This document shows, piece by piece, positions 1 to 64,000 of a stretch of 64,000 bases of DNA. A model generated the notes under the pieces. That model was not told where the DNA came from, made no database searches, and worked only from the letters and a program-made list of their open reading frames with translations. Each line of letters opens with the position of its first letter. Position 1 is the stretch's first letter. The stretch lies in contig CAIYVZ010000033.1 of NCBI GenBank assembly GCA_903929755.1, positions 1 to 64,000 on the forward strand. Direction: 5' to 3'. This stretch comes from an uncultured Acidobacteriia bacterium (GTDB lineage Bacteria; Acidobacteriota; Terriglobia; Bryobacterales; Bryobacteraceae). A program made the translations under genes and the position numbers.

Positions 1-87
1 ACGCTTCGTTCGCAAACCACCACAACCGCTGCCAGCCCCTCAGGAGGTCTGGATCAATAAACCACTACAAGTACCCTCAGAGATTAA

Positions 88-300
88 AACTCAGTAATCT
101 ATGCTTCCTGGTGTCTCAAAAGTGTTGACATGCACCGGGTGGAAATCGCGGGCCAGCGCTGGCTTCTGCCCCGGCATGCCTCGTCCACCATGGGAAACAC
201 CGAGATCCTGACGAATAACGAAGTGGAGTTCAGCAACTACCGCAAATTTGCGGCGGACTCCACCGTCACTTTCGCCGAACCGGAGAGCGAAACTCCGTAA
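88..300 (+). pseudogene. C-terminal remnant of a secreted acidobacterial family protein
   Basis: An open stretch ends at a TAA at 298-300; the same frame is closed by stops at 58-60 and 85-87, so only the tail survives. From the ATG at 130 it encodes 56 residues ending in 'EFSNYRKFAADSTVTF'. This matches the end of the secreted protein at 41142-42842 ('DFRNYRKFGADTSITF'), including the preceding 'LLP.H' motif, so both come from one family. The rest of the gene is either lost or lies with frame disruptions left of the window. The fragment abuts the stop codon of the next gene tail to tail. A short expressed peptide from the ATG cannot be excluded but looks unlikely. Confidence 0.6.
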
Positions 301-2580
301 CTACTTCACGGCTACCGTGACAGTAGCCTGACTGGACGCTCCAGCCGTCGTCACCACCACCGGCACGGTCCCCGATACTGTCAGCGGCAGCCGGATATTC
401 AGCTGCACCACGCCCGCCACAATCCCGCCCGCATTCCCCGCATACAGAACTTCCGCAGGCTCCCCGTTTACCGTGACGGTGGTATCGGCAACCAGCGAAG
501 TGGCAGCAGCAGTAATCGTGCCGTCGCCTACCGAGCCTTTTACCCTGCCTCCGCCCGTGCCGTAAAGGACAACGATGTCGCCCGCACTGGCTGGGTTGTT
601 CTCGCCGTTCAGCGAATAGTCCGCATTCAGAATTGCCCCCGGGCCGCTCCCACTTGAATCCGCTGAGAACAGCCCCGGCGCAGCCTCCACCAGGGGCAAG
701 GTCGTTTCCGCCGACGTCTTGCCGTTGTAGATCACCTTCACCTTCACGTCGGAGGCACCAGCCACCGCATACGGCACAATCGCCGTCACAATGGAGGAGG
801 AGGCATAAAATACCGGCCCCGGAATTCCATTGAACAGCACCTGGGTTCCCGCCATGGCCACGCCCATCACCCCACCAGCCGGAACGCTGTTCATCGCAAT
901 TTCAGCGGGCCCAAGATCTACACCCTGAATCGCCAGCATCTCTCCCGGCGCAACACCACCCTGCGCGTAGCTGGCCACATTCGAGATCGACGTCACCAAA
1001 GGCATCGACGAGACCGGACCACTCACCACCGCCCCGAACACCACCAACTGGTTCGAAGCCGATGGAACAAACACTTTGCCATCGGCTGCCGTTGGGTTCA
1101 CAAACTTCACGTACCCGCCCACCGCATCGCCGTCGGCCATATCGCTGTTCCAAATCTCACTCAGACCATCAGCGTTGTACGCATGCAGAACAGCGTGCGA
1201 GGGCAAAGGATAGCTCGCTGGAGCCAGCACCCATAAGACGCCGGTACCGGAATTCACCCCGTTTGCCGAAAGCGTCATCCCCTGGTAAGGGACGTTGAAA
1301 CCGTTCATGCTGCGGGCCACAGGAGCACTGCTGATCTTGCCGCCTGTAATCCGGTAAGCCGTCACCGGCGAATTCACTATATGGCTGTACACCAGGGCTC
1401 CGTCAGGGCGGTTCCAAAGCGCCAGATTGAAGACTCCAAAGTTGCCCGTATCCACACGGCTCACGATGCCCGAATCGTTCACGCTGCCTTTGCCCAGGCT
1501 CGTGCGATCCAGCAGATACAGAACCCCTTGCTTGCCACCCGTCACCAGGAAATTGGTCCCGTCTATCAGAATCGCCCCGCAGGACCCCAGGTCTGTATCC
1601 GAGTCATTCAGATCCTGAAAATTGTAGGGCGCAAACCAGTCCCGCACCCGCAGCCGCCCCGAGTCCAGACGCAGAACATTGTCGGAATAGTTCGAGGTCT
1701 CGTCCGTGGTGCCGTTGCTCGTCACCGCATAAATATTGCCACTGTCATCGGCAGTCAGGCCTCGCCCCGACTGCCAAATCGCTCCCGCCGCGCCGTTCGG
1801 ACTCGCATTGAAGACCGCCAGTTGCGTCTGTACGTTGCGCGCGCTGTAAGCCATAATCCAGCCGTGGTAGGGCGCCGCATCGGCATGCGACCCAAATGCC
1901 ACGTAAACCGCGCCGTCCGTCAGCAGCAACGCCGGGCGCTGCAGGTGCATATCGGGGATGAAGGCAACCGCCCCCCTCACGCTCCCGTCGCCCGCGCCCG
2001 CTACCGAAGCCGCAATCAAGGTCGGCGCCCCAAACTTCTCCAGCCCCGTAGCGAAATCGAGGGCATGCAGCCGATAGAGGTACTTACTCTTCTCCCAGGT
2101 CGCCGCCACTGCATAGATGGTCCCCGTACTGCCGTCAATCACCGGCGTGGACAGAATGCCGTTCTCCGGCATAATGTCCTGATACGTCCCCCAGTCGGAA
2201 TCGTAAGTCGAAGTCGGTACCGACGGTCCCAGGTTCACATTCCACAACGGCACACCCGCCGTATCGGCATCAAAAGCGTATACCGTGTTGTGCATGGTGG
2301 CTACATAAACCACGTTATGCGTTCCCTTGCCCGGTATCGCCACCCCCTGCACATAAAGTGGCTGTGCGTAAATCTGACCATCCACGGTCACAGAAAATTT
2401 CTTCCCGAAACTCCCAGGTTTTACGGTCGCGGGAGACAAAACGGTTTCGTGCACATTCGCGTTCGTCCGCGAGTTCCCGTAGCCTCCCGTCAGTACATTG
2501 GTCTGTGCCGGAGCCAGGCCCGCCACCAATAAATAAAAGGCTGCTGCGATCGATGTGCGCGTATCTTGAGAAGCCGCCAT
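301..2580 (-). CDS. Secreted PQQ-like beta-propeller protein with Solibacter-type C-terminal domain
   Basis: The protein has about 759 residues. A signal peptide (residues 8-26, ending near 'APAQT') is followed by a long PQQ/quinoprotein-like propeller (about 60-510) with repeats such as 'GQIYAQPLYV' and 'GTIYAVAATW'. The C-terminal 210 residues ('ISNVASYAQGGVAPGE...LFSADSSG...VVLYGTGGG') resemble the Ig-like TIGR03437 domain that is very abundant in Solibacter. The ATG at 2580 is preferred over the adjoining TTG because a GGGAGGA site lies about 7 bases upstream. No catalytic cytochrome or metal motif is visible, so an enzymatic role is not supported; extracellular binding or surface structure is inferred. 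It is a single-gene unit. Confidence 0.8.
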   Translation of the reverse strand: MAASQDTRTSIAAAFYLLVAGLAPAQTNVLTGGYGNSRTNANVHETVLSPATVKPGSFGKKFSVTVDGQIYAQPLYVQGVAIPGKGTHNVVYVATMHNTVYAFDADTAGVPLWNVNLGPSVPTSTYDSDWGTYQDIMPENGILSTPVIDGSTGTIYAVAATWEKSKYLYRLHALDFATGLEKFGAPTLIAASVAGAGDGSVRGAVAFIPDMHLQRPALLLTDGAVYVAFGSHADAAPYHGWIMAYSARNVQTQLAVFNASPNGAAGAIWQSGRGLTADDSGNIYAVTSNGTTDETSNYSDNVLRLDSGRLRVRDWFAPYNFQDLNDSDTDLGSCGAILIDGTNFLVTGGKQGVLYLLDRTSLGKGSVNDSGIVSRVDTGNFGVFNLALWNRPDGALVYSHIVNSPVTAYRITGGKISSAPVARSMNGFNVPYQGMTLSANGVNSGTGVLWVLAPASYPLPSHAVLHAYNADGLSEIWNSDMADGDAVGGYVKFVNPTAADGKVFVPSASNQLVVFGAVVSGPVSSMPLVTSISNVASYAQGGVAPGEMLAIQGVDLGPAEIAMNSVPAGGVMGVAMAGTQVLFNGIPGPVFYASSSIVTAIVPYAVAGASDVKVKVIYNGKTSAETTLPLVEAAPGLFSADSSGSGPGAILNADYSLNGENNPASAGDIVVLYGTGGGRVKGSVGDGTITAAATSLVADTTVTVNGEPAEVLYAGNAGGIVAGVVQLNIRLPLTVSGTVPVVVTTAGASSQATVTVAVK

Positions 2581-2623
2581 CAAACCGTCCTCCCTTTTCC
2601 AAACTCTCCAAACCCCATTGACG

Positions 2624-2649
2624 GAAAAAAGTCTCTGTTAGCCTAACAG
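2624..2649 (-). terminator. Possible weak terminator or operator upstream of the propeller gene
   Basis: On the minus strand a perfect 7-bp inverted repeat (CTGTTAG, 1-base loop, CTAACAG; 2635-2649) is followed four bases later by a run of six T. It lies after the argJ-operon tail and before the propeller gene, so it could end the upstream transcript. The stem is AT-rich and short, so an operator role for the propeller gene is equally possible. Confidence 0.35.
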
Positions 2650-2733
2650 ATTATTGGAGTGTACTTTAAGCACACTTTTTATTGTCCGCCTCCACACTTA
2701 CTGTGTGGTGCGTGACGGGGGTGAATTTCAGGT

Positions 2734-3183
2734 CTAACGAATGTTAATGGGGGCCAGAATGGTAGTGGATGACAGGGCAACAATCCGCCACGCGCCCGCC
2801 TCGAGTCTCATGGAAACAGAAATACGTTCCCTGCGACGCTCGGTCGGTCCGTCATCCGCTTGCGATTTAATCTGCAGGTACCAATCGGTGTCCAACACCC
2901 TATCAGCATCTTTTGCGGTTTCCTGCAGTACTTCAATGGAACAAAGTACGTCCGCCTGGGAAACAAGCGCCTGGACCGAGGCGTCCAGTGCTCCGTAACC
3001 CTTCAAGTCCGGGTCAAACGCCGCCATGGCAGCCAGACCGTCACCCTTACTCAGCGCCGAGGCAAACCTCGCCAGCGCGGCATACGGAGTATCCTCCACC
3101 ATCCCGAAGGCAGCCTGCGGCAGGAACGCCACAAGCGCCATCAGGGTGGCAAAGAAGAACCTTTTAGGTCCGGTACGCAGCAT
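2734..3183 (-). CDS. Small secreted protein, possibly NTF2/SnoaL-like
   Basis: This is a 149-residue protein with an N-terminal signal peptide (hydrophobic 'FFFATLMALVAFLPQAAFG'). The mature part begins with a helix and a pattern typical of small alpha+beta cone (NTF2-like) proteins: 'ALARFASALSKGDGLAAMAAF' and, near the end, 'MRLEAGAWRIVAL'. The fold assignment is inference; no catalytic residues can be named. The start overlaps the end of argJ by 20 bases, so it is probably co-translated with the argJ-fmt-def-aroC run, although nothing links its function to arginine synthesis. Confidence 0.6.
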   Translation of the reverse strand: MLRTGPKRFFFATLMALVAFLPQAAFGMVEDTPYAALARFASALSKGDGLAAMAAFDPDLKGYGALDASVQALVSQADVLCSIEVLQETAKDADRVLDTDWYLQIKSQADDGPTERRRERISVSMRLEAGAWRIVALSSTTILAPINIR

Positions 3184-4351
3184 TGATGTGGACGTAGTCC
3201 TCGGTCAGATCGCAGGTCCAGAAAGTCGCCGAACCCTTGCCTTTACCGGTAATCCGGAACACGATGGAAACGTCCGTGTCATCCAGTCTCTGCTTCATAT
3301 CCAGTTCATCAAACGGGCAAGCCAGACCATTGCGGCAGACACGAATGTCCTGCAGTGTGATATCCACCGTGTTCTGGTCGAAGTTCACACCCGAATTGCC
3401 GGCAGCGGAGATAATCCGGCCCCAGTTCGGATCCGAACCCGCGATCGCCGTCTTCACCAGCGGTGAATTCGAGATCGAGCGTGCAATGGAAGCCGCCGAA
3501 GAATCGCTCATCGCGCCGTGTACTTCCACCGAAACCAGCTTCCGGGCGCCTTCGCCGTCGCGGACAATCTGCCGGGCCATCGACTGCAGAGTCTCCGTCA
3601 GAGACTCCTCGAAAATGCTCATTTCCTTCGGATCGGGCCGCACGCCGGAAGCGCCGTTCGCCATCACCACCAGCGTGTCGTTCGTGGAAGTATCGCCATC
3701 CACCGAGATTCGGTTGTAGCTGACTTCGGTCGCCCGCACCAGCATCCGGCGCAGCAACGTTTGCGGAATTACCGCGTCCGTCATCACAAAGCCCAGCGTG
3801 GTCGCCATCCGGGGATGGATCATCCCGGAACCCTTCGTCACACCCGCCACCCGCACCAGACCGCGGCGCAGCGTTACTTCGCGCGACGCGCCTTTCGCCT
3901 GCAGATCCGTGGTCAGAATCGCTCTGGCTACATCCGGAAGCCCGCCCTCGTTGAGCGACTCCACCAGTTCCTCAAGCTTATTGAGGATCAGATCTTCGTC
4001 CAACTCCACCCCGATAACGCCGGTGGAAGCGGGTAGAACCTGCGTCGGTTGCAGCTTCAGTAATTTAGCCAGCGCCTTGGTGGTATTGGCTGCAACGCGG
4101 TCGCCGTTGCGCGTCGCGCAGTTGGCGTTGCCAGCGTTCACCAGAATCGCACCGCAGACTCCTTTTGAGAGCCGCATGTTGGCACGCGCCAGTTTCACCG
4201 GCGCGGCCTGCACTTTGTTCGTCGTGAATACGGCCGCGGCTGCTGCCGGTACCGCCGAGACGATCAGGGCAAGGTCATCCTTCTGCTGTTTGCGAATGCC
4301 CGCGTATGCCGAGGCGTATTTAAATCCCAGGGGTAAATCGAAAGGTCTCAT
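3164..4351 (-). CDS. argJ: Bifunctional ornithine/glutamate N-acetyltransferase ArgJ
   Basis: ArgJ transfers the acetyl group from N-acetylornithine to glutamate (and, in bifunctional forms, from acetyl-CoA), recycling acetyl in cytoplasmic arginine synthesis. The 395-residue length is typical. The self-cleavage site is seen in 'GMIHPRMATTLGF', with the nucleophilic threonine at about residue 184; cleavage before it gives alpha and beta chains. The C-terminus 'YVHINAAYRT' is also family-typical, and 'VNAGNANCAT' is the conserved N-terminal motif. The canonical 'MATML' is here 'MATTL', a mild variation. It lies 24 bases after fmt on the same strand. Whether it is mono- or bifunctional cannot be told from the sequence. 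Confidence 0.95.
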   Translation of the reverse strand: MRPFDLPLGFKYASAYAGIRKQQKDDLALIVSAVPAAAAAVFTTNKVQAAPVKLARANMRLSKGVCGAILVNAGNANCATRNGDRVAANTTKALAKLLKLQPTQVLPASTGVIGVELDEDLILNKLEELVESLNEGGLPDVARAILTTDLQAKGASREVTLRRGLVRVAGVTKGSGMIHPRMATTLGFVMTDAVIPQTLLRRMLVRATEVSYNRISVDGDTSTNDTLVVMANGASGVRPDPKEMSIFEESLTETLQSMARQIVRDGEGARKLVSVEVHGAMSDSSAASIARSISNSPLVKTAIAGSDPNWGRIISAAGNSGVNFDQNTVDITLQDIRVCRNGLACPFDELDMKQRLDDTDVSIVFRITGKGKGSATFWTCDLTEDYVHINAAYRT

Positions 4352-4375
4352 TTTTCCAAATCTTCAGTGCGGCGT

Positions 4376-5305
4376 TTAGCCGCCTAACTGCTCCGCGTCC
4401 ACTAACCGGCTTCCATTGGCGAATACATCTGCCGCCATTCTCTTCCGGCCTTCTGCCTGAACTTCCAGTAATTCCAAAGCCACGCCATCCCCGCCAACGG
4501 CAAACACTCCATGTTCACGTATTAGCGAGCCGGGCGCAAGGTCCCATCGGCGGTCCGTCATCCGTGCACGCCAAACCTGCATGGTCTGTCCCCGGAAAAC
4601 CGTATAGGCTCCCGGCCACGGCAACAGACCCCGAACTTGATTATGTATTTCTTTTGCCGACATGCGCCAGTCGATCCGGCCGTCTTCTTTTTTCAGGATC
4701 GGAGCCCAGGTCGCGCGCGCGTTGTCCTGCGGAATCCTTTTCGCCGTTCCGTCGGCCAACCCTGCCAACGTCTTCACCAGCAGATCAGCTCCGGCCACCG
4801 CAAGCCGCAGACTCAGTTCCAGCGCCGTTTCTTCCGGTCCAATCTCCGTCTCCCACGTATCCACCACGTCGCCGGTATCGAGCCCCGCGTCAATGCACAT
4901 GGTGGTAACGCCCGTCTTTGCGTAGCCCCGGGCCACCGCCCATTGAATTGGCGCGGCACCCCTAAGCTCCGGCAGCACAGAAGCGTGGACGTTCACAATC
5001 CCGAGCGGCGCAATGTCGATCACACTTTGAGGAATAATTTGCCCGTAGCCTACCACCACCATCACATCGGGCGCAAGGGTACCCAGGTACGCAACCGCCT
5101 CCGGCCTGCGGATGCGCTCCGGCTGGTAAACCGGAATCCCATGGCGCAACGCCGCCGCCTTCACGGGAGACGGGATCATTTCCTGCTTCCGGCCCTGCGG
5201 ACGATCCGGCTGCGTCACCACTGCGGTAACTTCAATTCCGGCTTCCAGCATCCGTTCCAGCGTCGCGACGGCAAATTCCGGCGTTCCCAGAAAAACTGCT
5301 TTCAA
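4376..5305 (-). CDS. fmt: Methionyl-tRNA formyltransferase
   Basis: The enzyme formylates initiator Met-tRNA using 10-formyl-tetrahydrofolate. The 309-residue protein shows the N-terminal Rossmann start 'VFLGTPEFAV', the folate/catalytic signature 'NVHASVLPELRGAAPI' (about 105-120) and 'GLDTGD' (about 141-146), then the C-terminal OB-like tRNA-binding domain beginning near 'NQVRGLLPWPGAY'. The start codon is TTG at 5305, only four bases after the def stop, with GGGAG in the def tail as its ribosome site. The def-fmt order is conserved in many bacteria and pairs formylation with deformylation. Confidence 0.95.
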   Translation of the reverse strand: MKAVFLGTPEFAVATLERMLEAGIEVTAVVTQPDRPQGRKQEMIPSPVKAAALRHGIPVYQPERIRRPEAVAYLGTLAPDVMVVVGYGQIIPQSVIDIAPLGIVNVHASVLPELRGAAPIQWAVARGYAKTGVTTMCIDAGLDTGDVVDTWETEIGPEETALELSLRLAVAGADLLVKTLAGLADGTAKRIPQDNARATWAPILKKEDGRIDWRMSAKEIHNQVRGLLPWPGAYTVFRGQTMQVWRARMTDRRWDLAPGSLIREHGVFAVGGDGVALELLEVQAEGRKRMAADVFANGSRLVDAEQLGG

Positions 5306-5309
5306 CTGG

Positions 5310-5834
5310 CTACTCCCACTCGCCCGCCTTCTGCAGCTTCCGGATCTTGCGCTTAATCAGATCCCGCTTCAGTGCGCTCAAATGGCTCAGGAATAAAACC
5401 CCGTTCAGGTGGTCAATTTCGTGCATCATCGCCCGAGCCAGTAACTCTTCCCCGGTAATCTCGAACCACGCCCCCGCTACATCCTGCGCCCGTACCGTGG
5501 CAATTCGCGGACGCCGAACCGGTTCCCGGAAACCTGGAATACTCAGGCAACCTTCTTCACCGGTCTGCTTGCCCTCGGTATACGTCACCTGCGGGTTAAT
5601 CAGGACAATTTGCTCGGGCTCTTCATCTTCGTCGCCCCCGGTGATGTCAATCACCGTCACTCGCTTCGATACATTAATCTGCGGCGCCGCCAGCCCCACA
5701 CCGTGCGCCTTGTACATGGTGTCGAACATGTCCGTAACCAATTGATGCAATTCGGGCGTATCGAACTCCGTTACGGGTTCGGCCACCTGTTCCAGCACCG
5801 GGTTATTCAAATAGCGGACTACTTTTCGGACCAT
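5310..5834 (-). CDS. def: Peptide deformylase
   Basis: This metalloenzyme removes the N-formyl group from nascent proteins. All three diagnostic motifs are present in the 174-residue protein: GVGLAAPQ (45-52), EEGCLS (93-98, metal-ligand Cys96) and HEIDH (138-142, two ligand histidines and the catalytic glutamate). An acidic insertion 'GGDEDEEPEQ' sits between motifs 1 and 2. The gene is directly upstream of fmt with a four-base gap and follows aroC by 19 bases, so these genes are probably one transcript. Confidence 0.96.
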   Translation of the reverse strand: MVRKVVRYLNNPVLEQVAEPVTEFDTPELHQLVTDMFDTMYKAHGVGLAAPQINVSKRVTVIDITGGDEDEEPEQIVLINPQVTYTEGKQTGEEGCLSIPGFREPVRRPRIATVRAQDVAGAWFEITGEELLARAMMHEIDHLNGVLFLSHLSALKRDLIKRKIRKLQKAGEWE

Positions 5835-5853
5835 GGCTTCCTCAGAACCTGAA

Positions 5854-7020
5854 TTAGAACCTTCTAACCTGCTCGGTATACCCGTCGAAGTTGCGCTTCG
5901 CCTCGGTCAGCGAATCGCCGCCGAACTTCTCCAGCATCGCGCCTGCCAGCACTATCGCCACCATCGCTTCGCCGATGACACCAGCCGCCGGCACCACACA
6001 CACGTCGGAACGCTCGTAGGCCGCTTTCGCGGTCTCACGCGTCTCCAGATCCACCGATTCAAGCGGCCGGCGCAGCGTCGAAATCGGTTTCAGGAAGCCC
6101 CGAACCCGTAGTTCCTCGCCATTTGTCATGCCGCCTTCAATACCACCAGCCCGATTCGCGCCGCGGAAGAACCGCCGTTCGTCGTTCTTGTAATGGATGG
6201 TGTCCTGCACTTTGGAGCCGAAACTGCGCGCCCCATCTTCGGCAAACCCCACTTCAACACCCTTCACAGCCTGCATCGAGACAATCGCCTGCGCCAGTTT
6301 ACCGTCCAGACGGGAATCCCAGGTAGCGTGCGAACCCAGCCCAACGGGCAGACCCTTCGCCACTACTTCGAAGATGCCTCCCACCGTGTCACCGGTTCGA
6401 TAGGCTTCATCCACCACAGCTTTCATCTCAACTTCAACTTCAGAATCCACACAGCCCAGCAGAACTTCACGCTTCTTGCTCAGTTCCACAAGCTCTTCCC
6501 AGGTCGCGATTCGGTCCAGGCTCTTCCGGCCCACCGCAATTACGTGACTCAGAATTTCGATGCCGAAATTGGCCAGATACTGCTTCGCAATCGCGCCCAC
6601 GGCAACTCGCGCCGTCGTTTCCCGGGCACTGGCACGCTCCAGAATGTAACGTGCATCGGGGAAGTCATATTTAATGGCCCCGGCCAGATCAGCGTGTCCG
6701 GGGCGGGGTCGGCTGACCTTCTTGTGAAGGGTCAGATCGCCGCCTTCGACAGGCAGAATCTCCGTCCAGTTCCTCCAGTCGGCGTTGGGAATAATCATGG
6801 CGACAGGCGCGCCAATGGTTTTCCCGTGGCGGACGCCTGCGACGACCGAAACCTTATCGGTTTCGATCTTCATGCGCCCACCGCGCCCAAAACCCTGCTG
6901 CCTGCGCCACAGTTCGTGATTTATCGCGTCGATGGCGATTGGTATGCCGGAAGGTAGCCCCGTCAGGGTCGCGACGAGACACTCGCCGTGGGACTCTCCC
7001 GCCGTTTCAAAGCGGAACAT
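5854..7020 (-). CDS. aroC: Chorismate synthase
   Basis: The enzyme converts EPSP to chorismate, the last shikimate step, using reduced FMN. The 388-residue protein starts 'FRFETAGESHGECL', the family signature, and continues with 'RRQQGFGRGGRM' (substrate-binding arginines) and 'RPGHADL'; the C-terminal 'DVCVVPAAGVIGEAM' is also conserved. ATG at 7020 gives the expected N-terminus. It is the first gene of the minus-strand run aroC-def-fmt-argJ. The 258 bases upstream contain no other gene. Confidence 0.96.
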   Translation of the reverse strand: MFRFETAGESHGECLVATLTGLPSGIPIAIDAINHELWRRQQGFGRGGRMKIETDKVSVVAGVRHGKTIGAPVAMIIPNADWRNWTEILPVEGGDLTLHKKVSRPRPGHADLAGAIKYDFPDARYILERASARETTARVAVGAIAKQYLANFGIEILSHVIAVGRKSLDRIATWEELVELSKKREVLLGCVDSEVEVEMKAVVDEAYRTGDTVGGIFEVVAKGLPVGLGSHATWDSRLDGKLAQAIVSMQAVKGVEVGFAEDGARSFGSKVQDTIHYKNDERRFFRGANRAGGIEGGMTNGEELRVRGFLKPISTLRRPLESVDLETRETAKAAYERSDVCVVPAAGVIGEAMVAIVLAGAMLEKFGGDSLTEAKRNFDGYTEQVRRF

Positions 7021-7278
7021 TTTTATTAGAGAGGGATGTGTATCCGAACTTCTATATTGACAGAAATCGGGACTTTACGCCACTGTCAACGGGTTGACGT
7101 GTACCTTTCGCCCCTTACCGTGAACGATTTGAAGCACTTAGCCCCCAAGAGGCGAGGCACTTGCCAATTGCCTCTCTGGCCTCAAAGCCCCTCGCTACAC
7201 AGCAACGTACCCCCCGTCCCCCCCGCATTGCGTTTCTTTTGCTCAACCCAGGCTCCTGCCTGAACTTAAGATCAGCCT

Positions 7279-8667
7279 CTAACCAGCGTCCGGCTCACTC
7301 CGCAGGCCATACTTCTCCATCCGGTAGATCAGCGTCCGCCGGCTAACGTCCAGATACCGGGCAGCCTGACTCTGGTTACCGTGGAATTTCTCCAGTGCGC
7401 GAAACAGCAACTCGCGCTCCACACCCTCCAGACTGATCCCTTCCTCAGGCAACTCCAGTCGAAATCCACCTGCCGTGGCCGAAGCTGCCGGAGCCGTCCG
7501 CATCTCCGAAGGCAAATCCGCCTCGGTCAGCTCCCCGCCCGACGACAGCACCACCATCCGCTCAATCACGTTCTCAAGTTCCCGGATATTTCCTGGCCAC
7601 CGATATTGCGTGAGCGCGGACTTTACCCCGCTGCCCAGGCGCAGCCCCTGAATACCGTGTTTGGCAATCAGCTTGGCAAACAGATGTTGCACCAGTTCCG
7701 GAATATCGTCGCGGCGCTCCCGCAGCGGCGGCAATTCCAGGGGGACCACCGCCAGCCGGTAATACAGGTCCTCCCGAAAGGTTCCGTCTTCCACCATCGC
7801 CTGCAGATTCCGGTGCGTGGCCGCCACCACACGCACATTCACTGTCACCACGCCGGTGGCCCCAATCTTTTCAATCTCGCCGTTCTGCAGCAACCGCAGC
7901 ATTTTCGCCTGGGTTTCGGCAGGCAGTTCGCCTACTTCATCCAGAAACAACGTGCCGCCATCGGCCATCTCCACCTTGCCCGCCTTGGCTATATTGGCGC
8001 CGGTGAACGCTCCCCGCTGGAAACCAAACAGTTCGGATTCAATCAAGTCCTTCGGAATCGCACCACAATTGATCGTCACAAAGGAACGATTCCGACGTCG
8101 GCTGTTATGGTGAATGGCCCGCGCCAGCAGTTCCTTCCCCGTGCCTGTTTCACCCCGGATCAGTACGGTGGAATCATGCTGGGCAACTCGCGAAGCCATT
8201 TCCAGAACCCGCAGCAGAGACTTGGCGTGGCCCACCATGTTTTCGAAACCATACTTCTGATCGAGCGCCGCCCGAAGGTTCCGAACTTCTTCCAGCAGCG
8301 ACTGCCGCTCCATTGCGCGATGCACCGCCACCATCAGCGCTTCGTAGTCAATCGGCTTCGTCACATAGTCGTAAGCCCCGGCCTTCATCGCCTCCACAGC
8401 GGTTTCAACACTGCCAAAAGCAGTGATGATGATCACCGTCGTGTCGCCGTGGTGTTCCCGAATTTCGCGCAGCAACCCCAGACCACCTTCGCCCGGCATG
8501 CGCAGATCGGTGATTACCAGCTTCGGGTTCTGCGACACCAGAATATCGGTCGCCTCCGCCGCGCTGGCCGCTGCCGCCACGCGGTAACCCTCGGCCTCCA
8601 GTTGCATTTTCAGCACCCGGCGGACGCTCGCATCGTCATCCACAACTACAATCATGTTCGAATTCAC
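7279..8667 (-). CDS. NtrC-family sigma-54-dependent response regulator
   Basis: The protein has 462 residues: receiver domain (1-120, phosphoacceptor Asp54 in 'VITDLRMPG', Lys104 in 'TKPID'), AAA+ domain (about 143-375; Walker A GETGTGKE at 172-179; sigma-54 contact loop GAFTGA at 219-224; arginine-rich 'DGTFREDLYYRL'), and a Fis-type helix-turn-helix at the C-terminus ('QSQAARYLDVSRRTLIYRM'). It should activate sigma-54 promoters when phosphorylated. Start GTG at 8667 overlaps the kinase stop as GTGA, with GGAGAGAAG upstream; ATG at 8655 is an alternative. The kinase upstream is its likely partner, and the palindromes at 9819-9867 are its likely sites. Confidence 0.92.
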   Translation of the reverse strand: MNSNMIVVVDDDASVRRVLKMQLEAEGYRVAAAASAAEATDILVSQNPKLVITDLRMPGEGGLGLLREIREHHGDTTVIIITAFGSVETAVEAMKAGAYDYVTKPIDYEALMVAVHRAMERQSLLEEVRNLRAALDQKYGFENMVGHAKSLLRVLEMASRVAQHDSTVLIRGETGTGKELLARAIHHNSRRRNRSFVTINCGAIPKDLIESELFGFQRGAFTGANIAKAGKVEMADGGTLFLDEVGELPAETQAKMLRLLQNGEIEKIGATGVVTVNVRVVAATHRNLQAMVEDGTFREDLYYRLAVVPLELPPLRERRDDIPELVQHLFAKLIAKHGIQGLRLGSGVKSALTQYRWPGNIRELENVIERMVVLSSGGELTEADLPSEMRTAPAASATAGGFRLELPEEGISLEGVERELLFRALEKFHGNQSQAARYLDVSRRTLIYRMEKYGLRSEPDAG

Positions 8668-9758
8668 GCTTGCGCTTCTCTCCGCAGGGGCAGTTCCACG
8701 CGAAACGTCATACCGCGATCCCTGTTAACTTCCGCCGCCAGGGTCCCGCCCAGTTGACGCACAATGTTGGCGGCAATCGACAGGCCCAGCCCGCTGCCCT
8801 TTTCCCTTGTTGTAAAAAACGGCTCAAATATTTTGTCTTGATGCGCCGGTGGAATACCCGGGCCGTCATCCACCACACATATGGCTACTCGGTTGCCCAT
8901 AACCCCAGCTGTCATCCGCACCACCCCCCCGGGGGCGGATGCCTCCACCGCGTTCAGTACCAGATTCAGCAGAACCTGTTTTAATTGCTCGGGATCGGAC
9001 TCAACTTCCGGAATTTCCGGAGCCACTGACGCTTCCACAACATTTTTCATGGCCAACGGAGATTGCGCCACCAGCAGACGCACGGAATCGATCACCGTTT
9101 CAATATCGATGGGCTGAAAACGCGGTGTTCGGGGCCGGGCAAACTCCAGAAAACCCGTCAAAAGCTTGTTCAGGCGCTGGCTCTCCACTTCGATAATCTC
9201 CAGGCAATCGGTGAAGTTCTCGCCAGTCACTTTACCCCGCTTCAGCAACGTGGCGGCCCCGGAAATGCCTTCCAGTGGATTGCGTATCTCATGCGCCAGG
9301 CTCGCTGCCAACTGGCCCACCGCATAAAGCCGCTCAGACCGCCGCAGTTTCTCCACGTTGGCCTGCAACTCCCCATATGCCTTCGTCAATTCGATGGTTG
9401 CCGCTTCCAGTTCCCAGGCCCGCCGCTTCTCCCTGTCTGCCAGAATCCCGGCAATGATCCCCGCAACGCCAAAAATCGTCAGCTCCACCACCTGATCCAG
9501 CGCATTATCCGGGGAAACACGGTGGCTGACCAGAATGTACGGTGCCTGCGCGATCGCCACCGCCGCGGTCGCAAACGCGGCACCCCTCCAGCCTGCCAAA
9601 ACTGCGGCCATCAGCAGCGGAATGAAGTTCAAATGGTGGAGAGAATTCTCAACCTCCACATCGGCTGGGGGGACAATCCACATCAGCCCGGACAACACCA
9701 CTACAACGGCGGCGATTGCCGTAAACCTGGATTCCCGGATGATCTTTGTTAGATGCAC
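8664..9758 (-). CDS. Membrane histidine kinase, partner of the NtrC-type regulator
   Basis: About 364 residues from the GTG at 9758. It has three or four N-terminal membrane helices in about 120 residues ('FTAIAAVVVVLSGL', 'FIPLLMAAVLAGW', 'LTIFGVAGIIAGIL'), a short coiled linker, then the H-box 'LAHEIRNPLEG', N-box 'VLLNLVLNAVEA', and G boxes 'DDGPGIP' and 'GSGLGLSI'. There is no large periplasmic domain, so the signal is probably sensed in or near the membrane. The frame stays open to 9995, but the longer N-terminus has no protein-like features and would overlap the divergent promoters. If the sigma-54 element at 9773-9788 is used, the leader would be only a few bases, so an internal start (ATG at 9683) is a less likely alternative. 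Confidence 0.88.
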   Translation of the reverse strand: MHLTKIIRESRFTAIAAVVVVLSGLMWIVPPADVEVENSLHHLNFIPLLMAAVLAGWRGAAFATAAVAIAQAPYILVSHRVSPDNALDQVVELTIFGVAGIIAGILADREKRRAWELEAATIELTKAYGELQANVEKLRRSERLYAVGQLAASLAHEIRNPLEGISGAATLLKRGKVTGENFTDCLEIIEVESQRLNKLLTGFLEFARPRTPRFQPIDIETVIDSVRLLVAQSPLAMKNVVEASVAPEIPEVESDPEQLKQVLLNLVLNAVEASAPGGVVRMTAGVMGNRVAICVVDDGPGIPPAHQDKIFEPFFTTREKGSGLGLSIAANIVRQLGGTLAAEVNRDRGMTFRVELPLRREAQA

Positions 9759-9772
9759 GCTGGTATTTTCAC

Positions 9773-9788
9773 TGCAACTCGGATTCCA
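9773..9788 (-). promoter_or_regulatory. Sigma-54-like -24/-12 element for the kinase/regulator genes
   Basis: Read on the minus strand the site is TGGAAT-CCGAG-TTGCA, against the consensus TGGCAC-N5-TTGCA; GG and GC are correctly spaced. The transcript would start near 9762, just before the GTG at 9758. Confidence 0.45.
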
Positions 9789-9818
9789 ACCATAAGTTAT
9801 TGGATTCACTGGCCACGG

Positions 9819-9834
9819 TGTCCCATATGGTACA
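9819..9834. promoter_or_regulatory. Upstream operator-like palindrome
   Basis: TGTCCCATATGGTACA is an inverted repeat with one mismatch. It is a diverged copy of the perfect palindrome at 9852-9867. The centres are 33 bp apart, about three helical turns, so two dimers would bind the same face. It probably binds the NtrC-type regulator encoded next door. Confidence 0.5.
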
Positions 9835-9851
9835 GCCAGCCTCGGATTCGA

Positions 9852-9867
9852 TGTCCCATTTGGGACA
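9852..9867. promoter_or_regulatory. Perfect operator palindrome between divergent operons
   Basis: TGTCCCATTTGGGACA has 7-bp arms and a 2-base centre. TGTC...GACA ends are common in sites of NtrC-family activators. It lies about 50-60 bp upstream of the plus-strand sigma-54-like element and about 70 bp from the minus-strand one. Confidence 0.55.
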
Positions 9868-9907
9868 ATACTCCCGGTGCGGCCGTCTGAAATCAACAGC
9901 TTGCAGA

Positions 9908-9923
9908 TGGCAGCTGAACTGCT
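9908..9923 (+). promoter_or_regulatory. Sigma-54-like -24/-12 element for the efflux operon
   Basis: TGGCAG-CTGAA-CTGCT keeps the invariant GG and GC ten bases apart. The predicted transcript start near 9933 is almost at the chosen GTG start of the outer-membrane component, which weakens either the promoter call or the start call. Confidence 0.35.
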
Positions 9924-9934
9924 TTCTCCTGAGC

Positions 9935-11152
9935 GTGCAGCATCGAAGCCTGGTCTCAATCCTCCTCGCGACCAGTGCCTGGGCCCAATCATCACCCCTT
10001 ACCCTGGCCCGGGCCCTGGAACTCGCGCAGACAAATAATCCTCAACTCGCCGTGGCCTCCGCCATCGGCGATGGTGCCCGAGCTGCCATCACAACGGCAA
10101 AGGCACGGCCGAATCCCGAGTTGAACTACCTCGCTGGCCGGCAGTCTATTACCCAGAACAGCGCCATCCCCGGAGCCTTGCAGCACTGGGGAGTTTCCCA
10201 GTTGCTTGAGCTTCCGGCGGTCCGCCAGTCGCGGCTTGCGGTGGCCGAGGCGGGCCGCCAAAGCACGGACTTCCTGCTGTCCGAAACCCGTCTGGCGCTC
10301 CGGGGGGCAGTAAAACAGGCTTTCTATCAGGCGCTTCGACGCCGGCAGGAAATCACCCTCGCCGAAGATAACCGGCGCATCGTGGATGATTTCGAACGTC
10401 GCATCCGCATTCAGGTAGAGGTCGGCGAAGCGGCTCGTCTGGAACTCATCCGCGCCGAAACCGAGGTCAATACCGCCAGCGCCCAACTGCGCAGTGCGCA
10501 ACTTCGGTACACCACGGCCATCGCGCAGTTGCGCGCGCTGCTTGGAGTCCGCGCCGATGAAGATTTGAATCTGCAGGGTGCTCTCGACCCCGCGCTCGAC
10601 CTGCCGCCCTTTGCAGAACTTCGCGTTGCCGCCATTTCATCTCATCCCTCGCTCGGCCGGCTCCGGGCCGAGGTCCTGCGCGCCCGCGCTGCTCTCCGTA
10701 ACGAAGAAACCCTCCGCAAGCCCCAGCCAACACTCCTGGCCGAGTATGAACGCCAGCCAGACATCAACTACTTCCGCCTGGGCATTAGTATCCCCATCCC
10801 CCTTCTGAACAAGCGGCAGGGCCCCATCGCTGAAGCCGCCGCCGGTATCGCCCAGGCCACCGCCTCCACCAGTTCCCTCGAATTGCAGCTCGCTTCGCAA
10901 CTGGAGCGGGCTTACGGCGAATACCAGGTTGCCGGCCAACAAGTCCATGCCTATGAGGACGGCAGTCTGAAGGAGGCCGAAGCAGCCTTGTCCGCCGCCC
11001 AGACCGCCTATCGCCTCGGCGAACGGGGCATCCTCGAGGTTCTTGACGCACAGCGTGTCCTGCGCAGCGTCCGCTACGACTATCTGAATGCGCAGTTCGA
11101 CCGACAGTCGGCGCGCGTGGAACTGGAGCAACTACGTGGTTCTGATTTCTAA
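9935..11152 (+). CDS. TolC/CusC-like outer-membrane efflux protein
   Basis: About 405 residues from GTG 9935: a short signal peptide ('SLVSILLATSAWAQ') and two outer-membrane-efflux-protein repeats, each starting with a long helix ('LTLARALELAQTNNPQL' and 'AISSHPSLGRLRAEV'). Coiled segments rich in Ala, Arg and Glu form the periplasmic tunnel. The second half contains 'FRLGISIPIPLLNKRQGPIAEA', a typical TolC-family strand-turn. The frame stays open upstream to 9746, but that region holds the regulatory sites. It should form the outer-membrane exit of the tripartite RND pump encoded by the next two genes; its end overlaps the adaptor gene by 17 bases. Confidence 0.88.
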   Translation: MQHRSLVSILLATSAWAQSSPLTLARALELAQTNNPQLAVASAIGDGARAAITTAKARPNPELNYLAGRQSITQNSAIPGALQHWGVSQLLELPAVRQSRLAVAEAGRQSTDFLLSETRLALRGAVKQAFYQALRRRQEITLAEDNRRIVDDFERRIRIQVEVGEAARLELIRAETEVNTASAQLRSAQLRYTTAIAQLRALLGVRADEDLNLQGALDPALDLPPFAELRVAAISSHPSLGRLRAEVLRARAALRNEETLRKPQPTLLAEYERQPDINYFRLGISIPIPLLNKRQGPIAEAAAGIAQATASTSSLELQLASQLERAYGEYQVAGQQVHAYEDGSLKEAEAALSAAQTAYRLGERGILEVLDAQRVLRSVRYDYLNAQFDRQSARVELEQLRGSDF

Positions 11153-12320
11153 AGCGCGGCTCATCAGCCGCTTTTCCCCTCTGTTGCTGGCTCTGTACCT
11201 GTTGAACTGCAACCAAGGTCCGGCCACCCCGCCGAAAACCGCCGAAACGGTGCCCCGACCAGCCAATAACCCCAGGGAGATCACGATCTCTCCCGAGATC
11301 GCCCGGCAGATCCGTGTCGGAGCAGCGACGTGGAAGGATGTGGTCGGCAGCTTTCGCGTCCCGGGCCGCGTAGAGGCGGATGAACGCCGTATTACCCGCG
11401 TCAGCGCCCCGGTCGGTGGCAGAGTAGCCGAGCTTTTATTCCAGCCCGGCGAAACCGTGAAGAAGGGGCAGATCCTCGCTGTCCTGCGCAGTGCGGAACT
11501 CTCTGAGGCGCAAAGTCAGTTACTGAAGGCCCTCACCCAGCAACAGTACGGGCAGCGAGCAGTCGGCCGGGCTCAGCAATTGCTCGATGCCGGCGTAATT
11601 GGCTCAGCCGAACTCCAGCGCCGCCAGACCGAGCTAACCCAGACCAATGGAGAAATCTCCGGCTTTCAGGATCACCTCAAGTTGCTCGGTATGACCGATC
11701 AGGCAATCAGAACTCTGGAAACAACCCGCACCCTGAACGCTCAAATTTCCGTGCTTGCCAGCGAGGAAGGCACCGTTATGGAGCGTAAGGTGACGCCGGG
11801 GCAGATTGTGCAGTCGGCCGACACTTTGTTCGTTCTCGCCGATTTATCGTCGGTCTGGATCATCGCCGATGTTCCGGAACAGGCCACCGCTGGTCTTGCC
11901 GTGGGTAAGACAGCCGAGGCTGAGGTGGCCGCCTACCCAGGCAAGCTGATTCGGGGCAGAATCTCATTCGTTAGCGCCCTGGTGAATCCGGAAACCCGCA
12001 CGGTACAGGCTCGCATGGATGTTGGCAACGCTGACCGCCGGTATAAGCCGGCCATGTTGGCCAACATGGTCCTGAAAGAGGGGGCCAAAGCCCAGAGACT
12101 TGTACCGGGTACCGCACTCGTGAGGGAAGACGACAAGGATTTTGTGCTGGCCGAGGTTCGGCCAGGAACGTTCGCGCTGCGTGCCGTCACCCTTGAGGGC
12201 GAATTCGATACCTGGCGTGTTCTGACGGGCGGTCTGCAGGATGGCGAGAAGATCATCCTCGACGGCGCGTTCCATGTGAATAATGAGCGGAAGCGCACCG
12301 CGCTGCTGGGGAGCCAGTAA
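11136..12320 (+). CDS. Periplasmic adaptor (CusB/HlyD family) of a metal efflux pump
   Basis: About 394 residues. A lipoprotein-type signal ends in 'YLLNC', so the protein is probably lipid-anchored in the periplasm. The barrel-sandwich (lipoyl) halves are 'VSAPVGGRVAELLFQPGETVKKGQ' and 'LASEEGTVMERKVTPGQIV', flanking a helical hairpin rich in Gln and Leu; the beta-barrel follows ('SSVWIIADVPE'). GTG 11136 is chosen because GGAG lies seven bases upstream and the lipobox then falls about 25 residues in. It links the inner-membrane RND protein to the outer-membrane channel. No CusB-type methionine cluster is obvious at the N-terminus, so copper/silver specificity is not supported. Confidence 0.9.
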   Translation: MVLISKARLISRFSPLLLALYLLNCNQGPATPPKTAETVPRPANNPREITISPEIARQIRVGAATWKDVVGSFRVPGRVEADERRITRVSAPVGGRVAELLFQPGETVKKGQILAVLRSAELSEAQSQLLKALTQQQYGQRAVGRAQQLLDAGVIGSAELQRRQTELTQTNGEISGFQDHLKLLGMTDQAIRTLETTRTLNAQISVLASEEGTVMERKVTPGQIVQSADTLFVLADLSSVWIIADVPEQATAGLAVGKTAEAEVAAYPGKLIRGRISFVSALVNPETRTVQARMDVGNADRRYKPAMLANMVLKEGAKAQRLVPGTALVREDDKDFVLAEVRPGTFALRAVTLEGEFDTWRVLTGGLQDGEKIILDGAFHVNNERKRTALLGSQ

Positions 12321-12322
12321 CC

Positions 12323-15300
12323 ATGCTGAGCGCCCTTGTTGAAAGCGCCCTGAAACACCGGGTGGTCGTGATCGTCACCGCGGCCATCGCGCTGGGCTTC
12401 GGTGCGGACGCCACCCGCAAACTTTCGGTGGACGCCTTCCCTGACGTTACCAATGTTCAGGTGCAGGTAGCCACGGAGGTCCCCGGTCGGTCGCCCGACG
12501 AAGTGGAACGTATCGTGACCATCCCGGTCGAGATCGGCATGACGGGACTGCCCGGTATGACGGAGATGCGGTCGCAAAACGAACCAGGGTTATCAATCGT
12601 GACCCTGGTGTTCGAGGACAGCACCCCGGTTTACTTCGCCCGCCAGTTGGTGGCGGAGCGTCTGGGTGACGTAAAGAGCCGCCTCCCGGAAGGCATCCTG
12701 CCCACGCTGGGCCCCGTCTCCACGGCGCTCAGCGAGGTCTACCAGTACACCCTGGATAATCCGTCGGATGGCCAGAAGGCGCTCACGAAGGCCGAACTGG
12801 TACAACGCCGGACTGCGCAGGACTGGGTGGCACGGCCCCTGCTCCGCTCCATTTCCGGGGTCGCGGAAATCAACTCCACCGGCGGCTACGTGAAGCAATA
12901 CCAGGTTCTGGTGGACCCCTACAAGCTCAATTCCTACGGCCTGAGCATTCATGAGGTCCGCGCCGCGCTGGCCCGCAACAACGCGAATTCCAGCGGCGGC
13001 ATTCTGCCCCAGGGCCCCCAGGTCTACCTGGTTCGCGGCCTGGGCCTCATAAAAACGATTGACGACGTCGGTTCCGTGGTCCTGAAAGAAAAAGGGGGCA
13101 CTCCGGTGTATATCCGCGATGTGGGCGAGGTGAAACTGGGCGAGGAAGTTCGCTACGGGGCCATGCTCAAGGGCGGCTATACCGAATCCGTGGGCGGCAT
13201 CGTCATGATGACCGCAAGCGGCAACGCCAAGGAAATCGTCTCCCGGATCAAGGCTCGCGTTGAGGAGGTCAATTCGAAGAACATGCTGCCGGACGGCCTG
13301 AAAATCGTGCCTTACTATGACCGCAGCGTGCTTGTGGATGCCGCCGTACATACCGTCACGAAGGTCCTGGGCGAGGGTATCTTGCTTGTTGTCATCGTGC
13401 TGTTCCTGTTCCTGGGCGACCTGCGTTCCAGCATCATCGTCATCGCCACTCTGGTCCTGACGCCGGCGCTGACCTTCCTGGTCATGAACCACTACGGTCT
13501 CTCGGCGAACCTGATGTCTTTGGGCGGGCTTGCCATCGCCATCGGCCTCATGGTGGACGGCTCCGTGGTGGTGGTGGAAAATGTCTTCTCGCAACTCGGG
13601 CATCATCCCGGGCAAAGCCGCCTGAAGACGGTCCACAACGCCGTCATGGAAGTAGGTACGCCGGTCATTTTCGGTATCTGCATCATCATCCTGGTCTTCC
13701 TGCCCCTGATGACGCTGCAGGGGATGGAGGGCAAAATGTTTGCGCCCCTCGCCTTCACCATCGCCATTGCCCTGGCCATTTCGCTGGTCCTCTCGCTGAC
13801 CATTTCGCCGGTGCTTTCTTACATGTTGCTGAAGGGCGGGAACGAACACGACACGCTCTTTGTACGGCTCATGAAGCGGCCCTATGTCGCCATGCTGACG
13901 TGGGCCACCCGTAACGAGTTCAAGACCGTGGGCCTCGCCGTCATTGCGTTCGCGGCCTGCATGTCGCTCTTTCCCTACCTGGGGACTTCCTTCATTCCGG
14001 AACTCAAAGAAGGCACCATCTCCCCCAACGCTGACCGCGTACCCGACATCTCCCTCGATGAATCGATCCTGATGGAGATGGAGGCCATCAAGAGAGTGCA
14101 GAGCGTTAAGGGGGTGACGAACGTGGTATCCCGCCTTGGTCGCGGGGAGTCTCCCGTGGATCCCGCGGGCTATAACGAGTCCGATCTGATGGCCCAACTG
14201 GCCCCCGTGGAGGAACGCCCCGGCCGGACGCAGGAGATGATCGCCAATGAGATCCGCGAAAAACTGTCGGGGTTACCCGGCGTCAACCTTGTGATGGCGC
14301 AGCCCATTTCCGATCGCGTTGACGAAATGGTTACCGGAGTTCGTGCCGATATTGCGGTCAAAATCTTCGGGGACGACCTCGAGACGCTGCGGGCACGAGC
14401 CGACGATGTAGCCAAAGTGGCGGCGTCAGTTCGTGGCACGGCGGACATTAAGGTGGATCGCGTCACCGGTCAGCAGAACCTGAACGTGGTGATCGATCGC
14501 CAGGCGATTGCTCGCTATGGCCTGAGCGTAGCCGATGTAAACGATGTGATCGAAGCCGCCGTCGCCGGGCGGGCCGCGACGGAAATCTACGAGGGAGAAC
14601 GTCGCTTCCAGGCAGTGGTCCGCTACCCCGAGGAATTCCGCAACAACCTCACGAAGATCCGGAACATCATGATTACCGGCGCAAACGGCGCGCAGGTGGC
14701 ACTGGGGAATTTGGCCCGGATCGAACTATTGGAGGGCGCGTCGCAGATCAAGCGGGAAATGGGAAAACGCCGGATTGTGATCGGCGTGAACGTGAAGGAC
14801 CGCGATTTGGGGGGCTTTGTGGCTGAACTTCGTGAGAAGGTGACCAGACAGGTAAACCTGCCTCCCGGCTATTACTACGAGTGGGGCGGGCAGTTCGAGA
14901 ATATGGAGCGGGCGCGGGCCCACCTTACGGTGATTGTACCGATTACCATTGGGGCCATTTTCTTTCTCCTGTTCCTCCTGTTCGGCTCGCTGCGGTTCGC
15001 AACCCTGATTATTTTGGTGTTACCGTTTGCCTCCATGGGCGGGGTGGCGGCGCTGTATTACAGCGGGGAGTACCTTTCCGTGCCTGCGTCGGTTGGGTTT
15101 ATCGCGCTGTGGGGTATCGCCGTTCTGAATGGCGTGGTGCTGGTCTCCTGCATCCGCGGTTTGCGGGCGAAGGGCATGGCGCAGGCAGAGGCGGTGCTGG
15201 AAGGAGCGAAGGCCCGGTTCCGGCCGGTCATGATGACGGCGACAGTGGCGGCGCTGGGGCTGATTCCCTTCCTGTTTGCGACGGGGCCTGGATCGGAGGT

Positions 15301-15430
15301 CCAGCGCCCCCTCGCAGTGGGTGTTATCGGAGGTCTGGTCACTTCCACGCTGTTGACGCTCATTATGTTGCCCGCACTCTACCGGGTATTCGAAGGAAAG
15401 GAAAAAGCGCACGAGTTACCCGCCATTTAG
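12323..15430 (+). CDS. Heavy-metal RND efflux pump, CzcA/CusA family
   Basis: The 1035-residue protein is full length. It starts 'LSALVESALKHRVVVIV', has 12 predicted membrane helices and two large periplasmic loops, and carries the family motif 'PDVTNVQVQV' after helix 1. The helix-4 proton-relay motif reads 'AIGLMVDGSVVVVEN', which mixes the AIG of Cu/Ag pumps with the VDGSVV of Co/Ni/Zn-type pumps, so the metal cannot be assigned. It exports cations or periplasmic metal with proton entry. The gene starts two bases after the adaptor stop and ends the operon; expression is probably set by the divergent two-component system. Confidence 0.93.
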   Translation: MLSALVESALKHRVVVIVTAAIALGFGADATRKLSVDAFPDVTNVQVQVATEVPGRSPDEVERIVTIPVEIGMTGLPGMTEMRSQNEPGLSIVTLVFEDSTPVYFARQLVAERLGDVKSRLPEGILPTLGPVSTALSEVYQYTLDNPSDGQKALTKAELVQRRTAQDWVARPLLRSISGVAEINSTGGYVKQYQVLVDPYKLNSYGLSIHEVRAALARNNANSSGGILPQGPQVYLVRGLGLIKTIDDVGSVVLKEKGGTPVYIRDVGEVKLGEEVRYGAMLKGGYTESVGGIVMMTASGNAKEIVSRIKARVEEVNSKNMLPDGLKIVPYYDRSVLVDAAVHTVTKVLGEGILLVVIVLFLFLGDLRSSIIVIATLVLTPALTFLVMNHYGLSANLMSLGGLAIAIGLMVDGSVVVVENVFSQLGHHPGQSRLKTVHNAVMEVGTPVIFGICIIILVFLPLMTLQGMEGKMFAPLAFTIAIALAISLVLSLTISPVLSYMLLKGGNEHDTLFVRLMKRPYVAMLTWATRNEFKTVGLAVIAFAACMSLFPYLGTSFIPELKEGTISPNADRVPDISLDESILMEMEAIKRVQSVKGVTNVVSRLGRGESPVDPAGYNESDLMAQLAPVEERPGRTQEMIANEIREKLSGLPGVNLVMAQPISDRVDEMVTGVRADIAVKIFGDDLETLRARADDVAKVAASVRGTADIKVDRVTGQQNLNVVIDRQAIARYGLSVADVNDVIEAAVAGRAATEIYEGERRFQAVVRYPEEFRNNLTKIRNIMITGANGAQVALGNLARIELLEGASQIKREMGKRRIVIGVNVKDRDLGGFVAELREKVTRQVNLPPGYYYEWGGQFENMERARAHLTVIVPITIGAIFFLLFLLFGSLRFATLIILVLPFASMGGVAALYYSGEYLSVPASVGFIALWGIAVLNGVVLVSCIRGLRAKGMAQAEAVLEGAKARFRPVMMTATVAALGLIPFLFATGPGSEVQRPLAVGVIGGLVTSTLLTLIMLPALYRVFEGKEKAHELPAI

Positions 15431-15460
15431 TGCTAGAATCATAGTTTCGCCTAAACACCA

Positions 15461-16015
15461 ATGTTACTTAGTATCAAGGAGATGGAGGTCCGCAAAATTG
15501 CCTTTGCGGAGACCTGGCAGCCCTCGGAATTCGACTTTACGGATTCCGGTGTCAGCCAGCTGGCCCCCCTGTCGGCTGAAGGCGAAGCGGAACTCTTCCC
15601 CAATACTGGTGGCGAGTTGCGGATTCAGGGGCGGGTCAAATCGGTTCTCTCCACCGAATGCGACCGTTGCCTGGCGCCGACCACTTACACAGTGGATGCC
15701 CCCTTCGACCTGTTTTATAAGCCAGCGACTGAGCTGGCGCAGTTGCAGGACGAGGTTGCGCTGGATGACGGGGAAGCGCAGATTGGTTTTTATGAATTGC
15801 CGGGCCTGGAACTGGAAGATATTCTCCGGGAACAGGTCCTGTTGCAGATCCCGATGCAGAGGTTGTGCCGTAAGGATTGTAAAGGAATTTGCCCGGTATG
15901 TGGCGCCAATCGCAATGAGGTTTCCTGCCATTGCGAGTCGCATCCGGGTGACGACAGATGGGCCGGGCTTGCTGACTTGCAAATCGGGTCCATCCACATT
16001 GACCGTGTAGACTAG
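15461..16015 (+). CDS. DUF177/YceD-family protein
   Basis: The 184-residue protein belongs to the YceD/DUF177 family, which is linked to 23S rRNA accumulation and is usually encoded just before rpmF. It shows the conserved 'ECDRCL' motif (about residues 65-70) and the C-terminal 'CRKDCKGICPVCGANRN' cysteine cluster followed by 'CHCES', probably zinc-binding. The order DUF177-rpmF-plsX seen here is the standard bacterial arrangement, with a 13-base gap to rpmF. The start at 15461 keeps the family N-terminus; a possible -10 (TAGAAT) lies just upstream after the efflux operon. Confidence 0.88.
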   Translation: MLLSIKEMEVRKIAFAETWQPSEFDFTDSGVSQLAPLSAEGEAELFPNTGGELRIQGRVKSVLSTECDRCLAPTTYTVDAPFDLFYKPATELAQLQDEVALDDGEAQIGFYELPGLELEDILREQVLLQIPMQRLCRKDCKGICPVCGANRNEVSCHCESHPGDDRWAGLADLQIGSIHIDRVD

Positions 16016-16028
16016 GTAAAAGACAGAA

Positions 16029-16211
16029 ATGCCGAATCCGAAAAGAAGACACTCGAACGCGCGTACACAGACTCGCCGCGCCCATGATGCGCTGAGCAAG
16101 CCGTCGCACGCAGAATGCCCCAACTGCCACGAACCCAAGATTCCTCATCGGGTTTGCCCCAGCTGCGGCCAGTACAAAGGCCGTGAAGTGATTGAAACCG
16201 CAGCGGAATAG
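16029..16211 (+). CDS. rpmF: Ribosomal protein bL32
   Basis: The 60-residue large-subunit protein starts 'MPNPKRRHSNARTQTRRAH', and carries two zinc-ligand pairs, 'CPNCHEPKIPHRVCPSCG', so it is the zinc-binding form of L32. The 'YKGREV' ending is also typical. It is flanked by DUF177 and plsX. Confidence 0.96.
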   Translation: MPNPKRRHSNARTQTRRAHDALSKPSHAECPNCHEPKIPHRVCPSCGQYKGREVIETAAE

Positions 16212-16235
16212 TTGCCGAACAATCCATCTCAGCGC

Positions 16236-17258
16236 ATGGTAACCATTGCCGTAGACGCGATGGGGGGCGATAAAGCCCCGGTCCCCGAAGTTGAGGGCGC
16301 AATCCACGCAGCAAAACAATATGGCCACCGCGTCATTCTTGTAGGCGACCGGCAGACCATTCAGGAACATCTGGATGGTCATGCTACGGCGCGTAAACTG
16401 CCTATCGAGATCCATCACACCAGTGAGCGGATCACGATGCACGACCACGCGGCGAAAGCGGCTCGCACCAAGAAAGACAGTTCGATGCACATCTGTGCCC
16501 GGCTGGTGGCCGATGGCAAAGCCGACGGGTATGTTTCCGCCGGCAACACTGGCGCGTGCATGGCCATTGCCAAGATGGTGCTGGGCAAAGTTCCGGGCGT
16601 TGACCGTCCGGCGCTTTCCGGTGTCTTCCCTACCCTGAAGGGCTCGCCCGTGGTGGTAGTGGATGTGGGTGCCAACGTGGACTGCGAACCGAAGATGTTG
16701 GCGCAGTTCGCACTGATGGGCGAGATATACAGCAGGCTGGTGCTGAAGGTGAAAAGCCCTCGCGTCGGCCTTCTTTCCATTGGTGAAGAGGAACACAAGG
16801 GTAACTCCCTGACCAAAGAAACCACCCCCTTGCTGAAGGAACTGGATTTCAACTTCATTGGCAACGTGGAAGGCCGGGATCTGTTTTCCGGCGGGGTCGA
16901 CGTAGTTGTTTGCGACGGCTTTGTGGGCAACGTGGCGCTCAAAGTGAGCGAGGGCCTTGTGGAGTTGATCCGCAACCTGCTGAAGGAATCGCTGGCGGCC
17001 ACGCTTTCGAGTAAGATCGGCTACGTCCTTTCGCGCTCGGCGTACAAAGACTTCAAGAAGCGGCTGGATTACTCCGAGATTGGGGGCGCGCCACTGCTGG
17101 GCTTGAAGGGCGTTTGTATTATCTGCCATGGCCGCTCGGATTCGAACGCAATTAAGAATGCGATCCGGTCGGCTGCGGAATTTGCATCCAGCCATATCAA
17201 TCAGCGCATCAAAGAAGAACTCGCCCTTATCAAAACGGGCCTGGCCAAAACGGGCTGA
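16236..17258 (+). CDS. plsX: Phosphate acyltransferase PlsX
   Basis: PlsX makes acyl-phosphate from acyl-ACP, feeding PlsY in phospholipid synthesis. About 340 residues begin '[14 protein letters not shown]', the family signature; 'GNTGACMA', 'DVGANVDC' and 'GFVGNVALK' follow in the expected order. ATG at 16236 gives the canonical N-terminus; the frame also opens from a TTG at 16212 that directly follows the rpmF stop and would add eight residues. Next to rpmF as usual, although fabH does not follow; a DsbD-type gene does. Confidence 0.94.
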
Positions 17259-17267
17259 GGTGTTCTG

Positions 17268-19526
17268 ATGCGTTACGTTTTTCTGATTGCCGCCCTCGCT
17301 GCATCCGCCGCAGGGCAAACTGAGCAGTTTAACCATGTAAAGTGGACGGCATCGGCTGAACAGGCCACCGTTATTGCCGGCGGTTCGGTAATCGTCAAAC
17401 TTGATGCCGAGATTGACCCCGAGTGGCACATGTACTCGCTGTCTACGCCGCCTGGCCCTATCCCCACAACCATTCAGGCGCTGGAACCGGCAGTCGGGAA
17501 GCTCACGATTTATGAGCCGAAGCCGCTGCGGAAGTTTGACGCGAACTTCAATGAAGATACAGAAACGTTTGAGGGTCATCAGACTTTTTACGCGAAGCTG
17601 GAACTGAAGAGGGATCTGGCGGCGGGGGCATTGACGGTTACGCTGGAGCCCCGGTATCAGACCTGCAGTGGCACTTCGTGCATTCCTCCCCGTACCCGGC
17701 AACTGCCGATATCTTTGACTGTTGCGGCGAGCGGCCCGGCGCAGCCTGCGATTCCTGCGGGCGTGACGGAAGTGAAACCGCGAAGTTCTGCTCCTGCCGG
17801 AACGAGTGCCCCGACTGAGTCTGATCTGATTCCCTTCCTTGGGCTGGCTTTTGGGTTTGGCCTGGCCTCCGTTTTCACTCCCTGTGTCTTCCCGATGATC
17901 CCGATTACGATGTCGTATTTCGTGGGCCAGAAGGGCGGTTTCGGACAAGCAGTCACGTTCTGCCTGGGGATTATTGTGCTGTTCACGGGGCTGGGGTTGC
18001 TGGCGACCGCGGTACTGGGGCCGGCGGGCGTGAACCATATCGGCTCGAATGTTTGGGTCAATGCATTCATTTCGCTTGTGTTCCTGGTGTTCGGCCTGAG
18101 CCTGCTGGGTGCATATGAAATTACGCTGCCTTCCGGTTTGCTGACCAGGCTGAACCAGGCGTCCGGACAGGGCGGATTCATCGGGACCATGCTGATGGGG
18201 CTGACATTTGCATTGGCCTCTTTCGCCTGCGTGGGACCGTTTATGGGCACTTTGCTGGCAGCTTCGGTGACGGGCGATAAGTTGCGTCCGGTGTTGGGGA
18301 TGCTGGTTTTCTCCGGTGGGTTATCCACTCCGTTTTTCCTGCTGGCGCTGTTCCCGAAGTGGCTGAAGAAGCTGCCGCGGTCGGGCGAATGGATGTCGCG
18401 GGTGAAGGTGGTGATGGGCTTCCTGGTGTTTGCGGCGATGCTCAAGTACCTCCACAACGTGGATGACGTGATGCGTACGGGTTTCCTGACACGGGAGCGG
18501 TTTCTGGCTGGTTGGGTAGTGCTGGCCGTGATGATGGGCGCATATTTACTGGGCTTCGTAAAGTTGCCCGGGTTTTCAGCCGATGAAGAGCTGGGAGCTG
18601 GAAGATTGGTCTTCGGTATGGCAGCTATCGCGATGGGTCTGAGCTTTGTGCCGGGCATGTTCGGCGCACGGCTGGGCGATATTGAGGCGTATATTCCGCC
18701 TCCGGTGGCGAGTTCCGTTTTTGGTGGTAGCGGGCAGCAGGACCAGTTGGTGTGGCTGGAGAACGACCTGGAAGGGGCTTTCGCGAAAGCCAAGGCAGAG
18801 AACAAGAAGGTACTGGTCGACTTCACGGGCGATGCCTGCACGAACTGTAAGTGGATGAAGGCGAACATGTTCACGCGGCCGGAAGTGGCTAGTGTGGCGA
18901 AGAACCTGGTGCTGGTGGAACTGTATACGGATCGGTCTGATCCGGTGTCGCAGGGTTTCCAGAACATGGAAGCTAAAGAGTTCAACACGGTCGCTATTCC
19001 TTTCTATGTTTTGTATGACCCGAATCGGGCGGTGCTGGCGACCTTTCCGGATCGCACGGACAGCTCTGAGAAGTATCTGGCGTTTCTGAATACGGCGGCT
19101 CCGGGGAGCACTGCTGCTCCGGCGACAGCAGCTTCGACCGTGGAGTTCACACCGTTCAAGACGCTGGACGGCGCTCCGCTATCCCCCGCCTTATGGAAGG
19201 GGAAGGTTGTGGTGCTGAACTACTGGGCTACGTGGTGCGTTCCCTGCCGGGCGGAAGTTCCGGAGTTCAATAAACTGGCGGCCGAGCTGGGTCCGAAGGG
19301 CGTCGAGATGGTGGGTATCTCGATGGACGAGGACGGCGCGGAGTTGGTGAAGGGCTTCCTGAAACAGAACCCGATGAAGTACACGGTCGGGATGGGGACG
19401 GGGTCCCCGAGTTCCCTGCCGATTACTGTGGTGCTGGATAAGGCCGGTAGTCAAGTACAGCGAATTGAAGGCCTGATTAAGCCTGAAGAGCTTCGGGCCG
19501 TGGTGCTAAAAGCCCTGGGTAGTTAG
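17268..19526 (+). CDS. DsbD-type thiol:disulfide interchange protein fused to a TlpA-like thioredoxin
   Basis: The 752-residue protein has five parts. Signal peptide (1-17). DsbD-alpha-like periplasmic domain (about 20-165) with Cys133 and Cys138 in 'CSGTSC'. Membrane core (about 185-470) with the paired cysteines Cys206 ('TPCVFP') and Cys321 ('FACVGPF'). Gamma thioredoxin (about 490-615) with Cys524/Cys527 ('ACTNCKW'). An extra TlpA/ResA-like thioredoxin (about 630-752) with Cys657/Cys660 ('WCVPC'). It carries electrons from cytoplasmic thioredoxin to periplasmic targets. The additional terminal domain may be the dedicated substrate or a second output, for example cytochrome c maturation. 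It starts nine bases after plsX. Confidence 0.9.
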   Translation: MRYVFLIAALAASAAGQTEQFNHVKWTASAEQATVIAGGSVIVKLDAEIDPEWHMYSLSTPPGPIPTTIQALEPAVGKLTIYEPKPLRKFDANFNEDTETFEGHQTFYAKLELKRDLAAGALTVTLEPRYQTCSGTSCIPPRTRQLPISLTVAASGPAQPAIPAGVTEVKPRSSAPAGTSAPTESDLIPFLGLAFGFGLASVFTPCVFPMIPITMSYFVGQKGGFGQAVTFCLGIIVLFTGLGLLATAVLGPAGVNHIGSNVWVNAFISLVFLVFGLSLLGAYEITLPSGLLTRLNQASGQGGFIGTMLMGLTFALASFACVGPFMGTLLAASVTGDKLRPVLGMLVFSGGLSTPFFLLALFPKWLKKLPRSGEWMSRVKVVMGFLVFAAMLKYLHNVDDVMRTGFLTRERFLAGWVVLAVMMGAYLLGFVKLPGFSADEELGAGRLVFGMAAIAMGLSFVPGMFGARLGDIEAYIPPPVASSVFGGSGQQDQLVWLENDLEGAFAKAKAENKKVLVDFTGDACTNCKWMKANMFTRPEVASVAKNLVLVELYTDRSDPVSQGFQNMEAKEFNTVAIPFYVLYDPNRAVLATFPDRTDSSEKYLAFLNTAAPGSTAAPATAASTVEFTPFKTLDGAPLSPALWKGKVVVLNYWATWCVPCRAEVPEFNKLAAELGPKGVEMVGISMDEDGAELVKGFLKQNPMKYTVGMGTGSPSSLPITVVLDKAGSQVQRIEGLIKPEELRAVVLKALGS

Positions 19527-19537
19527 TTCGCCTCAAT

Positions 19538-19563
19538 GTGTATACTTTAGTCAAAGGATACAC
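19538..19563. promoter_or_regulatory. Operator of the vapBC genes
   Basis: An 11-bp inverted repeat (GTGTATACTTT, spacer AGTC, AAAGGATACAC) with one mismatch lies just upstream of vapB. VapBC complexes usually autoregulate through such sites. The AAAGGA within the right arm doubles as the probable vapB ribosome site. Confidence 0.6.
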
Positions 19564-19568
19564 CTCCT

Positions 19569-19763
19569 GTGCGAACTAACATCGAGATCGACGACAAATT
19601 GATGGCCGATACTTTGCGTATAACAGGCCTCAAGTCCAAGCGGGAAGTGGTAGATACCGCATTGCGAACGCTCTTCCGGCTACGCCTCCAGGGTGAACTG
19701 CGCTCCCTTCGAGGAAAGATGGACTGGGTAGGCGATCTCGACGAAATGAGGCGTGACAAGTGA
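19569..19763 (+). CDS. vapB: VapB-type antitoxin
   Basis: The 64-residue protein (GTG start) fits the VapB family: an N-terminal ribbon-helix-helix ('RTNIEIDDKLMADTLRITG', 'SKREVVDTALRTLF') for DNA binding and dimerisation, and a C-terminal tail ('WVGDLDEMRRD') that would block the toxin. It precedes and overlaps vapC by four bases (GTGA). An inverted-repeat operator sits directly upstream. Confidence 0.9.
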   Translation: MRTNIEIDDKLMADTLRITGLKSKREVVDTALRTLFRLRLQGELRSLRGKMDWVGDLDEMRRDK

Positions 19764-20152
19764 TCCTGGTCGATTCCAGTGTCTGGATTGACTTTTTCAG
19801 AGGGAAGGAAACGACCCAAACGATACGACTGGAAGCGCTGCTGGACACACAAGAGTTGGCGGTTGGCGACTTGATTTTGGCGGAGGTCCTTCAGGGATTC
19901 AGCGATGAAGGTGACTTCACAAAGGCACAATTCATTATGACGACTATGGATGTTGTCGAGTTGGTCGGCGAGGAGATCGCGCTTCAGGCTGCGCAGAACT
20001 ACCGCTTCCTTCGTTCTCGCGGGATCACCATTCGCAAAACCATCGATACAATCATCGCCACGAAGTGTATTGCGGAAGGCCTCGTTTTGCTGCACTCGAA
20101 CCGGGATTTTGAGCCGTTTGTTACGCATCTGGGCCTTCAGGTTGTGGTGTGA
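19760..20152 (+). CDS. vapC: VapC-type PIN-domain toxin ribonuclease
   Basis: The 130-residue protein has the PIN fold and acidic active site: Asp5 ('VDSSVWIDFF'), a glutamate in 'ILAEVLQGF', an aspartate in 'RKTIDTIIA' and the terminal 'LLHSNRDFEPF'. It is a Mg-dependent RNase, probably inhibiting translation when the antitoxin is degraded. The GTG start lies in the vapB stop (GTGA). Its 3' end overlaps the tail of the convergent helicase gene by 32 bases, a sign that it arrived or shifted recently. All core residues look intact, so it is probably functional. Confidence 0.92.
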   Translation: MILVDSSVWIDFFRGKETTQTIRLEALLDTQELAVGDLILAEVLQGFSDEGDFTKAQFIMTTMDVVELVGEEIALQAAQNYRFLRSRGITIRKTIDTIIATKCIAEGLVLLHSNRDFEPFVTHLGLQVVV

Positions 20153-22511
20153 CGGCCTGATTCAGTAATCGGGAGAGAATGACTCGGGCCACGGCCTTGC
20201 CCTTCTCTCCAATTTCACCTACGGGACCGACGCAGGCGGGGCAGCCCTGGTCGCATTCGCAGGTGTCGATCATTTCCAGCGTTTGGGTGAAGAGTTTCCG
20301 GCTGAGGCGGTGCAGGGGTGCGCTTAGGCCGATGCCTCCGGCGTAGCTGTCGTACAGATAGAGATTGGGCTCCCAGGCAGTGAGGCTTCCCGCGATGTCT
20401 TCGGTGAGGGCGACTCCGAGATCCCGGGGGTCGCACATGAGCAACAATGACGCGATGGTGCGGAGAGCGTTGCCTAAGCCGGTGAGGCCGTTCTGGCGTT
20501 CGGTGGGCGTATACTCGTCCAAACCAGCTAAGAATGGGGCTCCGAAATGCAGCCAGAAGGCGCTGGTGTGCATTTCCTGCTCGGGCATAGACAAGTTCCC
20601 TGCCCCGACATTCTCGCCCGTGTAAAACTTTATCTTTTTGAAGCCGACGATCTGACGATTGACCCGAACGTCACCGTGGAGCGTATCGACGTCGGGAAGT
20701 GTTTGCTCCTTCGCGTATTCGCGGAGGGCTTTGACTTGCGTGTAGTCGATGGCGTCGGTGTAATAGTCGCAGTCTACACGTTTGACGTAGGCTTTGCGCT
20801 CTTTGTAGTCGAAGCGCTCGACGTGGAATTGCTTCGCTTCGTGGAGGTAGATGGCCTTTTCGTGGAGCGTGGTGAGGGCTGCGGTGAAGGAGACTTCGCC
20901 GATGATCTTGGCCTCTGTAGTGGTGTCGATGACGACGAAGTTATCGCTGGAGACGCTGCGCAGGCTGATGGAATCGGCGGGGTAGGAATCTGAGGTCCAA
21001 TGCCAGGCTCCGCCGGAGTTGTGGATCATGTCGGACTGGGACAGGTAGTTGCACATGTCGCCGATGGCATGGGGTCCGAAGAGTTCGCCGTCACGAAGGG
21101 GGAGTTCGAAGACGGCGCACTTGAGGTGGTTGAGCAGGAGTTCGAGGTTATCGGGGTTGACGAAGGCGTTTTCGGGCGACTGGCCGAAGAGGTATTCGGG
21201 GTGCTCGACAATGTACTGATCGACCGGGGCAGAAGAAGCGACGAAGATGGCGAGGGACGTGGAGTGGCGGCGTCCGGCGCGTCCGGCGCGCTGCCAGGTG
21301 GAGGCGATGGTGCCGGGGTAACCGGCCATAACGACGGCGTCGAGCGATCCGACGTCGATGCCGAGTTCGAGAGCGTTGGTGGCGACGACGGCGCGGATGT
21401 TGCCAGAGCGGAGGCGTTTTTCGATTTCACGGCGCTCGCGGGGGAGGTAGCCGCCACGGTAGCCGCGGACGGAATCGGTGGGGAGGCGGCCTTTATCGCA
21501 GGCGTCTTTGAGGTAGGTGAGCAGGACTTCGGTGGCGAGGCGGTTGTTGGTGAAGACGAGGGTTTGCTGGCCCTGGTCGAGAAGGTCGAGGGCGAGGCGG
21601 CGGGATTCGTTGAGGTAGCTGCGGCGGATGCCGAGCTGGCGGTTGACGATGGGCGGATTGTAGGAAACGAAGATCTTTTCGCCGGCGGGAGCTCCGTTTT
21701 TGTCGATGAGTTCGAAGGGCTGTTCGACCAGAGTTTCGGCCAGGTTTTGGGGGTTGGCGATGGTGGCGGAGCAAGCGATGAAGACGGGGCTGGAGCCGTA
21801 GAATTCGCAGAGGCGGCGGAGGATATTGCCGAAGTGGGAGCCGTAAACGCCGCGGTAATAGTGAAGCTCATCGATGACGATGTATTTCAGGTTTTCGAAG
21901 AGCTTGGCCCACTTGGTGTGGTGGGGGAGGATTCCGGCATGGAGCATGTCGGGGTTGGAGAGGACGACGTTGGCGCGCTGGCGAATGGCGCGGCGGGCAT
22001 CGGACGGGGTGTCGCCATCGTAGGTGAAGACGCAGAGGTCGGAACCCATGTCCTCAATGAGGGAGTGCAGTTCTTCGAGCTGGTCTTCGGCGAGGGCCTT
22101 GGTGGGAAAGAGGTAGAGGGCGCGGGCGCCGGGGTCTTTCGTGAGGGCGTGGAGGATGGGGAGGTTGTAGCAGAGGGTCTTGCCGGAGGCGGTGGGGGTG
22201 ACAACGACGACGTTCTTGCCTTCGGTGACGGCGTTCCAGGAGTCGGCCTGGTGGGAGTAGAGGCGCTGGATGCCGCGCGCGATGAGGACGTCGCGGAGCT
22301 TGGGCGTGAGGGTTTCGGGGAAGTCCGCGAAGACAGCCTGACGGGGCGGGGTGCGGCGGATGGCGCGGATGGGCGATTCGGGGCTGGCGGCGGCCATGGC
22401 CTCGAATTTGTGGACCAGGGGCGCGAGGTCGCTGGCTTTTTTTGAAGCGGGATGCTGTCCCGCAGGGGCCGGAGGGAGTTCCGGGAACATGAGTGAGAGT
22501 GACTCGGACAT
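20121..22511 (-). CDS. MrfA/YprA-like DEAD/H-box helicase with DUF1998 domain
   Basis: The 796-residue superfamily 2 helicase has RecA-like domain 1 with 'TPTASGKT' (Walker A) and 'DELHYYRG' (motif II), and domain 2 with 'QRAGRAGRR' (motif VI). A C-terminal DUF1998 region carries the four-cysteine zinc cluster 'CECDQGCPAC'. Bacillus MrfA with this layout works in repair of mitomycin-type DNA damage, and DUF1998 helicases also occur in defence systems, but no MrfB-like nuclease is adjacent here. It is transcribed towards vapBC and overlaps vapC by 32 bases. The C-terminal end is present, so the protein seems complete. Confidence 0.88.
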   Translation of the reverse strand: MSESLSLMFPELPPAPAGQHPASKKASDLAPLVHKFEAMAAASPESPIRAIRRTPPRQAVFADFPETLTPKLRDVLIARGIQRLYSHQADSWNAVTEGKNVVVVTPTASGKTLCYNLPILHALTKDPGARALYLFPTKALAEDQLEELHSLIEDMGSDLCVFTYDGDTPSDARRAIRQRANVVLSNPDMLHAGILPHHTKWAKLFENLKYIVIDELHYYRGVYGSHFGNILRRLCEFYGSSPVFIACSATIANPQNLAETLVEQPFELIDKNGAPAGEKIFVSYNPPIVNRQLGIRRSYLNESRRLALDLLDQGQQTLVFTNNRLATEVLLTYLKDACDKGRLPTDSVRGYRGGYLPRERREIEKRLRSGNIRAVVATNALELGIDVGSLDAVVMAGYPGTIASTWQRAGRAGRRHSTSLAIFVASSAPVDQYIVEHPEYLFGQSPENAFVNPDNLELLLNHLKCAVFELPLRDGELFGPHAIGDMCNYLSQSDMIHNSGGAWHWTSDSYPADSISLRSVSSDNFVVIDTTTEAKIIGEVSFTAALTTLHEKAIYLHEAKQFHVERFDYKERKAYVKRVDCDYYTDAIDYTQVKALREYAKEQTLPDVDTLHGDVRVNRQIVGFKKIKFYTGENVGAGNLSMPEQEMHTSAFWLHFGAPFLAGLDEYTPTERQNGLTGLGNALRTIASLLLMCDPRDLGVALTEDIAGSLTAWEPNLYLYDSYAGGIGLSAPLHRLSRKLFTQTLEMIDTCECDQGCPACVGPVGEIGEKGKAVARVILSRLLNQAVTPQPEGPDA

Positions 22512-22584
22512 TCGCCTTTTCTTTGCCTTCTTAGTTTACACTTTTGGTGTCTGGTTTGGGATGCGTGGTCAGGTTGGACGTGCG

Positions 22585-23310
22585 TCAGGCGGCCTTCGGG
22601 AAGGTGAGGAGGGCGAAGGGGGGCTGTTTGGTGCGATTCCAGTTTTGCGATTTGTACCAGCGGGCTTCGGCGAGGGTCTGGTGCCAGGCCATTTCCTGGA
22701 AGAGGGTTTGGATGGAAAAAACGAACCCATTGACCTGAATACTGTCCTCCGTGATGGGTTCGGCTGGTTGTTTGGAGAGTTCGTTGGCGAGGAAGAGTTC
22801 GGCTTCTTCGCGGGCGGCGGCTTCGGCGGCGTGGCGTTTGGTTTGGAGTTCGGTTAGGTCCTGACGATTTTGGCGGATGATGCGGTGGAGGCGGATCTCG
22901 TAGAGCGCCATGTTGGCGAAGGCTTTGTTGTCAGAACGCCAGGCCTGGGCGTGGCTGACGGCGGTTTCGGTTTCTGCGGAGTCGGCGCCGATTGCGCCCG
23001 AGTTTTCGTGATGGGCGAGGCCCATGGTGTTGAATTCGATGCCTTTGGCTCGGTTCATGCGCCAGTGGTCCTGCGCGATGGAGACGGCGAGTTGCTCTTC
23101 GCAGGGGCCGACGGGTTTGAGGTCGCTGAAGAGGCGGGTTTCGAATGTGAGGTAGGCCTGGCGATCGTCATCGTCCATGACGTAGAACTGGCCGGTGAGA
23201 CCATGGCGGCGCGCGTTGTAGCGGGCTTTGGCTTTACCTTCCTCGGTGCGGGGACCGGTGGATTGCATGGAGTTTGCGATGTTCGCGAGGAGCTGTGAGT
23301 GAGTCGGCAT
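22585..23310 (-). CDS. Conserved 'GPRTEEGKAxxxxNAxxHGLT' family protein, function unknown
   Basis: The 241-residue protein has an N-terminal motif 'STGPRTEEGKAKARYNARRH' followed by 'GLTG', recognisable from large paralogous families of acidobacteria and planctomycetes, then an almost all-helical body with many Gln, Arg and Ala ('RLHRIIRQNRQDL', 'HAAEAAAREEAELF'). The N-terminal motif suggests nucleic-acid contact, but that is inference. No membrane segment or signal is present. It is a single gene 74 bases upstream of nothing else on its strand except the convergent-side helicase gene, which it may share a transcript with. Confidence 0.65.
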   Translation of the reverse strand: MPTHSQLLANIANSMQSTGPRTEEGKAKARYNARRHGLTGQFYVMDDDDRQAYLTFETRLFSDLKPVGPCEEQLAVSIAQDHWRMNRAKGIEFNTMGLAHHENSGAIGADSAETETAVSHAQAWRSDNKAFANMALYEIRLHRIIRQNRQDLTELQTKRHAAEAAAREEAELFLANELSKQPAEPITEDSIQVNGFVFSIQTLFQEMAWHQTLAEARWYKSQNWNRTKQPPFALLTFPKAA

Positions 23311-23450
23311 TGTTTCCTTTTCTGCTTGAGAGATAGCAGCGGGGGGAAACAGTTCAGCGCTGGGTTTTGGTTAAGTATTTGATACGGCGGGAAATATAGT
23401 TTGAAAAATCCCGGCAATGGAAAAATGGCTGGCTCGCTGGAGAGGCTGGG

Positions 23451-25292
23451 TCAGCACTCGCCGGGGAATTCGGTTTGGAGGCGGGCAACGAGGTCCGGCA
23501 TGTTGATGGAACGCCAGCATTCCACGGCTTCGGCTAAGAGATGGCGCCGGGTTTGGGGATCGTTTTCCAGCTGTGCAAGTCGCCGGAGAGTCCAGCCTAT
23601 GGAATACGGTTCGGGGATTTGGCGATACAGCGCGAGAGCCTGGGTGAATTTCGAGAGGGCGGCCTCTTTGTTGGAGAGCGCCAGTGCGAGATCGCCGCGG
23701 CTTCTGATGCAGTGGGCCTGGCCGAGGAAATCGCCGACGGTTTCGTAGAGGGGGAGCGCCTTTTGGTAGGCGGCGCGGGCGGCGTCGTGGTCGGAGCGAG
23801 CGAGGGCGATATCGCCGAGCCTTTGGATGCAGTTGGCCTGGCCGAGGAGATCGCCGACGGTTTCGTAGAGGGGGAGCGCCTTTTGGTAGGCGGCGCGGGC
23901 GGCGTCGTGGTCGGAGCGAGCGAGGGCGATATCACCGAGGCCTTGGATGCAGTTGGCCTGGCCCTGGAGAGAACCGACCTTTTCGTAGAGTGGGAGAGCT
24001 TCTTGGAAGGCGTCGCGGGCAGCATCGTGGTCGGAGCGACGAAGGGAGATCTCGCCGAGGCTTTGGATGCAGTTTGCCTGGCCGAGGAGAGAACCGACCT
24101 TTTCGTAGAGGGGGAGAGCTTGTTGGTAAGCGGCGCGAGCGGCGTCGTGGTCGGAGCGACCAAAGGCGATACCGCCGAGGCTATAGACGCAGTTGGCCTG
24201 ACCCTGGAGATCGCCGACTTTTTCGTAGAGGGGGAGAGCTTGTTGGCAGGCGGCGCGGGCGGCGTCGTGGTCGGAGTGAGCCAGGGCGATATCGCCGAGG
24301 CTATAGACGCAGTTGGCCTGACCCCGGAGATCGCCGACTTTTTCGTAGAGGGGGAGAGCTTGTTGGTAAGCGGCGCGGGCGGCGTCGTGGTCGGATCGGC
24401 GAAGGGCGATATCGCCGACTATTAGAATGCAATTGGCCTGACCGAGGCGGTTTCCTGCTATCTCATAGTCACGGGAAGCCTCCTTAAGGAGATGCAGCGC
24501 TCGATCGTATTCAGCAATTCGACTGTGACAGAGGGCCAGTTGAAAACGGCAGTCCGCCAGATCAACCGGCGGGGCGCTAAACCGGACTCGCAAGTCGAGG
24601 GCTTCCGTTAAGTTCTTAATTGCAGTTTGCCATTGGTACCGGGCGGCGAAGGCGAGGCCAGCCCTGTAGAGATATCGGGCGAGGGTGAGTTCCTTGCCGG
24701 GCTGGGAGCGGAGCTTGTCCGCTTCCCGGATCGCGAGGTAGGGGTCGGGGCCGGAGGTTATTGGGGCTTGAGAGGTGATCTGCTCGGGTCTGGCTGCGGT
24801 CGCAGGCATTGGCTCGATGCGGGTGACGGTGGACCGGATGGACCAAAGGTCGGGCGCGGCCTCGCGAAGGGTCTGCTGGAGCCACGGTGCCCCCACAAAG
24901 ACGAGAGGCACAGAAATGCTCCGGGTTAGCTGGTTGCGGAAGTGATTGAGGCGGGCGGCGGCTTCGAACCAGGCGTCCGCGCACTTGCGATAGTCCGGAT
25001 TATCCTCGGAGACGGCACGGCTGACCCAGACGGCCCCGACCTCGACCGAGGGCAGGAGATTTACCAGTTGTCCGGGGATTTCAGAGAGACCGGCATCGTC
25101 GGCAGGACTGAGGTCGAGGAGGGTGCGGTTTTCGGTCTGGAGATGGCGGCGGAGAGCCTCGCGACAAACTGCGGAACCCTCCTCGGAAGGAACGAGCAAC
25201 AGGACAAAGGCAAAGCCATTGTTCAGTTCGAAGAGACGCTCGACACCCTGCCATGCTTCGGATTGGTTCAGGTTCCAGGAAGCGGGAGTCAC
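23451..25292 (-). CDS. TPR-repeat protein paired with a P-loop ATPase
   Basis: The 613-residue protein is cytoplasmic (no signal). Residues 1-170 form an alpha/beta domain that resembles a P-loop-like accessory domain without a Walker A motif; 'EAAPDLWSIRS' recalls the 'APDFWSWRS' motif known from such TPR proteins. A linker follows, then from about 190 at least eight TPR units of 40 residues. Six of these are nearly identical ('DIALARSDHDAARAAYQKAL', 'LYETVGDLLGQ'). The start overlaps the ATPase stop as ATGA, so the two are translated together. It may be the sensor/scaffold of a STAND-like conflict or signalling system; that role is inferred from architecture only. Confidence 0.75.
   Translation of the reverse strand: MTPASWNLNQSEAWQGVERLFELNNGFAFVLLLVPSEEGSAVCREALRRHLQTENRTLLDLSPADDAGLSEIPGQLVNLLPSVEVGAVWVSRAVSEDNPDYRKCADAWFEAAARLNHFRNQLTRSISVPLVFVGAPWLQQTLREAAPDLWSIRSTVTRIEPMPATAARPEQITSQAPITSGPDPYLAIREADKLRSQPGKELTLARYLYRAGLAFAARYQWQTAIKNLTEALDLRVRFSAPPVDLADCRFQLALCHSRIAEYDRALHLLKEASRDYEIAGNRLGQANCILIVGDIALRRSDHDAARAAYQQALPLYEKVGDLRGQANCVYSLGDIALAHSDHDAARAACQQALPLYEKVGDLQGQANCVYSLGGIAFGRSDHDAARAAYQQALPLYEKVGSLLGQANCIQSLGEISLRRSDHDAARDAFQEALPLYEKVGSLQGQANCIQGLGDIALARSDHDAARAAYQKALPLYETVGDLLGQANCIQRLGDIALARSDHDAARAAYQKALPLYETVGDFLGQAHCIRSRGDLALALSNKEAALSKFTQALALYRQIPEPYSIGWTLRRLAQLENDPQTRRHLLAEAVECWRSINMPDLVARLQTEFPGEC
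23713..24438. repeat. Six 120-bp tandem repeats inside the TPR gene
   Basis: Six direct 120-bp units encode 40-residue TPR units. Neighbouring units are almost identical at DNA level; for example the blocks starting at 23761 and 23881 match over nearly a full unit. This points to recent expansion or homogenisation by recombination, and repeat number may vary between strains. The coding frame is kept throughout. Confidence 0.85.
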
Positions 25293-26623
25293 GAGACTGT
25301 GGAGGCGCGGTTGGCGGCCACGATGCGGGTTACTTCATCCCTGAGGAGGGGATGAATGTCGTACCATTCCTCGCCATTTCGGAGAAATAAGACCACGTGG
25401 GAATCGAGGAATTTCGTGAGGCGGTTGACCTCAGAGGCGCTGTCGCTGGTGAGGGGGCTGGCTCGTTCGAGAGCGATCCGGTCCAACCAGACAGCATCTT
25501 CCACCGCGATGGGGAGAAAACTGGAGCGGACGTCGAGGATGGCGCGATCGAGTGTTCTCTCGTCGGCAGGCAGAGTTTGCGTCTTTTCGATGACACTGCG
25601 AATGAGGCGCAGGAGGTCACGAAAATGGCCGCCGCTCAGCATGATGAGGTCCTCGAGTTTCTGCTGGTAGTCGGGACCAAGTAGCCGCACTGCGCCGCCG
25701 GGCTCCAGGCGCTTGTGAACGAACTCGCGAAGCACCCGGATGCCATCGTCGCATTTATCGCGCTTACCGTCGTTCTTCCAGGTACGAATGCAGGGAATAA
25801 CGGTCATATTGACGCCCTTGAGGACGAACTTCAACCAGGGCGGTACCGTGTAAACCATGTGGAGCCAGGGGATGGAGAGCATGCGGACGTGGTTGGAGAA
25901 CAAGGACTCGACGCTCTGGATGACGGCTTGTTCGGCGGACAGGGAGGCCCGAATCTGTTCGAGGGAATCGAAGATGAAGACAACCTCTTTGCCGTCATGA
26001 TCCCGCTGGATTGCTTTGTAGCCATCCTCAAAGAAGGCCAGCACGTCGTCCTGCAGGGAGCCGACACGGTCGGCGAGAGCTGTGGCCAGGCGCTGACGAA
26101 AGGAGGGGGTGCTGCGAAGTTCGAGCTTAAGCCCCAGGCCAGCGCTTATGGGATCGATAGCGGATTTTACGGATATTTCGTTCAGTTCTACGTTGGTATT
26201 TTTCAGGTAGTTGTAGAGGCGGGTCCAGTAGGATTCACTGCCGATGTTGATGCCCTGCTCCTCGAGGGCTTCACTGAAAGCGCCGGCGAGAACGATGAGG
26301 AGATCAGAGATCTGGATGGGCAGCGCGGGATTGATGTAGTCGAGAGCATCGGCATAAAGGACGAAGTAGCCTTCATCCAGGAGACGCTTGCGGAGGCGGC
26401 GAAGCTCTGTGGTTTTTCCCGAACCACTGAAGCCGGAAAAGAACAGGGTACTTTCCCTATCGGAGAGCTGGATCTTGCTGAAGATCTCGCTGGTGGGGTC
26501 GTCGCAGCCGGGCCGGTCGTAGACGCTCTCATAGCGAGGATCGCCTGGGTCGAGAGGCTCTTCGGGCTTCAGCCGATTGTAGATCAGCTTCAGGAAGCTC
26601 TTGTCGTCGCTCGTGAGGGCCAT
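25289..26623 (-). CDS. P-loop (STAND/AAA-like) ATPase paired with the TPR protein
   Basis: The 444-residue protein begins with a short helical region, then Walker A 'GFSGSGKTT' (64-72) and Walker B 'VVFIFDSLEQI' (about 214-224). A region with 'LIMLSGGHFRDLLRLIRSV' resembles the sensor/lid of AAA+ or STAND ATPases, and the end ('LRNGEEWYDIHPLLRDEV') looks like a winged helix. No effector domain (nuclease, TIR, membrane) is fused, so output would come from the partner TPR protein, whose start overlaps this stop by four bases. Neighbouring genes (helicase, vapBC) make an accessory island plausible. Function is not known to me. Confidence 0.78.
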   Translation of the reverse strand: MALTSDDKSFLKLIYNRLKPEEPLDPGDPRYESVYDRPGCDDPTSEIFSKIQLSDRESTLFFSGFSGSGKTTELRRLRKRLLDEGYFVLYADALDYINPALPIQISDLLIVLAGAFSEALEEQGINIGSESYWTRLYNYLKNTNVELNEISVKSAIDPISAGLGLKLELRSTPSFRQRLATALADRVGSLQDDVLAFFEDGYKAIQRDHDGKEVVFIFDSLEQIRASLSAEQAVIQSVESLFSNHVRMLSIPWLHMVYTVPPWLKFVLKGVNMTVIPCIRTWKNDGKRDKCDDGIRVLREFVHKRLEPGGAVRLLGPDYQQKLEDLIMLSGGHFRDLLRLIRSVIEKTQTLPADERTLDRAILDVRSSFLPIAVEDAVWLDRIALERASPLTSDSASEVNRLTKFLDSHVVLFLRNGEEWYDIHPLLRDEVTRIVAANRASTVS

Positions 26624-26647
26624 GGCGAATACAAGTATAACGGCAGA

Positions 26648-27097
26648 CTATTTGGCGGGATAGTGGTGGAAGACGGTGGACTTGCCGGCGGCGTCGAAGA
26701 GGAGGACGTCCCAGGCGTCGGAGTGTTCCATGTCCATGCCGGGGGAGCTGGCGGGCATGCCGGGGGCGGCGAGGCCTTTGGCTTTGGGCTTTTCCTTTAA
26801 GAGTCGCTGGATGTCGGCGGAGGGGACGTGACCTTCGATTGCATAACCTTCCACCATGGCGGTGTGGCAGGACTGGAGGGCGTCGGGGACGCCGTACTTT
26901 TTGCGAACCGGGGTGGTATCGGGGACGTCGTTCACCGTGACCTGGAAGCCGTTGGCCTTGAGGTGCTTGACCCAACCGCCGCAGCAACCGCAGGAGGGGG
27001 TCTTAAAGACCTGAATGGCGGGGCCTGCGGCGCTCAGACGCAGAGCGGCGGCGAAGGGAGCAAGGGCGACGGACTTGAGGAAGAGCTTCCGGTTCAT
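26648..27097 (-). CDS. DUF411 metal-binding secreted protein
   Basis: The 149-residue protein has a signal peptide (1-24) and the DUF411 domain: a thioredoxin-like start 'QVFKTPSCGCCGGWV' with three cysteines, then 'CHTAMVEGYAIEGHVP', the conserved Cys-His pair, and a Met/His-rich segment 'MPASSPGMDMEH' that fits copper binding. Family members are often near copper-resistance genes; here none is adjacent. It probably binds copper or another soft metal in the periplasm. It follows the ATPase gene by reverse order on the same strand (25 bases), which may or may not be one operon. Confidence 0.85.
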   Translation of the reverse strand: MNRKLFLKSVALAPFAAALRLSAAGPAIQVFKTPSCGCCGGWVKHLKANGFQVTVNDVPDTTPVRKKYGVPDALQSCHTAMVEGYAIEGHVPSADIQRLLKEKPKAKGLAAPGMPASSPGMDMEHSDAWDVLLFDAAGKSTVFHHYPAK

Positions 27098-27144
27098 TGC
27101 TTCATTCTGGCATGACAGGCAGATTTTTGCCTGGATTGATGAGG

Positions 27145-28341
27145 TCAGAACCGGAGGACGGCCATGGCCCCGTCGGTCTTGAGAGTGTCGCCTGTGGCGT
27201 TTTGGACGGAGGTGGGGACTTCGGGGCGGTTGACGATGGCTACGGATTTCACGAAGCCGGTGAAGACGAGGTCGGTGACGACTTTGGCTCGTTCTTTGTC
27301 GATTTCGGAGTCGACTTTGTGGATGAAGGTACGGTCTTTTTCGGAGAATTCGATGCCGGTGTCGTGGGTGGAGGAGCAGACCCAGACGGGTTGGCCCTGG
27401 AAGGTATCCGGACGCCTGAAGATCCTTAAATGATGGCGGGAGGCGAAGGTGTTGTTGCCCTTTTGCCAGGCCATGGCGGGGGCCTGATTTTCGAGGAGCA
27501 GGATGGACATGGGGCCTTCTTTATAGCCACGGTCCTCGATCATGGCGCGGGCGGTTTCGAGCTTGGATTTCGCGCTCAGGGCGGCGGGTTCGGTCCAGCC
27601 GGCTTTGGTAAAAGCGGCGCGGATCTGGTCTTCGGCACCGATGAACATGAGGTTAGTCATGTCGCTGGGCTTCGGCGGTTTGGCGGCGACGGTTCGAAAG
27701 GGCTGGGAGGTGACGAGCGCGGCGAGAGAGGCGTCGTTGGGGAATTGGGTGAGGGCGGCTTCCACGCCTTTGGTGACGCCGGTCCAGTTGAGGGGCTGGG
27801 TGAGTTTCAGGGTAAACTCGACGCCTGGTTCGTAGTCGATATTGGCGTTGACGTCCTGAATTTTGAGGGCTTGTTTAGCCTGCTGGAGGATACCGGCGAA
27901 ACCGGCGAACTTCTCGTTGGCTCCGAGTTTGGCGAGGCCTTCGTTGAGGCGGCCACCGTAGGACTGGGCAGAGTCGATACCGATGATGACGGCTTTATCG
28001 TCGAGAGTCTCGCGGGCGTTTTCGAGGGCGGCGAGAGTGGCCTGGAGGGGAATGGTGACCTTGCCGTCAGAAAGGGTGGTGAAGCTGAGTTCGAGGAGCG
28101 CTTTGGCGTTGGCATCGGCGGCGCGGGCCTGTTTGACGGTTCCGTTGACGATGAGGCCGGTGGGCAGGGCGACGGTTCCATTCAGGATTACGGGGGCGAC
28201 GAGGGTGGCTTTGAAGGTCTGGGGTGTGGCGACTTCGCTGGCCACTTTGTCGTTGAGACGGAGGGTTAGTTCGGTACCGGCAGGGATTTGGGCGGCGAAG
28301 AGGGGGGCGGCCCAGATGGCGATGAGGGCGGCGACTTTCAT
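27145..28341 (-). CDS. Secreted protein with LssY C-terminal domain
   Basis: The 398-residue protein has a signal peptide (1-16) and an N-terminal domain of about 180 residues rich in beta strands ('AGTELTLRLNDKV', 'LPTGLIVNGTVKQA'), as in envelope proteins that resist extraction. The C-terminal half matches the LssY_C family: 'FIGAEDQIRAAFTKAGW', 'QKGNNTFASRHHLRIF', 'VWVCSSTHDTGIEFSEKD' and 'HKVDSEIDKER'. LssY_C is found in type I secretion-linked and PAP2-like proteins and its role is unresolved. The start overlaps the stop of the upstream small membrane protein by four bases, so they are co-translated. Confidence 0.75.
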   Translation of the reverse strand: MKVAALIAIWAAPLFAAQIPAGTELTLRLNDKVASEVATPQTFKATLVAPVILNGTVALPTGLIVNGTVKQARAADANAKALLELSFTTLSDGKVTIPLQATLAALENARETLDDKAVIIGIDSAQSYGGRLNEGLAKLGANEKFAGFAGILQQAKQALKIQDVNANIDYEPGVEFTLKLTQPLNWTGVTKGVEAALTQFPNDASLAALVTSQPFRTVAAKPPKPSDMTNLMFIGAEDQIRAAFTKAGWTEPAALSAKSKLETARAMIEDRGYKEGPMSILLLENQAPAMAWQKGNNTFASRHHLRIFRRPDTFQGQPVWVCSSTHDTGIEFSEKDRTFIHKVDSEIDKERAKVVTDLVFTGFVKSVAIVNRPEVPTSVQNATGDTLKTDGAMAVLRF

Positions 28342-28823
28342 TTCCTTAATTCGATGACGGGGCCGGTTCTGTCTTCTATACGAAGGGAAATGCCGCGGCG
28401 TTTCGTCCAGGCGTCTTCGGAAACGTCGAAGCGGATGCCAACCATACGGTCGGTGGCCTTGTGGCCGGCGAGCGTGTCGCGGGCTTTGAGGGGCGGGTTG
28501 AATTTCTCGCCGATGTTGGGGTAGTTGCGGAAGAAGTTGTCGAGGTCGGCGACTGCGATGACGGAACCGGCGAGGGTGGAGCCGTCGGAAGCGGTCATGT
28601 CGGCTTCAACGCCGCGGACGACCATTTCGACGTCGGCATCGTTTTGGAGGCTGAAGTCGATGACGGCGATCATCTCGTTGTCATCGACCTTTTCGGCGCG
28701 GATCTTGCCGATTTTTCCGGTGGGTTCGAGGTGGTTGCCTTTGGTTTCGACGAAGCCACGCCAGACGACGAAGACGATGATGAGGGCGGCGAGGGCGAAG
28801 CCGATTTTGAAGGGATTCGACAT
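28338..28823 (-). CDS. Membrane-anchored protein of unknown function
   Basis: The 161-residue protein has one N-terminal membrane helix ('FALAALIIVFVVWRGF') and an extracytoplasmic domain with alternating strands ('IAVIDFSLQNDADVEMVVRG', 'IRFDVSEDAW'), similar in pattern to immunoglobulin-like periplasmic domains such as LEA/WHy-type. No catalytic motif is visible. Its ATG directly follows the stop of the TIM-barrel gene (TAAATG) and its stop overlaps the LssY_C gene, so the three genes form a tight unit. Confidence 0.65.
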   Translation of the reverse strand: MSNPFKIGFALAALIIVFVVWRGFVETKGNHLEPTGKIGKIRAEKVDDNEMIAVIDFSLQNDADVEMVVRGVEADMTASDGSTLAGSVIAVADLDNFFRNYPNIGEKFNPPLKARDTLAGHKATDRMVGIRFDVSEDAWTKRRGISLRIEDRTGPVIELRK

Positions 28824-29780
28824 TTAGAGCTGGCCGACGAGGTGCATGATGGTCTTCATGGCGGTGTGGGCGTTCTCAATAAGATTGGGGCCGCCGGTGT
28901 GGGTTTCGAGGCCGATTTGGCCGGAGTAGCCGTCTTTTTGCATGGCTTTGAGGATGGACAGCCAGTCGATGTGTTCTTCGCCTTCCATTAGATTTTTGGC
29001 TTTGAACTGGGCGTTGAGGAGACGGTTTTTGGGGAGGACTTTGTAGCCGTCGGGCCAGGAGACTTCGTTGAGGTATTTGGCGTTGCCGGGGTCCCAGTTG
29101 AAGCCGACGGTTTTGGAGGGGATGAGGTCCATGATGGCCCGGGTTTCGGCGGAGGTGCCGATGTTCTGGGAGTATTCATTCTCGATGAGGAGGTGGACTT
29201 TGCCCTTTTCGGCGATGGGGATCAGCTCTTCCATGGTTTGGCGGATGAGTTGGAAGGTGGTCTCGGGCTGGGCGACGCGTTCCCCGGTGAAGATACGGAT
29301 TTTGTTGGTACCGAGGATGTTGGCGGCTCGGACGGCGGTTTCGACATCGGCTTTGCGATTGTCCCAACGCTTCATTTCGGCGGCGGCGCGGGCGGCGGTT
29401 TGTTCAGGTGTTTCTTTGAGGGCTGCGGGGCGGGGTTTGGCGGGGATGGTGCCGGGCCAGGTGAACTTCAGGAGGCTGGTATTGAGGAACGATACTTTGA
29501 GCTTATTGGAGGCCAGTTCGGCGGCGAGGGCTTTGATTTCAGGTTCCGGGAGGAAGGTGATTTCTTTTTTGGTTTCAGGGACGTTGCGCAGTTCGACCCA
29601 CTGGAGGCCATATTCGTGGGCGAAGGCGATGGCGTCGGCCTGGGTGCGGCCGATCTCGTCGGTGATGGCGGAAACATTGGCCTTGGTTAAGCCACGGAAG
29701 GCACTCAACGGCCCTGCGGCTAACGCGGCGGCCGAAGCGGCGAGCAGATCACGACGAGAGAGTGAGAAGTTGGAAGCCAT
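28824..29780 (-). CDS. Tat-exported sugar phosphate isomerase/epimerase-like TIM-barrel protein
   Basis: The 318-residue protein has a twin-arginine signal ('SLSRRDLLAASAAALAAG') and an AP endonuclease 2/xylose isomerase-like barrel ('AIAFAHEYGLQWVELRNV', 'KVHLLIENEYSQN', 'GFNWDPGNAKYL', 'YSGQIGLETHTGGP'). The glutamates and the Asp-Pro-Gly-Asn motif are the usual metal/substrate residues of this fold. It probably acts on a sugar or polyol outside the cytoplasm. Such Tat-targeted isomerases are common in planctomycetes and acidobacteria; substrate is unknown. It is the first gene of the set with the membrane-anchored and LssY_C proteins. Confidence 0.82.
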   Translation of the reverse strand: MASNFSLSRRDLLAASAAALAAGPLSAFRGLTKANVSAITDEIGRTQADAIAFAHEYGLQWVELRNVPETKKEITFLPEPEIKALAAELASNKLKVSFLNTSLLKFTWPGTIPAKPRPAALKETPEQTAARAAAEMKRWDNRKADVETAVRAANILGTNKIRIFTGERVAQPETTFQLIRQTMEELIPIAEKGKVHLLIENEYSQNIGTSAETRAIMDLIPSKTVGFNWDPGNAKYLNEVSWPDGYKVLPKNRLLNAQFKAKNLMEGEEHIDWLSILKAMQKDGYSGQIGLETHTGGPNLIENAHTAMKTIMHLVGQL

Positions 29781-29976
29781 TATTGCGATGATAGCCGACC
29801 TTGGGGAGGAGCCGGAGACCTCGCCCTATTTGGCCGCATCCGGCTCCAATTGGAGGGTACAGACTTGCCCCCTGGGCGGGCCCCTTGCGGGTTCATCGAA
29901 GCCTCGCGGGAATGCCCTGCGCCGCGTACGGCGCAACCGGGGTTGGAGCGACGCAGCGCAGGGACCCGACGAAAAT

Positions 29977-30501
29977 CTAAGCGAGCAACCGCTCAGCGTC
30001 CAAAACGGCAGCCGAGCCGTGAATGACCGAAGCAATCCGAATGGCCGCCAGAATGGTCTCTTCTGTGACACCCTTCTGCCGCAAAACACCTTCATGCGAG
30101 GCCACGCAAGCGCCACAGCCATTAATGGCCGAGACCGCGGTGCACCACAACTCGAAGTCCACCGGATCCGACCCGTGCGAGCGAATGACCTGCATCCGCA
30201 GCCGCGCCGGAATCTGACTGTACTTCTCATTGCCGCTCAAATGCTGAAAGCGGTAATAGATGTTATTCATGCCCATTACGGCAGCAGCGCCCTTGGCGGC
30301 ATGCATGGCTTCGGGACTCAGGTGCAGCGCCGCTTCGGCCAGAATCGCCTTGAGTAAACGAGGTTCGCGGGTGGCGATGGCCGAAGCCACCGCCGTTCCC
30401 CACGTCTGCTGGGCTGTGAGTTCGGCCTGTTTCAGGACGTTCTGCAGATTCAGCTTCAGATCGCGTGCGTAATCAGGAAAGAGAGGGTAAAGGTCTTCCA
30501 T
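29977..30501 (-). CDS. ahpD: Alkyl hydroperoxidase AhpD
   Basis: About 174 residues from ATG 30501 ('MEDLYPLFPDYARDLKLNL', the usual AhpD start; a GGGAAAG site lies upstream). AhpD relays electrons to AhpC and has weak peroxidase activity of its own. The redox site 'NGCGACVASHE' has the two cysteines and the distal histidine; the catalytic glutamate is in 'DFELW'. The histidine between the cysteines of the mycobacterial enzyme (Cys-Ser-His-Cys) is alanine here. The frame runs on to 30561 but that would overlap ahpC. It follows the ahpC fusion by 14 bases, matching the ahpC-ahpD operon of mycobacteria. Confidence 0.92.
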   Translation of the reverse strand: MEDLYPLFPDYARDLKLNLQNVLKQAELTAQQTWGTAVASAIATREPRLLKAILAEAALHLSPEAMHAAKGAAAVMGMNNIYYRFQHLSGNEKYSQIPARLRMQVIRSHGSDPVDFELWCTAVSAINGCGACVASHEGVLRQKGVTEETILAAIRIASVIHGSAAVLDAERLLA

Positions 30502-30515
30502 CAGACTTTCCCGCC

Positions 30516-31292
30516 TCAGACTTTCAGAACGTCGTCGCCCTTGTTCCAGTTGCAGGGGCAAAGTTCATCGGTCTGCAGAGCGTCCAGAACGCGCAGAACT
30601 TCCTGCGGATTGCGGCCGACGGAGAGATCATTGACGGACACGAAGCGGATCACGCCTTCGGTGTCCACCACGAACGTGGCGCGCTGCGCCACACCGGCGT
30701 TGGGGTCGAGAATACCGAGCGCCTTGCAGAGTTCCTGCTTCACATCGGCCAGCATGGGGAACGGCAGATCGTGCAGGTCGGCGTGATGGGTGCGCCAGGC
30801 GTGGTGAACGAATTCGGAATCCGTGCTGCCGCCCAGAAGCTGCGCGTCACGATCGGCGAATTCGCCATTTAGCTTGCCGAAAGCGGCAATTTCCGTGGGG
30901 CAAACGAAGGTAAAATCCTTCGGCCAGAAGAAGTAGACCTTCCACTTACCAGCGAAGCTCTGGTTGGTGATCTGCGTAAAGGCGTTCTTCATGTCCAGCG
31001 ACACGGTCGCGGTCACGTTAAAATCGGGGAATTTCTGTCCTACTCCAAGCATCTGTTTGGTCTCCTGTGTTTGTTTATAAAGCACGTCAATGGCGGCCAT
31101 CAGGACAGTGTCCTTTTCGGTTAAACCATTTACGGAATGCGTGTAACTTGTAACTTCAACCCGGCCCCACTGCAGCACGAGGTCGGGATGATGCGCCTGA
31201 CTTTCGGCCACTGCCGCAATGCGGTTGACAAAGTCCAGGCCACTTAAGAAATCGGGAAAGAGATACGTCTTTTTTAAGCTGTCTACTGACAT
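30516..31292 (-). CDS. ahpC: Pterin-4a-carbinolamine dehydratase-like domain fused to AhpC peroxiredoxin
   Basis: The 258-residue frame joins two domains. Residues 1-77 match carbinolamine dehydratases (DCoH/PhhB): 'FPDFLSGLDFVNRIAAVAE', the active-site 'HHP' (34-36) and 'YTHSVNGLTEKD' are kept, although the usual first ~20 residues are missing. Residues 81-258 are an AhpC of mycobacterial type: peroxidatic Cys131 in 'FTFVCPTE', resolving cysteines in 'ELCPCNWNKGD'. An internal ATG at 31052 (Met81) has AGGAGA nine bases upstream, so free AhpC may also be made. ATG 31292 overlaps the PerR-like gene end by 10 bases. It removes peroxides with AhpD; the dehydratase role is unclear. Confidence 0.85.
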   Translation of the reverse strand: MSVDSLKKTYLFPDFLSGLDFVNRIAAVAESQAHHPDLVLQWGRVEVTSYTHSVNGLTEKDTVLMAAIDVLYKQTQETKQMLGVGQKFPDFNVTATVSLDMKNAFTQITNQSFAGKWKVYFFWPKDFTFVCPTEIAAFGKLNGEFADRDAQLLGGSTDSEFVHHAWRTHHADLHDLPFPMLADVKQELCKALGILDPNAGVAQRATFVVDTEGVIRFVSVNDLSVGRNPQEVLRVLDALQTDELCPCNWNKGDDVLKV

Positions 31293-31690
31293 ATGATGCA
31301 CTTCCCTCTCAGAATCGCTTCGAACGCGCGGAAGTTTTTTTTCTTCATTTCCGGCGGCAGATCGAACCACTCCACGTCTTCCACTGACCCGCAAAGGTCG
31401 CAGATGAAATGGTGGTGTTTCTCGAGATTGGCGTCGTACCTGGCCGCTTTTCCGTCCAGCATCATCTCGATCACCAGCCCGGCTTCCACGAGGGCGTGGA
31501 GGGTGTTGTAAACCGTCGCGCGCGAGGTCATGGCATTGTCTTTGTTGACCGCCGCGCAGAGTTCTTCCACCGTGGCATGGTCGCGCCGCAACAGCAGATG
31601 CTCCAGCACAAAAAAACGCTGGGGAGTCCGCCGGACACCGGTCCGCCGGAAGGCCTCTTCGATCATCTGCGCCGCTTCCAGTGTCGTCAT
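31283..31690 (-). CDS. perR: Fur-family regulator, PerR-like
   Basis: About 135 residues from ATG 31690: winged helix ('RRTPQRFFVLEHLLLR', 'SRATVYNTLHALVEAGLV') and dimer domain with 'KHHHFICDLCG' and a final 'GKCIICQ', i.e. the two Cys-X2-Cys pairs of a structural zinc site. His and Asp residues for the regulatory metal are present. Placement before ahpC and ahpD and the operator at 31714-31729 suggest a peroxide sensor rather than an iron regulator; this is inference. The frame opens from a TTG at 31711, inside the gap next to the operator, which is less likely. It is the first gene of the perR-ahpC-ahpD operon. Confidence 0.86.
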   Translation of the reverse strand: MTTLEAAQMIEEAFRRTGVRRTPQRFFVLEHLLLRRDHATVEELCAAVNKDNAMTSRATVYNTLHALVEAGLVIEMMLDGKAARYDANLEKHHHFICDLCGSVEDVEWFDLPPEMKKKNFRAFEAILRGKCIICQ

Positions 31691-31713
31691 GAATATTGGA
31701 TTACTATCCAAGC

Positions 31714-31729
31714 TTAGAACTGATTCTAA
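31714..31729. promoter_or_regulatory. PerR/Fur-type operator
   Basis: A perfect inverted repeat, TTAGAA-N4-TTCTAA, lies 24 bases before the perR start and contains the stop codon of the upstream glycosyltransferase gene. On the minus strand a TATATT that could be a -10 overlaps its left edge, so a bound regulator would block its own operon. Confidence 0.6.
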
Positions 31730-33891
31730 TATAGCAGATACAGCCGGTTGCCTGCACGCTCGGAAATAAATTTCATATTCCAGCGTTCGGGGTCCTTCCG
31801 GATATCCGGGGCAAGCCAGTTGCCATCATCAATCAGAAAATAGCGGATGCCGTGGCGGAGAACTTCCCGGGTCGCATCTTTCCGGAGATCGGCTGGTTGC
31901 GGTTCGTCGCTTTGGGTCAGCTTTGCTTCGAACGGCTTACAGGCGACGCCAACACAGTGTTCCAGGTGGACCCGAATCTGGCTCTGGTCGTGTGAAGAGA
32001 ACATTTCCACCCGGTCGATGACGGTGCCCGGAGGAAACTCGGCGTCCACATACATGCCGGGATGAATCGGCTCCCAGCTCTTCCACCGGGTAGTGAGATT
32101 TCCATCCACCACCAGGCCGATGTCCCAGGGGAAAGGCTTTGCGTTGAGCTTCGCGGCCTTCACTTCGAGGTCGCCAGAGAAGAACTTCAACTCTCCGATG
32201 CTCCAGTTGTCACTCGGATTGGTCGCGGTCTGGGCGAGCCGCAACCGCCCGAGGATGCGAGGCGGGAAGGTGTACCTGTTCTTCCAGGTGGGCATGGTGC
32301 CGGCATCGGTAGCGGTGGTGAGCACTTCCTGCAGCAGGTCGCCTTCAGCGGACTGGTAAGTCACCATAACGTCGGATTTCGAATAGCCGTCGGCCATCGG
32401 GGAGGTGCTGAGAACCTTCTTACCCAGCGGCACTTCCGCATCGATCATTTGAGAGGTGACCCACGGAATGGAGTGCGTGGCGAGGAACGTGTGTTCGGGG
32501 ATCTTCCGCAGGGCCACTTGCCAAAGGGCATTGGTGATCCGGACATTGCCGCCGACCTCGTACTTCGCGGTCATTTTGGGCCACGCCAGAACTGCGGCAC
32601 ACCCGATGACCACCGGCAGAACCCAGCGGACCCGCACCATGACCAGCGCCATGGCCAGGGCGGTAAAGGGCAGCATGGGCAACAGGAAGCGAGCGGCAAT
32701 GTTCTGGGGATACGGGATGAGGAAGATCAGGGCTGGCAGCAAGACGCGCCGACCGTCACGCCACTTCAGTGCGATCAGACCCAGGGGGGCCAGCAGGAAC
32801 CAGGGCCCCAACTGCCCGCCCAACCGCCCGGACACGGTCACCATCCAGAAGAGTGGCCGGAGATCTTCAATGTCGTAGCGGCGGAACCACATTCTGGTGA
32901 AGTCCTCAAAAGCCACGTGGACATACTGATTGGGGAACAGCCGGTTGGCGAAGGGCGAGAGCGGATTATCCACATAGATCCAGTTCTTGACGAGCCATGG
33001 CAGCGCGATTAAAGCCGCCGCGCCGCAAGCGAGGAGCAGGGCCTTCGGACGCCGCTTCCAGAGCAGAATCAGGATCACATACAGCATGGCGGGAAAACCT
33101 GTGTACTTGATGGCGAAGCAGAATCCGCCGGCCAGGCCGATGGCCACAGGGAGCCACCGGTTGGCTGCGGAATCGGGATCTTCACGCCAGATCTCGGTCA
33201 AATAGAAGGCCGCGAACCCGGCGGTGACCAGCCCGATATCGTTGTAAGCGGTGGACCCGGCCCACCCGGCCAGAGGAGACAGAAATACCAGTAAAGCGGC
33301 ACCCGCGCCCGCCGCCTCCTGCCCGATGCGCCGCCCGTAGCTGAAGATCAGGAACGGCAACGCGAGCAGGAAACAGCACTCCACGGTGGCCGCCGCTGAT
33401 TGACGCCCGAACGAGAATGCGTCTAAAAACAGCATCTCCATGGCCAGCGGCATATTGGCATAAAAAGTGGTTGTCCGCGGATAAAAACCGCGTTCGCGGA
33501 AGAAGCGATAGACCAGCCCCAGGTGGTAAGTCTGCCCGTCCGGACTATACTCCGGGCCCATGGCGTTGATCAGGTAAACGTAGGCGTAAACCGCAAAAAC
33601 CAACAGCCACCAAAGGTTGGGCCGAACCCACTGTGACTTGCCCCCGAAGCGGTAGTTCAGAAGCAGAGCCACTGCGCCCAGAACCACAAACGAGGCGGTC
33701 CAGACCAGCCCTGTTGCGCACAGCCCGAAGATCAGCAAACTGAGCAGCGCGGCGCCGGTGACGCCAGCGAGCAGGTCATGCTCCAAAGGCTGCAGCCGGA
33801 GCCGAAGACGCTCAAACGCCAGCCTCCCGATCGCCCACGCCGTGGCTATAGTGAACCCGGCGCCGAACAGGATCGAAATGGCGTGCTTCAT
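31726..33891 (-). CDS. Membrane glycosyltransferase (GT-C type) with discoidin-like C-terminal domain
   Basis: About 721 residues from ATG 33891. Ten or more membrane helices fill residues 1-460, with an acidic first loop ('YSPDGQTYHLGLVYRFF'), the place of the catalytic Asp in GT-C enzymes of the PMT/ArnT clan. The periplasmic C-terminal part (about 510-640) resembles an F5/8 type C domain ('LVVDGNLTTRWKSWEPIHPG'). It would transfer a lipid-linked sugar to an envelope acceptor. The gene starts six bases after aguA; the frame runs on upstream to 33945 within aguA. Its stop lies inside the perR operator. Link to polyamine synthesis is probably positional only. Confidence 0.78.
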   Translation of the reverse strand: MKHAISILFGAGFTIATAWAIGRLAFERLRLRLQPLEHDLLAGVTGAALLSLLIFGLCATGLVWTASFVVLGAVALLLNYRFGGKSQWVRPNLWWLLVFAVYAYVYLINAMGPEYSPDGQTYHLGLVYRFFRERGFYPRTTTFYANMPLAMEMLFLDAFSFGRQSAAATVECCFLLALPFLIFSYGRRIGQEAAGAGAALLVFLSPLAGWAGSTAYNDIGLVTAGFAAFYLTEIWREDPDSAANRWLPVAIGLAGGFCFAIKYTGFPAMLYVILILLWKRRPKALLLACGAAALIALPWLVKNWIYVDNPLSPFANRLFPNQYVHVAFEDFTRMWFRRYDIEDLRPLFWMVTVSGRLGGQLGPWFLLAPLGLIALKWRDGRRVLLPALIFLIPYPQNIAARFLLPMLPFTALAMALVMVRVRWVLPVVIGCAAVLAWPKMTAKYEVGGNVRITNALWQVALRKIPEHTFLATHSIPWVTSQMIDAEVPLGKKVLSTSPMADGYSKSDVMVTYQSAEGDLLQEVLTTATDAGTMPTWKNRYTFPPRILGRLRLAQTATNPSDNWSIGELKFFSGDLEVKAAKLNAKPFPWDIGLVVDGNLTTRWKSWEPIHPGMYVDAEFPPGTVIDRVEMFSSHDQSQIRVHLEHCVGVACKPFEAKLTQSDEPQPADLRKDATREVLRHGIRYFLIDDGNWLAPDIRKDPERWNMKFISERAGNRLYLLY

Positions 33892-33896
33892 TTGGG

Positions 33897-34895
33897 TCAG
33901 GCCGGTTCCTGTTGGGTCATGCAATGGAGCGTTCCCAGGCCCCAAACAAGCTCTACGCAGTTGATGCCCACCACGGATCTATCGGGGAAGCATTCGGCCA
34001 AAATATTCAGCGCGATCCGGTCATTCGGGTCATTAAACACGGGCACCAGGACGGTCTTGTTGGCGATATAGAAGTTGGCATAGCTGGCCGGCAAGCGAAC
34101 CCCGTCGAATACCACCGGAGCCGGACAGGGCAGCGTTTTCACGCGAACCGGGAAGGCCTTGAGGATGTCGAGATTCTCGCGGAGCGGCGCATAATTGTCG
34201 TCAGAAGGATCGGCCTCGGAAACCACGACCACGGTGTCCCGGTCAGTGAACCGCGCCAGGTCATCCACATGCCCGTGCGTATCGTCGCCGGCAATGCCGT
34301 TCTTCAGCCAGAGAACCTTCTTAATGCCCAGGTACTTCGCCATCTGGGCCTCAAGCGCCTCTCGTGGCATCCCTGGATTCCGGGCCTGAATGGGACTCAG
34401 CAGACACTCTTCGGTAGTGAGGAGCAACCCGGCGCCGTTCACATCCACCGAACCACCTTCGAGCACAATGGGAGGTGCGAACTTCGGCACCCCGGCTAAC
34501 GTCGCCACGGTATGGCCGGCCGCGTCATCCAGAAGATGGTTGGCGTACTTGGCCCACCCGTTGAAGCGCCACTTCACTGCAGCCTTTTCGCCGGCAGCAT
34601 TCTTCACGAACAGGGGCGCGAAATCCCGAGTCCAGACGCGGTCCGTTTCTACGGTGTAGAAATCGACCGCTGCCAGCACTGAGCCATTCCGCTCGAGAAT
34701 CTGCCGAGCCGATTCGCGGGCATCCTCATCCTTCACGAGGATGCGAACCCGTTCCACCTGGCTGAGTTTTCGCACGATTTCGCCATAAACCCAGGGAATG
34801 GGCTCAAAACGATCCGGCCAGTCTTCCTGATTGTGGGGCCAGGCGAGCCAGGTGGCCAGATGCGGTTCCCACTCCGCGGGCATCCGGTAACTCAC
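33897..34895 (-). CDS. aguA: Agmatine deiminase
   Basis: The enzyme converts agmatine to N-carbamoylputrescine. About 332 residues from GTG 34895, which overlaps the aguB stop as GTGA. Family motifs: 'MPAEWEPHLATWLAWPHN', 'DRVWTRDFAP', 'VLEGGSVDVNG', 'DDTHGHVDDLARF' (catalytic His/Asp) and the nucleophilic cysteine in 'GTLHCMTQQEP'. Residue order and length fit the peptidyl-arginine-deiminase-like (guanidino-modifying) fold. Together with the preceding gene it completes the plant/bacterial route arginine -> agmatine -> putrescine; an arginine decarboxylase is not seen here. Confidence 0.94.
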   Translation of the reverse strand: MSYRMPAEWEPHLATWLAWPHNQEDWPDRFEPIPWVYGEIVRKLSQVERVRILVKDEDARESARQILERNGSVLAAVDFYTVETDRVWTRDFAPLFVKNAAGEKAAVKWRFNGWAKYANHLLDDAAGHTVATLAGVPKFAPPIVLEGGSVDVNGAGLLLTTEECLLSPIQARNPGMPREALEAQMAKYLGIKKVLWLKNGIAGDDTHGHVDDLARFTDRDTVVVVSEADPSDDNYAPLRENLDILKAFPVRVKTLPCPAPVVFDGVRLPASYANFYIANKTVLVPVFNDPNDRIALNILAECFPDRSVVGINCVELVWGLGTLHCMTQQEPA

Positions 34896-35785
34896 TTGAG
34901 GAACCTGTTCACGATGGGGCCGTAGGCATCGATCCGGCGGTCTCGCAGGAAAGGCCAGTTGCGGCGGATCTCTTCCACCTTGGAAACGCTGCAATCGTGG
35001 AGCAGAATCTCTTCTTGCGAATGCGAGGCATAGTGCGAAACGCGCCCCATCGGATCGGCAATGAACGAACCGCCCCAGAACTCAATCTCAGCGGGAGGGT
35101 TGCCTTCCATGCCGACTCGGTTGACGGCGGCCACATAGACGCCGCTGGCGATCGCATGAGCCCGCATGGCGGTGACCCAGGCGTCATACTGGGCCGCGCC
35201 CCACTCAGCTTTCTCGGGTGGCTGCCAGCCAATGGCGGTTGGATAAAACAGAATTGTCGCGCCGGCCAGGGCTGCGAGGCGAGCGGCTTCGGGATACCAC
35301 TGATCCCAACAAACCAGCGCCGCAATGCGCCCAAACTTCGTGTCGAAGGCCTGGAACCCGGTGTCGCCCGGCGTGAAGTAGAACTTCTCGTGGAAGAGAG
35401 GATCTTCCGGGATATGCATCTTGCGGTAGAGGCCCGCCTGTGAGCCATCTGCGTCGATAATCACCGCGGTGTTGTGATACAGCCCCGGCGCACGTTTCTC
35501 GAACAAAGACGCCACAATCACGATCCCCAACTCTGCCGCCAGTTCAGACAGGGCGACGGTGGAAGGGCCGGGAATGGTCTCGGCAAGATCGAAATTGGAG
35601 TGAAGCTCACCCTGCCTGCAGAAGTACTCGGAACGGAAGAGTTCCTGCAGGCACACAATCTGCGCGCCTTGTTGCGCGGCTTCGCGCGTCCTTTGAATGG
35701 CTTTATCGAGATTTGCCTGCGTGTCGCCTGTGCAGGACATCTGGACCAGCCCGATGCGAAAATTGTCCGGAGTCACCTGAACCAT
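34892..35785 (-). CDS. aguB: N-carbamoylputrescine amidase
   Basis: This nitrilase-superfamily enzyme hydrolyses N-carbamoylputrescine to putrescine, ammonia and CO2. From ATG 35785 it has about 297 residues, the family's usual size. The Glu-Lys-Cys triad is visible: 'CLQELFRSEYFC' (Glu), 'YRKMHIPEDP' (Lys) and 'ALVCWDQWYPEAAR' (Cys). The frame is open to 36331 on the complement of the divergent TIR-like gene, but that extension lacks family similarity. aguB leads the aguB-aguA pair and is divergent from the TIR-like gene, with a 34-base gap. Confidence 0.93.
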   Translation of the reverse strand: MVQVTPDNFRIGLVQMSCTGDTQANLDKAIQRTREAAQQGAQIVCLQELFRSEYFCRQGELHSNFDLAETIPGPSTVALSELAAELGIVIVASLFEKRAPGLYHNTAVIIDADGSQAGLYRKMHIPEDPLFHEKFYFTPGDTGFQAFDTKFGRIAALVCWDQWYPEAARLAALAGATILFYPTAIGWQPPEKAEWGAAQYDAWVTAMRAHAIASGVYVAAVNRVGMEGNPPAEIEFWGGSFIADPMGRVSHYASHSQEEILLHDCSVSKVEEIRRNWPFLRDRRIDAYGPIVNRFLK

Positions 35786-35819
35786 TCTACGAGGTGGGCG
35801 GACTTGCCATAATGACAAA

Positions 35820-36836
35820 TTGGCGCTCCGTTCCCTCATCATCTGCCACGCCCCCGCCGACGCCGCTCTGGCCGGAGAACTGGCCAACTTCCTGAGTGCG
35901 AATCTCTCAGTCGAGATCTCGTTCGATACGCAAATGCCGCTGCTGGGCGCAGTGGAGCGAGCTATCTCCGCGCCGTTTGCCCTCGCCCTGTTCTCCCCCG
36001 CGTCGGTGCCCGAAACCTGGAAGCGCGCCGAGTGGGAACCGGGCTTTTTGCAGGCACCCGAAGAGTTTGGCAGCCACCTCGGTTTCGCGCTTCTGGCCGA
36101 CTGCAAGTTCCCTGAGATCCTGCGGCGCGAACGTTTCTTTGATTTCACGGCAGGCTTCCTGGAACCCGCACGGCTGATGAAACAGTGGCTGTTCCGGCCA
36201 ACGGACCTCCCTCGGCGAATCTTCGGCCACGGGGAGCTACGGGCGCAACTGTCGGACCGGCCGGGCACGCTGCGCGATCTTGATTCCGCGGCGCCCTTCC
36301 TGACCGAATGCACCCTCGACTTTGAACACATTTGCCGGGTGGATGCCAGGGGCCGAACGGCGGCCGGAATTCTGGGTGAAACAGGCTCTGTGTTGGGGCA
36401 CTCTTTACCTGAAAAAACTGAACGGAATCGGGAGCTTCTGGTGGAATATCTGGCCGAACAGCGAGCGCTGCTGATCTACGATAATATGCCCCCCGAGTAC
36501 GACGAGCTGGTGGCGTTCGGAGGTCTGGCAACCGTGATCACGACCACAGGCCCGTCGCCGGTGGTTTCGGTGCCGGATATGGCCACGCTCCCGGACCGTC
36601 TGGAAAAAAGCCTGCGTGCAGGCTGGGAAGTCTGCGAATTCCTGAGCCCGCTACAGCGCTACGCCGAGAAAATTGAAGTCCTTCGCATGATGCTGGAAGT
36701 GGCCACCCGCAAGGGCCTGAGCGACTGGTCCATTCGGCATGAATTGTCGTTTCTGACGGACGATTCGGCCGGCGACGGACGAATTCTGCGAACCGCACCG
36801 ACCGACGCCGGGCAGCTGAGCCTTTTTTCCGAGTAA
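35820..36836 (+). CDS. TIR-like domain protein with degenerate STAND-type region
   Basis: The 338-residue protein starts at a TTG (no in-frame ATG or GTG nearby). Residues 4-110 look like a TIR domain: 'SLIICHAPADAALAGELANF', a BB-like loop near 'EISFDTQMPLLG', and 'TWKRAEWEPGF' with the glutamate at the position of the catalytic Glu of NAD-cleaving TIRs. The next part echoes NB-ARC/STAND proteins ('ICRVDARGRTAAGILGETG', 'RALLIYDNMPPEYDELVAFGG'), but no Walker A is present. The C-terminal 80 residues are unassigned and end 'GQLSLFSE'. It may be an immune-type sensor or a decayed one. It is 10 bases from the SDR gene, in the same direction. Confidence 0.6.
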   Translation: MALRSLIICHAPADAALAGELANFLSANLSVEISFDTQMPLLGAVERAISAPFALALFSPASVPETWKRAEWEPGFLQAPEEFGSHLGFALLADCKFPEILRRERFFDFTAGFLEPARLMKQWLFRPTDLPRRIFGHGELRAQLSDRPGTLRDLDSAAPFLTECTLDFEHICRVDARGRTAAGILGETGSVLGHSLPEKTERNRELLVEYLAEQRALLIYDNMPPEYDELVAFGGLATVITTTGPSPVVSVPDMATLPDRLEKSLRAGWEVCEFLSPLQRYAEKIEVLRMMLEVATRKGLSDWSIRHELSFLTDDSAGDGRILRTAPTDAGQLSLFSE

Positions 36837-36846
36837 GCTTCCTTAT

Positions 36847-37557
36847 ATGCCTGTATCTTTACAAAATTCTTCCGTGTTGGTGATTGGCGCTTCGAGCGGT
36901 ATGGGGCGTGAAATCGCGCTGCAGTTTGCCCGGTTGGGGGCGAACGTGACGGCTGTGGCCCGGCGTATGGACCGACTGCGGGAGATGGAGGCCGAAGTGG
37001 GGCAGATTGTGGAGGGCGACGCGAAAGACGCGGGGTCCATGGAGCGGGCTGCCGCACTGGCTGCCGAGAGGTTCGGGGGGGTGGATATCCTGGTGTACGC
37101 GACGGGCGATAACATTCCGGACCGTTCGATGTCGCGGCTGACGACCGAGATTTGGGACCACATGATTCAGGTGAATCTGAGTGGGGCTTACTACGCCAGC
37201 CGGGCGGTGCTGCCGGGGATGCGGGCGCGGAAGGCCGGGTTGCTGATCTATATTTCGTCGAAGTCGGCGGTAATTCCGGATGAATCGGGGGCGTCGTATC
37301 AGGCGGCCAAGACGGGGCTGCGGGGGCTGGCGCAGGCGATCCGGGTGGAAGAGAAAGACAACGGGATTCGGACGTGCGTGGTTTATCCAGGCCTGACGGA
37401 TACGGAGATTATTCTGAAGCGTCCGGTGAAGACGCCGGAAGAGACGATAGCGAAGGCGCTGCAGGTCTCGGATGTGGCGGAACTGGTTGTGGCGATTGCC
37501 ACGCTGCCGGCGCGGACGTGGGTGCCGGAAGTACATCTATTCCCGGCCGGGTTGTAG
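36847..37557 (+). CDS. Short-chain dehydrogenase/reductase
   Basis: The 236-residue classical SDR has the nucleotide motif 'IGASSGMG', 'DAKD' at the adenine loop, 'VNLSGAYYASRAV', catalytic Ser in 'ISSKSA' and Tyr-X3-Lys in 'YQAAK'. Substrate is not predictable; similar enzymes include sepiapterin reductase-like and ketoacyl reductases. It follows the TIR-like gene closely and is followed by a tandem 20-bp duplication that includes its own stop codon, then the hemerythrin gene, all in one direction. Confidence 0.9.
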   Translation: MPVSLQNSSVLVIGASSGMGREIALQFARLGANVTAVARRMDRLREMEAEVGQIVEGDAKDAGSMERAAALAAERFGGVDILVYATGDNIPDRSMSRLTTEIWDHMIQVNLSGAYYASRAVLPGMRARKAGLLIYISSKSAVIPDESGASYQAAKTGLRGLAQAIRVEEKDNGIRTCVVYPGLTDTEIILKRPVKTPEETIAKALQVSDVAELVVAIATLPARTWVPEVHLFPAGL

Positions 37558-37592
37558 CGGTTCTGTCATAACTGTAGCGGTTCTGTCATAAT
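37553..37592. repeat. Two tandem copies of a 20-bp unit at the SDR stop
   Basis: TGTAGCGGTTCTGTCATAA(C/T) occurs twice in tandem. The first copy carries the SDR stop codon; the second lies in the gap before the hemerythrin gene. Replication slippage or a duplicated binding site are both possible. Confidence 0.8.
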
Positions 37593-37605
37593 AACCACGG
37601 CTGTT

Positions 37606-38115
37606 ATGGTTCAAATCGGAGAGTCTGTTTCGACGCTCGCGAATCCGCTGGAGCACTTGCTCGCCTGCCATCGCAGGATTGAGCAGAGGCTCAACACCTT
37701 TGTGAAGGCTGGGGCGGAACTGGAAGCGCGTCCCGAACAGGCGCTGGCCGCCATCGCTTCTGCGATGCGCTTTATGGACAGCAATGGTGCCCGGCACACG
37801 GAAGACGAGGAACAGAGTGTCTTTCCGCGGTTGAAACCGCACCTGACCGCGCAGGAACTGGCGTTTGTGGAGGGTCTGGAGGCCGAGCACGTGGAGGCGG
37901 AAGGCATCTACGTTGCCATGAAGGCTGCGGTGCATGGTTTGCCTGCCTCGAAGGCTGCCTATCTGAAGCTGGCGGAGCGCCTGGAGACTATTTACCGGAA
38001 GCATATTCAGGCTGAGGACGAGATTCTGCTGGCGCTGGCCCGGCGGGATTTGGAGGCTCCGGAAATTGTAGCGATTTCCGGGGAGATGCGGGCGCGGCGC
38101 GAGGTGCCCTGCTGA
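37606..38115 (+). CDS. Hemerythrin HHE-domain protein
   Basis: The 169-residue protein is a helical hemerythrin-like di-iron protein: 'HLLACHRRIEQRL', 'HTEDEEQSVFPRL' (His-Glu-Asp-Glu-Glu cluster), 'EAEHVEAEGIY' and 'YRKHIQAEDEILL' supply His and Glu/Asp ligands. Such proteins bind oxygen or nitric oxide, or act in iron-sulfur repair. It has no membrane segment. The stop overlaps the CHAD start by one base (TGATG), and the 20-bp repeats precede it. Confidence 0.85.
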   Translation: MVQIGESVSTLANPLEHLLACHRRIEQRLNTFVKAGAELEARPEQALAAIASAMRFMDSNGARHTEDEEQSVFPRLKPHLTAQELAFVEGLEAEHVEAEGIYVAMKAAVHGLPASKAAYLKLAERLETIYRKHIQAEDEILLALARRDLEAPEIVAISGEMRARREVPC

Positions 38116-39053
38116 TGGCGTTTCGTCTTACCAGAAGTGAAACAGTTGGGGCCGCAATTCAGAGAGTCCTGGGCGAGGAACTGACGTCGGCGAGGGCCAG
38201 CTTGCGGGAGGCTGCGGATGCCCCGGCGGCAAGTCCGGGTCACGACGCGGGGATTCATGAGGCGCGGAAGTCGATTAAGAAGCTGCGGGCGATGATGCGG
38301 CTGCTGGAGCCTCGTTTTGAGCAGCTGGCTCGGGATGAACGTGCGGTTTTGGGCGAGGCCGGACGATCGCTCTCGGGGGCTCGGGATGCCGCGGCGGTGG
38401 TTGAGATCCTGGATGTACTTGCCGGGCAGACGACTTCGCGGACGGCGCTGCGGAGCCTGACGGCGTTGCGGCGACGGATTGTGGTGCGGCAGGCGGAGCT
38501 GATCGACGTGGAACCGGCTTTGAAGACTCTGGCGGAAGTTTCGGCCCGGCTTTCCGAATGGCCCTCTTTGCCGGATAGCTTTTGGGGGATCGGCGATGGT
38601 TTGCAGGCGACTTACCGGCGGGGACGGAAGGCGCTGGCGGCGGTTGCGGCGAACCCGGCGGCGGAGACCTTCCATGCGCTGCGGAAGCGCGTGAAGGAAC
38701 ACTGGTATCAGGTGCGGCTGTTGGAAGGTGCCTGGACGGAGGCTGAACCTCGCGAGAAAGAGCTGCGGGAGTTGCAGGAGTGTCTGGGGCATGAGCACGA
38801 TCTGACGGTGCTGGAACAAAGTGCCACGCTGGTCCCGACGCTGCAGGCGGTGGTGGCGCGGGCGCGGCGGGAGTACCGGTCCGAGGCGGTGGCGATAGCG
38901 GTGGTGCTGTTCGCGGAGAAGTCCCGGGCGCATACGGAGCGGGTGCAAGGGCACTGGCAAGAGTGGCGCGAGCATCGCCCTATGTCGGGCCGGCATGTGG
39001 CGGACAAGGCTCCTGCCAACGCGCAGACACGGCACCGCAGACAGGTTGCATGA
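38115..39053 (+). CDS. CHAD-domain protein
   Basis: The 312-residue protein has the conserved histidine alpha-helical domain with the repeated basic motif: 'IHEARKSIKKLRAMMRLL' and, in the second half, 'FHALRKRVKEHWYQVRLL', plus 'ECLGHEHDLTVL'. CHAD proteins bind polyphosphate through basic helices and target polyphosphate granules. It overlaps the hemerythrin gene by one base and the phosphofructokinase gene by four, so all three are translationally coupled. A connection between polyphosphate and the downstream PPi/ATP-type kinase is an inference. Confidence 0.88.
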   Translation: MAFRLTRSETVGAAIQRVLGEELTSARASLREAADAPAASPGHDAGIHEARKSIKKLRAMMRLLEPRFEQLARDERAVLGEAGRSLSGARDAAAVVEILDVLAGQTTSRTALRSLTALRRRIVVRQAELIDVEPALKTLAEVSARLSEWPSLPDSFWGIGDGLQATYRRGRKALAAVAANPAAETFHALRKRVKEHWYQVRLLEGAWTEAEPREKELRELQECLGHEHDLTVLEQSATLVPTLQAVVARARREYRSEAVAIAVVLFAEKSRAHTERVQGHWQEWREHRPMSGRHVADKAPANAQTRHRRQVA

Positions 39054-40135
39054 CGGCTCTGGTGGCGCATGGCGGGGGGCCGACGGCTGTCCTGAATGCG
39101 AGTCTGGCGGGGTTGGTTGGGGGATGCCGGGGCAGGTTTCAGAAGCTGGTGGCGTCGGAGTTTGGATTTGATGGTGTGCTGGCGGGCAAGCTGACAGACC
39201 TGTTTGAGATTCCTTCGGAACAGTGGGATTCGATTCGTTTGTCACCCGGCTCGGTGATTGGTTCGTCGCGCGGGAAGTATGACCTGGACGCGGTAGCCGA
39301 GGCTTTGTGCGGGGCCGGGATAGATACCGTGTTCCTTACGGGCGGCAACGGGACGATGCGGACTGCGCTGGAATTATCCCGGCGGGGCGTTCGGGTAGTG
39401 GGGATTCCGAAGACCATTGACAACGACCTGGCGGTGACGCATCATTCGCCAGGGTATGCGTCCACGGCGTATTTCTTTGCCTGCGCCGCCCGGGATATTG
39501 GCATGGATGTGGCGGCGCTGCCCTCGCCGATTTGTGTGCTGGAGACTTTGGGGCGGAATACGGGCTGGATTACGGCGGCGACGGCGCTGGCCCGGCGGGA
39601 TGAGGGGGATGCGCCCCATGTGGTGCTGCTGCCGGAAGTTCGGCGGAGTCTGGACGAGATTGCGGGTGAAGTGGAGCAGGTTTACCGGCGGTTGGGCCGG
39701 GTGGTGATTGCGGTTTGTGAGGGGCAACTGGATGAACGCGGGTTGCCGTTCGGGGCGGACGTGGATCGGCCGGAGGTGGCGCGCTACCGGCTGGCTTCGA
39801 ATCTGGGACATACGCTGGCGCAGGCGTTGAGCGCGAAACTGGGGCTTCGGGCGAGGGCGGAGCGGCCTGGGTTGTTGGGGCGGGCGTGCGGGGTTTATGC
39901 CCGGCCTCGGGATTTGGCGGAGGCGTTTGCGTGTGGTGAAGCGGCGGCTCGGGCTGCGGGTGGGGTGATGATGGCGCTGGATGCGGAGGGCGGCACGTTT
40001 GCAGTTCCGCTGGCAGATGTGGCTGGGGTTGAACGTGGAATGCCTGCGGAGTTCATTGCGGACGCAGGGGGATTTCGGCGGTATCTGGAACCGTTGACGG
40101 GGCCGGTTGAGCCGTGGACCAGGTTTCGATATTAG
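39050..40135 (+). CDS. Phosphofructokinase (possibly PPi-dependent)
   Basis: About 361 residues from ATG 39050, overlapping the CHAD stop as ATGA. It phosphorylates fructose 6-phosphate. Motifs are 'GGGPTAVLNASL', 'GSSRGKYD', 'LTGGNGTMRTAL', 'PKTIDNDLAVTHH' (catalytic Asp) and 'ETLGRNTGW'. Lysine in PKTIDND is usual in PPi-dependent enzymes, whereas glycine after the GG-N motif resembles ATP enzymes; the Asp that usually follows GG is Asn here, so phosphoryl donor and activity are uncertain. The frame is open upstream to 38963 inside the CHAD gene, which is not favoured. Confidence 0.88.
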   Translation: MTALVAHGGGPTAVLNASLAGLVGGCRGRFQKLVASEFGFDGVLAGKLTDLFEIPSEQWDSIRLSPGSVIGSSRGKYDLDAVAEALCGAGIDTVFLTGGNGTMRTALELSRRGVRVVGIPKTIDNDLAVTHHSPGYASTAYFFACAARDIGMDVAALPSPICVLETLGRNTGWITAATALARRDEGDAPHVVLLPEVRRSLDEIAGEVEQVYRRLGRVVIAVCEGQLDERGLPFGADVDRPEVARYRLASNLGHTLAQALSAKLGLRARAERPGLLGRACGVYARPRDLAEAFACGEAAARAAGGVMMALDAEGGTFAVPLADVAGVERGMPAEFIADAGGFRRYLEPLTGPVEPWTRFRY

Positions 40136-40393
40136 ACAAACCTGCCCCCCGGGTATTGCCACTGGTTGGCTATGTTGATCCCTGGCGGACGCCGGTGGCT
40201 GCTTCAATTCGAAACGGAGCGCCCTGCCGAGTTGGCCGAGCACGATGACGTGTTTCTTCGTTGCAAGATACTGCTCACATTGACCGGGGTACCCCCACCT
40301 CCGAGTCGTGTCCGTGATCGTTTATCGAGCCGCCTTGCCGAACAACCGGCGTGACTTCGCCGAGCTTCGCAACGCCGGGTTATGCCCCGCTCA

Positions 40394-40735
40394 TTACTCA
40401 GGTCCTTGTTTACTGAGCGAAGCGATCTGTGCGCGCAAAACCGGGGCGTGATCCACGGCCGTTTGCCAGACCAGTGGCCAATAGATGCCAAAGTACTCAT
40501 GCACCAGAATGTTCCTTAAACCTACGATATCCTGCCAAGGTACCGAAGCATCGCGAGCCTTGACTTCGGGACTCAGCCTCGCGACCGCTTCTCCAATAGT
40601 CGTGAGCCGTTGGGCAACCGCATAGCAAAGTGTGTCGTCGGCCACGAATTCGGCTTCCGTCATGCGCGATACCGCTCTGGCAATCCAGTCGAGAGCTTCC
40701 AGAATGTCGTTCAGGCGTTGATCGTCACGCCGCAT
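40394..40735 (-). CDS. HepT-like toxin (DUF86 RNase)
   Basis: The 113-residue protein belongs to the HepT/DUF86 group of HEPN-type RNases: the catalytic Arg-X4-6-His motif is seen in 'LRNILVHEYFGIYW'. An N-terminal helical part with 'LNDILEALDWIARAV' completes the fold. It overlaps the upstream MntA-like gene by 11 bases. In the known HepT/MntA system the antitoxin is a nucleotidyltransferase that adds AMP to a Tyr near the RNase motif; Tyr in 'HEYFGIY' is present, so the same mechanism is plausible. Confidence 0.88.
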   Translation of the reverse strand: MRRDDQRLNDILEALDWIARAVSRMTEAEFVADDTLCYAVAQRLTTIGEAVARLSPEVKARDASVPWQDIVGLRNILVHEYFGIYWPLVWQTAVDHAPVLRAQIASLSKQGPE

Positions 40736-41030
40736 AGATCAGTAGCGCTTCGGAAACCACGCCGGCCCGGATCAGCGGTTTTAGTGCGGGTTTAACGGCG
40801 AGGTCCACGCGACGTCCGAGCAGCGCAGCAAGCTCACGCGTCATCGCCGAGACACCAAGCAGACCCGGGCGCGCACCGGGCAGGAAATCGACAAGAAGAT
40901 CGTAGTCACTGTCCGGCCTCATTTCACCCCGCGCCGCGGAACCGAAAAGCGACAACTCCTTCACTTGGTGAAGGCGGCAGATATCGGCAATAGCACTCTC
41001 GGGCAACTCAATTCCGGTAGCGAAGGTCAT
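40725..41030 (-). CDS. MntA-like nucleotidyltransferase antitoxin
   Basis: The 101-residue protein has the minimal nucleotidyltransferase signature 'GSAARGEMRPDSDYDLLVDF' (Gly-Ser then Asp-X-Asp). It probably AMPylates the adjacent HepT-like RNase and so blocks it. It precedes hepT with an 11-base overlap; the pair forms one module. All catalytic residues seen here are intact. Confidence 0.88.
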   Translation of the reverse strand: MTFATGIELPESAIADICRLHQVKELSLFGSAARGEMRPDSDYDLLVDFLPGARPGLLGVSAMTRELAALLGRRVDLAVKPALKPLIRAGVVSEALLIYAA

Positions 41031-41141
41031 GGCGACAACTCCCGGTCACTATTATCCGATAGCCGGGTGGCGATTTGACTCCTGCCGCGACAGAACGCGG
41101 TCAGTGGGAGTCGATTGGAGATGATCACGGGCACAGCCGGA

Positions 41142-42842
41142 CTACGGCTTTTCGGTTTCGAAGGTGATGCTGGTGTCGGCTCCGAACTTGCGGTAGTTGC
41201 GGAAGTCGATGACGTTGCGGGTGCAGTCGCTGGAGCCGCGAGTGCAACTGAGGGTTTCGGAGTGCGTGGGGAGCAGGAACTTCTGGTCGCCGACGAGGAC
41301 GAAATCGTATTCCACGGCGGACTCGACGGTATCGAGAGGAAAGGCTCCGGGCATCTGTTTCGACGCCATTTCGATACGGAGGACGCGGTTGGTCTGCTTA
41401 TCCACCCAGATGGCGCCGGAGTAGGAGGGCTTGTAGGTTTGGGAAGCGGCGATGATGTTCCAGTTGGAGTTCTGCTGTTCCACGGTGTAGTCGTAACGCC
41501 AGGCCTGACGGCTGCCGATGGTGCTGGTACGTTTGCCGTGGAAGTCGGCGTCGGTGCCGGGGGAGAGCAGGTTGAGCAGGATGGTGGAGAATTCGCCGGT
41601 TGACCAGGAGCCGGATTTTTCCACGTCCTTCGTCGGCTTGCCGTTGACCTGGATATTTTTGTAGGATTCGTGGCCGTTTTCGCTCACCACGTCGGCGGTG
41701 ACGACGTCGAGGGCCTGCCAGGAGGTTTTGTTACCCCGTGAAGTTTCGGTCTGGTAGCGGGTGGTGAACTGCTTGACGATGTAGTTGGGGAGGGTGTCGG
41801 CCCACTGCCAGGCGGCTTCGCGGGCAGCGTTGATAATGGGGTCACCGCTGGGCTGGCCCTGCATGGTGGCGCGGGCGTCACTGAGGCGCGGGGAGTCATC
41901 CAGGCTGCGGGCGGAGGGTGCCTCAATGACGGGTGGGGGGGCGTTACGCACGACGCCGTTTACTTCTTCTGACTTAATGGACGGGCGGGCGGAGGCAAGG
42001 GTGGCCGTGTCCGGCGGGAGAGTTGCGTCTCTGCGGGTGGCCGGATTGGCTCCGGCTCCGCGGCGGAGGACAGGGGGGCCAGGATCGTCGGCGTTGCGAG
42101 GGGCGGGGCGCAGGGTTTCTTCGGGAGCGTCGGCGCGGCGGGTGGTGACGACAGGATCGCCATCAACGGGTCGGGTGGCGGTGACTCGGCGGGAGGGTGC
42201 GGGCGCGGGTGTGTCGTCCGCGGAGGGTGCAGAGGAGGCCGGGGCCGGGTTGCGGCGGAGACGGGGACGATCGGGATCTTCGGCTGGGGCGTCGTCACCA
42301 GAAACGGAGGCGCGGGCAGGCGCGTCGGAGGCGCCGGAACTGGTGGGGGCGCGCTTGAGTTTGGGGCGGTCGGGATCGTTGTTGGGCTGGGTATCGACTG
42401 AGATATTGCCGGCGGCGCCCTTGCTGTTGAGGGTGACGCGCTGGGCGTGGAGCATGTTCTGGTTGTCGCGGGTGGCGTCGATGGAGACCTCGTCGCCGGA
42501 GTCGAAGTCGCCAAATTTGGCGGTATCGCCGGCCTTGCCGAAGTATTTGGTGGTGCGGTCGAGCATGACGACAATGTTGCGGCGGTCGCCGGGGTCGAGC
42601 ACGATTTGCGTGGTGGAAATGCGCTGGATGCTGCCGGTGACGTTCTCGGCAGGGCCGTTGTTGGTGCGGCGATTGCGGCCGGGGAAAGGCAGACCGATAC
42701 CACCGCCCTGACCGCCAGGGTAGCCTCCGCCGGGATAGCCACCGCCCTGGCCGCCAGGAAAGGGCGAGCCGAACTGGGCTGCGGCAGGGAAATCCAGGAG
42801 TCCAAAAGCGAGGAGGACGGCAGATAAGATGCGTTTCGACAT
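41142..42842 (-). CDS. Secreted Pro/Gly-rich acidobacterial family protein
   Basis: About 566 residues from ATG 42842: signal peptide ('LSAVLLAFGLLDFPAAAQ'), a Gly/Pro repeat ('GGQGGGYPGGGYPGG'), a strand-rich 90-residue domain of OB type ('NVTGSIQRISTTQIVLDPGD'), a long disordered Pro/Ala/Arg/Asp-rich linker, and a folded C-terminal domain of about 230 residues ('WADTLPNYIVKQFTTRYQT', 'YSGAIWVDKQTNRVLRIEM', 'VIDFRNYRKFGADTSITFE'). The C-terminal tail is shared with the fragment at 88-300. The frame continues 15 residues upstream to 42887. Likely extracytoplasmic; function unknown. Confidence 0.75.
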   Translation of the reverse strand: MSKRILSAVLLAFGLLDFPAAAQFGSPFPGGQGGGYPGGGYPGGQGGGIGLPFPGRNRRTNNGPAENVTGSIQRISTTQIVLDPGDRRNIVVMLDRTTKYFGKAGDTAKFGDFDSGDEVSIDATRDNQNMLHAQRVTLNSKGAAGNISVDTQPNNDPDRPKLKRAPTSSGASDAPARASVSGDDAPAEDPDRPRLRRNPAPASSAPSADDTPAPAPSRRVTATRPVDGDPVVTTRRADAPEETLRPAPRNADDPGPPVLRRGAGANPATRRDATLPPDTATLASARPSIKSEEVNGVVRNAPPPVIEAPSARSLDDSPRLSDARATMQGQPSGDPIINAAREAAWQWADTLPNYIVKQFTTRYQTETSRGNKTSWQALDVVTADVVSENGHESYKNIQVNGKPTKDVEKSGSWSTGEFSTILLNLLSPGTDADFHGKRTSTIGSRQAWRYDYTVEQQNSNWNIIAASQTYKPSYSGAIWVDKQTNRVLRIEMASKQMPGAFPLDTVESAVEYDFVLVGDQKFLLPTHSETLSCTRGSSDCTRNVIDFRNYRKFGADTSITFETEKP

Positions 42843-42896
42843 CAGAGATTTGGACGAACGCTCGCGCAGCCCGGTTACAAAGACCATAACTGGACT

Positions 42897-44576
42897 TTAG
42901 CTGGAGTGGCGGTCCGGGTCAATGCCTGCGTGCAGTGCCTCAGCGCGGGCGAAGGCGCGGTCCACGTTGGGGAGGATATTTTCCTCGCCGATTTCATGCG
43001 CCACTTCGGCCTGGGTGAGCATGCGACCGGGCTGGTCGCGGGCCCCGCAGAGGATGAGGGTGCGACCGGAATCGCGGAGGCGTTTGGCGAAGGTCTCGAT
43101 TGCGTAAACGCCGGTGGCGTCGAGGGCGGTCATGTTGCGAAGACGGAGGACGACGATTTGCGGGAATTCGTCCAGCTTTTCGGTGGCTTCGATGAGTTTT
43201 TCGGTGGTGCCGAAGAGAAACGGGCCATGGATGCGGAGGATGCTCATCCAGGAAGGCAGGTCGCGGCCCTGGAGGGAGTGGGCTTCGCTGTCGTCAATAT
43301 AAGCCTGGGTGACGGGGACGACGCTGGTGGTCTCGGCGACGCGGGCGATGTAGAGCAGCGCGGCGAGGCCCATGCCGACTTCGACGGCGACGGTGAGGTC
43401 GGCGAACACGGTAAGGGCGAAGGTGACGGCCCAGACGGCGATGTCAGTTTTGGAAAGCCGGAGGATCTGGGGGATTTCCTTCCACTCGCCCATGTTGTAA
43501 GCGACGACGAAGAGAACTCCGGCGAGGGTGGCGAGGGGGATGAATTTGGCGATGGGCGCGGCGATGAGCAGGATGAGCAGGAGGGTAACGGCGTGGACTA
43601 TGCCGGAGACGGGGCTGACGGCGCCGGAACGGATGTTAGTGGCGGTGCGGGCGATGGCTCCGGTGGCGGGGATACCGCCGAAGAGGGAGGAGGCGATGTT
43701 GGCGATGCCCTGGGCGGTGAGTTCGACGGCGGAGTTGTGGCGGTCGCCCGACATGGAGTCGGCGACGACGGCGGAGAGGAGGCTCTCGATGGCGGCGAGC
43801 ATGGCGACGGTGAACGCGGCGGGGATGAGGGGGGCCATGTGGCTGAAGTTGATGGCTGGCCAGGCGAAGTGGGGCATGCCGCGGGGGATGCCTCCGAATT
43901 TCGAGCCAATAGTTTCGATGGGGAGCGTGAGGGCGAGGGCGGCGGCGGTAGTAAGAATGAGGGCGATGATGGAGCCGGGGACTCGTTTGGTGACCCTGGG
44001 AGTAAGGAGAATAATGGCGAGGGTGATGAGGCCGAGGGCTATGGCGGCTGGGTTGAGGGTAGTGAAGTGCTCTGCGAGCGCCAGCATCTTCGGAAGAAAT
44101 TCGCTGGGAACTGTGTCCATGCGAAGGCCCAGGAAGTCGCGGATCTGGGTGGAGGCGATGAGCAGGGCGATGCCGTTGGTGAAGCCGATGGTGACAGGAC
44201 GAGGGATGAAGCGGACGGTGGCGCCGAGGCCGGTGATCCCCATGAGGATGAGGATGACGCCGGCCATGAGGGTGACGAGGGTGAGGCCGGAGAGGCCGAA
44301 TTTGGCGACGATGCCGGAGACGATGACGACGAAAGCTCCGGTGGGGCCGCCGATTTGGGTTTTCGAACCACCGAGCGCGGAGATGATGAAGCCGGCGACG
44401 ACGGCGGTGTAAATGCCGGCTTGCGGGGTGACGCCGGAGGAGATACCGAAGGCCATCGCCAGGGGGAGGGCGACGATGCCGACCGTGAGGCCCGAGATGA
44501 GGTCCGCGAGGAACTTCTGCGAGTTGTAGTCGCGCAGGGTGAGGAGGAGTTTTGGGGACCAGGTATCGGGTAGCAT
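42897..44576 (-). CDS. SulP-family anion transporter with STAS domain
   Basis: The 559-residue protein has a 10-14-helix membrane core with family motifs near the start ('LISGLTVGIVALPLAMAFGI') and 'GGPTGAFVVIVSG', and a cytoplasmic STAS domain (about 430-540: 'IVVLRLRNMTALDATGVYAI'). It carries sulfate, bicarbonate or another anion; SulP members without their own operon partners cannot be assigned further. It is next to an unrelated TPR protein in the same direction (9-base gap) and may share its transcript. Confidence 0.9.
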   Translation of the reverse strand: MLPDTWSPKLLLTLRDYNSQKFLADLISGLTVGIVALPLAMAFGISSGVTPQAGIYTAVVAGFIISALGGSKTQIGGPTGAFVVIVSGIVAKFGLSGLTLVTLMAGVILILMGITGLGATVRFIPRPVTIGFTNGIALLIASTQIRDFLGLRMDTVPSEFLPKMLALAEHFTTLNPAAIALGLITLAIILLTPRVTKRVPGSIIALILTTAAALALTLPIETIGSKFGGIPRGMPHFAWPAINFSHMAPLIPAAFTVAMLAAIESLLSAVVADSMSGDRHNSAVELTAQGIANIASSLFGGIPATGAIARTATNIRSGAVSPVSGIVHAVTLLLILLIAAPIAKFIPLATLAGVLFVVAYNMGEWKEIPQILRLSKTDIAVWAVTFALTVFADLTVAVEVGMGLAALLYIARVAETTSVVPVTQAYIDDSEAHSLQGRDLPSWMSILRIHGPFLFGTTEKLIEATEKLDEFPQIVVLRLRNMTALDATGVYAIETFAKRLRDSGRTLILCGARDQPGRMLTQAEVAHEIGEENILPNVDRAFARAEALHAGIDPDRHSS

Positions 44577-44584
44577 CTTCTTGG

Positions 44585-45793
44585 TTAGGGGTTGGGGGCT
44601 TTACCTTTCAGTTCGGCCTGTAGTTGCAGGAATGCGGAGTCTTCGAAGGTGAGCTTGATGCGTTCGCGGTTTTCGAGGCGGGTGTTGCCGGGCCGGTAGG
44701 TCTCGCCTTTGATGCAGCGACCAAGGAATGTGGTGGCTTCATCGTCGTTAGAAGCGCGGTCGAGAACGGCGCGAAATTTATTGGCGGCTTCGGAGAATTT
44801 GCCCTGTTTCCAAAGGACATAGCCGGAGTTAAACCAGTAGTCGGGGTCGGCCTGGTCGCCTTCGAGGGCGAGGGCGAAGTTTTTGAGGGCACCTTCGTAG
44901 TCGTTGCGGCGGGTGAGGGCGGCTCCGAGGTTGTTGTAGACCTCATCGAGAGGGATTTCGGCGGCAACCATTTGAAATTGTTTCGCGGCGGCTTCGAAGT
45001 CGGACATATTGAAGCGGCAGATACCGAGGAGGAAGGAGGCCTCCATAAAGAAGGAGTCGGCGCGGGTGACTTTGGCAAGCCAGGGGGCGGCGGCGCGGTA
45101 GTCTTTGCGGGTGAAGGCCATGCGGCCCAACTGGAAGCCGGGGGCGGTGAAGTGATCGTCGAGATGGGCGGCCTGGGTGAAAAGGCGGGTTTTCTGGTCG
45201 GGATTGCGAGCGGAAAGGGCGCGGACGTAGCTCTCCATGGCATCCACCTTAATGGGGGGATGGTCGCGGAGGAAGACGGTTTCCGAGCGAGCCATTTCGT
45301 GCTGGGGGGCGAGCATGCGGACGAGGTACCAGGCGATGCGGGTTTCGAGGAGGGAGAGGTCGCGGAGGGCACCGGTTTGCTCGAACTGGGCGGTTTCGCG
45401 AAGTTTGGCGAGGTCGATGACGTGGACGGTGATGCGGAGGTTGGAGTCGAGGGTGGTGTTGGAGAACTCGGGGCCTTCGACGCGGTAATCGCCGAAAACG
45501 ACCTGGCCGGCGTCGAGCGATTCACCGATGCGGAGGACGGTGGCGCGGGTGAGGACGGCGCCGGAGCGGACGGAGAGGCGGCGGTAGACTTCCTCGCGAT
45601 CGTCGCGGGAGAGGGCGAGGACGCCGGCGGCGTGGAGGGCTTCGCGGAGGGTTTCGGCAGTGCTTTCGCCGATCCAGTTGAGCTGGGGGGCGCGGGCTTC
45701 GTTGAGGTTGGCGAGGGGGAGGAAGGCGACGGTGGTGGCGGCGTGGAGGGGGCCAGTGAGGAGGAGGAAGACTATGGTGGAAAGAACTTTCAC
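44585..45793 (-). CDS. Secreted TPR-repeat protein
   Basis: About 402 residues from GTG 45793: signal peptide ('LSTIVFLLLTGPLHA'), an FlgO/TolB-like alpha/beta domain ('TVAFLPLANLNEARAPQLNWI', 'AGQVVFGDYRVEGP') and TPR units ('EVYNNLGAALTRRNDYEGAL', 'DYWFNSGYVLWKQGKFSEAA'). The N-terminal part resembles periplasmic domains seen in adenylate cyclases and CsgG/FlgO families, where it may help assemble complexes. The frame runs on to 45916 with no RBS. It may be part of an operon with the SulP gene. Confidence 0.7.
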   Translation of the reverse strand: MKVLSTIVFLLLTGPLHAATTVAFLPLANLNEARAPQLNWIGESTAETLREALHAAGVLALSRDDREEVYRRLSVRSGAVLTRATVLRIGESLDAGQVVFGDYRVEGPEFSNTTLDSNLRITVHVIDLAKLRETAQFEQTGALRDLSLLETRIAWYLVRMLAPQHEMARSETVFLRDHPPIKVDAMESYVRALSARNPDQKTRLFTQAAHLDDHFTAPGFQLGRMAFTRKDYRAAAPWLAKVTRADSFFMEASFLLGICRFNMSDFEAAAKQFQMVAAEIPLDEVYNNLGAALTRRNDYEGALKNFALALEGDQADPDYWFNSGYVLWKQGKFSEAANKFRAVLDRASNDDEATTFLGRCIKGETYRPGNTRLENRERIKLTFEDSAFLQLQAELKGKAPNP

Positions 45794-45920
45794 GCTGATT
45801 TCAGGGTATCGCACAGATTCCCTGAGCGTATCAGTTGGTGAAAAAGCGCCAGAGCCGAAGAAGTCGGTATCTGCTGCCCAGCCGAGGCAAATTGAGGGCG
45901 CGCACAAGGACAGCAAGGGA

Positions 45921-46034
45921 CTTGATGGGCGCTACGACGAGCTGGAAAGCGGCAGGGTTCAACTGATCCCCGGTGATGAAGTATTCGCGCGGCTCCGCGC
46001 CAAGAGCGCCGCTCGCCGTGGCCAGCGCTTTTAA
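45921..46034 (+). pseudogene. Remnant of a RelB-like (addiction-module) antitoxin
   Basis: The C-terminal 37 residues of an antitoxin-like protein remain: 'RYDELESGRVQLIPGDEVF', then 'ARLRAKSAARR'. This fits the usual end of 'putative addiction module component' proteins. The frame is open further upstream but no antitoxin-like sequence is there, so the N-terminal half has been lost. A toxin remnant follows 18 bases later. Confidence 0.55.
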
Positions 46035-46052
46035 TTCCAGCGCTATTAATTA

Positions 46053-46181
46053 ATGACGAGAGGGTATGGTTTTCACCCGGAAGCTGAAATGCGGGATAAA
46101 AATCCGTTGTGGGTGGTCGCGGTCATGCACGGACGCCGGAGCCTGCGCGTGATGGCCGCGAGCCTCCGAGAACGAGAGTAA
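46053..46181 (+). pseudogene. Internally deleted RelE/ParE-like toxin remnant
   Basis: The 42-residue frame starts like a RelE/ParE toxin ('GYGFHPEAE') and continues with what is normally its C-terminal strand ('LWVVAVMHGRR'), so most of the middle is missing; the last part looks frameshifted. With the antitoxin remnant just upstream it marks a decayed type II module. The rest of the gap (46182-46369) has no gene that I can see. Confidence 0.55.
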
Positions 46182-46369
46182 GCCCCCCGGCCCGAGTTTC
46201 TCTGCGGAGCGAAGCGCAACCTAAATTTCCCGACTGAGTTCTCGGGGAGGCTTGTGCGGCCAGGATCAAGTGCAGGTGCACCCGTCGCCAGTGTCCGCGT
46301 GTTGGTGGTTACAGGCTGGCGGCTGAGGGGTGGGGCGGGGCGAGCAAGAGGGCCCGCGTGAAGAACTGG

Positions 46370-47728
46370 TTAAGCGGCACGCAGGACTTCGCGGGCGACG
46401 CGGATAATCGCGACCAGGCTGAGGTGAACATCTTCAGTTGTGGTGCGCCAGGAGGAGACGCTGATGCGCATGGCGGTGCGCCCCTGCCAGACAGTTCGGC
46501 CGCACCAGCAGGTACCGTCGGCCAAAACTCCGCGGACGACTGCCTCGTTGGCTTCATCTGCGCCAAAGGAGACGACAACCTGATTGAGGACGACTTCATT
46601 CAGGATGTGAAAGCCGGCGGCCACCAGACCGTCAGCAAACAGGCGCGCCGCCGCACAGTTGCGCTCCACCATGGCCGCGACACCGGAACGGCCCAGAGAC
46701 TTCAGCGCGGCCCAGATATCCACGCCCCGCGCGCGGCGTGAAAGCTCCGGGGTGTAGTTGGAAGGTTCGCGATTGTCCCCCTGGGGAAGGTAAGCGGCGC
46801 TAATGCTCATGGCAGCCCTTAAGGCCGACTCATCGCGAACAAAGGCCAGGCCGGAATCGTAGGGAACGTTCAGCCATTTGTGCGCATCGGTTGCCCACGA
46901 ATCCGCGGCGGCAAACGCCCGCACCAGATGCGCTAACTGCGGACTGGCAGCAGCCCACAGCCCGAAGGCACCATCCACGTGAACCCAGGCCCCCGCCTTT
47001 CGGGCCAGGGGGATAATCTCTGCGGCAGGGTCGAACGCTCCGGAATTCACATTGCCCGCCTGGAGACAAACGATGGCGGGACCCTGAATGACAGGAAAGC
47101 AAGCGGCACGCATCCGGCCTTCCGCGTCCACGGGAACGCGGATGACGCGCTCGCGGCCCAGCCCCAGCATCCCGAGAGCCTTAAAAACGGACGGGTGCGC
47201 TTCTTGCCCGGTGACCACGGTAATCGCCGGGGCCCCAAACAGACCGTCGGCCTCAACATTCCAGTTCACCCGGCGCAAGACCGCATTTCTGGCGGCAGCC
47301 AGGGCAGTGAAGTTCGCCATGGTGGCACCGGTGACAAAGCTTCCGGCACAATCGAGGGGCAACCCCAGCAGGTCCAGCAGCCAGCCAAGGGAGACGTCTT
47401 CGAGTTCGCAAGCTACGGGCGAGGCAAGATGCAGGCCTGGATTTTGGTCCCATGCCGTGGCCAGCCAGTTGGCCGCGAGCGACGCGGGCAGGGCCCCCCC
47501 GATGACGAAGCCAAAAAACCGGGGACCCGCCATGGCAGTGGTAGCCGGACTGCCCACTTCGTCCAGCATTTGTAACACAGCTTCTGGCTCTGCGGGGCCG
47601 GAAGGCATCAGTTCCCGGAACACAGAAAGGGCGGAGACGGCCTCCGCGTTCGGATTGGCGCGGCGAGTCTGAATACCCGTCAGATATGCGCTTGCGCGTC
47701 TGGCAGTATCGGCAAGAAGCTGGTCCAT
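46370..47728 (-). CDS. PLP-dependent decarboxylase (DDC/GAD group II)
   Basis: About 452 residues from ATG 47728, where GGAGGA sits immediately before the ATG. Group II fold type I enzyme: 'FFGFVIGGALPASLAANWLA', 'GSFVTGATMANFTALAAAR' (phosphate pocket), 'WVHVDGAFGLWAA' (Asp for the pyridine nitrogen) and PLP lysine in 'WATDAHKWLNVPYDSG'. Substrate may be an aromatic or acidic amino acid. The frame extends 35 codons upstream to 47833 but the upstream DNA is duplicated at 47887-48325, which aligns only with the preferred start region and the promoter. No partner gene is adjacent. Confidence 0.85.
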   Translation of the reverse strand: MDQLLADTARRASAYLTGIQTRRANPNAEAVSALSVFRELMPSGPAEPEAVLQMLDEVGSPATTAMAGPRFFGFVIGGALPASLAANWLATAWDQNPGLHLASPVACELEDVSLGWLLDLLGLPLDCAGSFVTGATMANFTALAAARNAVLRRVNWNVEADGLFGAPAITVVTGQEAHPSVFKALGMLGLGRERVIRVPVDAEGRMRAACFPVIQGPAIVCLQAGNVNSGAFDPAAEIIPLARKAGAWVHVDGAFGLWAAASPQLAHLVRAFAAADSWATDAHKWLNVPYDSGLAFVRDESALRAAMSISAAYLPQGDNREPSNYTPELSRRARGVDIWAALKSLGRSGVAAMVERNCAAARLFADGLVAAGFHILNEVVLNQVVVSFGADEANEAVVRGVLADGTCWCGRTVWQGRTAMRISVSSWRTTTEDVHLSLVAIIRVAREVLRAA

Positions 47729-47886
47729 TCCTCCAGAATACCTGCTCCCGCCACGGGACTGCTGGCGTTGCGTGTGTAACGGTACGTAAGTTTCTACTAA
47801 CAGTACTGCAGGACACGTAACGTTCCGGGTCACTGTGGAAATTTAACTAATTTTGCATTAAAATAGTATTTTCGAAGCCCCAAAAT

Positions 47887-48325
47887 GGGGGCCCTCAATG
47901 GCCGTGGTAGCCAGACTGCCCACTTCGTCCAGCATTTGAAACACAACTTTTGGCTCTGTGGGACCGGAAGGCATCGGTTCCCGGAACGCAGAGAGCGCGG
48001 AGACGACCGCAGCGTTCGGGTTGGCGCGGCTAGTCTGAATTCCCGTCAAACGGCGTTAGGTACAGATTACCGCGGAAAGAAGGCGGCGGAATAGCTGGTA
48101 AAAGTACTAGGTCTTTGTAATGAGAATCACTGCAGAAAATAACATGCGCTTGCGGGTCTGGCCGTAAGGGCAAAAAGCTGGTCCATTCCGCCAGAATACG
48201 TACCCCCGCCACGGGATCGCCGGCCCGCAGGTGGTAATGGTACCTAAATTGCTCTAACTAGTACTACAGAACACGCACTATTCCCGATCACAGTAGAAAT
48301 TTTGACTAACTTTACATTAAACTTA
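47887..48325 (-). pseudogene. Decayed tandem duplicate of the decarboxylase 5' end and promoter
   Basis: This stretch aligns with 47521-47866 in the same orientation: the N-terminal codons (about 60 residues: 'PNAAVVSALSAFREPMPSG' against 'PNAEAVSALSVFRELMPSG'), the 'TGGTCCATTC' start region and the AT-rich upstream segment. About 93 extra bases (48050-48143) interrupt the coding copy. Divergence is moderate, so the copy is not recent. The upstream half of the copy now forms the region before the Crp/Fnr-type gene. Confidence 0.75.
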
Positions 48326-48394
48326 CACACAGACAAGTTACAAGCCGATTCAAAGTGGAAGAGAGTTTTCCAATTGGGAGGCGTGGAGGAGTAT

Positions 48395-49078
48395 ATGAGA
48401 TTGCCAGAGACGCAACCCGGAGCACCCGCGATGCCGCTTGAGGACCCGCTGGCGTACTTGCCGGTATCCACAATAGGTGAGTTTCGCAAGGGAGAGGTAA
48501 TCTATGGGCCGGGTTCACCGCCGGCGGGGATCTATGTCGTGTTGGCCGGACATGTAAAGGTCTGCCGAGAAGCGGAAGATGGCCAGCAGGTGGTGGTGGA
48601 CGTTTATCAGAGTGACGAGTTCTTTGGCGAGTCGGCGCTGCTGGGGACTCCCCCGACAGAACTGGCGGCGGCGCTGGACAGCGTTCGTGTTATGTCCTGG
48701 AAGACCAAGGACATTCAAGAACTGAGCCTGCGGCGTCCGGAGCTCTGCTTCGCGCTGCTGCAGTTGTCCGTGGCTCGGTCGGTTGAGTTTGGAAACCGGA
48801 TCCAGAGCTTTTCGCTGGAGAATATTGAGCGGCGCCTGGCACGAGCGCTGCTGCGTTTGTCGGATCGGCTTGGCGCCCCGACTGACAACGAAGGGAGACA
48901 AATGATCTCGCTTACTCACGAATTCATCGCTCAGTACGTGGGCACCTCTCGTGAGATTGTGACGCACTACATGAACACCCTGCGCCGCAAACGCTGCCTG
49001 GATTACTCGCGCAAGAACATTGTGGTGTACGAGAAAAGCCTGAACGATGTTATGACTCGGGGCGGTATCGACGCCTAG
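48395..49078 (+). CDS. Crp/Fnr-family transcriptional regulator
   Basis: About 227 residues from ATG 48395, preceded by GGAGGAG at good spacing (the frame runs up to 48302). Cyclic-nucleotide-like beta barrel ('EFRKGEVIYGPGSPPAGIYVVLAG', 'DEFFGESALLG'), long dimer helix, and winged helix at the C-terminus ('LTHEFIAQYVGTSREIVTHYMN'). No N-terminal cysteines for an iron-sulfur cluster are seen, and the cAMP-binding arginine motif is not clear, so ligand is unknown. It stands alone, downstream of the decayed decarboxylase copy. Confidence 0.9.
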   Translation: MRLPETQPGAPAMPLEDPLAYLPVSTIGEFRKGEVIYGPGSPPAGIYVVLAGHVKVCREAEDGQQVVVDVYQSDEFFGESALLGTPPTELAAALDSVRVMSWKTKDIQELSLRRPELCFALLQLSVARSVEFGNRIQSFSLENIERRLARALLRLSDRLGAPTDNEGRQMISLTHEFIAQYVGTSREIVTHYMNTLRRKRCLDYSRKNIVVYEKSLNDVMTRGGIDA

Positions 49079-49253
49079 GGCTGTGGCCTCGTGGTTTCGT
49101 TCTTTTACGGTAGGGCAGAATGGCATCCGGCGGCGGGTTCGCAACCTGTCTCGCGGGTGGGCCAACGTTGAAGATGCCGATTGCCAATCGGCCGCGGATT
49201 ACCAATCCGCCGCACATAGCCCGGGGGATCTGTGCGGTATCGACGCCCAGGGC
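49062..49253. repeat. Possible small insertion element bounded by 20-bp direct repeats
   Basis: A 20-bp sequence (GCGGTATCGACGCC, then T or C, then AGGGC) occurs at 49062-49081, overlapping the end of the Crp/Fnr gene, and at 49234-49253. Between them lie about 150 bp with two adjacent perfect hairpins, CCGATT-GCC-AATCGG (49177-49191) and CGGATT-ACC-AATCCG (49195-49209). The hairpins are related and resemble REP-type repeats. Confidence 0.55.
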
Positions 49254-49259
49254 GCGAAG

Positions 49260-50750
49260 CTATTTTTTAACGGGGGGACTGCTTTTCGGCGCGGTTCCCT
49301 TGCGAACCTGCTCAAAATACTGCTGGACGTAGGGCTGGAGTGAGACAGGAATTTCATCGCGGCTCACATCACTGTCGGCTTCGCCATGGGTGGACTTTGC
49401 GGTGGAGTAAGCCGTCCGCAACTGCTGGTTGCCCGACTGCACTTCTATGGAAGTCTCGCCGGTGACACTCTGCGCCCGTTTCCCGATGATCTCGCTAATC
49501 TTGCCCATGGCTTTCAGTTGCTCGGCCGCGTGCATGTCCTTCGCGCCATCCTGACTACCGACACCGCTGCCGGATTGGGCCGACTGCTGCGAGTTTTTTG
49601 ACCCGGCCTTGCCTTCTGCCTGCTGGCCGTCCTGCGAGTCCGAGTTCTGGTCGCCGCTCTGCGCATCGGCCTGTTGCTGTTGACCCTTTTGCTCCTGACC
49701 CTTGCCGGAGCTGCCCTTCTCACCCTGCTTATCGGCTTTGGCGGACTGCTGGTTGTCGGCCTTGTCATTCCCCTGATTCTGCTTGCCGGCTTTGTTCATC
49801 AGGTCTTTGACGGCGTCTTTGAGCTTAGAAAGCATGCTCTGGTTATTGTCGCCATTGGAGTTCTTGCCGGCTTTATCGCCAGCCTTACTTTCCTTGCCGC
49901 CCTGCTGGCCCTCGTTTTCCTGTTCACCAGCGTCGGATTTCTTGTCGTCCATGGGGTCGCCGCCGGGTGGGGGCTGAGCGCCGGCCTTGCCATCCTCTGA
50001 CTTCCCGCCTTGCTGGCCTTTTTCGCCCTTCTCACCGGCGGCCGGGGCGTTGCCCAGAGCGTCCTGCATGGCTTTATCGAGGATGGCTTCGGGATCATCC
50101 TTGCCATCCGGATTGAGCGGAATCCCCAGTTTCGCCAACAGGGACTCAGCGCTTTCCAGCTTCTGGCGCTGGTTCGCATCCCCGTAACCCTTTTTCTTTG
50201 CAATCGGCTTTGCGGCCTGGTCTTCGAAAAGAACTTCGGTGATGGGTCGCCCCAGATCCAGGCCATGTCCGCCGGCGAAGCGGAGACCGATCAGGAGGGA
50301 GGCAAATACAGCAAGGGCGGCCATGGCATAAAGAGCCGGGGGCCGGGTGAAGGGGACGGCGTCTTCGAGGACGACCCGCGTGGCCACTTGCTCGGCCTGG
50401 GTGCGTTGGACGTGCACGAAAGCGCTGTCGGCTTTGGCGGCAGAGAAATAGAGAGCAGTGGAGAGCGCATCGTTCAGACCTGCGCTGGAATCCAGCTTTA
50501 AAGCTGCCGCGTAGGGTGTAGGAGTTGCCTTGAAAAGCCGATAGACACCCAGCCCCATGCCAACGGCAGCAAACAACGCGAGTGTCCACCACTCCAGAAA
50601 CCGGGTCCCCACAACCAGGATCAGGGCGAGGCCGCCGGAGGTTACAGCAGCCGCGAAGGCCGTCTGGGTAAGCGTTTCGTTGAGAAGCAGCCGGCGACGG
50701 GCGCGATGTATAAGGTCTTCGACCATTTTGAGGGAGGTATCCTGCTCCAT
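49260..50750 (-). CDS. Membrane protein with long low-complexity Gln/Gly/Lys region
   Basis: The 496-residue protein has a short cytoplasmic start, two close membrane helices ('FAAAVTSGGLALILVVG', 'LALFAAVGMGLGVY') and a third ('ALYAMAALAVFASLLIGL'), then a large, mostly disordered region (about 200-430) of Gly, Gln, Lys, Ser, Asp. A short folded tail follows ('GKISEIIGKRAQSV', 'LQPYVQQYFEQVRKG'). This resembles DUF4175/BatA-like membrane proteins in layout, but I do not recognise the family with certainty. Codon use is typical for the region. It is a single minus-strand gene. Confidence 0.65.
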   Translation of the reverse strand: MEQDTSLKMVEDLIHRARRRLLLNETLTQTAFAAAVTSGGLALILVVGTRFLEWWTLALFAAVGMGLGVYRLFKATPTPYAAALKLDSSAGLNDALSTALYFSAAKADSAFVHVQRTQAEQVATRVVLEDAVPFTRPPALYAMAALAVFASLLIGLRFAGGHGLDLGRPITEVLFEDQAAKPIAKKKGYGDANQRQKLESAESLLAKLGIPLNPDGKDDPEAILDKAMQDALGNAPAAGEKGEKGQQGGKSEDGKAGAQPPPGGDPMDDKKSDAGEQENEGQQGGKESKAGDKAGKNSNGDNNQSMLSKLKDAVKDLMNKAGKQNQGNDKADNQQSAKADKQGEKGSSGKGQEQKGQQQQADAQSGDQNSDSQDGQQAEGKAGSKNSQQSAQSGSGVGSQDGAKDMHAAEQLKAMGKISEIIGKRAQSVTGETSIEVQSGNQQLRTAYSTAKSTHGEADSDVSRDEIPVSLQPYVQQYFEQVRKGTAPKSSPPVKK

Positions 50751-50881
50751 TATCCCCTACGGCGCACCCGAACGGTTACGGCGCGCCCGAACGGTCCAGT
50801 ACCTGGCCCCAAAAAAAAAGAGAAACTATTTCCGTGCTTCGCGCACTTATATAGTAGAAGCACTCGTAACGAACAATAGGG

Positions 50882-51130
50882 ATGACAATGCTGGAACATG
50901 ATCTTAGTGCAAGCTTGGATGCTCTCCGCAGTGAAGCACTCCTGGCCGGGGCCCTCGATCCGATGACCCTCAGATTTTCAATCGTTGAGTATGACAAGTG
51001 GAGCGGGGAGCGGCTGAGCATCCCTGGGGACAACCTGGGCTTTCAGGAGGCGGTGGTACGGACTGCCGGCTTGATAGAGAGCCACAGCGACTCACACTTT
51101 TGCCTGCAGCCTGTCGGCTTTGTTCAATAG
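50882..51130 (+). CDS. Small protein of unknown function
   Basis: The 82-residue frame begins at ATG (second ATG two codons later) and follows an AT-rich gap with a possible -10 (TATATAGT). It is mixed alpha/beta ('SASLDALRSEALLAGALDP', 'FSIVEYDKWSGERLSIPG'). No homology is recognised; the pattern of hydrophobic residues looks like real protein, but expression is uncertain. Confidence 0.45.
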   Translation: MTMLEHDLSASLDALRSEALLAGALDPMTLRFSIVEYDKWSGERLSIPGDNLGFQEAVVRTAGLIESHSDSHFCLQPVGFVQ

Positions 51131-51159
51131 GCGCTTCGGTGCGTAGAAGTTCCGGAGGG

Positions 51160-52062
51160 TTACTGGACCGACGCTAACGCATGGGAATCGTCGGCATGAT
51201 ACGAACTGCGCACCAGCGGTCCGGCCTCAACGTGGGCGAAACCGAGTTGCCTGCCAAAGTCCCGAAGTTCTGCGAATTCGGCGGGGGTCACATAGCGAAT
51301 GATTGGCAGATGTTTAGGCGAAGGGCGCAGGTATTGGCCCAGCGTGAGGATATCCACGCGATGCCTCCGCAAATCCGTCATTACTTCGCGAACTTCGTCC
51401 ATCGCTTCGCCCAAGCCCAACATGAGGCCCGACTTCACCGGAGTGGCGGGCGCAAGCTCCTTGGCGTACTGAAGCATAGCGAGCGAACGCTCGTACCTGG
51501 CGCCTAAACGAACCTGCCGGTACAACCGCGGCACGGTCTCGGTGTTGTGATTCAGGACGTCCGGCTGTGCGTCCATAACAATCTTCATGGCGTCGCGATT
51601 CCCCTGAAAATCTGGCACCAGAACCTCGACCCTGCAGCCGGGGACACGACGACGGATGGCCGCAATCGTCATGGCGAACAATTCGGCGCCGCCATCTTTA
51701 CGGTCGTCACGGTTCACACTGGTAACGACTGCATAGCTCAGGCCCAGGCGAAACACCGCCTCGCCGACTCGCTCCGGCTCGTCATATTCAACCGGCAGGG
51801 GGGCACCTTTTTGCACGGCACAGAAGCCGCAGCGGCGGGTACAAACGTTGCCCAGAATCATGAACGTGGCGGTTCGGCGGTTCCAGCACTCGCCCACATT
51901 GGGACAGGCGGCACTTTCACAGACGGTGTGAAGCTTCAGGTCCGTGATCATTTGCTTGAGTTCGCGGTAATTCTCGCCGACGGGTGCCGGGGCACGCAGC
52001 CAGTTCGGCCGCGATGGCGCGCGGAGGCCGCCCTTATCACCCGCGATGTTGACCAGATCCAC
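51160..52062 (-). CDS. lipA: Lipoyl synthase
   Basis: This radical SAM enzyme inserts sulfur at C6 and C8 of octanoyl groups. From GTG 52062 it has about 300 residues, the normal size. The auxiliary cluster ligands are seen in 'CESAACPNVGECW', the radical SAM ligands in 'CTRRCGFC', and the C-terminal 'GPLVRSSYHAD' carries the serine ligand of the auxiliary cluster. No ribosome site is evident for the GTG; the frame is open to 52350 over the divergent gene and that extension is not protein-like. Its partner lipB is not nearby. Confidence 0.93.
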   Translation of the reverse strand: MDLVNIAGDKGGLRAPSRPNWLRAPAPVGENYRELKQMITDLKLHTVCESAACPNVGECWNRRTATFMILGNVCTRRCGFCAVQKGAPLPVEYDEPERVGEAVFRLGLSYAVVTSVNRDDRKDGGAELFAMTIAAIRRRVPGCRVEVLVPDFQGNRDAMKIVMDAQPDVLNHNTETVPRLYRQVRLGARYERSLAMLQYAKELAPATPVKSGLMLGLGEAMDEVREVMTDLRRHRVDILTLGQYLRPSPKHLPIIRYVTPAEFAELRDFGRQLGFAHVEAGPLVRSSYHADDSHALASVQ

Positions 52063-52102
52063 TAAGTACAGTTTACGATCTGTGTTACGCTTGGCAGAAA
52101 AT

Positions 52103-53902
52103 ATGGGCTTTCGCGCTTTCAGTACGCCCCTGCTTCTGCTTTGGCTGGCCGCCGTTCCGCCACTGCATGCGGCGGAGGACCCGCTGGGCGCCACCGTGTT
52201 CCGGCAGAACTGCGCGGTGTGCCATGAGACGGCGCAACCGGGAGGGCGGATGCCGGATATGGCGAGCCTAAAACGGCGCACTTCCGCTGAAATTCTGCAA
52301 GCCCTGGAAACCGGCATCATGCAGTCGCAAGGTGGAAATCTGACCAGCACGGAGCGAGCCGCGGTGGCCGCCTGGCTTGGAGTGGCCCCTGCGCGGCCAG
52401 ACGCAGCCTCTGCAAACTATTGCGCCAATGAGCCCCCATGGGAGCCAAAGGACGCAGACGCGCGGTGGGACAGTTGGGGTGGTGGCCCCGAAAACCTCCG
52501 CTTTCAGAAAAACGGAGGCCTGGCAACAGCCGACATCCCGAGCCTGAAGCTCCGCTGGGCGTTTGCCATACCGAATGCCGCATCCATGCGCTCCCAGCCA
52601 GCGGTAATGGGGGGACGCATCTTTATAGGGGGGCAGGACGGAAGTATTTATGCGCTCAGCGCCGCGAAGGGGTGCACGCATTGGGCCGGGAAACTCCGCA
52701 GTCAGGTCCGCTCCGGACTTGCCATGGCACAACTCCGGAACAGAACGCTCATCCTGGCAGGTGATGTTACGGGCCGCGTTACCGCGCTTGATGCCGCTAC
52801 CGGCGCCGAGGTCTGGAGTACGCAGGTGGAGGGCAATCCGTTCGCCATGGTCACCTCGACGCCGCTGGTTTATGAAGGCCGCGTCTACGTTGGCGTCTCC
52901 TCGCGGGAGGAACCGGAAGCCGCCAGACCCAACTACATTTGCTGCACGTTTCGGGGGAGCGTGGCCGCCCTGAACGCAGCCGACGGAACGATTATCTGGA
53001 AAACCTGGACCACGCCGGAGCCACCGAGGCCCCGGGCAAAATCGAGGAGCGGGCAGGACGTGCTGGGGCCTTCGGGGGCCGGAGTCTGGGCAACGCCAAC
53101 GCTGGACGTGGAACGGAATCTTCTGTACATCACCACGGGAGACAACTACTCGGACCCGACCACGGACACCAGCGACGCCCTACTGGCCCTGGAGCCAAAG
53201 GATGGGCACATCGTCTGGTCAAAGCAGTTCACAAAAGGAGATGCCTTCAACACGACTTGCGTCGCTCCGGTAAAAACGAATTGCCCGGATTCAGCCGGTC
53301 CCGACCATGACTTCGGAGCCTCTGCCATCCTGGTGAAACTTAGTTCAGGGCGAGGTGTGTTGCTTCTGGGGCAAAAATCCGGGGTCCTGCACGCCGTGGA
53401 TCCGGACAAGAAGGGCGAACTGTTGTGGGAAGAACATGTTGGCAAAGGTGGACCGCTGGGGGGCATTCAGTGGGGTCCGGCGAGCGACGGCGCGAAGATC
53501 TATGTAGCACTTTCCGACATGACAGTGCCGGGGGCAACCGGAGGCCTGTTCGCGTTCCAGGTGGCGAACGGAGAACGCGTCTGGCGAACACCAAACAACT
53601 TCTGCAGCGGGAAACCGATGTGTCGGCCAGCTCAGTCCGGGGCGGTTACCGCCGTGCCGGGCGCCGTTTTCTCGGGTTCGCTGGACGGACACCTGCGCGC
53701 CTACTCTGCCGCGACGGGCCAGGTCATCTGGGACTACGACGCCGATCATGAATTTCGAACCGTAAATGGCGTGAAAGGTACGGGCGGATCTTTCGATGCA
53801 GGCGGCCCGGTGGTGGCCGGAGGCATGTTGTTCACGGGCTCGGGGTACGGCGCGTTCGGGGGAATTCCGGGGAATGTGCTGCTGGCTTTCGGGCCGGAAT
53901 AG
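52103..53902 (+). CDS. Secreted cytochrome c/PQQ-propeller dehydrogenase-like protein
   Basis: About 599 residues from ATG 52103: signal peptide ('FSTPLLLLWLAAVPPLHA'), a small cytochrome c domain with heme site 'CAVCH' (about 32-36) and a following methionine-containing segment, then an eight-bladed PQQ-type propeller (about 120-599; 'GGRIFIGGQDGSIYALSAAKG', 'GSLDGHLRAYSAATGQVIWDY'). It resembles polyvinyl-alcohol dehydrogenase-type quinohemoproteins, here with the cytochrome first. Substrate is unknown, and I cannot confirm PQQ ligands. It is divergent from lipA and precedes a NadD-like gene by six bases. Confidence 0.82.
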   Translation: MGFRAFSTPLLLLWLAAVPPLHAAEDPLGATVFRQNCAVCHETAQPGGRMPDMASLKRRTSAEILQALETGIMQSQGGNLTSTERAAVAAWLGVAPARPDAASANYCANEPPWEPKDADARWDSWGGGPENLRFQKNGGLATADIPSLKLRWAFAIPNAASMRSQPAVMGGRIFIGGQDGSIYALSAAKGCTHWAGKLRSQVRSGLAMAQLRNRTLILAGDVTGRVTALDAATGAEVWSTQVEGNPFAMVTSTPLVYEGRVYVGVSSREEPEAARPNYICCTFRGSVAALNAADGTIIWKTWTTPEPPRPRAKSRSGQDVLGPSGAGVWATPTLDVERNLLYITTGDNYSDPTTDTSDALLALEPKDGHIVWSKQFTKGDAFNTTCVAPVKTNCPDSAGPDHDFGASAILVKLSSGRGVLLLGQKSGVLHAVDPDKKGELLWEEHVGKGGPLGGIQWGPASDGAKIYVALSDMTVPGATGGLFAFQVANGERVWRTPNNFCSGKPMCRPAQSGAVTAVPGAVFSGSLDGHLRAYSAATGQVIWDYDADHEFRTVNGVKGTGGSFDAGGPVVAGGMLFTGSGYGAFGGIPGNVLLAFGPE

Positions 53903-53908
53903 ACCCAA

Positions 53909-54538
53909 ATGGCTTTGACATTTCTCCACCGTGCAGAACCGCATTCGGGCCGGATCGCCATCTTTCCCGGAGCCTGGAATCCGCCTACCATCGCGCACCT
54001 CGCCATTGCACACGCGGCCCTGCACTGGGCCGACGAAGTGATCTGGATACTCCCGAAGACGTTTCCACACAAGAGTTTTGAAGGCGCGTCGTTTGAACTG
54101 CGTATGGAGCTGCTCCGGCAACTGGCCGCGTCAGACCGAGCCTTCTCAGCCGCCGTTTCCGAGACCAATCTGCACATCGAGATGGCCCGCGAAACGGCAG
54201 AGACCTGTGGTTTTCAGGTTGAAGTGGGAGTGATCTGCGGCAGAGACGCGGTGGAGCGGATCGCGAACTGGAATTACGGTCGCCCGGGAGTATTCGAAGA
54301 AATGCTGGCGAAACACCCGTTGCTGGTGGCGGCACGGGGGGGCGAGTTCACGCCGCCCCCCCATCTTGCGGACCGCATCATCCCCCTGCCCCTGATCCAG
54401 GCGTTTGACGACGTCTCCTCTTCCGAAATCCGACGACGGGCCGCCAGCCACCAACCCTGGCAGCATCTGGTACCAGAAGCCATTCAGCAGTTACTGGCTT
54501 CCACTGACCCCTATAATGAGACTTCCCTCCCGGGATAA
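53909..54538 (+). CDS. NadD-like nucleotidyltransferase
   Basis: The 209-residue protein fits the cytidylyltransferase/NadD fold: 'IFPGAWNPPTIAHLAIA' (the nucleotide-binding His motif; the first His of the canonical 'HxGH' is Thr-Ile-Ala-His here), and 'VSSSEIRRRAASHQPW', matching the ISSTxIR motif. It may adenylate nicotinate mononucleotide, but sequence deviation makes it a NadD-like protein of uncertain substrate; a housekeeping nadD is expected elsewhere. It lies directly after the quinohemoprotein gene. Confidence 0.7.
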   Translation: MALTFLHRAEPHSGRIAIFPGAWNPPTIAHLAIAHAALHWADEVIWILPKTFPHKSFEGASFELRMELLRQLAASDRAFSAAVSETNLHIEMARETAETCGFQVEVGVICGRDAVERIANWNYGRPGVFEEMLAKHPLLVAARGGEFTPPPHLADRIIPLPLIQAFDDVSSSEIRRRAASHQPWQHLVPEAIQQLLASTDPYNETSLPG

Positions 54539-54541
54539 CAA

Positions 54542-54762
54542 ATGTTTACCTTAGGCGATCTTTGGAAGGCAGGGTGGCCAGCCCTTGCTGCGATTTTGGC
54601 GATTACTGCCCTCTATTGGTCAGGAAAGATCATGCTTTGCCGCCCTGCTGGCGTTGCAATACCCCGGTGCTCCCGGCAAAACGCAAATCCAGGCTCTTCG
54701 GCTTCCTGCCGATCGTTAAGTGTGATCGCTGCGGCGCGTGGCGCGGTTACATCTTCGGGTAA
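54542..54762 (+). pseudogene. Small membrane/zinc-ribbon gene split by a frameshift
   Basis: The ATG at 54542 starts a membrane segment ('FTLGDLWKAGWPALAAILAITALYW') in one frame. The zinc-ribbon half ('CWRCNTPVLPAKRKSRLFG', then 'FLPIVKCDRCGAWRG') lies in the next frame and stops at 54762. The join falls near 54640-54660. One protein of about 73 residues with two Cys-X2-Cys pairs would be restored by a single-base shift. A sequencing error, a real mutation or programmed slippage are all possible. Confidence 0.55.
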
Positions 54763-54786
54763 ACGGTCGCCCGGCGCGACGGTATC

Positions 54787-55929
54787 ATGAACGTGTGTCC
54801 TTCCCCCCCCCTGCTCCCCTGGGCCCAGGCCCGCGAAACCGAACTGATCGCTTTCATCCGCGAACTGGTGGTTTGCGAATCCCCCAGCGATTCTGCGGCA
54901 GGCCTGCGACGCTTCATGGAACTCTTCGCCGACAGCCTGGGAGCCGACGCCAAATGCCGCCGCGTGGACACCCATCTGCTGTGCGAATTCAAGCTCCCGG
55001 GGCGCAAGAAAGACGGGCAAGTCCTGGCGCTCGGGCACGGCGACACGGTCTGGCCCGACGGCACGCTCCGGAGCATGCCGTTTCGCCAGGAAAGCGGCCG
55101 GCTGTGGGGCCCCGGCGTCCTGGACATGAAGGGGGGCCTTGCCATGTTCGTTTTCGCGATGCGAGCGCTCCGTGAACACAATATTCCAGTCCCGCATCGC
55201 GTGGTAATGCTGATCAATTCCGACGAAGAGACCGGGAGCCGGACGTCGCGCGCACTGACCGAAAAGCAGGCGCTCCGCAGCAAAGCCGTACTCGTCCTTG
55301 AGCCGGGCACAGGCCTCGAAGGCAAGCTGAAGACGGCCCGCAAAGGGATCGGCGACTATCGCCTGCGAGTAAAAGGTATCGCGTCGCATTCCGGCGTCGA
55401 TTTCGAAAAAGGCGCCAGCGCTGTGCTGGAACTCGCCCGCCAACTGGAACGCATTGCCGCCTTTACCGACCTGAAACGGGGCATCACCGTGAACCCCGGT
55501 ACGATCTCCGGCGGCACCCGCTCCAACGTGATCGCTGAGGCCGCCGAGACGCATATCGACGCCAGAACGCCCCGCATTGCCGACGCCGCCCGGCTCGACA
55601 AGCGCTTCCGCAGTTTGAAACCGATTGATAAGCGCTGTACGCTGGAAATTTCCGGGGGCATCAATCGCCCGCCTATGGAACGCAGCGCCGGCGTGGTGAA
55701 ACTGCTGCGTCTCGCCCAGCAGGCGGGCCGCGAAATCGGTATCAACGTGGAGGAATCGGCCACCGGCGGCGGGTCTGACGGAAACTTCACCGCCGCGCTG
55801 GGAATCCCGACTTTAGATGGATTGGGCGCGGTGGGCGAAGGCGCGCATGCCTCGCATGAAAGCCTGTTAACGGCGCGTCTCGCAGATCGGGTTGTGCTGC
55901 TGGCGCTGCTGGCATCCCGTATCCCCTAA
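54787..55929 (+). CDS. M20-family metallopeptidase (CPG2/ArgE-like)
   Basis: The 380-residue protein has the M20 di-zinc residues: 'ALGHGDTVWP' (His and catalytic Asp), 'WGPGVLDMKGGLAM' (bridging Asp), 'NSDEETGS' (catalytic Glu and ligand Glu), and 'GGGSDGNFTAALGIPTLDGLG' near the end with a final His in 'HASHESL'. A dimerisation/lid domain sits between ('KGIASHSGVDFEKG'). Closest in pattern to carboxypeptidase G2 rather than DapE. It probably removes C-terminal glutamate-type residues or acyl groups. It has no signal peptide that I can see. Confidence 0.9.
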   Translation: MNVCPSPPLLPWAQARETELIAFIRELVVCESPSDSAAGLRRFMELFADSLGADAKCRRVDTHLLCEFKLPGRKKDGQVLALGHGDTVWPDGTLRSMPFRQESGRLWGPGVLDMKGGLAMFVFAMRALREHNIPVPHRVVMLINSDEETGSRTSRALTEKQALRSKAVLVLEPGTGLEGKLKTARKGIGDYRLRVKGIASHSGVDFEKGASAVLELARQLERIAAFTDLKRGITVNPGTISGGTRSNVIAEAAETHIDARTPRIADAARLDKRFRSLKPIDKRCTLEISGGINRPPMERSAGVVKLLRLAQQAGREIGINVEESATGGGSDGNFTAALGIPTLDGLGAVGEGAHASHESLLTARLADRVVLLALLASRIP

Positions 55930-55947
55930 CGGCTACAATCAAACTCC

Positions 55948-56244
55948 ATGGATCGCCGAAACTTTATCCGCAACGTCGCCGCTACAGTCCCGGCCGCCAG
56001 CCTCTCGCTTGAAGCTGCAGCGCCCAAAGAAACCGCCTCCGTGAAGTTTTCGGTGGAAGGCTACACCTGCATCACCTGCGCAGTGGGCCTGGAAACGCTG
56101 CTGAAGCTGGAAAAAGGCGTGGTCCGCGCCTCGGCCAGTTATCCGGGAAAATCGGCGGAAGTTGGCTATGACGGCCGTTTGACCGGCGAGAAGGCCCTGG
56201 TGGACTTCATCAGGGAGTGCGGCTTCCAGGCGCGGAAAGTGTAA
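55948..56244 (+). CDS. Secreted heavy-metal-associated (HMA) domain protein
   Basis: The 98-residue protein has a Tat-like or short Sec signal ('DRRNFIRNVAATVPAASLS') and one HMA domain with the metal site 'GYTCITCAVGLETLL'. The ferredoxin-like fold continues with 'VRASASYPGKSAEVGYDG'. It is MerP-like and could carry copper, zinc or mercury in the periplasm; no mer genes are near. It is followed by an aminotransferase gene 44 bases on. Confidence 0.8.
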   Translation: MDRRNFIRNVAATVPAASLSLEAAAPKETASVKFSVEGYTCITCAVGLETLLKLEKGVVRASASYPGKSAEVGYDGRLTGEKALVDFIRECGFQARKV

Positions 56245-56288
56245 GAGCCGCGGGGGCGTCGCCACAACGTGTGAGACGATACCCCTAT

Positions 56289-57467
56289 ATGCCGACTGTA
56301 GCCGCGAAGACTTTTCGCAGCGCCCGAACCGGGAACTTTAATGAATCCGTCATCCGCGAGATGAGCCGGCTGGCTGTGGCCCATGGCGCCGTGAACCTTG
56401 CCCAGGGATTTCCGGATTTCGCCGCTCCAGTCAACCTGAAACAGGCGGCAGTGGACGCGATCAACGCCGATCACAACCAGTACCCGATCACCTGGGGCAC
56501 CAAGCCCTTTCGCGACGCCATTGCGCGCAAATATGCCCGCACGTATGGCATTGAAGTGGATCCGCAGACCGAGATTACCGTCTGCTGCGGCGCTACCGAG
56601 GGGATGATCGCTTCGTTGCTCGCCATCTGCGATCCGGGCGATGAAGTGGTGGTATTCGAACCGTTTTACGAGAATTACCACCCCGACACGCTGCTCTGCG
56701 GCGCCACGCGGAAGCTGGTCACGCTGCATGCGCCGGACTGGATGTTCGACCCGGCTGAACTGCGCGCGGCGTTCTCCGCCCGCACGAAGGCGATTATCAT
56801 TAACACGCCGAACAACCCTACCGGCAAGGTGTTCACGCGCGAAGAACTCACGTTTATTGCCGAACTTTGCCAGGAATTCGATGCGCTCGCCATCACGGAT
56901 GAAATCTACGAACACATCACGTTCGATGGCGAACAGCACATCCCGATCATGACGCTGCCGGGCATGCGCGACCGGACCGTGCTGATCAACAGCATGAGCA
57001 AGACCTTTTCGGTCACCGGGTGGCGGGTCGGCTGGGTTCTGGCTTCGCCCGATCTCACCAATACGATCCGGAAAGTTCACGACTTCCTGACCGTGGGCGC
57101 GGCCACGCCGCTGCAGATGGCAGGCGTGATGGCGCTGGAGCAGCACGATGCATACTTTCAGGGCCTGTCCGCCGAATATTCGGGCCGTCGCGAGGCCGCC
57201 ATCTCCATGCTGGAAGGCGCGGGCTTCCGTTGCTTTAATCCCCACGGCGCTTATTACGTGATGACTGACATCTCCGCGTTCGGCGCGAAGAACGACGTGG
57301 CGTTTGCGAAGTACCTGGTGGAAAATATCGGCGTGGCGGCGGTCCCCGGCTCCAGCTTCTACTCGCGGCCGGAGCTCGGCGCCAACCAGCTTCGCTTCTG
57401 TTTCTGCAAGAAGTACGAAACGCTCCAGGCGGCCGGCGAGAAACTCGCCAAGCTCGGGCGCGGTTAG
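56289..57467 (+). CDS. Class I/II PLP aminotransferase
   Basis: About 392 residues from ATG 56289 (the frame opens at 56217 inside the HMA gene). Fold type I motifs: 'NLAQGFPDF', 'TVCCGATEGMIASLLA', 'NTPNNPTGKVFTREEL', 'ITDEIYEHITF' and the PLP lysine in 'NSMSKTFSVTGWRVGW'. It most resembles kynurenine/methionine aminotransferases (YbdL-like) or glutamine transaminase K. Its stop precedes the atpZ start by two bases, so it is read into the ATP synthase genes. Confidence 0.9.
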   Translation: MPTVAAKTFRSARTGNFNESVIREMSRLAVAHGAVNLAQGFPDFAAPVNLKQAAVDAINADHNQYPITWGTKPFRDAIARKYARTYGIEVDPQTEITVCCGATEGMIASLLAICDPGDEVVVFEPFYENYHPDTLLCGATRKLVTLHAPDWMFDPAELRAAFSARTKAIIINTPNNPTGKVFTREELTFIAELCQEFDALAITDEIYEHITFDGEQHIPIMTLPGMRDRTVLINSMSKTFSVTGWRVGWVLASPDLTNTIRKVHDFLTVGAATPLQMAGVMALEQHDAYFQGLSAEYSGRREAAISMLEGAGFRCFNPHGAYYVMTDISAFGAKNDVAFAKYLVENIGVAAVPGSSFYSRPELGANQLRFCFCKKYETLQAAGEKLAKLGRG

Positions 57468-57469
57468 AA

Positions 57470-57670
57470 ATGGACCCGGCCTCCAGACGCGACCTGGGTA
57501 AGTACGCCTCGCTCGCGATGTTGCTGCCGGTCTCCACTTTCGTGGGCTGGGCGATGGGTTACGGCATCGATTATTTGTTCCATACCGTTTGGATCCGTTG
57601 GGTTTTCATGGGGTTAGGCACGGTATCCGGTTTCATTTCCCTGATTCGGGAACTGGACAACGAGAGATAG
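57470..57670 (+). CDS. atpZ: AtpZ-like F0 assembly protein
   Basis: The 66-residue protein has two membrane helices separated by a short turn ('YASLAMLLPVSTFVGWAMGYGIDY', 'WIRWVFMGLGTVSGFISLI'), the pattern of AtpZ/AtpI-type proteins at the start of ATP synthase operons. AtpZ and AtpI help with c-ring assembly and possibly Mg or Ca uptake. It starts two bases after the aminotransferase stop. Confidence 0.82.
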   Translation: MDPASRRDLGKYASLAMLLPVSTFVGWAMGYGIDYLFHTVWIRWVFMGLGTVSGFISLIRELDNER

Positions 57671-57675
57671 CCCTG

Positions 57676-58065
57676 ATGGCGGAATTCGACTACAACCGGG
57701 CTATTTCCCGCCTGCCGCGCTGGCTGCTGGCGCTGGCCACCGTGGGGACCATCTACACTTTGGTGCGATATGGCGTCTCCCATGCGGGTGGTTTTCTGCT
57801 TGGCGCCATTGCCGCCTGGGTGAATTTGAAGCTGGTGGAACGGGCTGCGCGAAGGGTTACAACTCTCAGCGGCGAAGGCGAAGAACCGCCCGCCCGCCGG
57901 GGTGCCGGAGGGCTCTTCATCCAGTTCTCAGGATTGATCTTAGGGGTGTTTGTTATAATGCAAGTTTCGGGGTTTAGCACTCTGGCGGCGTTTGCGGGAT
58001 TCTTTGTTTGCCCCGCAGCTGCGCTGCTCGAAATCGTCTACGAGTTGCTGACCCTGAAGCGCTGA
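57676..58065 (+). CDS. atpI: AtpI-like ATP synthase F0 accessory protein
   Basis: The 129-residue membrane protein from ATG 57676 has four helices in the ATP synthase I (AtpI) pattern ('WLLALATVGTIYTLVRYG', 'GGFLLGAIAAWVNLKLVE', 'FSGLILGVFVIMQVSG', 'FFVCPAAALLEIVYELL'). It sits between atpZ and atpB with five- and 15-base gaps, as in other bacterial operons, and probably helps to assemble the c-ring. Confidence 0.82.
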   Translation: MAEFDYNRAISRLPRWLLALATVGTIYTLVRYGVSHAGGFLLGAIAAWVNLKLVERAARRVTTLSGEGEEPPARRGAGGLFIQFSGLILGVFVIMQVSGFSTLAAFAGFFVCPAAALLEIVYELLTLKR

Positions 58066-58080
58066 CTACTTCTATAAACA

Positions 58081-58812
58081 ATGACTCACGAAACCTGGCT
58101 CGCGCAGTTCTTCAACACTCACTTCGCCGGCGTCGCCAATACAATCCTCGGGCTGTTCCACATGACAGCCGCCGATCCCAAAGAACCCTGGGCCGACCAC
58201 ATGGTGATGCAGCTCCTGGTCGCCGTGATTATGGTGCTGTTGCTCGCGGTCCTCAAGGGCCGCCTGTCAGTTACCAAACCGGGCACCATGCAGCACCTTT
58301 TCGAACTGATCCACGGCTTTATTGGTGAGACGTCGAGCGAACAGGTTGGCCATGACGGGCCGAAGCACGTTCTGCTGTTCGAAACCATGTTCATCTTCCT
58401 GCTGCTGGCGAATCTGATCGGCCTCATCCCCGGCTTCATGAGCCCCACGCAGGCCATTTATGTGCCGCTCGGCTGCGCTCTGGTTGCGTTCGGTTATTAC
58501 AACTACGTTGGCCTGAAGAAGGATGCGGGACATTACCTGAAGCACTTCCTGGGCCCCATTCCGGCGCTGGCCCCGCTGATGATCCCCATCGAAATCATCA
58601 GCCACATTGCACGCCCGCTTTCTCTCACCATCCGTCTGTTCGCCAACATGTATGCAGGCGAGCAGGTGACGCTGGTGTTCCTGAGTCTTACTTATCTGGT
58701 GGCCCCGGTTATCTTCATGGGGCTGCACGTTTTCGTTTCGGTTCTGCAGGCTTACATCTTTGTGCTGATGACCATGATCTATGTGGCGGGCGCGGTAGCC
58801 GAAGAACACTAA
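58081..58812 (+). CDS. atpB: ATP synthase subunit a
   Basis: The 243-residue membrane protein forms the ion half-channels of F0. The essential arginine lies in 'RPLSLTIRLFANMYAGEQVT' (helix 4/5 region), and the C-terminal helix 'VLQAYIFVLMTMIYVAGA' is also conserved. It is preceded by atpI and followed 88 bases later by atpE. It is a complete, usual-size subunit. Confidence 0.95.
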   Translation: MTHETWLAQFFNTHFAGVANTILGLFHMTAADPKEPWADHMVMQLLVAVIMVLLLAVLKGRLSVTKPGTMQHLFELIHGFIGETSSEQVGHDGPKHVLLFETMFIFLLLANLIGLIPGFMSPTQAIYVPLGCALVAFGYYNYVGLKKDAGHYLKHFLGPIPALAPLMIPIEIISHIARPLSLTIRLFANMYAGEQVTLVFLSLTYLVAPVIFMGLHVFVSVLQAYIFVLMTMIYVAGAVAEEH

Positions 58813-58899
58813 AGCTTTGTCCGCGTGAGGCCTCCCGCCCCCAAGCGAGGAACGCAACCACCTCCGGTCAATGAATCCATAAAAGGAGTAACAAACAAA

Positions 58900-59217
58900 A
58901 TGAAGTCCATCAGTTCAAAGATGTTTTTCCTCATGCTCGCCATGATGTTCCTCGCGGTCCCCATGTTCGCCGAGGGTAGCGGCAGCGCTTCCGGTGGTTC
59001 GAACCCGTGGGTTCCCGTGACGGCCGGTTTCTCCATGGCTATCGCCTCGGGCCTCTGCGCTCTGGGTCAGGGTAAGGCTGTTGCCGGTGCCGCTGAAGGT
59101 ATGGCCCGCAACCCTGCAGCCGCTGGTGCCATCCGCTTCGCGCTCATCCTCGGTCTGGTGCTGATCGAATCGCTCGCTCTCTACACCTTCGCCATCATTT
59201 TCGCCAAGGTCAACTAG
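58900..59217 (+). CDS. atpE: ATP synthase subunit c with N-terminal leader
   Basis: The 105-residue protein from ATG 58900 (AAGGAG upstream) has an unusual N-terminal signal-like leader ('FFLMLAMMFLAVPMFAEG') before the two-helix hairpin. Helix 1 ends with 'LGQGKAVAGAAEGMARNP', the polar loop is conserved, and helix 2 has the ion-binding glutamate in 'VLIESLALYTF'. Glutamine of GQG, Glu-Ser and Tyr five residues later match the ligands of sodium-binding c-rings (Ilyobacter Q32, E65, S66, Y70), so a sodium-translocating enzyme is possible. The F1 genes are not in the window. Confidence 0.92.
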   Translation: MKSISSKMFFLMLAMMFLAVPMFAEGSGSASGGSNPWVPVTAGFSMAIASGLCALGQGKAVAGAAEGMARNPAAAGAIRFALILGLVLIESLALYTFAIIFAKVN

Positions 59218-59240
59218 TTACAAAACGCAGTTCAGGGAGG

Positions 59241-59271
59241 GGGCCGGAGAGAAATCTCCGGCCCTTTTTTT
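59241..59271 (+). terminator. Rho-independent terminator after atpE
   Basis: A perfect 10-bp stem (GGGCCGGAGA, loop GAAA, TCTCCGGCCC) is followed by seven T. It ends the atpZ-atpI-atpB-atpE transcript and is close to the convergent MATE gene end, so it may also act on that side partly. Confidence 0.93.
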
Positions 59272-59282
59272 ATTGTCGGTAT

Positions 59283-60623
59283 TCAAACCGAGGGGGCGAG
59301 GATTCGTTGCGATTCACGTGCCCACACCCAGGTGAGGCCCACCCCGATCAGGAAGAGGCCCAGGCACAAGCCATACCAAAGGCCCACTGCGCCCAGGCCG
59401 GCCGGGAAGCACCACCAGTAACCGAGCGGCAGCGCGATGACCCAGTAGCCCACCAGATTCCAGACCATGGGCGTCCGCGTGTTTCCCAGGCCCCGCAGAG
59501 CGCCGGTAGCCACCGTTTGCAGGCCGTCAAACAGCTGAAAAACAGCCGCAATCACAAACAGCACGGACACAAACGAGATCACCCGTTCGTCATGCGTGTA
59601 AACCGAAGCGATGCTGCGACCCAGGGTGAAAAACGCCACGGCAGTGCACATTTCAAACACGACGGTGAGGCCAATCGCCGTCCAGCCGGCCCGGTGAGCG
59701 CCGCGCGGGTCCCCCGCCCCAAGCGCCCGCCCCACTGAGACGGCAGCCGCAGAGGCGATCCCTAAAGGGACCATGTAAGTGACGGCAGCGGCATTCAGGG
59801 CGATCGTGTGAGAAGCCAGACTGACCGCATCGAGTTTACCGGCCACGGCGGTCGCCAGGTTGAAAATCCCCACCTCCAGCCCGATCGTGATCCCTGCGGG
59901 AAGCCCCAGCTTCAGCAGCGTCCACATGTGGCTGAAATCCGGACGCAGACCCCGCAAGACTTCCCGGTCGCGGATGCCGACGCCCACCACCATCACGCAG
60001 GCAAGATAGATCCGGGCGATGACGGTTGACAGCGCCGAACCGCGGATCCCCATCGCGGGAGCCCCCCAATGGCCGAAGATCAGCAGCCAGTTCCCCAACA
60101 GATTCACCAGATTCGCGGTTACCAGCCCAAACATAACGGGGCGAACATAGTGAATTCCCTGCAGATAACGGCGAAAGGTGGCGTAGACGAAAAGAGGCGG
60201 CAGGCTCCACAAGAGCACGCTGTTGAACTGCAGGGCACCGACAAGAACCTCAGGCCGAACCCCAATCACGCCCAACAGAGGAGCCCCCGCCGCCACCGCC
60301 AGCATCAGGAGGGGTGCCATGACGATAGCGAGCGCCATACCAGCGCGCAGCGCCTGCCGCCCGGCCTTCCAGTCCCCCGCCCCGAACGCCTGAGAGACCA
60401 GCGTATCGAGGCCGGACATGGTCCCCAGGCCAAAAATCGCGACGCCGTAGAACAGCGCCGAACCCACGCTGGTGGACCCGATCGCCAGCGCGCTGTCCGG
60501 CAGGCCGCCGACCATGATGTTGTCGACGACCGACATGGCCATCCAGCCCAGCGCGGCCAGCGCCAGCGGCACGGCAATGCGCAGCATCGTCCGAAGATCG
60601 TTGGCGATGCTGTGGTTTTTCAT
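59283..60623 (-). CDS. MATE-family efflux protein
   Basis: The 446-residue protein has twelve predicted membrane helices in two similar halves ('ALAALGWMAMSVVDNIMVGGL', 'GTMSGLDTLVSQAFGAGDW', and later 'VPLGIASAAAVSVGRALGAGD'). These are the usual MATE (NorM/DinF) motifs; it exports drugs or metabolites with sodium or proton entry. Substrate is unknown. Its start is four bases after the dehydratase stop, so it is probably expressed with that gene. Confidence 0.9.
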   Translation of the reverse strand: MKNHSIANDLRTMLRIAVPLALAALGWMAMSVVDNIMVGGLPDSALAIGSTSVGSALFYGVAIFGLGTMSGLDTLVSQAFGAGDWKAGRQALRAGMALAIVMAPLLMLAVAAGAPLLGVIGVRPEVLVGALQFNSVLLWSLPPLFVYATFRRYLQGIHYVRPVMFGLVTANLVNLLGNWLLIFGHWGAPAMGIRGSALSTVIARIYLACVMVVGVGIRDREVLRGLRPDFSHMWTLLKLGLPAGITIGLEVGIFNLATAVAGKLDAVSLASHTIALNAAAVTYMVPLGIASAAAVSVGRALGAGDPRGAHRAGWTAIGLTVVFEMCTAVAFFTLGRSIASVYTHDERVISFVSVLFVIAAVFQLFDGLQTVATGALRGLGNTRTPMVWNLVGYWVIALPLGYWWCFPAGLGAVGLWYGLCLGLFLIGVGLTWVWARESQRILAPSV

Positions 60624-60626
60624 GCG

Positions 60627-62594
60627 TTACGAAGTTTGCGCAGCGGTGAGTAGCCGCTCGATGGTTTCCACGTCGTAGACGCAGCCACCCCAGGTCCCGC
60701 CACTGGCATTCTGCAGGACGGCCCAGAGCCGCGAATCGGCCGGAAGCAGCGGGTCCGGCGCGAGATCCGGCCGGGGTCCGCGTGACGCCAGAATACGATC
60801 GCCTTCTTCCACGGAACCGGTCTCCGGCCCCACCAGATTCACGCTCCCGATCAGATTATTCCGGTCAATGGTGATCTCAATCGTGTCACCTTCCAGAACC
60901 TTGCCAATTGGCCCGCCCGCCAAAGCTTCCGGCGTCACGTGCCCAATGCAGGCGCCTGTCGAAACGCCGCTGAACCGGGCATCCGTAAGCACCGCAACGT
61001 GCTTGCCAAACGACAGGTGCTTCAGCGCGGAAGTGATCTGGTAGATCTCTTCCATACCCGACCCCATCGGACCCCGACAAATGAGCACAATAATGTCACC
61101 GGACTTGATGGGTGAGGGCCCTTTGCCCTTAATGGCTTCAATCACCGCGTTCTCGGTTTGGAACACACGCGCGGGTCCCCGCTTGCGGTAGACGCCGTCG
61201 GCATCCACCACACTGGGATCAATCGCCGTGCTCTTGATCACCGAACCGCCCGGAACGATGTTGCCCAGCGGGAAGGTCACCGTGGAGGTCAGGCCGTTGG
61301 CGCGGGCCGCATCCGGGCCCATAATCACATCGGAGGGATCGATGCCGTCGCGATCCTTCAGTACCTTTCGGATCGCCGCGCGGCGTTCCGACTGCTCCCA
61401 CCAATCGAGCATGGTGCCGACCGTTTCACCCGAAACCGTCATGGCAGAGGTATCCAGGAGCCCGGCTTTGCGCAGATGCAGCATCACTTCCGGCACGCCG
61501 CCCGCCATAAAGACCTGCACGGTGGGGAAGTACTTGGGACCGTTCGGCAGGGCGTCCACCAAACGCGGAATCTCACGGTTAATGCGTGTCCAGTCATCCA
61601 CGGTGGGGCGACGCAAACCAGCTGCGTGCGCAATCGCCGGGATATGCAGAATCAGGTTGGTGGAACCACCAAACGCCGCATGAACGATCATGGCGTTGGC
61701 GAGCGACGCGTCGGTCAGAATCTTGCCCATCGTCAGACCCTGCGATTCGAGACGCAGCACTGCGCGAGCAGACCGACGAGCCATATCCAGCCACACCGGC
61801 TGACCGGAAGGAGCCAGCGCCGAGTGCGTCAGCGACATACCCAGAGCTTCACCCACCACCTGCGATGTGGCTGCGGTACCCAGGAACTGGCACCCGCCTC
61901 CGGGACTGGCGCAGGAGCGGCAAAGGTATTCCGCCGCATCTTCCAGCGAAATCTCTCCGTGCGAGAAGCGCGCGCCCACCGACTGCACGCGACCGGCATC
62001 TTCACCCTGCTCGGCCAGCAACGTGGTGCCACCAGGTATGAGGACGCAGGGAAGAGTCGGGGTCCCTGCCAGAGCCATCATCATGGCAGGCAGACCTTTG
62101 TCGCAAGTAGCCACGCCAATGACGCCGGAGCGAGTTGGCAGCGAGCGGATCTGGCGCCGAAAAATAATAGCCGCATCATTCCGGTACGGCAGACTGTCGT
62201 ACATGCCGGGCGTACCCTGGGTCCGCCCATCGCACGGATCTGTGCAATAAGCCGCGAACGGAATCGCTTTGTGGGAAGCCAGTTCTTTGGCCGCCTCTTC
62301 CATCAGCAGCCCCACTTCCCAGTGGCCGGTGTGATAGCCAAGCGCGACAGCGGTGCCGTCGGGACGGCGAATGCCACCGTGGGTGGAGAGGATGAGAATC
62401 TCTTTGCCGCCCAGGAGGGCGGGGTTCCAGCCCATACCGGCGTTCTGCGCCCAGCCGAACAAGTCACCGGACGGTCGGTTCAGCAGCATTTCAGCGGTAA
62501 TGGGAACACTACCCTGCGGCCCGGGAGCCTTCGAACGAACGTCATACACTCCAGGATCGGAGGTGAGCAGGGATTCAAGAGATGGAATCGGCAT
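60627..62594 (-). CDS. YjhG/YagF-type sugar-acid dehydratase (IlvD/Edd family)
   Basis: The 655-residue protein has the exact length and distinctive N-terminus of E. coli YjhG/YagF D-xylonate dehydratases ('[20 protein letters not shown]', '[20 protein letters not shown]'). Cluster ligands are plausible in '[14 protein letters not shown]', '[11 protein letters not shown]' and '[10 protein letters not shown]'; the C-terminal part has '[16 protein letters not shown]'. It would dehydrate a sugar acid, perhaps D-xylonate, to a 2-keto-3-deoxy acid. It has MATE and pirin neighbours, not the usual xylonate transporter and aldolase, so substrate remains tentative. Confidence 0.9.
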
Positions 62595-62652
62595 GAATAG
62601 ACGATTGTATCGGCTGGCGTGGCTTCCAGCACGCCGAGGCCGCCGTTGGCTC

Positions 62653-63522
62653 TTAGCGAGGGACCGTAATAGATCCCATCTTGCCCTCGCGGTAGTCCTC
62701 GAATGCCTGCTGGAGTTCCGCCGCCGTGTTCATCACGAACGGGCCGTAACGGGCGACAGGTTCTTTTATCGGCTGCGCGGCCAGCAACAGGAAGTCCGTC
62801 GGCTCGGCAGCTTCAAAGGTGACACTGTTTCCGTTCGTTGCAATCTCGCCAACGTGGTACTGCGGCACGTTGCGGCCGGCCACGGAAACGGAGCCCTGGA
62901 ACACGTAAACCATGGCGTTCAGGTTGGCAGGCAGCGCCTGCGTGAAGACCGCACCGGGCTGCAACCGGACATGCAGGTACTCAATCGGAATATGCGTTTC
63001 CACTGCGCCTTTTACGCCCAGGGCCGAACCCGCGATCACCTTCACGGCAGCCAGACCATCTTCGGACCTGGCCGTCGGAATATTCGCGCCGCTCAACTCC
63101 TGATAATGCGGCGCCTTCATTTTGTCGCGCGCCGGAAGGTTGACCCAGATTTGGAAACCTTCCAGAAGTCCACCGTTCTCCAGCATGCTCTTAGCGGGAG
63201 TTTCGGAGTGCACCAGGCCAGATCCGGCAGTCATCCACTGCACGTCACCGGCTTTCAAAATACCGTGGTGCCCGAAAGAGTCGCGATGCTCAAATTCGCC
63301 GGCCAGCATGTACGTCACGGTTTCAAAGCCGCGATGCGGATGGTCGGGAAAACCCTTCGCCTCACCGGGCTTCAAAGTGACGCCCCCGAAGTGATCGAAC
63401 AGCAAGAACGGATCTAACAGGCCGAATTCGTGCGAAGGGAATGCCCGGCGAATGGGCACACCCTCGCCTTCCATGGCTTGGGGCGCTTCCAGGATGCGGC
63501 TGAGGGTTCTCTTGCTGTCCAT
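62653..63522 (-). CDS. Pirin-family protein
   Basis: The 289-residue protein is a double beta-barrel cupin. The iron ligands are the histidines of '[14 protein letters not shown]' and '[10 protein letters not shown]', and the Glu of 'GLVHSETP', after '[11 protein letters not shown]'. Bacterial pirins include quercetin 2,3-dioxygenases and regulators of pyruvate metabolism; which applies is unclear. It lies 58 bases before the dehydratase gene in the same direction and five bases after the FG-GAP gene stop. Confidence 0.92.
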
Positions 63523-63527
63523 ATCTC

Positions 63528-64000
63528 TTATTTCGGCTTCTTCGTCAGGTTTTCGAACAGGAACAGGCCGCTCTTACCGCCCACCGCGAAGTCCAGATCG
63601 CCGTCGCCATCAATATCGGCAACCGGGATGCCCATACCGCCGCCGGTGCGTCCGCCGTAATCCACGGTATGTTTCACCCACTCCACCTCGCCCTTCGCGT
63701 CTGGCGGAAGATACTCGTACCAGTAGACGCCCAGAGGCTCGCGCTCACCCGGATCCTTGCCGTTATGCGCCATAAAGCGTTTCCCGGTCACCAGGTCCTG
63801 GCGTCCATCGCCGTTGAGATCCACCATGGTCATGGCGTGCGGCTGGCTCCAGCTGTCGTCGATGATGTGCTTCTTCCACTCTCCCGACGCCGTGTTTTCC
63901 TGCCAGAACACCCCGTAGTCGTGCGCCATGGAAGTGACCACGTCCATGCGACCATCCGCATTCACATCCAGCGCGTAAATGAAGCCGGTCTGGCCCAATT
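63528..64000 (-). CDS. FG-GAP/VCBS-repeat protein (partial, 5' end outside the window)
   Basis: The visible part is the C-terminal 157 residues, and the frame continues past 64000. Three calcium-binding-type repeats are seen: 'ALDVNADGRMDVVT', 'MVDLNGDGRQDLVTG' and 'VADIDGDGDLDFAVGG'. Such repeats form beta-propellers with Ca ions and are usual in secreted proteins of acidobacteria and planctomycetes. The window's right end cuts the start, so signal peptide and full length are unknown. It precedes the pirin gene by five bases. Confidence 0.85.
   Translation of the reverse strand, partial: LGQTGFIYALDVNADGRMDVVTSMAHDYGVFWQENTASGEWKKHIIDDSWSQPHAMTMVDLNGDGRQDLVTGKRFMAHNGKDPGEREPLGVYWYEYLPPDAKGEVEWVKHTVDYGGRTGGGMGIPVADIDGDGDLDFAVGGKSGLFLFENLTKKPK

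Follow-up and report, generated by a model that had tools for sequence, protein, structure and literature searches.

One open frame in the window, the whole 64,000-nucleotide stretch of DNA analysed here, joins a shortened pterin dehydratase (PCD, DCoH-like) domain to a mycobacterial-type AhpC. The fusion is real, but it is a local variation on a gene cluster that relatives carry unfused: two known families, in a known kind of cluster, that have been newly joined in a small number of genomes. The likeliest reading, which we hold to be reasonably probable, is an in-frame gene fusion with a peroxide-regulated dual output (the fusion protein and a free AhpC), in which the PCD would still dehydrate pterins.

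Architecture of the fused gene and its neighbours

The fusion frame (30516..31292, minus strand) opens with an ATG at 31292 and encodes 258 aa plus stop, with no internal stop. Residues 1-72 (31077..31292, minus strand) form the shortened PCD domain, whose N-terminus is absent. E30, HHP at 34-36, TH at 51-52 and D61 are present, and the intact His-His-Pro and Thr-His residues claimed in the initial annotation were thus found. Next comes a short linker, residues 73-80 (31053..31076, minus strand), which contains AGGAGA and corresponds to the intergenic and Shine-Dalgarno (SD) stretch of unfused relatives; it joins the PCD (residues 5-69) to the mycobacterial-type AhpC (81-258). The AhpC part (30516..31052, minus strand, 178 aa plus stop) has its own ATG with its first base at 31052. 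Between this ATG and the internal SD AGGAGA (31061..31066, minus strand) lie 8 bases; the site had been reported earlier at a distance of nine, a matter of counting. The fusion product would read VLYKQTQETKQMLGV across the junction from PCD through linker to AhpC.

The frame sits between a Fur/PerR-type regulator (31283..31690, minus strand) and AhpD (29977..30501, minus strand). The regulator is taken from the ATG at 31690, the mechanically called ORF beginning at TTG 31711. Its gene ends at 31283 and overlaps the fusion start (31292) by 10 bases, and 14 bases separate the fusion stop from the ATG of AhpD (30501). This regulator-ahpC-ahpD neighbourhood bears out the proposed tie to a peroxide-defence locus.

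Domain and family assignments

In terms of Pfam domains, PF01329 (Pterin_4a) matches residues 5-69 with an E of 5.9e-21 and 74.8 bits against a cut-off of 26. The match covers profile positions 25 to 89 of 91; the domain is incomplete, with its N-terminal part missing. PF00578 (AhpC-TSA) matches residues 84-217 (E 5.2e-35), and 2bmx (“alkyl hydroperoxidase C”, presumably from M. tuberculosis) is the solved structure nearest to the AhpC part, with E 2.9e-64 over residues 81-256. The ORF, the Pfam matches and the 2bmx match together agree with the first description of a single open frame carrying a DCoH/PhhB-like domain and a mycobacterial-type AhpC. The AhpC part is full-length, and the cysteines of FVCPTE and of the C-terminal ELCPCNW are present. 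At equivalog level both parts score below the NCBIfam cut-offs, the PCD domain alone with at best 69.7 bits vs 80 for the 4a-hydroxytetrahydrobiopterin dehydratase equivalogs (PRK00823 set), and the AhpC part with 143.1 vs 272 bits for the AhpC equivalog TIGR03137.

Across 24 aligned PCDs, E30, H34, H35, P36, T51, H52 and D61 are invariant, and every invariant column of this alignment is retained by all three fusions that we found. We take E-x3-HHP...TH...D to be the active-site motif of PCD.

As for the neighbours, AhpD is over the TIGR00777 cut-off (222.4 vs 191.95 bits, with a query started at 30504, one codon before the ATG at 30501), so this name given earlier holds. The regulator belongs to the Fur family (PF01475, 79.4 bits vs 23.1). 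It misses every NCBIfam PerR equivalog cut-off (best 75.2 vs 180 bits, NF052545), and the “PerR” of the initial annotation is therefore a family-level name only.

Distribution of the fusion and reality of the junction

The fusion was searched for in 19 genus, 237 family, 257 order, 399 class and 396 phylum genomes; these sets overlap, and those of class and phylum are even samples. A stop-free match over fusion residues 1-258 was found in only 3 genomes, which belong to a single genus (the window's own, G008 with 91% protein identity and G003 with 90%), at E limits (1e-102 for the order and phylum searches, 1e-80 for the class search) under which a distant fusion could be missed. The same domain order, which the initial annotation had proposed to look for in other acidobacteria, thus occurs in two further members of this genus. 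A separate contig scan, which may omit records very near the window's genome, gave no stop-free match over the whole fusion query among the best 80 of 586 relatives.

An assembly or sequencing error concealing a stop codon at the junction would be in keeping with the other relatives, which carry a stop at this place. This explanation was rejected, since the junction is open in three separate genomes and its bases differ among them. The linker of one fused gene (L008) is even one codon shorter, with the frame kept. Because the two other genus genomes show a stop-free junction with different bases at 90-91% protein identity, we regard an error as exceedingly improbable. Relatives with two separate genes and a stop between, named earlier as a sign against the fusion, do exist at 21 loci; the suspicion of an error that went with them was not borne out. 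As a stop splits the pair in these 21 other loci, the fusion is a derived state, carried by a few members of a single genus.

A concealed start further upstream, by which the PCD N-terminus would be recovered, was likewise rejected. G008 has a stop four codons before the ATG, and in the window the upstream frame is without PCD-like sequence, judged by eye.

Unfused relatives and origin of the fusion

Within the family, 97 places gave AhpC-type matches with E up to 1e-65, and 91 of them were examined (11 in the genus and 80 others). A free PCD served as tblastn query, and a separate PCD was counted when it lay within 900 bases upstream of ahpC and in the same orientation. Three of the 91 loci are fused, 21 have a separate upstream PCD (8 in the genus, 13 outside), 65 have no PCD match and 2 end too early. 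The gap between PCD and ahpC is 268 bases in L155. Every PCD frame in the unfused loci ends at its own stop (21/21).

A Fur-type match lies upstream in 19 of the 24 PCD-bearing loci and an AhpD match downstream in 23. The regulatory link is not universal, since the other five (L013, L014, L015, L160 and L176, the last with only 817 bases upstream) are without a regulator match. A further PCD with an ahpC start behind it, TGA lying between the two, sits at a contig edge (G158:C956:15345-15820) and is outside the 24-locus counts. In L171 (G063), counted among the 65 loci without PCD match, a PCD-like remnant (GSVDVKILTRKID...) about 20-100 bases upstream of ahpC looks decayed.

A maximum-likelihood AhpC tree places all 24 PCD-bearing loci within a single clade of 27 members (support 89/83, short of the tool's star); the PCD-ahpC pairing therefore probably arose once. 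The three fused loci join the unfused L009 (98/89) without forming a resolved clade by themselves. That the fusion has a single origin is suggested by their common 33-nt gap and common open junction.

As called, the PCD frames outside the genus, and those of L010 and L014, are about 107-121 residues long, and most of them carry an N-terminal Cys motif. Those of L009, L011, L012, L013 and L016 have 82-87 residues and start immediately ahead of the conserved strand-1 Trp. The fused genes share the start codon of L011 but are without 11 residues (33 nt, in-frame) that include the strand-1 Trp. In L010, L013 and L015 the PCD gene extends into the ahpC SD region, its stop lying 2 to 6 bases ahead of the ATG; these three are possible intermediates toward fusion. 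In the fused genomes the former ribosome-binding site is now inside the linker, with CAGGAG translated as Gln-Glu and with AGGAGA and the ahpC ATG retained. Taken together, the loci give a graded route to fusion, from separate genes, through a PCD that ends in the ahpC ribosome-binding site, to a single frame that retains the old start.

Internal start and candidate operators

The internal SD forms a duplex of -7.4 kcal/mol in all three fused genes, and the 16 loci examined among the 21 unfused ones gave values of -6.4 to -8.7. The internal SD and ATG, from which a second product had been proposed, match the ahpC start signal of these relatives, and we infer that the internal SD is in use and gives free AhpC.

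Upstream of the regulator ATG (31690) lies the palindrome TTAGAATCAGTTCTAA (31714..31729, minus strand), a candidate operator, and two bases downstream of it a second palindrome, TTGGATAGTAATCCAA (31696..31711, minus strand). Both of these tandem palindromes are of 16 bases, and the first shares bases with the stop codon of the ORF upstream (31726-33945). Using the pattern TTAGAANNNNTTCTAA, derived from the window itself, a site with at most 2 mismatches was found before the regulator in 7/7 genus loci that have both a regulator match and that stretch; outside these seven, L011 ends before the operator stretch and L013, L014 and L015 are without regulator match. Single-base shuffles of the stretch reach the observed value in 0-9 of 2000. 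Six of the seven sites are palindromes with no more than one mispaired position; the site of L010 is not palindromic. In L009 it is a perfect palindrome with altered arm bases (TTAGAT...ATCTAA), as an operator might be. None of the other family loci tested came as close as 2 mismatches to TTAGAANNNNTTCTAA, and only the three fused genomes showed the second palindrome.

Selection on the fused PCD

For the three fused pairs, dN/dS (Nei-Gojobori) is 0.160, 0.126 and 0.168 over PCD codons 5-72, and 0.048, 0.044 and 0.030 over the AhpC part; in the fused genomes the PCD part evolves faster than the AhpC part. Nine unfused PCD pairs of our own choosing gave 0.046-0.166, which places the fused PCD (0.13-0.17) at the upper end of the range of free PCDs. 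Two fused-versus-unfused comparisons were saturated or nearly so. The synonymous excess in the fused PCD pairs has p = 2.7e-6, 1.1e-8 and 7.9e-7 (Fisher test on rounded counts, the pairs not being independent). The fused PCD is under purifying selection. The openness of the linker was set aside as proof of selection, a neutral simulation giving a non-significant P = 0.107.

Each fused genome has one PF01329 match (3/3), and no PCD other than the fused one was found there; a second copy could be missed, as the three assemblies are 94-98% complete. The PCD can only be made as part of the fusion, because no stop precedes that of AhpC. Purifying selection, the sole PCD found and the lack of a stop of its own thus point to selection on the fusion protein.

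Fold of the shortened PCD

An AlphaFold2 model of the 80 N-terminal residues with 24 sequences has a mean pLDDT of 91.7 for the PCD part. It contains only strands 5-11, 37-41 and 44-50 and helices 15-31 and 59-79, the last helix extending through the linker. The closest solved chain is 1usm, and residues 5-72 align to its residues 11-78. As 1usm is itself only 80 residues long, the short PCD form has a precedent. The model of the whole fusion is informative for the PCD part only; its AhpC part has pLDDT under 50, from an alignment with only three rows there.

PCD role and genomic setting

The job of a bacterial PCD without phenylalanine hydroxylase is not obvious. Phenylalanine hydroxylase (PF00351) had no match in the three fused genomes, and 5/19 genus genomes have one. 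The PCD here is therefore not tied to this enzyme, and phenylalanine catabolism was rejected as its role. At least one PF01329 match is present in 16/19 genus genomes, 12 of them without phenylalanine hydroxylase. A PF06463 (MoaA-type) match occurs in all three fused genomes and in 17/19 overall, which speaks neither for nor against a molybdenum-cofactor role. Such a role for PCD in molybdenum-cofactor metabolism is given in PMC3223725.

Five genus members (G002, G007, G009, G011 and G013; L239-L244) keep a PCD although no close ahpC match was found in them; PCD thus has a further role or setting apart from AhpC. G009 has two PCD matches, and in L242 and L244 the PCD adjoins a gene resembling a transporter, by eye. 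Three other members (G005, G012 and G017) have neither a PCD match nor a close AhpC match, and the assemblies of two of them fall short of 90% completeness.

The gene neighbourhood points to a helping role of PCD under peroxide. Since PCD lies upstream of ahpC in 24/91 loci and the fusion appears to be selected, peroxide stress is one testable setting for it. The chemistry of 4a-oxidised pterins makes recycling by PCD plausible.

Discussion

In the favoured reading, adjacent PCD and ahpC genes of a regulator-PCD-ahpC-ahpD cluster were joined in frame within one Bryobacterales genus. As the comparison with relatives shows, the stop between them is gone, 33 nt coding for PCD strand 1 are missing, and the old ribosome-binding stretch is now the linker. 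Translation from the ATG at 31292, overlapping the regulator end, would yield PCD-AhpC, and the retained SD and ATG at 31066-31050 would yield free AhpC; both products are predicted to be peroxide-induced through the operators before the regulator. The least certain steps follow: AhpC may assemble in its usual ring with some subunits bearing a PCD domain, the PCD would still dehydrate pterin 4a-carbinolamines from oxidised reduced pterins, and pterin repair would thereby be placed beside peroxide removal.

The PCD part might instead be a structural add-on that dimerises or tetramerises and alters AhpC assembly, its catalysis no longer needed. The missing N-terminal part of the domain fits this, as does the name dimerisation cofactor given to the relative DCoH in PDB entries; in addition, AhpC forms rings. 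Yet E30, HHP, TH and D61 are kept in all three fusions, and a scaffold would not obviously need them, so we consider a purely structural part unlikely. Slightly less probable still is a nearly neutral fusion, in which the internal start would supply nearly all AhpC, with the fusion as a tolerated by-product. The SD and ATG are indeed kept, the open linker is compatible with neutrality (P = 0.107), and 65/91 examined family AhpC loci have no upstream PCD match. Against this, the PCD codons are under purifying selection with the stop of AhpC as their sole stop, and a PCD in the same place elsewhere (L171) looks decayed.

Going beyond the dual-output fusion that we favour, one may tentatively picture a bifunctional peroxide-defence enzyme, with a pterin dehydratase built into part of the AhpC ring and its dose set by the dual-start gene, an idea that we hold to be doubtful. 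If true, it would show that in bacteria lacking phenylalanine hydroxylase the PCD serves to repair reduced pterins damaged by peroxide.

The initial annotation knew of no described protein with this layout. We agree as far as the literature was searched: no description of a PCD-AhpC layout was met among the titles and abstract openings covered.

Comparison with known systems

The fused PCD resembles 1usm, a short PCD/DCoH/PhhB protein (PF01329) that we assume to be from Thermus; it was deposited as “hepatocyte nuclear factor 1-alpha” and is DCoH-type by sequence. HHP, TH and the later D coincide in the two. The fused PCD differs in an N-terminus that is shorter still, in being joined to AhpC and in its genomes, which have no phenylalanine hydroxylase match. 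The locus is also like mycobacterial-type AhpC (2bmx) with AhpD, having a full-length AhpC and an adjoining AhpD, and differs by the extra N-terminal PCD domain. The PCD-ahpC pairs of other family members likewise have PCD upstream of ahpC and a similar SD (16 examined), but in these a stop lies between the genes and the PCDs are longer N-terminally. Finally, the CTP1L and LysIME-EF1 endolysins and Cas11b are proteins unrelated to PCD-AhpC whose single genes, reported to give a full-length product and a shorter one, share the form proposed for the fusion gene, with one frame, an internal start and two products.
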